From assembly GCF_002234675.1 (NCBI RefSeq), contig NC_019875.2:24828299-24892298 (forward strand): DNA of 64,000 bases, given 5' to 3'. The DNA comes from Oryzias latipes (Eukaryota > Chordata > Actinopteri > Beloniformes > Adrianichthyidae). A model generated the notes under the pieces. It made no database searches, was not told where the DNA came from, and was given only the letters and a program-made list of their open reading frames with translations. Below, in pieces: positions 1-64,000 of the stretch (positions are counted from its first letter, which is position 1; each line of letters begins with the position of its first letter). A program made the translations under genes and the position numbers.

Positions 1-2
1 AC

Positions 3-6740
<6,738 letters not shown>

Positions 6741-7006
6741 AGGCAGTGGGAACGGTGCAGACGCTCAGCTGGATTTAAGTGATTTAAATACTTACCGACA
6801 CTTCCAACACTACAACTTAATCAAATTAAGGTTTTGTGCTACAACTGGATCCATTTTCATGAATGCAGACGACATAGATAGACCACATTCTTCAAATCAA
6901 TATAGCTATTCCCTCTGCATGCAGTTACTCTAATGCTGCTTGAAACAAAAATTTTCACTTTCCCAATGAGATCAACCTGTGTACTAAAGAAATGTAACAT
7001 TCATCA

Positions 7007-7012
7007 AATAAA
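7007..7012 (+). terminator. tf: poly(A) signal of tf
   Basis: AATAAA about 267 bases after the tf stop codon, followed by a T-rich and TTTGTGTG-containing stretch. This gives a short 3' UTR. Confidence 0.75.
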
Positions 7013-8940
7013 AGAATTTTTACTACTATTTTTGTGTGAATTGTCTTGTTTACTATCAGAAAATTACCAGTTGTTTAAAAAAAATGATATTTCATAGAAA
7101 GTAGTTAAGGTGACAAAGTAAATCTAGACCACTGTCCATTGAAAAAACTAATAGGAGAATCCAGTGCCTCTTACTTTTTAACTATTTTGGGATTTTTTAA
7201 ATTTTTTTTATTCAAGTCAAATCAAACCAGTTTTTTTTTAAAGGGTTAATTTATGGACAATCAACATCTATTTTTCCCCATGGGATATGAAATATATTCT
7301 ACTTTTATTCCTATTGCTTAATTGCTTGTTTGCTTTCTAATTCTATACTTATAAAAGAGGACATACATTTTTTGTAATATTTTGCCCTCTCATCTTTAAA
7401 ATTAAATAATCACTGCCGTTTTGAACAAAAACAATGGTACTGTATAATTGATTTGATTTGATTTATTGATTTATTTCAAGCATCGTAGTCAAAGCAATAA
7501 ACAATTTACACATATTTATCAAACTCATTACAGAAATTATGAAATGCATAGATTAAAAAGACAGAAAATAAAACAGAACAAAAACGTCACTTAAATCAAC
7601 TTTGCTTAATTAAATATAGAGATAATTAATTAAAGTATAAGTAGAGTTTGATTTATTGCTTGAAAAGGAGTGGGAAGAAGCAAGCTTATATAATCCCACC
7701 CCTACTGAGTTCATTCATTAATCAAACTACTCAAAAAGAACAATAACATATTTTTACCACAAAACTCTCAACATTTGAACATATGCATTTTTAAAACCTA
7801 TAAATTTATTTAGGGAATGTGTCTCGCAAATTTTAATTGAAAGCAGCACTGTATGAAATAGTCTGCCATTATTACAACAGCCGCTGTGCCCTCATGAAAC
7901 AGAATATCCTGATTTTAAAGTGATGTCAAAATGTTTAAATTGCACATGTATTTTGATAACTTGTAAAAAGAGAAATGTTCTTTGCTTGACATCAGGCACA
8001 AACATTTATAGGAAAACCGCACTTTTATTAACTACAACAATAAAGAATTAACCACTTTAGTAAGAAAAGTCAAATTAAGGATGTATTTGGATTCATGTAA
8101 AATTTCCTCATTTGATCATACTTTTGTTTTCATTTTGAATTAATATAAAATGTGTTAATCCTAAATTTACTTTTTTTGGTAAATTTGTTTGAAGTTGAAT
8201 ATTTTGTGTTTTCTGTTGTCATTTTGTGATAGTTTTGCACCCAGTTTATGTTTTTAGATATGTATTTAATTTTTAAATATAGGGAGAGTAGAAAATATAT
8301 TTATAAAGTAAAACTACTATTCTGTTACATTTTAGAGAGCATGTCCAAAATCTGTTGTGTCGGAGAAATACTGCAGTACTCTTGTCTTATCAGATCTGCA
8401 ACTTGGTTTTAAAAACCCCGTATATTTAATTTAATATTTTCATTTACATTTTATTTCATTCATGCCAGCCATATTTATTATTTAAATGTAAGACAAAAAA
8501 AAGGTTCTTGTTTTTAAATAAATTGCTGTGAAAGACAAGTTTTGTTAGAAAAGATGAGTGTCACAACATGACATGCACAAAAAGCTGAAGGGCCTTAATA
8601 AATAAATAAATAAACAAACAAACAAATTAATAAATAAATAAAAACAAGAAGAAAGACTAAACAAATCTTTTTGGTGGGGAAAAAGTGGACACACTTTTGT
8701 TCAGGTTTTGGTTGAACATTAATAAAGATGTAAGCAAAATGTTTAAATGTGAGAAAGAAATCAAAAAGTTTTAAAAGCCAGTTTTAAAAGCCAAGTTTTA
8801 TAGCAAAAACTGCTGTTGTGGTAAAAAAATGAAAAAGAAAAAAAATTATATATATATAATTTTTTTTAACTCAAATGTATTTGGAATTCAATAAGACATG
8901 AATAAGGAGAAAATAAAAGGGAAGACGTTTCAAACGGTTG
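7013..8940. other. AT-rich intergenic region tf - eif4g1
   Basis: No coding exon or RNA gene seen. It holds a LINE/SINE-type repeat fragment (7441-7700) and a low-complexity AATA/AAAC run near 8598-8645. The rest is unremarkable AT-rich sequence. Confidence 0.6.
7441..7700 (+). repeat. interspersed repeat fragment, first of two copies
   Basis: Contains ATTTATCAAACTCATTACAG, then GAAATGCATAGAT, then TAGAGTTTGATTTATTGCTT and GGAGTGGGA. The same blocks in the same order recur at 17440-17600 inside an eif4g1 intron. The two copies are clearly diverged, so this is an older dispersed repeat. Class not determined. Confidence 0.65.
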
Positions 8941-9000
8941 AAACTCCTGTATCACATGACCAAGGACGCAGCATCAAGTTATAATTTCCCGGAAGTTAGC
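8940..9000 (+). promoter_or_regulatory. eif4g1: putative eif4g1 core promoter
   Basis: AT-rich sequence gives way to GC-richer sequence here. There is a consensus ETS/GABP-type site CCCGGAAGT at 8988-8996 and an E-box-like ATCACATGAC near 8951. ETS sites just at the start are common in housekeeping and translation-factor promoters (general knowledge). The transcription start is not proven. Confidence 0.4.
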
Positions 9001-9432
9001 CCATGCGACTTGGAGGCGCACCGGCTCCACACACGGCAGAAATATCGTAGTATGGCCTCCTTCTGAGTGTCATCACACGGTTTCTGTGTACACACCTTAC
9101 CGGCAATCCGACACCATCGAAGCCTTGATCATGGACCTGTGGTCCAGAGGCACATTTTGGGGCCATCGGAGTTGTCAATAGTACTCCCACGGTACTGTAT
9201 TGATAGATTTTGAGCACTGTCACTTTTGGAAATCCTGGGATTTAAAACGGAGTGACAACCGTGCCGCTCACCCCATCTGCCGGTTAGCTTGCTAAGCCAA
9301 TAGCAAAGAAGGGCAACTTCTCGTTTGGAGTAAAGGACAAGAAAACGGAAAACCTTCTACCACCAAGTGAAGACTAACCAGAGGTTGATACCCTGACTTC
9401 CTACTTTCTGAAACTGTCACTGTTTGTACCTG
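9000..9432 (+). other. eif4g1: putative 5' UTR exon of eif4g1
   Basis: A GC-richer, non-coding stretch that ends in a good donor (CTG|GTAAGG at 9433). It is upstream of the first coding exon 11097-11212, whose acceptor follows a pyrimidine tract. Exon extent is inferred; no cDNA evidence is available. The following 9433-11096 is read as intron 1, with no other feature recognised. Confidence 0.35.
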
Positions 9433-11137
9433 GTAAGGATTTGAACAAATTCGTCGTGGTTCTGACTGTTAGCTTCAAGTACAACCAAGCTCAGCTCTAT
9501 CACCCCCCCTCAAAGGCATGCAGGATGAACAGGCCCTGTCGGCTGTCAGCCTTTCACGGAGATCGCAAGCAAACCAATCGAAAATTGCATTTCTAATTGA
9601 GTAAAACTGTTTTTATTTAAGATTTTGGCGTTATATCGTCGGTTTTTGCGACGTTGCTGTTTCTTTCTCGCGTAGATAGCTTGACAGGTCGTGGCAACCA
9701 GGGGCCGTTATCTCCTAGATAAGGCTAGCTAGCTTAAAAACGCCCAGGTTTAGGGGCTTAAAAAGCTATTTTACTTTTGTTGTTGCTGCTGCTAGGACAG
9801 TATCGTTTTTTTTAATGGTCAAATGTTAATATCTTACTCTTGTCTTTTTTTAAACATGAACGAGGTAACGATGGAGGATTGGCTGCTGATTTTTAAAGTT
9901 AACCGTTGAACTCAAAAGGCCTGCGATTAACACGGGGTACAGGACAGGGCTAATGCAGCTAGCCACCGCTCTCCAACAATAGCTTTCTGGTAATCGGGGT
10001 CGAGTGTGGCACTATTTATCTGATTATTGAATTGAGTCTTGTTAGCGTTCTAGTTTTTTTTCCGACTAACATATTTTATTATTAGAATACTAAAGTAGGA
10101 GGGTGGAAAAAATGTCAGTGTAGTACTGTAGTAGGACACGTAACGTTTGCCGGCTGTCGGCTAACCACCATGTAACCCAATTCGGCCTAGATTGCTGCCG
10201 CACTTAATAGGCCGGCGAATACATTTCATCCTACATACTTATAAGACGTGATAATCTTTTCGTTGAGGAACTGTCATCTTTAATCACGATTCACAAGCCT
10301 CTTATCCGTCACCACCGGGGGAACCATATGGTAGCATTGTTCGGTAAAGCCTTCGAAGCATGGTCGCTAGCTAGCAGCTAACGAGAGTTCGTGTGTCAGC
10401 AGGTGGATGTTCTGTGACACGTCTACTAGCTGTATTCACGACTTTTGATTTTTTTTTCGTCTGTTCAATGTTATCTTTACTGTAAAATCAATCAGATACT
10501 GTTAATCGACACTAACTTGGTTTCGAAATAGTTTGCCCACTAGAGTAAACCTATAGAAGCGATTGTTAACACAGAAAATGAACTTTGACCCCCCCCCCTT
10601 TCCTTAACTTTAAAAATTTAAATTGGGCAAATAATTCCCATCTGATGGTAGATGTCCAAAGGTTGAGGACTATCTTGTTCTGTGGGGCCTAGCTGTATTC
10701 ACCTCCTGTTTCAAGTCATTCTTGGGTTTTCTCTGTGCCCTTTAGTAGGTCAATGTTTTTGCCTCAATTATGGATATGACTTAAGTTTAATGAGTAGAGA
10801 AAGGAATCTTAAATGAATAGTTGCAGTTTTTAATCGAAAGATCTTATGCATTGTTTAAGCAAGTGGTTCAGATTGAAAAATGACTTTTCTGGAGGTGGTG
10901 TTACTGTTATCATTAGGCAAAACCACAGGCCACACCCATTTTATTTGTTCCATGTTGCCACACATGCAGAAATGGGCCAGTATGTGCAGATCTAAATGTC
11001 CTGCTATCCTAATTTGTATTTGTAATTCAAAGTAAATTATTTGCAGCTTCACCTAAAATGCAGTTTTTCCCCCTTCTCTCTTAAAGAAGGCTGGCAACAC
11101 ACCGCCACCCTAATGCAGACCCATAAAAGAACGTGAA

Positions 11138-14100
11138 ATGAACAAGCCACCGCAGCCTTTAACGGGACCTACTGCTGTCCCAAATCCGTCCCCATCCCCT
11201 GGATTGACACAGGTGAGATCCACTTAACATACATTTTTTTTAAGTAGGTTGGAGTTTATTAACAAACGTTTTCTGTTGTCTCCTTACAAGGCCGCTTACG
11301 GCCCAGGACAGCCCCCTTCTCTTGTCTTTGCCCCCCAGCAACCCCCACAAATGACTTCTGCTCAACAGCCAAGACAGGTAATGAGTATAACTATTTAAAT
11401 CTTATATTAAATGGTTTTGTCGTCATCTAATCCGCACTGATGGAGGTAGTTTATAAATGTGCTACATATTTAAGAATGGTCTTTTCCTGTGCTTTAAATG
11501 TAAACATGTTTCTTCTGCTTTATTGCTTTGGCTTAATGCATGCGCCTTGTCGCTTTGCTTTATTCTTCAATGTTGGTCTTGATTTATCCTCTCTGTCCTT
11601 TTTGCCGTTCTCCCAGTTTGCCACAGGGCCCCGTACTTTACACCAACAGGTACTAACTTCCCTTCAGTATTCCTTACATCCTCTCTGTGTTCTTAGGTTT
11701 GTGCACATTTTCGCAGCTGAAAATCGAAGAATAGCTGCTTTAGAGGTTTACATGCAGTTTTAAAAAAAAATGGGATTTGGCCAGGATTTCTAACTTTTAC
11801 AACCATTGAAGTAAAATGTATTAAAAGCAGAACATATTTTCTATTTATTCTAATTATGCATCTATCTATATCCATATATGCTGTAAACTTCTGTTTTTGT
11901 TTTTTGCAAAAAAATAAGTTGAATATTTTAGACATCTCAAAAGTAATTAAAGTAGCTATATATTTTGATTTTCTTTAGTCTTCCCATTTTTATTTTTACT
12001 GGTTATTTATGTAGAGTTGAATTTTTTATAATGGTGGCACATAAATTTGAGTTTTTTGTTAGATAACTGTCACAGGAAGCAGGATATGCCTGATTCCAAC
12101 TTCTGCAAATGGAAAGGGCACTGCCATGTCATTCATTTCTACAGCTTTTTTTTTTTCCTTTTTCACCATGTTCCTGTTCTTTGCACACACAAAATAAAGT
12201 TTTTCTTTTCAATTTCATTCTTAGACACATTTTTTAAGAATCATTATTTCAAAGGTTCTGTAGTGTAGTTCCTAATGTTGTTTACAACTGGTTGTGTGTT
12301 TTGTGCATCATGGTAGTTGATAAAGTACAAGACTGTGTTTTAAATTTTAACATATTGTGTACTTTTACACTTTTTTCCCCCTGATAGATCCAAATTTTCT
12401 TCAATTGAGGACCAGACCCCCCCCCCCCCCATTTTTCTTCTTCAACCATTTTGCAGTGAAATAGTTTGACCAACAGTAATCGATTGCTGATAGTAGTTAA
12501 ACAAAAGTGACAATACGATCTTGTCTTAGAAAGACCTGTACATAGTTGGCCCTTTATGGGAGTTCGAGATCACGTTTTCTGACCACAAAATATGCTGCTG
12601 GCTCTTTTCTCTCTTGTAATCTGGGCCTTCCTCATTGTCTTCGTTTTCACCTTAATCTCATACCTCTCTTGCTCTCTGCTCATGTGTTGTGCGGCTGAAG
12701 GGTGGATACAGAGCGCTGCAGGTAACAGCTTTCTCTCTAAACGCTAAACGCCTTCACGTCACTTTTGGTTACAAAAATGGATTTTAGTGTGTGAACAGCT
12801 TCAGGATGAGGCTAGATTAGTATCTAAATGGAAAGTCACACGTTCAAAAGTCAAAATATTTCCAATGTGAGTCAGGATGATTTAAGCTGACACAGCACAG
12901 AGCAGTAACGCTGTCTCTTCTTCATGAATCATTTTTTACTTCAATTTTTTGTTCTTGTTTCCAGACTTACTATCAGAACAGACCCGCAATGGCCGCCAGT
13001 GCTCCACGGGTGCAGTCGAGTAGTGGCCCTCGGCCCGCCGGGCCTCTGCCTGTCTACCCCGCCAGCTCCCAGATGATGATGATCCCTCAGCAGCAGATTT
13101 CTTTCGGAGGCTCTCAAAGCTACTTTATTCCCCCTGGACAGGTTCGCCCATTTAAACCATTTGGCTCTAGTAAATATTGTCGCTCAGCTCCACATAACAT
13201 GGAGTTGATGCTTTATCATGTTACAGTAAGCTAAATAAAGCATTCAGTAAATAGATGTCATTGGTTTAAGGGAGACGGAGGTTTGAAACTTTCACATTAG
13301 TTTCTCTAAAGTATGTATGTTGGGGAGTAGGGCTGGACGATTTGAGGAAAACTCGCAATATGAGATATTGGTGATTAATATTGCGATAAAGATATAATTT
13401 GCGATATATAAACAAAGAGCAAAACAACCAAAAACCTTATTCCCATTTCATTGCAACAGTTCAAAGATTATGCTCCAAATGACCCTCGTCGACATAGGAG
13501 GCAAACAGCTAACATCATAGGGCTCCATCTGATTGGTTAACAACGTGAAAGGGTCCATCCGATTGCTTCAAGTTGCCATAAGATTGTTTTACCACATTTA
13601 GGTTAACCATTTATTGCAATTTTCGTTGTCTTTTGCGATATGCATATTGCACAGCTTGATATTGCGATAATGAAACATTTGCGGTATATTGTGCGGGCCT
13701 ATTGGGGAGGTTTGTTCTTTTTTGTTTTGTCTTTTTATTGTTTATAACTTGTTTTTTTGTTTTCTTTTGGTGAAGTACCGGGCCCCATACATGACACCTA
13801 CCCAGCAGTATCCTGTGACCAGTAACACAGGCTATTACCCTGGAACAAGTCCTGCAGAATATCCCGGTTTCGGTAAGTTTTTCTTTTTTTTGTAATGTTT
13901 TATAAACTAAAAATGAATATCAACCAAGCACAACAATGAACTGGATTCTCATCAGTAAAATGGCATAACTCACTAAACATCAAATTCCACCCCAAAAAAT
14001 CATTAATTTGTATTTTCTAAGTTCAAGCTATGGTAAAATCATAAATTGTGAGTATTGCCTCTAGATTTTATCCGTTTTGCTTGGTTGCTTGTTGGGCTTA

Positions 14101-17100
14101 AATGTTTTTCTGAGTCTAAACTCTTCCATGTGTATTAACTGCTAGATGCTTGTAGTCTGGCTTGCTTGGCCTGTCGTCTATCTATCTGCAGTTTCACCTG
14201 ACGCTGGCTTGCAGGTTCCATGAAATGGCTTTTAAACCTTTCTTAGGTGACCAAAGGTCATACGATAGTGGCGCGTGATCAAGTATGATTGACACCTTGG
14301 TGTAAATACCAATAATATATGAGGCGGGAACTTTCAATGCTAAAAGAATTTCAAACGCACCATCCAGAACCCCCACTTTTGACCGCTTTTTTAGGTTTCC
14401 AGAGGAAAAGTAACAACCCTGAGCGTTTCTGATTGAGTTGCCCGCAAACAAAAAGTATTTTCTGTCAACATCATCTTAAGTTAAATATTTCAAAACTATT
14501 TGTATCAAGTTTTCCCTGCAGGACCGTGTGCTGCTACTTGTAAACACAGTAATCCACGTTGTTGAGTAACGGCTGCTGCAGTCGACCGGGAAGATGTAAA
14601 CCAGGAGGGATGATGATCTGGAATGAATAACAAGAGAGAGGAGGTCTGATAGTCGGCACAAGTGTGAGGTTATAGCTCAACGAGGCCATTAGTCAAACCC
14701 CCATCCTATACATGTTATTTATGCAAAGAAAAAAACAGATGCGTTTTTGTGTCCAGCTCAGCTGTTGAAGGTTTAGTCTTTTTATAACCAAGTGTGGAAT
14801 CATTCAAAACTGTTAAACAAATCAAATTAATAGGTTTTGAGCCTTTCATATCTCTCTATATCTTACTTTCATTGCCTTGCAAACTGGTATTGTCCATGAA
14901 CAGAAATGGGTAATGTAACTCAAACAGCCTTTATGATTTATTGGCTGTGCGAGCTGCGTTCCATCTGAAAAGGTAGCAAAAACCCAGTCAGCAGAATCTT
15001 CCTTCAAAGGATTTCTGTCGTGCTTTTACTTGTTTCAGCAGATCTACGCAGGAACACAAAATATTAAAGAAAATTTGATCAAATCAAACATGTCCTTTTT
15101 ATATTACATTTTAGGCCAACACGTGTATTTAAAACAAACATTTAAAATAAAGCACACTTTGAAATGATTCACTTCGTTACATAAGTAACAAACTAAAAAA
15201 ACATTTACCGTAATTTCCGGACTACAAGCCGCTACTTTTATCTTGCGCTTACAGCCTTGCGGCTTATTCAGTGACGCGGCTAATTTATGGATTTAATTGG
15301 CGGCCACCATGTACGTACTTTCGAACTCAGTGAATAGTTTGAATTCTCTATCTAACACCAAGCACGAGGCATTTTTATTCAACACACCTCTTAGCAGCCA
15401 AACAGCATGGAGTTGACTTCAGGTCTTAGACACTTCAGTCATGGTTCAACAAAACGAAACACGCATGCCCGGCCGCATCCCAGAATCCTTTGGGGCCATT
15501 AGACCCAACGTGCACGTGATCGCCGCTACATTATGATGAAGCTTTCAAGTTAAAAGCAATCGTTAAAAGCAGCGTAAAAAAGTCCACCTTCACCAACGGG
15601 TTTGGAAAAGCCGGTTTGCTGCGTGACGGAGAGAACAGCGCATGGAGTGAATTTACACTCCATTTACGGTTTCTAAGGAAACCGTAAAAGCGGAATTTTG
15701 CTTTGAAAAACTCACAGCCTCCGTGTGAGCTGGAGACATCTTCTCCTGCCGATTGAGCTGCGGGGCCGATGGCAGTATGATGGCTCCCACACGTAACAAC
15801 GCATCCGCCCCTCATACACAAAACGTACAGTATTAAGTCCGATTGCTTTGCACAGAAACGATTTGCTCCATCCACCGGCGCAACGGGGACGAAGTGCTCC
15901 TCCTTGAAGCTGCCCTGGCAAGAGGTGTCGGAGTAGATAGGAAGGGGAGACAAGGAGCGCGCGGGGCGGGAGCGGAGCGCAGAGGCGTCCGCGGAGTGCA
16001 GAGGCTTCTGAATTCTGACGCACGCGCCGCACTGAGGCGCGCGTATCACGCTGAGGCGCGCGCTTTTCAGTCGCCGCTGCTTTATTTTACCGTTGTGTTT
16101 TCTAACCAGTCCTGTTACTCCCATAACGCTGCTGCGACACAAGCGGAAGGAGAGCTTTTCCCGTTCACCCCTCCATGCACTGCTGCTACTTGCTAATTCT
16201 TAAACACGTACAACAGAATGGCGAGCCGGGCGTTGGCCCCGCCTTTAGCCCCTAAGACTCATGGGAAATGTGGAATCGCGGATGTAAATTTCCTCATTAT
16301 AACTGAGGGATGTAATGTTGATTATATGGTTACTGTTTGTAATTTTATGTTAGATACCTAGATTGTCAATAAGTAAAAAAAAAATGAAATAAAAACACCA
16401 TAACTGAGGGACTTGTGAACAGAATATAGGTCCATGCTGTTTGACAGATGTCTATACTATCAAATACGTGACCCAGAGTCAAAACTGTCACCACCCACAA
16501 TGTGCTAATAAATTGCACTCACTCTGGGATGCTGGCCGTGATCTGTCTGGATGACAATATCGGCTAACACATGCGCGGCTTGTACTCTGACGCGGCTTGT
16601 GTATGTATAAAAGCAGTTACACACGTGAATATGGGTGGGTGCGGCTTGTAATCGGGTGCGCTTTGTAGTCCGGAATTTACGGTAAATGGCCTGTAATTTG
16701 ATCATACAACAGCCCCGTCGTGTGTCTAAGTCTTTTAACTTGCCATGGAAGTCTTGCCTTTGTTAAAGCTAGTCTTTATTTTGTAGGGTTCTATTTTAGA
16801 TTCTATTACAGAGTAGAAATTAGGGTTGCACGATTTGTGGAAAACTTGCGATATTAGCGATCAACATTGCGCTGATGTTGTCTAACGAAACATGAACAAA
16901 TGGCAAAACAACAAATAACATTGTTTCCATTTCACTGCAGCAGTTTTCTTTTAAATAAGTCAACATAACTTCAGTTATACTCCAAAGGAACCCACGTCTA
17001 CATAGGAGCTGGACATCCAACATGAAAAGGCTCCAATTGGTTGATCAAGGGATCCATCGATTGGTCAAATGCATAAATGGATTTAAATACTTTAAGCTGC

Positions 17101-20100
17101 CATGAGATTTTTTACAATGTGCGTAAACATTTAAGGTAATCACTTGCAGTTTCATTACACTGTCTTTTGCGATAAGTGCATCAAATAGACTAATATCGCG
17201 ATGACAATAAATTTGTGAGTCAGGAATACAGTGAAGAGATGGAGGAGCGTAGATCAAAACAGCTTTAACCCGGTAGACCTCATAGAATGATGTCAAGCCT
17301 GTATAATTAGGACGGTATGAGGGATTTATTGATTTGTCAATGGGGTAATTGGGATTAAGGATATCAGATGTAAATGATACGAATAGAAAGGAAACTCTGT
17401 CGAACAGGAACTATTGAAGCGCTTTTGACCCGTCAATGCAATAAAAAAATCACACAAATTTATCAAACTCATTACAGAGATGATGAAATGCATGGATAAG
17501 AAAACAAAAACAAAGATACGCTTAAGTCACATTAACTCAAGTCAAGTAGAGCTTGATTTATTGCTTTAAAAGAAGTGGGAGGAAAGGAGCTTTGCCAAAA
17601 ATGTAAAAGTATTTGATTGGGAATGAGTTCAGGGTCAACCCAGCCAAATTTTCTGTTTGGTGCCGCTGCCCCCCCCAAAAAAAGGTTTCCCTTAAAGAGC
17701 CACCCACACTTGAGCTTTTTTAACATGTTCTTGTAGCATTTCTGGGATTATGGACGATGGATATATGGAAAATTAAGCTTAATTTCATTTCTGGATATTT
17801 CTTTATTTAAATTGTTGGGAATCAGGAGCAGAATGAAAAAATGCTGTTGGAAAAAGCTTTTAGCAGTGACATAGATGTTAGTATCGGCGGGCCGCACGCT
17901 CCCTGTTCCGCTCCATTCTGATGCGTCCACTTGTAAAAGACTAGATCCATGTACGTCTCAGTTTTCATCGTCCAAACTGGCATTTGGCTCAAAACTGTAT
18001 GGCTGGATAGCTCCGAAATTGCTCGTCATTTTTATTACACCGGTAATGTTAGGTTGGGGGTGTAACCTAGCGAGAGAGCGTGATGATTAGATGATGGGAT
18101 GTAGGGGCAGGGTTACTCTGCACCAACGGTCCTGCCCACAACTCGGAGGAGAATTTCTAATGCTGCTCTGCAGAAACTTGGTCTTAGAAAACGACATATT
18201 AATATAATTATAAGTAATATAATTATTACAAATCTGTAGCAGTAATCAGTAAGCCCCTGTGCATTTCATGGGACCTTCTTAACACCCTGCTTCCTGTGGA
18301 TCCTTTCATTAACTCATTCTGCATCTGTCTCTTCCTGCCCTCTTTCCTTATTTCCTCCCTGTCCCGTCCCTCACTGTCCTCCTCTTCCTTGCTGCGTTGG
18401 GTCAGAGCCCTCTCTTGCTGCGAGGGAGAGGCGGGGTGGTGGGGGTAGAGGGGGTGGGAGAGAGAACAATCGTCTCTCTCTTCACGGCGCTCCTCTTACC
18501 TCTCAGCGCTACCCCGGTGAGTAGTGCGTGCGTGTATGTGTGTGCTTCTGTGATGGTCAGCGAGCTTTCGTGGCGTGACTCGGTGGCGCTTCCCGTCTGT
18601 AATTATCTCCCATCTGCTGTCTTATTACGCCCAAGCAGCTTTACTTTTAGTTGTTCAAGTGTAAATGTCTCCTCTCAAATAAATGGAAGAAACTCTCCAG
18701 TTACAACATCCTGATTTTCAATGACGAAACCTGCTGTCATGTGATGGAATCACCTGAAAACATTTTTAAGCCAACTTTGAACACGTAATGGCCATCAAAG
18801 ATCACTTCCCCACTCTAAATTAAACCTGCAGTCATGTGATGTGCATTCACTTTAATGCTTGAAATATAAAAGAAAATTGCTGTAAATAAATGCATCAAAC
18901 CCCAGCGCTATCTTTAGAGCGCTGTTTTTACAGCACAGTTGGCCAGCAGCTCTGTTTGTAATAATAGCTGTGGAGCCCAAACTGGTGTGAAAATCAGGCC
19001 AAATGTTACCAGGCGATGTGTAAACAGAAGTTTATGCATCTAAATCTTCTATTTCTGATTTTTTTTTTGTAACTTCTGGATTTTAAAAATGTTTAATATC
19101 TTTAGCACCAACAGTTTTACTTAACCAGTGTCTGAAAAGTTTAAAATGATATGCGGAAACACACATAGAAACTAAACATAAACAAGACTTTTCACTGCTT
19201 TAAATTAACAACATATCGTAGAATCATGTCCCTCGGTCATGGTGATTTTCATCTTTTTTTTTATTTTTTATCATTTTTTTTTCTTTATCAGCAGCATATT
19301 ATCCAGCTCAGCCACAATATCCTCAATCGGTCCAGACCACACCGGGCATGATCGGGCCAACTCAGCAACAGCAACAGGCTCCGCCCTCTCAGCAACCGCA
19401 GGCACCTCCCCAAGGCCCGCCGAAGAGGGAACGGAAACCGGTACGGTACCCTGACCAGTTATGTCTAATGTAACCTCTCCACCTCATTCCCCCCAATTTT
19501 TATGGAGGAAAATGTCCACATTTAGACTCCATTAACTCTGAATCTCTTCAAAGGGATGCTATCTCAGCGTTAGTTTCTATTATTTTAATACTTTTCTTTC
19601 TACTGATATGGTTTTAATTGAGAAATGTGTTGCATCGCTGACAGATAAGAATACGGGACCCAAATCAGGGTGGCCGTGATATCACAGAGGAGATCATGCA
19701 AGGTGGAAGGTCTACCACCACCCCAACCCCCCCACAGGTAAGACATGAAGAAAAGTCTGTGTTGTCTTCATAAATCTAAAAAAAAAATGAATAATTGCTA
19801 TGAGCTGTCCAAATTGTCATGTTTTAACACTGTAGAAAGGTCAGCCCTTTTTAAGAAATGTTTGTGATATGAAATATAGTCTCAGTGCAAGAAAATGTAA
19901 CCTGACAAAAAGGAAGAATTTCTTCTGTTTTTTTTTTTTTTACTTTTTCTCTTCAGTTTGGTGTCTGCACTTAAAACAAACAATCCCAGAATTTGGTTCA
20001 CCTTCCATTGATGACTGGAATAAAAGATGATTTACTTTTTAGTTCTATTCCATTTTTACCAAAAAGGACTTTTTGTACCATGTTAAATGAAATTCTTTAC

Positions 20101-23100
20101 TTATCAGTGTAATAATTTATGAATAATTATACTCAGATTGAGACGAAAGTATTCTGATTTATCAATTTTAACATTTGTCTCTCATAAAGCCTTGATACTT
20201 TTAAAGCCCCACGATCTATTTGAACCCACAAGAACCCATGGTGACATCAGTGGAGCAGAAAAATGACAGAAATGAATTCTGTGGTCCACTTGGGTTGTGG
20301 CAAAATACACATGATTTTATTTTTAAGAAAAAATGGCTCTGGGTTCTTATTGGTTAAGATCGTTTAAAGTGGTCTTTTAATTGTGATTATGCTGTTTTTA
20401 GCTGAAATTTAAAAAATCGGTGTAGTTTATTAGAAATTCACCTCTTGGTTGTGGGCAGAGCCGCTGGTGCTGAGCAACCCCGCCCCCCCTTTCCCTCCCT
20501 GTTGCTGAGCTCAGAACGGGAACCATATTTTCTACATCACAAATATGTTCCATTTCAAATGATATTTTTTTTGTCTGCTCTTGATTCACAACGATGTAAA
20601 TGAACAAATATTCAGAAAAGCAATTTTAATATCAATTTTTATTTGAACATGTGCCATCATGTGAAAAATGCCTCAAGAACATGTGGGGTGGGTCGGAGTT
20701 TGACCTTCTTAAGGCAACAATCTTTGAGTAAAAATCCTGACTGGTATCTCTAATTGAATTGTAACTATTATGTCACACATTGTGCTGACGGTATTATAGC
20801 ACCTTTTTTGTAATAACTGCCACCTCTCTTTCCTTGTAGGCCTCTGCACCAGATACAAATCCAGTTCAGACCAACGGTGAAGTTCTGCCGCCTGTTAGTG
20901 CAGACCCAATAAAAGGTGTTTATCGTCTCTTAAATGACAATTTTACTTTTCCCTTTTTATTAATTTGCTTCATGTTTGTGCTGTTTAGAAGAAAGCATGT
21001 CTCTCCCAGCAAGTGCTGCAGTCCCTTCACCTTCAGCCACAGAAGCCATAGAAGAGGTTGTACAGGAGGTGGACAGGAAGACCCCTCAACATACTGACAT
21101 AACTGCACAGCCTGTCGCTGCTCCTGCTACCGAGGAGCCGTCCACGCTCCAAGACTTCCAGCAAGCTGCGCCTTCCCTTGCTCCAGAAGCTACCGCTATG
21201 GCTGATGTCCCCGAGGCAGTAGAAGAAGGGAGCGACAAACCTAGCGACACGGTCGATTCCCCAGTCGTGCCGCCGCCGCCGCAGCAGCAGCAGCCATCAG
21301 CAGGACAAGAAATTCCTGTGGAAGCTGAAGAGCCACGAGCTGCTTCACCTGAGAAGAAACCAGAAAATGAAGAAGAGAAAGAAAACGTTAAGAAATCAGA
21401 AAAAGACGAGCAAGTGAGTAGCACTAAGGCGGCGGCTGCAGTTGAGGTTCCAGTTCCTCCTGGTAACGTGGCTGAAGAGGAAATGGAAGCGAAGTCAGTT
21501 GCTGAAGTCTCCGAGCCTCCTCCCCCCTCTGAACCAGAGCCCGCTGCTCCACCTCCTGAGGACGTTGTTCTGCACTCTCCGGCGGATCAAGAACCCACAC
21601 AGGTGGAAGCAGAAGCAGCTCCTCTCTCTAATGGCCTTCCTCAGGAGACTGAAGAACTGTTTGAGAAAACTCCAGTTTCAGACACTACATCCCCAGACGA
21701 GTCCAACACTTCTCCAACTCAGGAATCAACACCTGCGGTGAAATCCGCCGCACCAGCCCAGGTGGAGGAGGACAATAAAGAAGAGCAAAAGAAGAAAGTG
21801 GACGACACTCCTGCCTCGGTCAGCTGCCCAGAGGAATCTACTATGCAAAGTATGGAAATGTTTTTTATTTACCATCTTCCTACTGTTTAAGGTTGAAATC
21901 CAAACCGGTTTTTATTTCCTTAAAGCTGCTACATCTGTGCCAAAGAAGAAGAAAAACATGAAAGAGCTCAATAAGAAGGAGGCCATTGGGGACCTCTTGG
22001 ATGCCTTTACCGAGGTATGCTTCATTTCAGGTGCAGTCAGACGCTGTTTTTTCTCTAGAGAATCGGGAGCACTGTTATCGCCTTATCCTTTGTCACTTGA
22101 AACCTTTTTAACATCATCTCTCTTTCAGGAGCAGCGTGCCAAGCCTGTTCCTGAACCTTCACACACTCAGGCCAACCCTCCAGCTCCAGCTGAACCTCCC
22201 GCAGAAGCAGTAGATGAGACATGGGAGGAGAAGGAGGACAAGCAAAATGCAGATCCAGAAAAAGAAAAATCCCAGTCAGAGCCAAGTGACCAGAAGTACC
22301 AGTACAAAGAAGGTGGGTAGATGTTCTCCAGTCTTTTCCATCTGCTCGTAGAGGTCTCCTGTTGTAACATTAAAAAAAACACATTTCTCAGTAAGAAAAC
22401 CAAAGTGGAAAATGACACATAATTCTTTAAAATAAAAACGAAGAGTTTTTGTGACGTAGTTTTGTATTTACGACCAACGCTTTCATCCATATAGATGTGG
22501 GCGACCAAACTTCTTTAAACTGAAGCTTTCCTGTTTTAAACAACTACAATGTTCCAACAGTGAACATGATAGAAATGAGTAAACCTTTTATTTCAAGCTG
22601 ACAGACCTGACTGTTGTCTAGCTTATGTCTGTAGAAGTGACTTCAAAAGACAAATCGCTTCTAAAATCACTTTAGAAGTAGTTTTCCCAAAAATTACAAA
22701 GGAAAGTAAACGCAAGTGTTGGTATATTAGCATACTTTAAGTCAAAGATCCCCAATCCTACCGATCTGTGGGTCACTTAGGGGAAAAAAAGGATAGTGTA
22801 GCGTTGAAATTATGTCTGCTTTTGCTTATTTTCTGATTCTAAAGCAAACTATCGGATTCAGTCCACCACATCTATATGTTTATGGCTCACTCCTGATGCA
22901 TGTCATTTGCCTCGGTCACGTGTCTGCTACTTTCTCAAAGACAGAATGAAGATTTGAAACAAAGTGGCTGACTTGTGGAAACTTGTAAAATTTAAGAATT
23001 TTCCTTACAGCAAAACTGAAGTAGGGAGGCATCTGTTACGAAACTTTAGCACAAAAAAATTCTGCCCTCTGTGTTAGAGAAATGCACAAGATTTATTCAA

Positions 23101-26100
23101 AAACAAATGAGTCATCTTTTTGCCCGAAAGATATGACCTTGAATTGACTTCCCAGTTTTAAATTGACCCTATGGAAAAGAAAATAACAATCTTCCGTTTG
23201 GTTGAATTTTTGCAAATCAGAAGTAAATTAAGTATTTAACCTTTAAGGACACATGCAAAATATCTACAGACAGTTTCAGTTTTTTAAAATGAAATTGCAT
23301 GTAATAGCATTTTCATTTGAAATATAGATTTTTCGGAAAACCAAAGCTTAAATACATTAAACACTAACTTCGGTCCCATTTGGACCGCTTTGGGAAAATA
23401 TTGTATGACGTTAAACCTGTCCGTGGCCTAAAAAAGGCTGCAGACTGCTGTTTTATACAACTATGAAGAAGACTTTCACTTTGAAATGTTTGAGAACTGA
23501 GCCTGAAGTTAAAGTATGTGTATCTTTTTGTTTTTATTTTTTTCTAACACTCGCATCTTTTTTATTCAGAAAATTGGAAGCCAATAGATCCGGAGGAGAA
23601 GAAGCGGTACGACAGGGAGTTTCTACTTCGCTTCCAGTTCAGCAACGCCAGTATGCACAAACCCGAGGGCCTGCCCGTCATCAGTGATGTCGTCCTGGAC
23701 AAGGTAGGAAACGCTTGATTGGTCGAAAATTCCCTTAAAAATGCCATGGAAGTAACACTTTTTGCATAACTTTTAAAATTCTAATCAAGTTTGATTTTAT
23801 AGCTCTCTTTATACAAGTTCTGAGACTTTTTGCTGCTTTAATTTTAGGTGAACAAAACTCCGCTACGACCTCCTGATCCATCTCGGCTAGCAAACGCTGG
23901 TCCGGATTTTACCCCCTCTTTTATGGGGAATCTGGGAAGCAGATCAATGGGAGGACCTCGAGGCCCGGTGAGTCAATTTGTTGCATTTTTTTTCAGAGGT
24001 TGTCGCTCTATTATAATCTTAAACTAATTAATTTACTTGGATAATAATTAGTTGATGAAGTGTATTATTCTTATTTTCTTGAATATTTTGGTCTAAAACA
24101 AGAACATGTCCTCCCTCGCCTTTTTAGCCTCCTGGGCCGCGTCGCTCCCAGCAAGGCCAGCGAAAAGAACCCAGGAAAATTATCAGCAGCCTCGGTGAGG
24201 ACATCCAGCTCAACAAAGCCGAAAAAGCCTGGAAGCCATCCGTGAAGAAGCCGAATGCCCGTGCTGCCGAGGAGGTCGACGATGACGACCCAGAAAACGC
24301 CAAGACCCGGGAGCTGTTCAAGCGTCTGCGCAGCATCCTGAACAAGCTGACTCCGCAGAAGTTCCAGGAGCTGATGAAGCAGGTGTCGGAGCTGGCTATA
24401 GACACAGAAGAGAGGCTGAAGGGAGCCATCGACCTCATCTTCGAGAAGGCCATCTCAGAGCCCAACTTCTCTGTGGCCTACGCCAACATGTGCCGCTGCC
24501 TTATGGGGGTAAGACATGGAGCTGGGGTTTTCCGCTCTGATGATGACTCCTGTTTTGTGCCACGTGTCTGGGCCACTGAATGCTCATGATGGCAATGAGG
24601 ATCTGAAGAAGCCTTAAACTATGTATTACTTTAAACAGTGCAAATGTTGCACAATTCAGAATTAATCATGAAATGCCCAATTTTCATGCTCGGCTTCCAC
24701 AGTTGAAAGTTCCCACCCCAGACAAACCAGGAAATTTTGTGAACTTCCGAAAACTGCTGCTCAACCGCTGCCAGAAAGAATTTGAGAAGGACCAGGATGA
24801 TGACGAAATCTTCGAGAGGAAGCAGAAAGAGTTGGATGCTTCCAAAGATGTACGAGACGGTCAACTGGTGCATTTATAGAGGTAAACGGGAGACGTTTCT
24901 GTTGTTCTCACCTGAACACCTTGCATCTCCGCTCAGGATGAGGAGCGAGAACGCCTGAGGGTGGAGCTGGAAGAATCCAAAGACAAAGCCCGAAGACGCT
25001 CACTGGGCAACATAAAGTTCATTGGAGAGCTTTTCAAGCTGAAGATGCTGACAGAAGCCATCATGCACGACTGTGTTGTGAAACTTCTTAAAAACCATGA
25101 CGAAGAGTCTCTCGAGTGCCTCTGCAGACTACTGTCAACTATTGGCAAAGACCTGGACTTTGAGAAAGCCAAGGTGAGGATTTCTTTTACAAAACAATCA
25201 GAAAAAAAATCTGAACCTCAAGTCTTCTCCAGGTATGATGTTTGTTTTTCTGGGTCTGCACATGTAGTGATGAGGACTTGAGCAGATTGTTTTACGTGAG
25301 TGTTTTGGAATTTTAAGCCTGTTTTCTGTCTGTTCCAGCCTCGCATGGATCAGTACTTCACCCAGATGGACAAGATCATCAAAGAGAAAAAGACGTCTTC
25401 AAGAATTCGCTTCATGTTACAAGATGTTCTTGATCTCCGAAGGGTAGGAAACCGTACACCAACATTAGTTATGTAGCACACTTATATAGCACTGCACTAC
25501 CTTCTTAGAAGGCCGAAAGCGCTTTACAACCTATTCACCCATGCACACACACACATTCCCAGCTCCGCTGCTGAACACTGGCACAAACTTAATAACAGCA
25601 TGGAGCAATGTGGGGTTCAGTGTCTTGGCCAAGGACAAAAACCTACAGTCTTCCAATCAGAGGTCGACCGCTCTACCTCTGCACCATGGCCGCAGAGGGA
25701 ACACTTTTTGTTCAAATGGTTGAACTTTTGCATTTCTGCTCCTCAGAATAACTGGGTGCCCCGCAGAGGAGACCTGGGCCCCAAAACGATCGACCAGATC
25801 CACAAAGAGGCAGAGATGGAGGAGCACAGGGAGCAGATCAAGGTCCAGCAGCAACTCATGTCAAGAAAGGAGCCCGGAGGCAGGATGGGGGGCAACATGG
25901 GGGGACGGGGCTCTCACTCATCAGGAGGTGGACGGGTTAGCCAGCCTCAGGATGAGGGCTGGAATACGGTCCCCATTTCAAAGAATCGACCCATTGACGC
26001 CACCCGCCTTAGCAAGATCACAAAGGCAAGAAAGAGACGCAGACATCTAGTTTTTTGTTAAACCAAATCTCATGTTTTGTCAGTATCTTTGATTCCGTTC

Positions 26101-29100
26101 CATTTAGTTTTAAGTGTCTGTGTTTTCTCCAGACTGGTACCATGGACCTTAACAATCAGCTGCTGGCTCCTGGAGGTAAAGGCATGTGGAGTAGCTGGGG
26201 AAAAGGCAGCAGTGGAGGGAGTGGAGCGAAACCAGCAAGTGGAGAACAAGGTAAAATATAAAAAGCAAATTTATATTTAAAAAAAAACAAAACTGAAGAG
26301 TTTTTGTTACTTTGTCTGAGTTTTAATGATTGTTTTTTTTCCCTCCCATTTCCAGACTCTGGTCGTCCGGCTACGAGCACTCTAAACCGCTTCTCCGCTC
26401 TGCAGCAGTCAGGTTCTCTAATGGCGTCAACAGAAACGGATCGAAGAGTTCCTCAAAGGTATGCAGACAGAGCATCTGTTGTTGAAATCTGTCGTTTTGT
26501 CTGTCGTGTTTTGGCTATATGCTCGGTGGGTTGTTTATTTTCCTATTATCCCTACTAAAGATTAAGTACAACAAATTATTTGATTAGAAATTAGATTTGT
26601 TTTAAAACAATAACTTATTTTCCCAATTCTTTCAGGTCGAGCTCAAGCCGCGAACGTGGCGGAGACAGAGACAGAAGTGAGCGCGACAGGGATCGCTTTG
26701 ACAGGTTTGCTCGCAGCGAGGAACAGGGGGGAGACCAGTTCACCAAGAGGAGCTTCAGCAGAGAGTCGAAGGATCGCGGCAGCCGGGGCGGAGACAGCCG
26801 GGCTTCAAACGAACCAGTGCGCCGTGTCGCCAGCATGACTGACGATCGCGACCGGGGAAGCCGCGACAGAGGCAGCAGAGACCGCGGGAGTCGGGATAGA
26901 GGAAGCCGGGACAGGGGGAGTCGGGACCGGGGCCCAAGCAAAGACCTCCCAGGTATGAAACCTGACAGGAAAGCAAAGGTTTCAAAACACTTTTGCAGCT
27001 GTGAGATTTGAGTTTGAGGAGGGAAAAGAATAAGTAACCTTTTATTTTGATCTGGTTTCTCAGCAGTTAGACGTGAAAGCGCTCCCACTCCTCCTCCCTC
27101 TCTTCCTAAGCCTGCCTTGACCGAGGAGCAAGTGGAAAAGAAAGCAAATGCCATCATTGAAGAATACCTCCACATCAATGATGTGAAGGTACAGAAATGA
27201 CACTCACTCTTGCTAAAGTACAACTTGAAATCCCCTTCAGTTGAGTTGACCAGCTTTCTGGATGTTTCCTCTCTGTGTGTCATTGTAGGAGGCGTTGCAG
27301 TGTGTTGCAGAGCTGAACAGTGCCTCACTACTCTATGTGTTTGTACGGAACTGTGTGGAGTCCACACTCGAACGCAGCACCATTGCTCGGGAGCACATGG
27401 GTCTGCTGCTGCACAATCTTGTAAAAGCAGGAACTTTGCCCACACAGCAATACTTCAAAGGGTGAGTTTAGCTCGTGGTTGGAACTTTTGTCTCTGAATC
27501 GTCAGATGTGGACGTTAAAACGATGCGGCGTGCTTTGTTCTGGACCTGTTGCAGGCTAGAAGAGATCCTGGAAGCAGCGGAGGACATGGCCATAGACATA
27601 CCTCACATCTGGCTGTACCTGGCTGAACTGATCACCCCTATGCTCCACGAAGGAGGCATCCCCATGGGACAGCTGTTCAGGTGAGTGCTGGGACAGTCCA
27701 GGAGCTGAGCCGACAACTCCTGCTTAGATGCAAAATGTCTGGAGGGAGGAAGCCGGTTGACTGACTGATTTTACAGTTATGAATAATAAGAGAGTAAAAC
27801 TCTTGGTGGCTCTTAATTTCTGTCATTTTACTTCAAATATTTGTTTTATTCACTTATAGGGTGAAAACTGACTATGGGTTAGGATTGAGATTAGGGATTT
27901 TGCTGATGTTTCTCAGATATTGATTCCTATGGATGACCCAAACATAAATCCTTGTTTTTGTTTTTCTAATTTCAAAGGCAATAAACGTAAAATTCCAAAA
28001 TTCAGTTCCAAACTAAATTTAATCCCACTTGAAGATCAAGGTTCAGTAAAAAAACACAAAATTTAACAAATTACAGCAACACATAGGTTGTCAACTTCTT
28101 TATGCTGATTGTTCCAAAATACGTATCACACTGCATTATTTACTTATCTCAACTGAATTTAGAATCAACTTAAAAGCAAAAGTGAAACATTTTCCCAAGT
28201 TGGAAATAAAGGGGTTAAAGGCCTTTTTAGAATCAGGAATTCTGAAAGTGAAAATGAGACAGTTCTTCTAATCTGAGAGTCAGATGAATCTCAAATACCA
28301 GCATCACAAATGTGGGATTTTTTTATTGCAACCATGTAACTGTTAGGAACATTTTCCTTTACAAATGTCTTTCTCTTTTGAATAAGCAGCCTTCATGTGG
28401 GGCACTTGTGTTTTCAGGGAGATCTCAAAGCCTCTGGTGCCTCTGGGGAAGGCCGGCGTGCTGCTGGCACAGATCCTCCAGCTCCTCTGCAAAGGAATGG
28501 TACGTACAAGCAGACGTAGAGCGACGGCACGCCAAAGGCCTCATTTACATATGCATGCTTGTTTTGGAGTCTATAGAAATACTTGGAATGTCTGGTAAAT
28601 TCTGACAGAAATGTGAAATATTTTAATATTTTTAATGGAGGAACAGGAGGATTTATAAGTAAACCTAAATGTTGCATTTACTTAAAACAAGCCACAGCTT
28701 TTCTAATAATAAATATCCATTGAGTTATTTTAGTTAAAAAATAACTTTTGGTAACAAACGTATACCTGACATGTTTTCTGTTAAATATTATTCTTAAACT
28801 TAACTTATAAACCTCTCCCCTTCATATTCTTGCTCTTATCTTGTGGAACATGCAGACTCCTCAGAAGGTCGGGGCTTTATGGAAAGAGGCTGGACTGAGC
28901 TGGAATGAAATCTTGCCCAAGGATGAAGATGTCAACACGTTTGTCACAGATCAGGTAGGCAGGATTTGTTCCGAAAACAGAACAGTTTGGCTGGTTCTGG
29001 GTTTGTTCAATTCAAACGGCTGCTGCTGCTGCTGAAAATAAAGCAGACAGCTGAGGGCCTTTCCTTTCCTTTCCTGTCAGTTTGACCTTTTATGTAAAAC

Positions 29101-30174
29101 GCACCCACCAGTTTGTGCAATGAAGAAAATGTGAATTGGAATTTAAATGTCCTGTAAATGTTCTAATGGTCTGAAATCTACTTCAACACATTGTTGTTGT
29201 TTTTATTTTGTTTCTTTTAGAAAGTTGAATTCACTGTAGATGAAGAAATGAAGTCAAAGGACGTCGGGAGGAAAAATGTCCTCAGTGGAGAAGAGATCAG
29301 TAAACAGCTGGACAGACTCCTGCAAGACAAGGCCAACAACCAACGGATCCGGGACTGGATTGAGGTGTGGAGCTCTTTTCTTGTGTTCTGGGGGGGGGGT
29401 CATTTTTCTGCATGTGTGTAACCATGTTTTCTTCATTTTTCATCGTAATCACTTTATTTCACGTTCCTCACTCGATTGTTTTTTCCTTTCACAGGCTAAT
29501 TTGGAGGATCAGCAGACGGTGAACAACCAGTTTATACGAAGGTTGATGACATCAGTGTGCCAGTCGGTCATCATATGTAAGTATGAGTGATGTAGTCTGT
29601 ATGTGTCCTGTATTGCTCATCCATGTTCGTGTTTTTCTTACAGCAGCAACAACCTGAAAGTAACTGCAGACACTCAAATTTAGAATTGCAGATGAAACCG
29701 TTTATCCTGTTTATGGATTTTGTTTTTAGGCGATAATCCATACAAGGTGGATATGGAGCAGATCAAGAATAGAGCCCCTCTGCTGCAGAGATACCTGTGT
29801 GATGAGGAGAAGGAGCTGCAGGCCCTCTATGCCCTCCAGGCTCTCATGGTTCACATGGAGCAGCCTGCAAGTCGGTATCAAGCTCAGATTGTGCACAAAT
29901 ATTGTGTTTGTATTAAATGTTTGTGTGTTTATATTTTTCTATGGAAACCGGGGTGAAAACTGATCGTCTTTATTTGCATGTCGTCTCTGCAGACCTGCTG
30001 CTGATGTTCTTCAACACTCTGTACGATGAGGACGTGATTAAAGAGGAGGCCTTCTACAAATGGGAATCCAGCAAAGACTCTGCAGAGCAAACAGGCAAAG
30101 GCGTCGCCCTAAAATCCGTCACCACCTTCTTCACTTGGCTCCGCGAGGCCGAGGAAGAGTCTGACAAGGATTGA
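11138..30174 (+). CDS. eif4g1: eukaryotic translation initiation factor 4 gamma 1
   Basis: Scaffold of eIF4F; binds PABP, eIF4E, eIF4A, eIF3 and Mnk. Coding exons: 11138-11212, 11291-11377, 11617-11649, 12701-12721, 12965-13141, 13776-13872, 19292-19440, 19645-19737, 20840-20915, 20989-21849, 21926-22014, 22129-22312, 23570-23703, 23848-23967, 24128-24508, 24703-24849, 24937-25173, 25339-25443, 25747-26025, 26133-26250, 26356-26458, 26636-26952, 27064-27188, 27289-27461, 27555-27680, 28418-28499, 28856-28954, 29221-29364, 29495-29576, 29730-29870, 29993-30174. They total 5037 nt (1678 aa; human about 1600), all in phase. Seen: start [15 protein letters not shown]-binding region [15 protein letters not shown]; a long Pro/Glu-rich low-complexity exon (20989-21849); eIF4E-binding motif [12 protein letters not shown]4G/HEAT-1 around [13 protein letters not shown] to the [10 protein letters not shown] segment; an Arg-Gly-Ser repeat; MA3; and a W2 domain ending [12 protein letters not shown]. 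The 12701-12721 microexon is the weakest call. Confidence 0.95.
13327..13702 (+). repeat. short inverted-terminal repeat element in an eif4g1 intron, copy 1
   Basis: Begins GTAGGGCTGGACGATTTG and ends GTATATTGTGCGGGCC; the reverse complement of the end resembles the start. Inside are GATATTG/GCGATA blocks and CCCATTTCATTGCAACAG. A diverged second copy lies at 16820-17218. This matches the general look of non-autonomous hAT-like elements common in fish; the class is recalled, not tested. Confidence 0.55.
15202..16688 (+). mobile_element. pogo-like DNA transposon remnant (non-autonomous)
   Basis: A 1.49-kb block bounded by about 26-bp terminal inverted repeats with one mismatch: CATTTACCGTAATTTCCGG at the left, and at the right the reverse complement of CATTTACCGTAAATTCCGG. 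Subterminal sequence (ACTACAAGCCG...; CGGCTTGTAATCGGG) is also inverted. Near 15529-15561 the + strand reads [11 protein letters not shown], the start of the helix-turn-helix DNA-binding region of pogo-like transposases. No full transposase frame remains, and the frames inside (for example a 203-aa one on the minus strand) are probably not genes. It lies in the 13873-19291 intron of eif4g1. Confidence 0.65.
16820..17218 (+). repeat. short inverted-terminal repeat element, copy 2
   Basis: Starts TTAGGGTTGCACGATTTGTGG and shares block order with the copy at 13327-13702: GATATTAGCGAT, CATTTCACTGCAGCAG, GGCTCCAATTGGTTGATCA, CTTTTGCGATAAG, CGCGATGACAAT. It is the diverged sister copy in the same eif4g1 intron. 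Confidence 0.5.
17440..17600 (+). repeat. interspersed repeat fragment, second of two copies
   Basis: Shares TTTATCAAACTCATTACAG, GATGAAATGCATGGAT, GTAGAGCTTGATTTATTGCT and AGTGGGAGG with 7441-7700. It sits in the long eif4g1 intron. The rest of that intron (17600-19291) shows a C/T-rich tract with a G-rich stretch near 18418-18460, but no supported exon. Confidence 0.6.
20200..20695 (+). repeat. MITE-like repeat, copy B (eif4g1 intron)
   Basis: Same element as 4683-5144. It contains AAATTCACCTCTTGGTTGTGG, GAGCAACCCCGCCCC, TTGATTCACAACGATGTAAATG, ATGTGCCATCATGTG and GAACATGTGGGGTGGGTC. It lies between coding exons 19645-19737 and 20840-20915. Confidence 0.55.
24534..24612 (+). ncRNA. snord66: C/D-box snoRNA, likely SNORD66 homologue
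   Basis: Inside the 194-nt intron 24509-24702 of eif4g1. C box ATGATGA (24540-24546), D' box CTGA (24576-24579), C' box ATGATGG (24586-24592) and D box CTGA (24603-24606) occur in the right order and spacing. The stretch just before D' (24558-24575, CACGTGTCTGGGCC) can pair with the conserved 18S rRNA segment GGCCCGGACACG, with one G-U pair. The +5 rule then points at the middle C of GGCCC, the site I recall as 18S C1272 for human SNORD66. Human SNORD66 is also hosted in an EIF4G1 intron. Boxes are seen directly; rRNA target and human host are from memory. The terminal stem is weak. Confidence 0.8.
25478..25735 (+). repeat. teleost interspersed repeat in an eif4g1 intron
   Basis: Contains CACTTATATAGCACTGCACT, GAAAGCGCTTTACAAC, CATGCACACACACACATTCC, GGGTTCAGTGTCTTGGCCAAGGAC and GGTCGACCGCTCTACCTCTGC. 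This block order is very frequent in fish genomes (from memory). It occupies almost the whole intron between exons 25339-25443 and 25747-26025. Confidence 0.7.
26850..26932 (+). repeat. eif4g1: in-frame 15-nt tandem repeat coding DRGSR
   Basis: About five and a half units of Asp-Arg-Gly-Ser-Arg inside coding exon 26636-26952. Codons vary between units (CGG/CGC/AGA/AGG; AGC/AGT), so the protein pattern is better conserved than the DNA. It lies in the Arg-rich linker between the middle HEAT region and the MA3 domain. Confidence 0.85.
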
Positions 30175-31332
30175 GGCAACAACAAAACAACACAACAACA
30201 AAAAAGCTGCCGCTTAACTTTATCAAGAATTGTGCTCTGTAGGCAGCTGTGGAGACTCAAAGACAATGTTGCCAGTGTGGCAGACTCAAATAAGTCCTCA
30301 ATGAGGACACATCTTTTTTTCTCCCTCCTTTTTCTTTTCTGTGAGAGATGGACTCAGAAAATAATGTCTCTCCTCCCTTTCCTGTTGTCCTCAAATAAAC
30401 TTGAAAACGCATTCAGCAGGACTGCTTTTTAATGAGGTGTGAGAAACCCCACATCACTACAAAACTCTGTCAAGTAGCACAAACCAAGTGGCTGCTTGAA
30501 TCTCGACAGTTGCAACGCCCCAACATGTCATCCGACTTGCAGGAAGAAAACGAACAGGGAGTGTGACGCGGTGGCTTCCCTGACCCCTTGGTTTAACGCT
30601 GTGTGTGTTCAAGCACGGCTCTTGTGTCTGTCCTTTACTGGAGTGTGCAGCATGACTGAAGTGTGTTTCTATTCATGATCTAGTGGGACAAAATGTTGGT
30701 AGATAAAAATGTACATGAGCTAATCATAATTTGCCAGATGGAGTTTTTAAGAGAAAAGGTTGTCTATTTTCACCTTCTGTTTCCTATCTTGAGCCTAACA
30801 AAAGGACTAATGCTGACTTGGTCTACCTGGGTGTGGACTTGTGCTTCCTCTAAGCCATCCTCTCCCACACCCAGTAGAGAACCATATGGACTGACTCAGC
30901 TGTTCCAGAGGACTCTTATGACCCAATCAGTTAAAACTTGAAGTCGGTGGAGAAATTACCTTGATAAAATATATATATATATAAATAAATATATACAATG
31001 AAAGGAAAAAAACTAAAACAAAAAAAAAATAGGTGATCTGAAAGCCTTTTCTACTTTAAGTGGAAACTTATTTCAGGATTGTTCCATAAATATAATAGAC
31101 TTTTTTTCAGTTTTATTTTTCAGAAACGATAATTTTCTGATATAATTGCAGTGTCTCATTTTCCAGGAGAAACATCAGTCGCCCGAATGCAGAGAAGAGT
31201 TTTTTGATAATCCATTGATTATTAGTTTTATTTGACTTTTTTTGTAAATATTTTTTTTCTTTTCTCTCTATTTAATAAATTCTTGCTTCTTTTGCATCTA
31301 AAACTGGAAAGATGAGATCATTGAACATTGAA

Positions 31333-31338
31333 AATAAA
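31333..31338 (+). terminator. eif4g1: poly(A) signal of eif4g1 cassette 1
   Basis: AATAAA at the end of a conserved 3' UTR about 1.16 kb after the stop. The same signal recurs at 35351-35356, 39374-39379 and 44119-44124, one per tandem unit. An earlier AATAAA lies near 31274. Confidence 0.6.
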
Positions 31339-31429
31339 GGATGAATGAGTTGCTGAGCAGACGTTTCTTGATTGCCTCAGATGTTTTTTTTTTTATTTTG
31401 AATGCATTGGTATTTTTTAGTATTAGATG

Positions 31430-31850
31430 TTAATCATCTTTTGATCTATTGTAAAATAGTTCCCAGTGGTCATTTAATTATGATTCTGACGTTTTTAACC
31501 CAGATTTTAAAAAAACGTGTCCTTTTCTAGGACCAGAGCGGCAACAGTTCATTCGAAATTCACCTCTGAGTTCTGGGCGAGACTCTAACCACACTTCCCA
31601 TCATCCCTTTGTTTATACTTTCCTGCTATAGCTTGCAGCACCTCACACCCACAACCTAACATTACTGCTGCGACAAAAATGGCAAGCAATATTGGAGCTA
31701 TCTAGCCCAACAGCTTTGTGCTAGATACCAGCTCAGCTACATCTGGGTGGATCGTCCACAGGTGGATGCATCAGAATGGTACACATTTTTTGTCCTGAAT
31801 CACAACGATTTGAATAAACAAACACTTGCAAATGCAATTTGAAGTTTTTG
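31430..31850 (+). repeat. MITE-like repeat, copy C, truncated by a Tc1 fragment
   Basis: Reads like copies A, B and D from TTAATCATCTTTTGATCTATTG through AACAGTTCATTCGAAATTCACC to ATCACAACGATTTGAATAAA. It then switches to Tc1-like sequence where the MITE end should be. It is repeated with the tandem units, near 35453-35873 and 39476-39896. Confidence 0.55.
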
Positions 31851-32140
31851 GTATTTTGGCCCATTCCTCCATGCAGATCTCCTCTAGAGCAGTGATGTTT
31901 TGGGGCTGTTGCTAGGCAACAATGACTCTCAACTCCCTCCAAATATTTTTTTATGGGATTGAGATCTGGATACTGGCTAGGCCACTCCAGGACCTTGAAA
32001 TGCTTCTTATGAAGCTGCTCCTTCATCACCCGGCAGTGTGTTTGGGATCGTTGTCATGCTGAAAGACACAGCCGCGTTTCATCTCCAATGCCCTTGCTGA
32101 TGGAAGGTTCTCACTCAAAATCTGACAATACATTCATTCT
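31851..32140 (-). mobile_element. Tc1-like transposase fragment, tandem unit 1
   Basis: On the minus strand the frame 32029-31733 contains [20 protein letters not shown], close to the conserved DDE-domain segment of Tc1-like transposases (usually WPSQSPDLNPIE). The expected acidic residue after NPI is Lys here. Nearby sequence (TTTGGGATCGTTGTCATGCT) is also typical of Tc1 elements. It is a broken piece, not a gene. Confidence 0.75.
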
Positions 32141-32284
32141 TTATAATAATCAGTATAAATCAGTAGTAATACCAGCATCACATATATGGGATTTTTTTCT
32201 TTCATACAGAGTTATTGCAACCACTTTTGCTGTTGTATTTAATTTGAATGTTATTTCTGAATGTCCTTTTTGTTGCTGCAGATA

Positions 32285-32325
32285 AGGGAATTTCCCCATC
32301 GAGGGATAAATAAAGTTATCTAATC
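32285..32325 (+). repeat. retroposon 3'-tail-like sequence in tandem units 2-4
   Basis: GGGAATTTCCCCATCGAGGGATAAATAAAGTTATCTAATC resembles the 3' tails of fish LINEs. It is present before the first exon of units 2, 3 and 4 (again near 36308 and 40331) but absent from unit 1. Together with flanking sequence it accounts for much of the length difference there. Confidence 0.45.
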
Positions 32326-32418
32326 TAAAGTAAACTTAACTGTTAGGAACATTCCACCTTTTAAAATTTCTCGCTTTGTTAAATAAGCAGCCTTCATGTG
32401 GGGCACTTGTGTTTTCAG

Positions 32419-34196
32419 GGAGATCTCAAAGCCTCTGGTGCCTCTGGGGAAGGCCGGCGTGCTGCTGGCACAGATCCTCCAGCTCCTCTGCAAAGGAATG
32501 GTACGTACAAGCAGACGTAGAGCGACGGCACGCCAAAGGCCTCATTTCCATGTACATGCTTAGAATGTCTCGTTAATTCTGACAGAAATGTAAAATATTT
32601 TAATATTTTGAATGGAGTAACAGAATGATTTATGAATTAATCTAAATGTTGCATTTACTTGATACAAACCACAGATTTTTAAAAATAAATATCCATTGAT
32701 TTAATTTAGTCAAAAAAGAACTTTTGGTAACAAACTTAGACAAACTGTTTTCTGTTAAATATTATTCTTAAACGTAACTACAACAACATGACATGTTTTC
32801 TGTTAAATATTATTCTTAAACTTAACTTATAAACCTCTCCCCCTCATATTCTTGCTCTTATCTTGTGGAACATGCAGACTCCTCAGAAGGTCGGGGCTTT
32901 ATGGAAAGAGGCTGGACTGAGCTGGAATGAAATCTTGCCCAAGGATGAAGATGTCAACACGTTTGTCACAGATCAGGTAGGCAGGATTTGTTCAGAAAAC
33001 AGAACAGTTTGGCTGGTTCTGGGTTTGTTCAATTCAAACGCCTGCTGCTGCTGCTGAAAATAAAGCAGACAGCTGAGGCCCTTTCCTTTCCTTTCCTGTC
33101 AGTTTGACCTTTTATGTAAAACGCACCCACCAGTTTGTGCAATGAAGAAAATGTGAATTGGAATTTAAATGTCCTGTAAATGTTCTAATGGTCTGAAATC
33201 TACTTCAACACATTGTTGTTGTTTTTATTTTGTTTCTTTTAGAAAGTTGAATTCACTGTAGATGAAGAAATGAAGTCAAAGGACGTTGGGAGGAAAAATG
33301 TCCTCAGTGGAGAAGAGATCAGTAAACAGCTGGACAGACTCCTGCAAGACAAGGCCAACAACCAACGGATCCGGGACTGGATTGAGGTGTGGAGCTCTTT
33401 TCTTGTGTTCTGGGGGGGGGGTCATTTTTCTGCATGTGTGTAACCATGTTTTCTTCATTTTTCATCGTTATCACTTTATTTCACGTTCCTCACTCGATTG
33501 TTTTTTCCTTTCACAGGCTAATTTGGAGGATCAGCAGACGGTGAGCAACCAGTTTATACGAAGGTTGATGACATCAGTGTGCCAGTCGGTCATCATATGT
33601 AAGTATGAGTGATGTAGTCTGTATGTGTCCTGTATTGCTCATCCATGTTCGTGTTTTTCTTACAGCAGCAACAACCTGAAAGTAACTGCAGACACTCAAA
33701 TTTAAATTTGCAGATGAAACCGTTTATCCTGTTTATGGATTTTGTTTTTAGGCGATAATCCATACAAGGTGGATATGGAGCAGATCAAGAATAGAGCCCC
33801 TCTGCTGCAGAGATACCTGTGTGATGAGGAGAAGGAGCTGCAGGCCCTCTATGCCCTCCAGGCTCTCATGGTTCACATGGAGCAGCCTGCAAGTCAGTAT
33901 CAAGCTCAGATTGTGCACAAATATTGTGTTTGTATTAAATGTTTGTGTGTTTATATTGTTCTATGGAAACTGGGGAGAAAACTGATCGTCTTTATGTGCA
34001 TGTCGTCTCTGCAGACCTGCTGCTGATGTTCTTCAACACTCTGTACGATGAGGACGTGATTAAAGAGGAGGCCTTCTACAAATGGGAATCCAGCAAAGAC
34101 TCTGCAGAGCAAACAGGCAAAGGCGTCGCCCTAAAATCCGTCACCACCTTCTTCACTTGGCTCCGCGAGGCCGAGGAAGAGTCTGACAAGGATTGA
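32419..34196 (+). CDS. eif4g1 C-terminal cassette 2 (duplicate terminal exons)
   Basis: Exons 32419-32500, 32878-32976, 33243-33386, 33517-33598, 33752-33892, 34015-34196 (TGA). They encode the end of the MA3 region and the W2 domain (Mnk-binding region in the family), starting [13 protein letters not shown] and ending [12 protein letters not shown]. The one amino-acid difference from cassette 1 that I see is VSNQF for VNNQF. There is no upstream start of its own. It could only be expressed by splicing from exon 27555-27680 over cassette 1, or by local transcription. All splice sites are intact. Possibly non-functional. Confidence 0.8.
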
Positions 34197-35873
34197 GGCA
34201 ACAACAAAACAACACAACAACAAAAAAGCTGCCGCTTAACTTTATCAAGAATTGTGCTCTGTAGGCAGCTGTGGAGACTCAAAGACAATGTTGCCAGTGT
34301 GGCAGACCCAAATAAGTCCTCAATGAGGACACATCTTTTTTTCTCCCTCCTTTTTCTTTTCTGTGAGAGATGGACTCAGAAAATAATGTCTCTCCTCCCT
34401 TTCCTGTTGTCCTCAAATAAACTTGAAAACGCATTCAGCAGGACTGCTTTTTAATGAGGTGTGAGAAACCCCACATCACTACAAAACTCTGTCAAGTAGC
34501 ACAAACCAAGTGGCTGCTTGAATCTCGACAGTTGCAACGCCCCAACATGTCATCCGACTTGCAGGAAGAAAACGAACAGGGAGTGTAACACGGTGGCTTC
34601 CCTGACCCCTTGGTTTAACGCTGTGTGTGTTCAAGCACGGCTCTTGTGTCTGTCCTTTACTGGAGTGTGCAGCATGACTGAAGTGTGTTTCTATTCATGA
34701 TCTAGTGGGACAAAATGTTGGTAAATAAAAATGTACATGAGCTAATCATAATTTGCCAGATGGAGTTTTTAAGAGAAAAGGTTGTCTATTTTCACCTTCT
34801 GTTTCCTATCTTGAGCCTAACAAAAGGACTAATGCTGACTTGGTCTACCTGGGTGTGGACTTGTGCTTCCTCTAAGCCATCCTCTTCCACACCCAGTAGA
34901 GAACCATATGGACTGACTCAGCTGTTCCAGAGGACTCTTATGACCCAATCAGTTAAAACTTGAAGTCGGTGGAGAAATTACCTTGATAAAATATATATAT
35001 ATAAATAAATATATACAATGAAAGGAAAAAAACTAAAACAAAAAAAAAATAGGTGATCTGAAAGCCTTTTCTACTTTAAGTGGAAACTTATTTCAGGATT
35101 GTTCCATAAATATAATAGACTTTTTTTCAGTTTTATTTTTCAGAAACGATAATTTTCTGATATAATTGCAGTGTCTCATTTTCCAGGAGAAACATCAGTC
35201 GCCCGAATGCAGAGAAGAGTTTTTTGATAATCCATTGATTATTAGTTTTATTTGACTTTTTTTGTAAATATTTTTTCTTTTCTCTCTATTTAATAAATTC
35301 TTGCTTCTTTTGCATCTAAAACTGGAAAGATGAGATCATTGAACATTGAAAATAAAGGATGAATGAGTTGCTGAGCAGACGTTTCTTGATTGCCTCAGAT
35401 GTTGGTGTTTTTTTTTTATTTTGAATTGATTGGTATTTTTTAGTATTAGATGTTAATCATCTTTTGATCTATTGTAAAATAGTTCCCAGTGGTCATTTAA
35501 TTATGATTCTGACGTTTTTAAAACAGATTTTAAAAAAACGTGTCCTTTTCTAGGACCAGAGCGGCAACAGTTCATTCGAAATTCACCTCTGTGTTCTGGG
35601 CGAGACTCTAACCACACTTCCCATCATCCCTTTGTTTATACATTCCTGCTATAGCTTGCAGCACCTCACACCCCCAACCTAACATTACTGCTGCGACAAA
35701 AATGGCAAGCAATATTGGAGCTATCTAGCCCAACAGCTTTGTGCTAGATACCAGCTCAGCTACATCTGGGTGGATCGTCCACAGGTGGATGCATCAGAAT
35801 GGTACACATTTTTTGTCCTGAATCACAACGATTTGAATAAACAAACACTTGCAAATGCAATTTGAAGTTTTTG

Positions 35874-36163
35874 GTATTTTGGCCCATTCCTCCATGCAGA
35901 TCTCCTCTAGAGCAGTGATGTTTTGGGGCTGTTGCTAGGCAACAATGACTCTCAACTCCCTCCAAATATTTTTTTATGGGATTGAGATCTGGATACTGGC
36001 TAGGCCACTCCAGGACCTTGAAATGCTTCTTATGAAGCTGCTCCTTCATCACCCGGCAGTGTGTTTGGGATCGTTGTCATGCTGAAAGACACGGCCGCGT
36101 TTCATCTCCAATGCCCTTGCTGATGGAAGGTTCTCACTCAAAATCTGACAATACATTCATTCT
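35874..36163 (-). mobile_element. Tc1-like transposase fragment, tandem unit 2
   Basis: Copy of the fragment at 31851-32140, carried along in the tandem duplication. The minus-strand frame 36052-35756 is unchanged in protein sequence. Confidence 0.75.
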
Positions 36164-36441
36164 TTATAATAATCAGTATAAATCAGTAGTAATACCAGCA
36201 TCACATATATGGGATTTTTTTCTTTCATACAGAGTTATTGCAACCACTTTTGCTGTTGTATTTAATTTGAATGTTATTTCTGAATGTCCTTTTTGTTGCT
36301 GCAGATAAGGGAATTTCCCCATCGAGGGATAAATAAAGTTATCTAATCTAAAGTAAACTTAACTGTTAGGAACATTCCACCTTTTAAAATTTCTCGCTTT
36401 GTTAAATAAGCAGCCTTCATGTGGGGCACTTGTGTTTTCAG

Positions 36442-38219
36442 GGAGATCTCAAAGCCTCTGGTGCCTCTGGGGAAGGCCGGCGTGCTGCTGGCACAGATCC
36501 TCCAGCTCCTCTGCAAAGGAATGGTACGTACAAGCAGACGTAGAGCGACGGCACGCCAAAGGCCTCATTTCCATGTACATGCTTAGAATGTCTCGTTAAT
36601 TCTGACAGAAATGTAAAATATTTTAATATTTTGAATGGAGTAACAGAAGGATTTATGAATTAATCTAAATGTTGCATTTACTTGATACAAACCACAGATT
36701 TTTAAAAATAAATATCCATTGATTTAATTTAGTCAAAAAAGAACTTTTGGTAACAAACTTAGACAAACTGTTTTCTGTTAAATATTATTCTTAAACGTAA
36801 CTACAACAACATGACATGTTTTCTGTTAAATATTATTCTTAAACTTAACTTATAAACCTCTCCCCCTCATATTCTTGCTCTTATCTTGTGGAACATGCAG
36901 ACTCCTCAGAAGGTCGGGGCTTTATGGAAAGAGGCTGGACTGAGCTGGAATGAAATCTTGCCCAAGGATGAAGATGTCAACACGTTTGTCACAGATCAGG
37001 TAGGCAGGATTTGTTCAGAAAACAGAACAGTTTGGCTGGTTCTGGGTTTGTTCAATTCAAACGCCTGCTGCTGCTGCTGAAAATAAAGCAGACAGCTGAG
37101 GCCCTTTCCTTTCCTTTCCTGTCAGTTTGACCTTTTATGTAAAACGCACCCACCAGTTTGTGCAATGAAGAAAATGTGAATTGGAATTTAAATGTCCTGT
37201 AAATGTTCTAATGGTCTGAAATCTACTTCAACACATTGTTGTTGTTTTTATTTTGTTTCTTTTAGAAAGTTGAATTCACTGTAGATGAAGAAATGAAGTC
37301 AAAGGACGTTGGGAGGAAAAATGTCCTCAGTGGAGAAGAGATCAGTAAACAGCTGGACAGACTCCTGCAAGACAAGGCCAACAACCAACGGATCCGGGAC
37401 TGGATTGAGGTGTGGAGCTCTTTTCTTGTGTTCTGGGGGGGGGGTCATTTTTCTGCATGTGTGTAACCATGTTTTCTTCATTTTTCATCGTTATCACTTT
37501 ATTTCACGTTCCTCACTCGATTGTTTTTTCCTTTCACAGGCTAATTTGGAGGATCAGCAGACGGTGAGCAACCAGTTTATACGAAGGTTGATGACATCAG
37601 TGTGCCAGTCGGTCATCATATGTAAGTATGAGTGATGTAGTCTGTATGTGTCCTGTATTGCTCATCCATGTTCGTGTTTTTCTTACAGCAGCAACAACCT
37701 GAAAGTAACTGCAGACACTCAAATTTAAATTTGCAGATGAAACCGTTTATCCTGTTTATGGATTTTGTTTTTAGGCGATAATCCATACAAGGTGGATATG
37801 GAGCAGATCAAGAATAGAGCCCCTCTGCTGCAGAGATACCTGTGTGATGAGGAGAAGGAGCTGCAGGCCCTCTATGCCCTCCAGGCTCTCATGGTTCACA
37901 TGGAGCAGCCTGCAAGTCAGTATCAAGCTCAGATTGTGCACAAATATTGTGTTTGTATTAAATGTTTGTGTGTTTATATTGTTCTATGGAAACTGGGGAG
38001 AAAACTGATCGTCTTTATGTGCATGTCGTCTCTGCAGACCTGCTGCTGATGTTCTTCAACACTCTGTACGATGAGGACGTGATTAAAGAGGAGGCCTTCT
38101 ACAAATGGGAATCCAGCAAAGACTCTGCAGAGCAAACAGGCAAAGGCGTCGCCCTAAAATCCGTCACCACCTTCTTCACTTGGCTCCGCGAGGCCGAGGA
38201 AGAGTCTGACAAGGATTGA
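36442..38219 (+). CDS. eif4g1 C-terminal cassette 3 (duplicate terminal exons)
   Basis: Exons 36442-36523, 36901-36999, 37266-37409, 37540-37621, 37775-37915, 38038-38219. Each is exactly 4023 bases after the cassette 2 exon. The encoded protein is the same as cassette 2. Splice sites, stop and UTR are intact, with the same doubt about expression as for cassette 2. Confidence 0.8.
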
Positions 38220-39896
38220 GGCAACAACAAAACAACACAACAACAAAAAAGCTGCCGCTTAACTTTATCAAGAATTGTGCTCTGTAGGCAGCTGTGGAGA
38301 CTCAAAGACAATGTTGCCAGTGTGGCAGACCCAAATAAGTCCTCAATGAGGACACATCTTTTTTTCTCCCTCCTTTTTCTTTTCTGTGAGAGATGGACTC
38401 AGAAAATAATGTCTCTCCTCCCTTTCCTGTTGTCCTCAAATAAACTTGAAAACGCATTCAGCAGGACTGCTTTTTAATGAGGTGTGAGAAACCCCACATC
38501 ACTACAAAACTCTGTCAAGTAGCACAAACCAAGTGGCTGCTTGAATCTCGACAGTTGCAACGCCCCAACATGTCATCCGACTTGCAGGAAGAAAACGAAC
38601 AGGGAGTGTAACGCGGTGGCTTCCCTGACCCCTTGGTTTAACGCTGTGTGTGTTCAAGCACGGCTCTTGTGTCTGTCCTTTACTGGAGTGTGCAGCATGA
38701 CTGAAGTGTGTTTCTATTCATGATCTAGTGGGACAAAATGTTGGTAAATAAAAATGTACATGAGCTAATCATAATTTGCCAGATGGAGTTTTTAAGAGAA
38801 AAGGTTGTCTATTTTCACCTTCTGTTTCCTATCTTGAGCCTAACAAAAGGACTAACGCTGACTTGGTCTACCTGGGTGTGGACTTGTGCTTCCTCTAAGC
38901 CATCCTCTTCCACACCCAGTAGAGAACCATATGGACTGACTCAGCTGTTCCAGAGGACTCTTATGACCCAATCAGTTAAAACTTGAAGTCGGTGGAGAAA
39001 TTACCTTGATAAAATATATATATATAAATAAATATATACAATGAAAGGAAAAAAACTAAAACAAAAAAAAAATAGGTGATCTGAAAGCCTTTTCTACTTT
39101 AAGTGGAAACTTATTTCAGGATTGTTCCATAAATATAATAGACTTTTTTTCAGTTTTATTTTTCAGAAACGATAATTTTCTGATATAATTGCAGTGTCTC
39201 ATTTTCCAGGAGAAACATCAGTCGCCCGAATGCAGAGAAGAGTTTTTTGATAATCCATTGATTATTAGTTTTATTTGACTTTTTTTGTAAATATTTTTTC
39301 TTTTCTCTCTATTTAATAAATTCTTGCTTCTTTTGCATCTAAAACTGGAAAGATGAGATCATTGAACATTGAAAATAAAGGATGAATGAGTTGCTGAGCA
39401 GACGTTTCTTGATTGCCTCAGATGTTGGTGTTTTTTTTTTATTTTGAATTGATTGGTATTTTTTAGTATTAGATGTTAATCATCTTTTGATCTATTGTAA
39501 AATAGTTCCCAGTGGTCATTTAATTATGATTCTGACGTTTTTAAAACAGATTTTAAAAAAACGTGTCCTTTTCTAGGACCAGAGCGGCAACAGTTCATTC
39601 GAAATTCACCTCTGTGTTCTGGGCGAGACTCTAACCACACTTCCCATCATCCCTTTGTTTATACATTCCTGCTATAGCTTGCAGCACCTCACACCCCCAA
39701 CCTAACATTACTGCTGCGACAAAAATGGCAAGCAATATTGGAGCTATCTAGCCCAACAGCTTTGTGCTAGATACCAGCTCAGCTGCATCTGGGTGGATCG
39801 TCCACAGGTGGATGCATCAGAATGGTACACATTTTTTGTCCTGAATCACAACGATTTGAATAAACAAACACTTGCAAATGCAATTTGAAGTTTTTG

Positions 39897-40186
39897 GTAT
39901 TTTGGCCCATTCCTCCATGCAGATCTCCTCTAGAGCAGTGATGTTTTGGGGCTGTTGCTAGGCAACAATGACTCTCAACTCCCTCCAAATATTTTTTTAT
40001 GGGATTGAGATCTGGATACTGGCTAGGCCACTCCAGGACCTTGAAATGCTTCTTATGAAGCTGCTCCTTCATCACCCGGCAGTGTGTTTGGGATCGTTGT
40101 CATGCTGAAAGACACGGCCGCGTTTCATCTCCAATGCCCTTGCTGATGGAAGGTTCTCACTCAAAATCTGACAATACATTCATTCT
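39897..40186 (-). mobile_element. Tc1-like transposase fragment, tandem unit 3
   Basis: Third copy of the 31851-32140 fragment (minus-strand frame 40075-39779). It is the last copy of this particular piece in the array. Confidence 0.75.
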
Positions 40187-40464
40187 TTATAATAATCAGT
40201 ATAAATCAGTAGTAATACCAGCATCACATATATGGGATTTTTTTCTTTCATACAGAGTTATTGCAACCACTTTTGCTGTTGTATTTAATTTGAATGTTAT
40301 TTCTGAATGTCCTTTTTGTTGCTGCAGATAAGGGAATTTCCCCATCGAGGGATAAATAAAGTTATCTAATCTAAAGTAAACTTAACTGTTAGGAACATTC
40401 CACCTTTTAAAATTTCTCGCTTTGTTAAATAAGCAGCCTTCATGTGGGGCACTTGTGTTTTCAG

Positions 40465-43084
40465 GGAGATCTCAAAGCCTCTGGTGCCTCTGGGGAAGGC
40501 CGGCGTGCTGCTGGCACAGATCCTCCAGCTCCTCTGCAAAGGAATGGTACGTACAAGCAGACGTAGAGCGACGGCACGCCAAAGGCCTCATTTCCATGTA
40601 CATGCTTAGAATGTCTCGTTAATTCTGACAGAAATGTAAAATATTTTAATATTTTGAATGGAGTAACAGAATGATTTATGAATTAATCTAAATGTTGCAT
40701 TTACTTGATACAAACCACAGATTTTTAAAAATAAATATCCATTGATTTAATTTAGTCAAAAAAGAACTTTTGGTAACAAACTTAGACAAACTGTTTTCTG
40801 TTAAATATTATTCTTAAACGTAACTACAACAACATGACATGTTTTCTGTTAAATATTATTCTTAAACTTAACTTATAAACCTCTCCCCCTCATATTCTTG
40901 CTCTTATCTTGTGGAACATGCAGACTCCTCAGAAGGTCGGGGCTTTATGGAAAGAGGCTGGACTGAGCTGGAATGAAATCTTGCCCAAGGATGAAGATGT
41001 CAACACGTTTGTCACAGATCAGGTAGGCAGGATTTGTTCAGAAAACAGAACAGTTTGGCTGGTTCTGGGTTTGTTCAATTCAAACGGCTGCTGCTGCTGC
41101 TGAAAATAAAGCAGACAGCTGAGGCCCTTTCCTTTCCTTTCCTGTCAGTTTGACCTTTTATGTAAAACGCACCCACCAGTTTGTGCAATGAAGAAAATGT
41201 GAATTGGAATTTAAATGTCCTGTAAATGTTCTAATGGTCTGAAATCTACTTCAACACATTGTTGTTGTTTTTATTTTGTTTCTTTTAGAAAGTTGAATTC
41301 ACTGTAGATGAAGAAATGAAGTCAAAGGACGTTGGGAGGAAAAATGTCCTCAGTGGAGAAGAGATCAGTAAACAGCTGGACAGACTCCTGCAAGACAAGG
41401 CCAACAACCAACGGATCCGGGACTGGATTGAGGTGTGGAGCTCTTTTCTTGTCTTCTGCTTTTTTTTTTTTTTAATAGTACATGAAGGTTAACGGCTGGC
41501 CAGAAAAAACGTCAACAAAAGAATCTTTTCTTCCCAAAACTGTTTCTCTCCTTAATTCCTGATAGCACCTACTTTAAATTGATGTGGATGATGCAGTCTG
41601 TTATTTTTGTGTGTTTTAATCTATTCTATTAATTTATCTATTTTTACTGTGTTTGGCCGTGTTGAAGGATAAATTTCTGTTCATTGAACAAACAATAAAG
41701 TTGATCTAAATCTACTGTAACTCTAACTGAATTAAAATCAGTTGATTCAAAAGCGGCTTTGCCCCATGAAGTCAGGGCAAAACCGATATGAAAAGCCGTT
41801 TTTTTCCCCACAGAATCAGCTGATTTATGTTTGCGTAAACGATCCGAGAGTTACGGTCTGTCAAGGCGGTTTATTTAGATGTCGCTGGCGATATCTATCA
41901 TGTTTAAAGGTTACAAATGAGAGGAAACCCACCTTTCTGTTGTTGGTTCTTTTGTTTTTTTTTTAATCCACATAGTTTGGTTGGGATGGAAACTGGGCAG
42001 TTTCTGTAAATAAGAATATCTGATGAATATGTGCAGCTGATCACTTCCACTCCCAAAATATTAAACATAGTGTTGATTTGACTTCTCTTTAGTTTTTGTC
42101 ACTTTTGGATTGAAAGTTTAAATTCAGTAATGATGCTGTAGCCGGGATTGCTCTGCTCCATTTCGTTTTAGTTTCCGCTGCAGCATTCATTGACACAAAC
42201 AGAATTTTTCTTGCTCTTGTAATTAAATGTTTGCTATTTTTCTAATGTTTCTGCTCCTTCATAAAAACAGCTGAATCTTAACGAGGAGAAAACTAGTCTA
42301 CTAAGGATAGCTGGTTTTTGTAATTTGTAACCATGTTGTCTTCATTTTTCATCGTAATCACTTTATTTCACGTTCCTCACTCGATTGTTTTTTTCCTTTC
42401 ACAGGCTAATTTGGAGGATCAGCAGACGGTGAACAACCAGTTTATACGAAGGTTGATGACATCAGTGTGCCAGTCGGTCATCATATGTAAGTATGAGTGA
42501 TGTAGTCTGTATGTGTCCTGTATTGCTCATCCATGTTCGTGTTTTTCTTACAGCAGCAACAACCTGAAAGTAACTGCAGACACTCAAATTTAGAATTGCA
42601 GATGAAACCGTTTATCCTGTTTATGGATTTTGTTTTTAGGCGATAATCCATACAAGGTGGATATGGAGCAGATCAAGAATAGAGCCCCTCTGCTGCAGAG
42701 ATACCTGTGTGATGAGGAGAAGGAGCTGCAGGCCCTCTATGCCCTCCAGGCTCTCATGGTTCACATGGAGCAGCCTGCAAGTCAGTATCAAGCTCAGATT
42801 GTGCACAAATATTGTGTTTGTATTAAACGTTTGTGTGTTTATATTGTTCTATGGAAACTGGGGAGAAAACTGATCGTCTTTATGTGCATGTCGTCTCTGC
42901 AGACCTGCTGCTGATGTTCTTCAACACTCTGTACGATGAGGACGTGATTAAAGAGGAGGCCTTCTACAAATGGGAATCCAGCAAAGACTCTGCAGAGCAA
43001 ACTGGCAAAGGCGTCGCCCTAAAATCCGTCGCCATCTTCTTCACTTGGCTCCGGGAGGCTGATGAAGAGTCCGACACGGATTGA
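40465..43084 (+). CDS. eif4g1 C-terminal cassette 4, diverged at its end
   Basis: Exons 40465-40546, 40924-41022, 41289-41432, 42405-42486, 42640-42780, 42903-43084. The first three exons match cassettes 2/3. From 42405 on it resembles cassette 1 (VNNQF, and the same intronic TTTAGAATTGCAG), and its last exon has private changes: [19 protein letters not shown] against [19 protein letters not shown]. The third intron is about 970 bases instead of 130. The frame is intact. As the outermost unit, it may be the original 3' end of the gene. Confidence 0.8.
41460..42330 (+). repeat. unit-4-specific intron sequence (probable insertion)
   Basis: Replaces a short intron segment of the other units just after TCTTTTCTTGTCTTCTG, beginning with a long T run. 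It contains GGATAAATTTCTGTTCATTGAACAAACAATAAAG, which resembles a retroposon 3' end. No coding sequence recognised. The original intron resumes at about 42330 (ACCATGTTGTCTTCATTTTTC). Confidence 0.5.
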
Positions 43085-43473
43085 GGCAACAACAAAACAA
43101 TAACACAACAACAAAAAAGCTGCCGCTTAACTTTATCAAGAATTGTGCTCTGTAGGCAGCTGTGGAGACTCAAAGACAATGTTGCCAGTGTGGCAGACTC
43201 AAATAAGTCCTCAATGAGGACACATCTTTTTTTCTCCCTCCTTTTTCTTTTCTGTGAGAGATGGACTCAGAAAATAATGATGTTTCTCCTCCCTTTCCTG
43301 TTGTCCTCAAATAAAATTGAAAACGCATTCAGAAGGACTGCTTTTTAATGAGGTGTGAGAAACCCCACATCACTACAAAACTCTGTCAAGTAGCACAAAC
43401 CAAGTGGCTGCTTGAATCTCTCCAGTTGCAACGCCCCAACATGTCATCCGACTTATAATTAAAACTATAACAA

Positions 43474-43477
<4 letters not shown>

Positions 43478-43568
<91 letters not shown>
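43478..43568 (+). repeat. (TA)n microsatellite in the unit-4 3' UTR
   Basis: About 45 uninterrupted TA dinucleotides. It sits in a stretch (43455-43813) that replaces the corresponding UTR of the other units. Homology to the other UTRs returns at GGTGATCTGAAAGCC. Confidence 0.95.
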
Positions 43569-43570
<2 letters not shown>

Positions 43571-44147
43571 CCTCAAAAGGTTGAGCCACAAAATAATTAG
43601 TTATGGGTACCATCAGTTTTGTCTAGCACTATTTCATTAGTTTGTTTTTAAAAAGAATTCTGTTAATCAAAAACTCAAAGGTAATGGCTGATTTTGATTA
43701 TTTAATTTTCAAATTTTTTTTATTTATTGTTACTTTTGAATGTTTCAAGTCATTTCAGTGAGCATTGTGGACTTTCTTTAACTGAGGGGTACCAACAAGA
43801 GAGAGAGAGAGAAGGGTGATCTGAAAGCCTTTTCTACTTTAAGTGGAAACTTATTTCAGGATTGTTCCATAAATATAATAGACTTTTTTTCAGTTTTATT
43901 ATTCAGAAACAATAATTTTCTAATATAATCGCTGTGTCCCCTTTTGCCAGAAGAAACATCATTCGCCCGGATGCAGAGAAGAGTTTTTTGATAATCCATT
44001 GATTATTAGTTTTATTTGACTTTTTTTGTAAATATTTCTTTTTTCTTTTCTCTCTATTTAAGAAATTCTTGCTTCTTTCGCATCTAAAACTGGAAAGATG
44101 AGATCATTGAACATTGAAAATAAAGGATGAATGAGTTGCTGAGCAGA

Positions 44148-44275
44148 CATACAGTTTCTTTCTCCTCCAAACACGACAATTATAGTTCTAACCAAAAAAC
44201 TCTATTTTGGTTAATCTGGCCATAGGACATTCTCTTAATCCTCTTCTGGATCATCCAAATACTCTAGTAAAAATA
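44148..44275 (-). mobile_element. Tc1-like transposon fragment at the array end
   Basis: TTCTCCTCCAAACACGAC, CAAAAAACTCTATTTTGGTT, GGCCATAGGACATTCTC and CTTCTGGATCATCCAAAT are recognisable antisense pieces of a Tc1-like transposase. In an intact element this part would follow the part present at 31851-32140 in the same orientation. Confidence 0.7.
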
Positions 44276-44680
44276 CAAAAACATGTTAAAAACACAATTT
44301 TTATTGGAGTATGTGGCCAAAGTGATTAATAAGGTAATACAGTACATTGCTGTTTTATCTTAAAACATGACATAATTCTGCAAATTCACCCTTTTAAGAT
44401 TAAAATGTCTTAATACATTCTGCATGAGAATGTAATAAGTCATTTTAAAAGTTTTTGTAGATCACAAAAAGGGGGTCAAACATGGAAGGTCACTGATGTA
44501 AACCACCTTTCTCATGCAGCAAAGTGTCCTGTCATGGTTCTGGTTGAGGTTCCGGGCCTTTTTGTCTAATGTTTTTTTTTCTTTTTTTTTCATCTTGAAC
44601 ACATCAGCATGGAAACTGTTTCTGTGGCAACCACTTCTGGATGGTTTGTCAATGACAGGATGCAGTAAATTTCCATGAAC
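44276..44680. other. spacer between eif4g1 array and fam131a
   Basis: No gene or clear repeat seen; AT-rich, with a T-run near 44571-44590. Confidence 0.5.
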
Positions 44681-45098
44681 ACAACCTCTTCGCCTCCTCT
44701 CACCACAGTACTGCGGATGCTCCCATCATCAGGTAAATAACAACTGCTGTTATCCTGGACCAAACCGGTAGCTTGGCTGCTGGATCTCCTTGAACTCGTT
44801 TGGAGGAGGTGGAAGATAAGGAGGAGGAGGAGGACGAGGAAAGGGGGGGAGAGAAGTTACGACACCGCCTTGCATCGATGACGCCTGCCATCGTGAGACA
44901 CTTGGACAGCCTTCAGCCGATAACCCATATACCGAGCAACAAATGGTGCGTCTGAGCCGGAGATGTGAGCCTGCAGCCTGGAAGATGCTCCCACCGTCGG
45001 AGTGACACTGAGGCTCGATCGCAGACCCTGCAGCCGGAGGTGTCATCTGTTGATCGGATTGGAGTAATTATCATGAGCCGCCGCGGTTCGACTTCCAG
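44680..45098 (+). promoter_or_regulatory. fam131a: putative promoter and 5' UTR exon of fam131a
   Basis: Local rise in GC and CpG content upstream of fam131a, with GGAGGAGGAGG and GGGGGGG tracts, ending at a donor-like ACTTCCAG|GTAGGT (45099). An ATG at 45073 opens a short frame (MSRRGSTS) into this donor. Its phase does not fit the first clear coding exon, so I read the block as untranslated. Confidence 0.35.
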
Positions 45099-45640
45099 GT
45101 AGGTACCGATGGAGAGCAGCTGCGTAATTTGGAGCATCGTCTGAGCCATTGACGCGCTCGTGAAGGGCGGGGGGGCTGGTTCTGATGCAGGTACGGAGCT
45201 ATTGGTATGGTGATTGAGGCTTTGTGCAGGCATCTCTCCTGCCTCGGTTTCTCTGCAGCCTAATTGCAGATTCGTTCCTGTCAATGGCGGAGTGATGCGT
45301 TATTCAGCCATCAGAGCGTCGCTTCTGCTGCTTGAATGCACCATTCCTGAGGAGGAAAGGGGAAAAAAAAAACATCAGCTCAGCAAATGCTGTCTTTACA
45401 GACCTGGAAATGTTTGACTGCAGGCGGACGGGCATCACCTAAAGCCACTTGTTGGTCTGAGAAGTCACAGATATGATCTGAGGGGCACCAATTTCGTCAC
45501 AGATCTATCTAAATGAACATAACCATGTTGTAGAAGCAAGAATTATTATGATACGAAATATTCATGTACAATATTTTGAAGCACTTTATGCATTTGATTT
45601 ATTTTTTTAAAGATACATTTTGATAGATCTTCAGAAAAAT

Positions 45641-45801
<161 letters not shown>

Positions 45802-45850
45802 AAAAAAAAAAAAATCAGGATCATTCATTGACATCCTCTATTGCTGAAAA

Positions 45851-45889
45851 CATGAAACATGAAACATGAAACATGAAACATGAAAAATG
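45851..45889 (+). repeat. (ATGAAAC)n short tandem repeat
   Basis: About five units of a 7-base motif, ending in degenerate ATGAAAAATGAAAA, just after the ATCT microsatellite. Confidence 0.85.
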
Positions 45890-47510
45890 AAAAAATTAAT
45901 GGTGGCGCGCCTAAACTATTTCTGTTTTCTTTAACTTCAGAGGTTTTCATAAAAGTTGGACGTTGTAGAACACGAGGAAAAAGTTAAAAGCTAATCTTCA
46001 GAGAGAAATAACGTTGAAAATTGTGATTTTTGTTTTTTCCTTTTCTAGTGACCACCACACATTAATGAAGCTCGAGTTCCAAATTTGTGCAAATGATGTG
46101 ATATCCAGACGGCAAAAACATAATGGAAAATTAAAATCCAGTAAACTTTTAGTTATTTTAAAATTAATTTAAAGCAAAACAATTATTGAAATGCATTTTT
46201 TAAATGTAGAATATTGAAATGTAGAATGTAGACATTTTCATTTGAAGTTTGGTACCAGAAACCCCATGTCAATTTAAAATGCAGTTTATATTGCTTTTAT
46301 TTAAAAAATTCTTTTGAAAATGTTAAAATTAAATTGTAATTTTTTCAAATTGAAATGTCAATTGAGAATTGCACATCACTTTGGATTTATGTGTGCCTAA
46401 AATGTGCAATCAACTGTGTTTTCTTTTTCCTATAACCAAAAACAAATATTTTTTTGACGAATTGAATCTTTTGCAGTATTTTAAAATAGATTCTGAGTTA
46501 GCATCGCATTAAATGATAAAGGCTCTAGATAAGAGTCCCTCTCATTAACGTGCCAGGATTTCACTTTGGCAGTTTTAGGCGAGGTGAGCTAAAAGTGGGT
46601 GAGATTGAACCGATGGGAGACAGATGCTGCTAATTTTAGTCAATTTCGTGTGACTCACATTCTAATCCTCCTTTTTGAAGCGACTGCAGCTGTTTGCAGG
46701 TTTAGGTACAAGCTGGTGCCTTTACATCCACCCTTACGCTTCTCTACACCTGTTTCATCCGGTGTGGAATAGGGAGATGGGGGTGTTATGAACCTTATCA
46801 CAGCTGAGTGGCAGACTGCCAGTCCATCTCAGTGTCACTCTCACTCCTATGGACAGTTTACAATGACCTAGTAACCTAACGTGTTGTTTTTTTTCATCTG
46901 TCATCTGAGCTGTCTGTGGCGCTTAAATCTACTGGCTTCAAAACTCCTCCCTTGGGAATGTCTTTAACCGAGCCCATTATGGGTGAAGTCTTAGATTAAT
47001 TTCCTCCTACTCCAGAAGACCTTGTGATTCAGGTTGGAGAAGCCGTTAAAACGTTGCCCATGTTTGGAAGCCTTTTGTTTCTTAGCTGCTTCAAGAACAA
47101 AATCTGTTTAAGAATATCGGCTAACATGAACCAATTAGATCCTGGGCTTTAGCTGCTGCAGCCACAGATTAACTTGATCCACCTGGGCACCTTGATCATG
47201 TGTGTTTGCTGGGTTCATTAGGTAGTGCAATCACATTTAATCTGCAGCTTTGTGGTGAACAGACCTGGCTGCAGCCACTGACCCAGGACTGGTCACATAC
47301 CATATGTCTGACTAGTCAGATGGAAACTGTCGCCCTCCCTCCACCCGAGCCCTTCTAACCGTTTTTCACCGGCTTACTGTGGCTTTAGCAGCATCTGTGC
47401 CGTAAATATAGGGCATAGCTGTCAGCTCGTCTGCTTGGTGCTTTAAACCAGCAAACTCAAGCTGCGTTGTTCAGTTGGGTTTGTGTACTGCATGGTGACA
47501 ACACCTTCGC
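45890..47510 (+). other. fam131a 5' intron or upstream sequence
   Basis: AT-rich to about 46500, then more balanced base composition to 47500. No exon, RNA gene or repeat recognised. Confidence 0.4.
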
Positions 47511-50678
<3,168 letters not shown>

Positions 50679-52947
50679 AATATGAAGTGATGTGTTCATC
50701 TGTGCGTCTGCATTGATTCGGATATGACTTCATGTGTTCAGTGTGAACTTCTTTTCTTTTCCTTCCCTTCATTATGTCGCCTCTTCTCGCAGCTTTCCCC
50801 TCCTCATCCATCAACCTTCTATTGTTCATTGCAGCTGTAAACAGTATACATGTTGGAAAGTTCAACCAGAATGTAAAGCTGTTGTTCAAACTGAGTTTTG
50901 TACATTCTTGTGATCAGTCATGTGCTGCTATTGCATTCATTTTTTATGAATATTTTGTAGTGTAGTTTTATTTTCTTTCTTTTCTTTGCAGGTCATGGTG
51001 TGTCGTGTTGGTTTTATATGGAAAGCCTGAGTGTCTGCCTCTATAAATATGATTTTTTTTAAAAACAATCGATTGTCGTCGTTTGTTTTTTTCCCCTCCA
51101 CAAACAGTAACTTGACAAACAAGTAAATAAATCATAAATTCATGTCAACTTTTAATATACATTTTTCTTTAAATTTAATCATTCGCTCATGTACAAAAAC
51201 AAATTTTCTCTGAAAAATAAAAGTTGCAGTTAATTTAAAATGCTTAATTTTCCTATGTACAAAAGCATGTTTGTGGTTCACATCCATATATTTTCATATG
51301 TACAGAGCATATACAGACCAGTGCCATGTAAAGGGAGATCTTACAGACTTATTGCTTAACTAGATACGCTGCAAAATAGCTTATACACTTCTTACATTTA
51401 GTTTCATATACGTTAACTTAAAAATGCAAGCAATATTCAACATTCAAACTGCAACTTAACAGTAAAGACACTGCAGAGATGGTTATATAGACAGAAGAAA
51501 AAGAAATGCAGATTAAAATAGGGCTCAAAAATAGTAGCATGAAGCTAAAATACAATCAGTGGAAAGTCAGACAGGCTGGATTTAAAGTTCTAATAATAGG
51601 TTAAATATCTACAGGCTGCATACAGAACAGTACATGTTTGTGTGTTTTTTTTGTGTGTCTGTGCAACAGCCAGCAATTTCCAATACCTCCCAGCTCAAGG
51701 ATTGCTTTGTTTTCATGCTAAAAGGTGGCGATGAGCAAAGAATAGCAGTGAATTGCGTCATCGACAGTAAGTGTTTTGTAGGTAGGTGTAGCCCTGTGCT
51801 AAGCTTTTGGGACCCTTGGAAGCTGCCTTCATCGCTGTAAATAAATTCAAGCTGATAGCATACTTTGGGGACTAACAAGTGTGCTGCAAGATAGAAAAAT
51901 ACAATTAAAATCTAATATCCTTGTGTTGTGAGAGGCAGCTGCTGAAGACACAGTCTGCACTTTACTGCATTAGGAATGCAAAACTATTGCATATCCATCA
52001 CAAACTTCCATCTTAGCATCCTTTTTAATGCTAGTAGACAGATAGATCACAGATAGATCAAATGTCAAAATATATGTGCTAATTTGAATAGTTTCTTTTG
52101 TTCTTCTGTGCTTTTAGAATTTTTGTTGTTGTTGCTATCTGTAGTTTCACCCAACAGTCTGTCCCTCTTCTGTCTCTGAACTGATTGGCCTAAGACAAAC
52201 ACGACTATATTTTGGTAAATTGGGTTGAACTGAACTGACTTTGATTGTGCAAAGTGAAAGTTTTTCTTAATCCATACAAATGTAAATAGAAAAGTTGCTT
52301 TTTTTGTCAATGTAACCAAACTTCATTTTTGAGACCAAAATGCAGCTTCTGCCACAAGCAGCTGCTGTTATTTGTTAGCTTGCTAAAAATAGATGCAAGT
52401 GTTGGAAATGAAGTTGACCTTACATTCCAGGAAATTTACCTACAAAAATAATCATTTTAATATATTGTAGAGGATGAACATCATTTAAAATAACAATCTG
52501 ACCTGAGAAGGGATTCTCTTTCAGCGGGCTACTCTCATGGACAGTAACAAAAAAAAACATTGTAACTCAGCCATAAAATGTATGATTTTGACACATAAAT
52601 ACATGTTATTGCGGCCTTGAGGTTCAAGCAAAGCTAAAGAACAAAGTTATTATCTTCAACTTCTCCCTCCAGTTTTTTTTTCGTCCAACTTCATTTGGTC
52701 TTTAAACTGCACATCCCACAAATGAAGTTGGACTATCCAGATCTTCTAAACAAACAGATGCTGAAAACATTGCAACTAAATTGTATTATTTTGGTCGTTT
52801 CAGTGGATTTGTTAAAGACTTAAATAGAACCAGCTTTGCTCACTCGAGCCCTCACGTTACAACAATAGTCAAAGGAAAAAGTATCTAGGCTGGATTTTAC
52901 AAAAATAGTAAAACATCAACATTTATGAAGTGTCGGCATGGATGTGA
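50679..52947. other. fam131a 3' UTR and convergent spacer to clcn2
   Basis: The fam131a UTR probably extends to the AATAAA at 51126-51131. The clcn2 3' UTR comes in from the right on the other strand. No other gene seen; several AT-rich tracts only. Confidence 0.5.
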
Positions 52948-63075
<10,128 letters not shown>

Positions 63076-64000
63076 CTGATGGATCAGGGAAATGAAATGA
63101 ATCTGAATTATAACACCAAAGTATTTTAGATGTATTTTAAAAGAAGAAATCGCATTAAGGAGTCAAGAACCCAGGTTTTTTTTTTTTTTTTTGGCAACTT
63201 GAGTTGTATCAAAAATGTCAGTCACTAAAGCCTAAAATGCTTGGTCTTTAGTTTCCTTTAAATTGAAATAAAAACAAACGTCTTCACTAGTTTTGACAAA
63301 TGTTTTGAAAGATGCTCAGCAACACTCAAGGTAGCCATAATTGGAAAATGAAGCATTATTAAAGTCCCATTCCAATCATCTTTTGATCCATCTTAAAAGC
63401 ATCCCCAATGGTCTTTTATATGGGCTTGTGCCGTTTTTAGCTAAAATAAAAAGACGTGTTGTTTTCTAGAACATAGTTACTGTAGAGCAGCTGCAGTTCA
63501 TTTGGAAATTCGCCTCTGAAAGGTGGTTGGGACCGCTGGCTTGGAGCAACCTGCCCCTATTTGTCTAGTCTTCTACAACTGCATGCATTGGAATGGAAAG
63601 CATTTTTTTGTCCGCGCCTGATTACCAATGATTTTTATAAAGAAAAATTCAGAAATGCTTTTTTAAGCTTAATTTTCTTAATATAAGTCATCCATCATCA
63701 GAAAAAGGCTATAGGAACATGTTAAAAACACCACAAACTTCATTTTCATTGGAGTGGGTCTTTAAATATTTTTGTAAACTCCTCTAAGATCCTCTTAACA
63801 AAATAAAACCAAAACATTAAAGCTATCTATATTCTCCCAAAAGCTTCTTTAAATAAAATAAAAAAAACTCTTCCTTATGATCAGAACAAAAAAGTTTTAT
63901 GAACGAATTAAATGAAATACTCAGGGGGATAAACAGGTTCTCCACTTAGCTGTGGCTGTAAAGACAATTATAATCATAGCTGTGGTTTGCTTTTTGACAC
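63076..64000 (-). other. clcn2: clcn2 intron, partial
   Basis: No further clcn2 exon before the window edge. It contains a T-run (63177-63191) and MITE-like copy D. Confidence 0.6.
63360..63766 (+). repeat. MITE-like repeat, copy D (best preserved ends)
   Basis: Starts AAAGTCCCATTCCAATCATC and ends TTCATTGGAGTGGGTCTTTA. The reverse complement of the end (AAAGACCCACTCCAATGAA) matches the start with few differences, giving about 17-bp terminal inverted repeats. It shares CAGTTCATTTGGAAATTCGCC, GAGCAACCTGCCCC and CTGATTACCAATGATTT with copies A-C. Confidence 0.65.

Follow-up and report, generated by a model that had tools for sequence, protein, structure and literature searches.

The window analysed here, a stretch of 64,000 nucleotides of the Oryzias latipes genome (contig NC_019875.2), holds the 3' end of eif4g1 in four versions. 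According to self-comparison of the window, the six C-terminal exons (the end of MA3, then W2), together with a stop codon and poly(A) signals, are present as four direct copies at 28294-44148 (Table 1). The exons, rebuilt from the alignment, have lengths of 82, 99, 144, 82, 141 and 182 bases, and follow each other in the same order in every copy. AG is found at all 24 acceptors within the cassettes, and GT at all 20 donors. When the preceding exon is joined to each cassette in turn, all four translations remain open up to the stop, which is followed in each copy by at least two AATAAA motifs before the homologous 3' part ends; candidate poly(A) signals of copy 4 lie at 43310 and 44119. Tandem homologous exons with kept order and intact splice sites are what is expected of a terminal-exon cluster. 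No repeat of the exons upstream of 27680 was found in the window at an E threshold of 1e-20 and a length above 150 bases.

The translated stretch matches eIF4G1 of PDB 6zmw, a chain that we take to be human, through its last residues (E=1.8e-121). Pfam scans of copies 1 and 4 matched MA3 and W2, in agreement with an eIF4G1 C-terminal region. An earlier note on this DNA had named the gene, counted and placed the exons, and claimed four repeats with intact splice sites and frames, with copy 3 exactly 4023 bases from copy 2. All of this is confirmed, the spacing at each of the six exons. Clean homology of copies 1 and 2 begins at 28337 and 32337, respectively, and that of copy 4 ends at 44148. 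The start at 28295 that had been proposed is nevertheless fair, because 28294-28330 also matches 32168-32204 (89%).

Table 1. Coordinates of the eif4g1 3' end array within the window
Feature	Position	Strand	Remarks
Last exon before the array (MA3 domain)	27555-27680	+	common donor for all cassettes; leaves two bases of a split codon
Cassette 1	28294-31362	+	homology, splice sites, stop, 3' part
Cassette 1 exons	28418-28499, 28856-28954, 29221-29364, 29495-29576, 29730-29870, 29993-30174	+	
Cassette 1 AATAAA (3' part)	30394, 30984, 31274, 31333	+	
Exon 1 with 83 flanking intronic bases	28382-28546	+	identical in all four copies
Spacer after cassette 1	31363-32162	+	recurs after cassettes 2 and 3
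Unit 2 (4023 bases)	32337-36359	+	cassette 2, 3' part, spacer, 5' flank of next unit
Cassette 2 exons	32419-32500, 32878-32976, 33243-33386, 33517-33598, 33752-33892, 34015-34196	+	
Unit 3 (4023 bases)	36360-40382	+	4 differences from unit 2
Cassette 3 exons	36442-36523, 36901-36999, 37266-37409, 37540-37621, 37775-37915, 38038-38219	+	
Cassette 4	40383-44148	+	private coding tip
Cassette 4 exons	40465-40546, 40924-41022, 41289-41432, 42405-42486, 42640-42780, 42903-43084	+	
Intron 3 block	41457-42325	+	cassette 4 only
Private 3' block of cassette 4	43455-43815	+	
Putative crossover interval	29975-30093	.	copy 1 coordinates; 70/72 informative sites

The neighbourhood of the array is ordinary. 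Upstream, a SNORD66 snoRNA (24535-24610 +, 89.1 bits), presumably intronic, lies beside a MIF4G exon of eif4g1. It is the only Rfam match of the window at the gathering score, and none falls inside the cassettes. Downstream, there is a match to CLC chloride channels (61898-62173 -), by its position probably clcn2. Human EIF4G1 hosts SNORD66 and lies near FAM131A and CLCN2, and the array therefore looks to be at the native eif4g1 locus. Downstream of the array, the frames at 50139-50675 (+) and 52951-53499 (-) have no Pfam match, which also holds for the downstream frame that had been taken for FAM131A. Elsewhere in the window, transferrin-domain matches (672-971 + and 3676-3978 +) mark a transferrin-family gene upstream of eif4g1, an open frame of 549 codons (59075-60721 +) that matches ALKBH8_N besides containing a reverse transcriptase domain represents a retrotransposon, and the eif4g1 frame 26595-27011 contains five consecutive DRGSR repeats (26850-26940 +).

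The cassettes encode almost the same protein. In the 730 coding bases, there are two differences between copies 1 and 2, none between copies 2 and 3, and nine between copies 1 and 4. Codon 117 of the translated stretch is GTC in copy 1 and GTT in the other three. At the protein level, the differences are a single N/S exchange in copies 2 and 3 (codon 160), where the serine is the residue of the 6zmw chain, and four changes inside 16 codons at the tip of copy 4 (VAIFF...DEESDTD). At these four residues, the 6zmw chain agrees with copy 1 twice, with neither copy twice, and with copy 4 never, so that the copy 4 tip looks derived, on the weak evidence of a single outgroup. Outside the coding sequence, copy 4 exceeds copy 1 by 842 bases in intron 3. 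At the very site of this extra block, cassettes 1-3 contain only a short stretch that includes a G run (about 29389-29399 in copy 1). About 490 bases in the 3' part of cassettes 1-3 are replaced in cassette 4 by 361 bases (43455-43815) that include a long TA run.

The noncoding divergence of copies 1 and 2 (50/1744 sites) exceeds the coding divergence (p=4e-6), a contrast for which one diverged segment is largely responsible. When segments are matched, coding and noncoding sites differ at 2/466 and 11/672 (p=0.09). No such contrast is seen for copies 2 and 4 (9/730 versus 24/1791, p=1), and exon 6 of copy 4 has even changed more than the adjoining 3' UTR (8/182 versus 5/364, p=0.04). Selection on the extra cassettes is therefore not demonstrated. 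The intact frames were also considered as proof of use, and were rejected as such. In 4000 simulated trials with random substitutions only and no indels, two substitutions left the frame and splice sites intact in 85% of cases, and nine in 49%, so that intactness is about at chance level for so few changes.

The diverged segment is of interest for the history of the array. The noncoding sequences of copies 1 and 2 are distinct at 38 of 379 sites in 28337-28822, versus only 3 of 319 in 28823-29384 (p=5e-8), which suggests exchange after an older duplication. Inside the diverged segment, the 83 intronic bases that flank exon 1 are unchanged, versus 38 changes at the 296 noncoding sites beyond (p=1e-4). 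This island could be a conversion tract or reflect splicing constraint, two causes that are not separable here.

The middle copies are chimeras of the outer ones. Sites were compared over 28337-29384, 29417-30538 and 31032-31362 (copy 1 coordinates), which excludes the spacer, any gap columns, the 3' block that could not be aligned and the sequence at the block of intron 3. At 72 informative sites, copy 1 alone or copy 4 alone deviates. Copies 2 and 3 resemble copy 4 on the left and copy 1 on the right, and 70 of the 72 sites fit a single breakpoint; both misfits are copy-4-only changes left of it. None of 10000 label shuffles matched this fit, a count that serves only as a guide, since neighbouring sites are not independent if conversion occurred. 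Unequal crossing-over of an outer left with an outer right unit would leave a new middle copy with this pattern. The history was not one clean event, because copies 2 and 3 agree against 1 and 4 at six further sites, as would result from changes in the hybrid before its doubling, and copies 1 and 3 agree against 2 and 4 at one. Of 4023 bases, only 4 distinguish unit 2 from unit 3. The doubling step is therefore very recent, or else an assembly duplicate. The earlier note was right in proposing a recent duplication.

The following sequence of events would account for these patterns. An older duplication of about 3 kb may have produced two cassettes, A on the outer left and B on the outer right. 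Some of their parts then diverged, and others stayed similar through exchange. An unequal crossover of A with B, close to where exon 6 begins, would have created a hybrid B/A cassette in the middle. This hybrid would have been duplicated very recently, in a second event, as a unit of 4023 bases.

How such an array could be used is limited by phase. As had been noted before, the exon preceding the array leaves two codon bases, and only exon 1 of a cassette accepts this phase; every cassette can be joined in frame to this exon. Because none of the cassette exons leaves two codon bases in turn, a second exon 1 cannot follow in frame. The previous claim that cassettes can never be chained in frame is thus correct for whole cassettes, but goes too far otherwise. 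Homologous junctions are compatible across cassettes, exons 2, 3 and 5 are phase-symmetric, and exon 5 can be skipped in frame. In-phase combinations amount to 84 full-length mosaics and 1584 chains in total, and the frame is thus no general bar to joint inclusion. The idea of four interchangeable W2 ends is likewise possible but overstated, as 0-9 differences in 730 coding bases leave little room for protein diversity.

Since no cassette lacks splice sites, a stop or poly(A) signals, the transcript could end in any of the four. The intron from the shared donor measures 737 bases for cassette 1, and 4738, 8761 and 12784 bases for cassettes 2, 3 and 4. Having the shortest intron, and four AATAAA motifs in its homologous 3' part, cassette 1 would be the default end. 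Its acceptors are similar to those of the other cassettes over the 12 bases displayed. The exon 5 donor is GTCGGT in cassette 1 versus GTCAGT in the other three (-1.1 versus 1.46 bits, by a donor scoring table). This lower-scoring donor is the sole observation that could tip the choice towards skipping or a later cassette. Alternative endings, where used, would yield a near-identical protein with different 3' UTRs.

Taken together, the array is probably best explained as a real partial tandem duplication of the eif4g1 3' end, with cassette 1 as the default end and the other cassettes, mosaics across cassettes included, serving at most as low-level or back-up endings. The ordinary gene neighbourhood on both sides of the array speaks for this explanation. 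The array is present in the O. latipes sequence, and we infer its presence in the animal.

A closely overlapping explanation, which differs only in the use of the cassettes and to which we give somewhat less than an even chance, holds that the duplication is real, that transcription stops after cassette 1, and that cassettes 2-4 are unused passengers in decay. In its favour, cassette 1 has poly(A) signals, acceptors similar to the others and by far the shortest intron. The chance-level intactness of the cassettes, the excess of changes in exon 6 of copy 4 and the tip residues that depart from the 6zmw chain point in the same direction. The lower score of the cassette 1 exon 5 donor argues against such passengers, and so do the unchanged flanks of exon 1, unless these are a conversion tract.

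Less likely, yet to be taken seriously, is a partial artefact. The animal would then have two or three real cassettes (A, B and perhaps one hybrid), to which the assembler added a turn of 4023 bases, or it would have two hybrid alleles that were placed in tandem. The few differences between units 2 and 3 are within reach of alleles or read errors, and a homotype assembly error would equally yield such near-identical units, which counts against our preferred explanation. False exon gains inside one gene and homotype errors are both among the false duplications described in the available part of a study of genome assemblies (PMC9516828). On the other side, there is no N between the copies or anywhere in the 64,000 bases, so the gaps associated with false duplications are absent. 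The spacers that recur after cassettes 1, 2 and 3 are alike at 98.6-98.7%. Because 8 of 795 sites distinguish the spacer of copy 1 from that of copy 2, these two copies are not one stretch walked twice. In our judgement, at least two cassettes, probably three, are real, and the fourth is likely but unproved.

It is improbable, in our view, that eif4g1, as the gene of a core translation factor, has four complete six-exon C-terminal cassettes, or a number of them that varies within the population, which are homogenised by recurrent unequal exchange and used alternately and as mosaics, with RNA processing choosing among variants of the 3' UTR and of the W2 tip. The W2 tip region of eIF4G1 binds Mnk kinases.

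Still less probable is an array that is wholly artefactual, with the haplotypes and read errors of a single-copy gene placed in tandem, even though this type of error is already known, as the same part of that study indicates (PMC9516828). In this case, the stretch between copies should resemble the outer flanks. The spacer at 31363-32162 has no match to the sequence before copy 1 or after copy 4, except for 37 bases at the edge (28294-28330/32168-32204). Weak matches to 31432-31847, a portion of this spacer, occur at four further places in the window (at about 4.7-5.0, 18.0-18.2, 20.3-20.6 and 63.4-63.7 kb), and this portion is therefore considered an interspersed repeat. The first-intron divergence of about 10% is, in our judgement, high for alleles, and together with a repeat-bearing spacer that lacks homology to the outer flanks, it argues against plain haplotype misassembly. 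Chimeric middle copies and recurring spacers would also be unexpected. The original alternative of recent duplication or assembly error is thereby narrowed, although the assembly may still contain too many or too few middle copies. Finally, a regulated choice of mutually exclusive endings via competing RNA structures, as reported for fly PGRP-LC, is hardly credible, because the suitable layout (a single shared upstream intron and repeated acceptor regions) and a copy 2 pairing with that intron that only 1 of 40 shuffles equalled are offset by 29/40 shuffles at least as good for copy 1 and 7/40 for copy 4, despite equal energies for copies 2 and 4, with no consistent signal across copies 1, 2 and 4 (40 shuffles each).

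Duplicated terminal exons as such are known. In vertebrates, the final exon pair of GNAO is duplicated (7.1-8.1 and 7.2-8.2) and provides alternative ends, and in zebrafish, medaka and stickleback both sets persist in one teleost gene copy, according to the part of the GNAO study available to us (PMC5896119). Like GNAO, eif4g1 is a vertebrate gene with locally duplicated last exons. The difference is that GNAO has two sets of two exons, which the same text presents as conserved across vertebrate clades (PMC5896119), whereas eif4g1 has four near-identical sets of six exons, as candidate endings read from the DNA. The terminal-exon clusters of Drosophila pip and the 3' variable regions of PGRP-LC also provide tandem 3' ends. 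The eif4g1 array shares the tandem layout of candidate ends, but the fly endings are reported as mutually exclusive in the portion of the source at hand (PMC9013439), whereas the eif4g1 endings are predictions. For human mutually exclusive exons, clusters of up to ten are mentioned in an excerpt of another study (PMC5740500). With false exon gain, as outlined in the accessible part of PMC9516828, the array has in common that near-identical exons are repeated within one scaffold. Its freedom from N, chimeric middle units, spacer unlike the outer flanks and diverged first intron set it apart.

Judged by titles and abstract openings, none of the matches listed for published work on eif4g1, eIF4G W2/Mnk1, tandem exon duplication, alternative or teleost terminal exons, PGRP-LC and false duplication concerns an eif4g1 array. 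The array would be new in its gene, in its youth and in the extent of its unit, which comprises six exons, the stop and the 3' UTR. Ten stretches in viral contigs fitted a pattern for relatives of the cassette 1 protein, and none was confirmed.

Should the array be an artefact, it would serve as a warning that units from misassembly can mimic the products of recombination. If it is real, it represents a young terminal-exon cluster in the middle of its expansion, in a core translation gene and with a crossover still visible. It would then allow a test of whether terminal-exon clusters start as neutral passengers before a regulated choice of endings arises.
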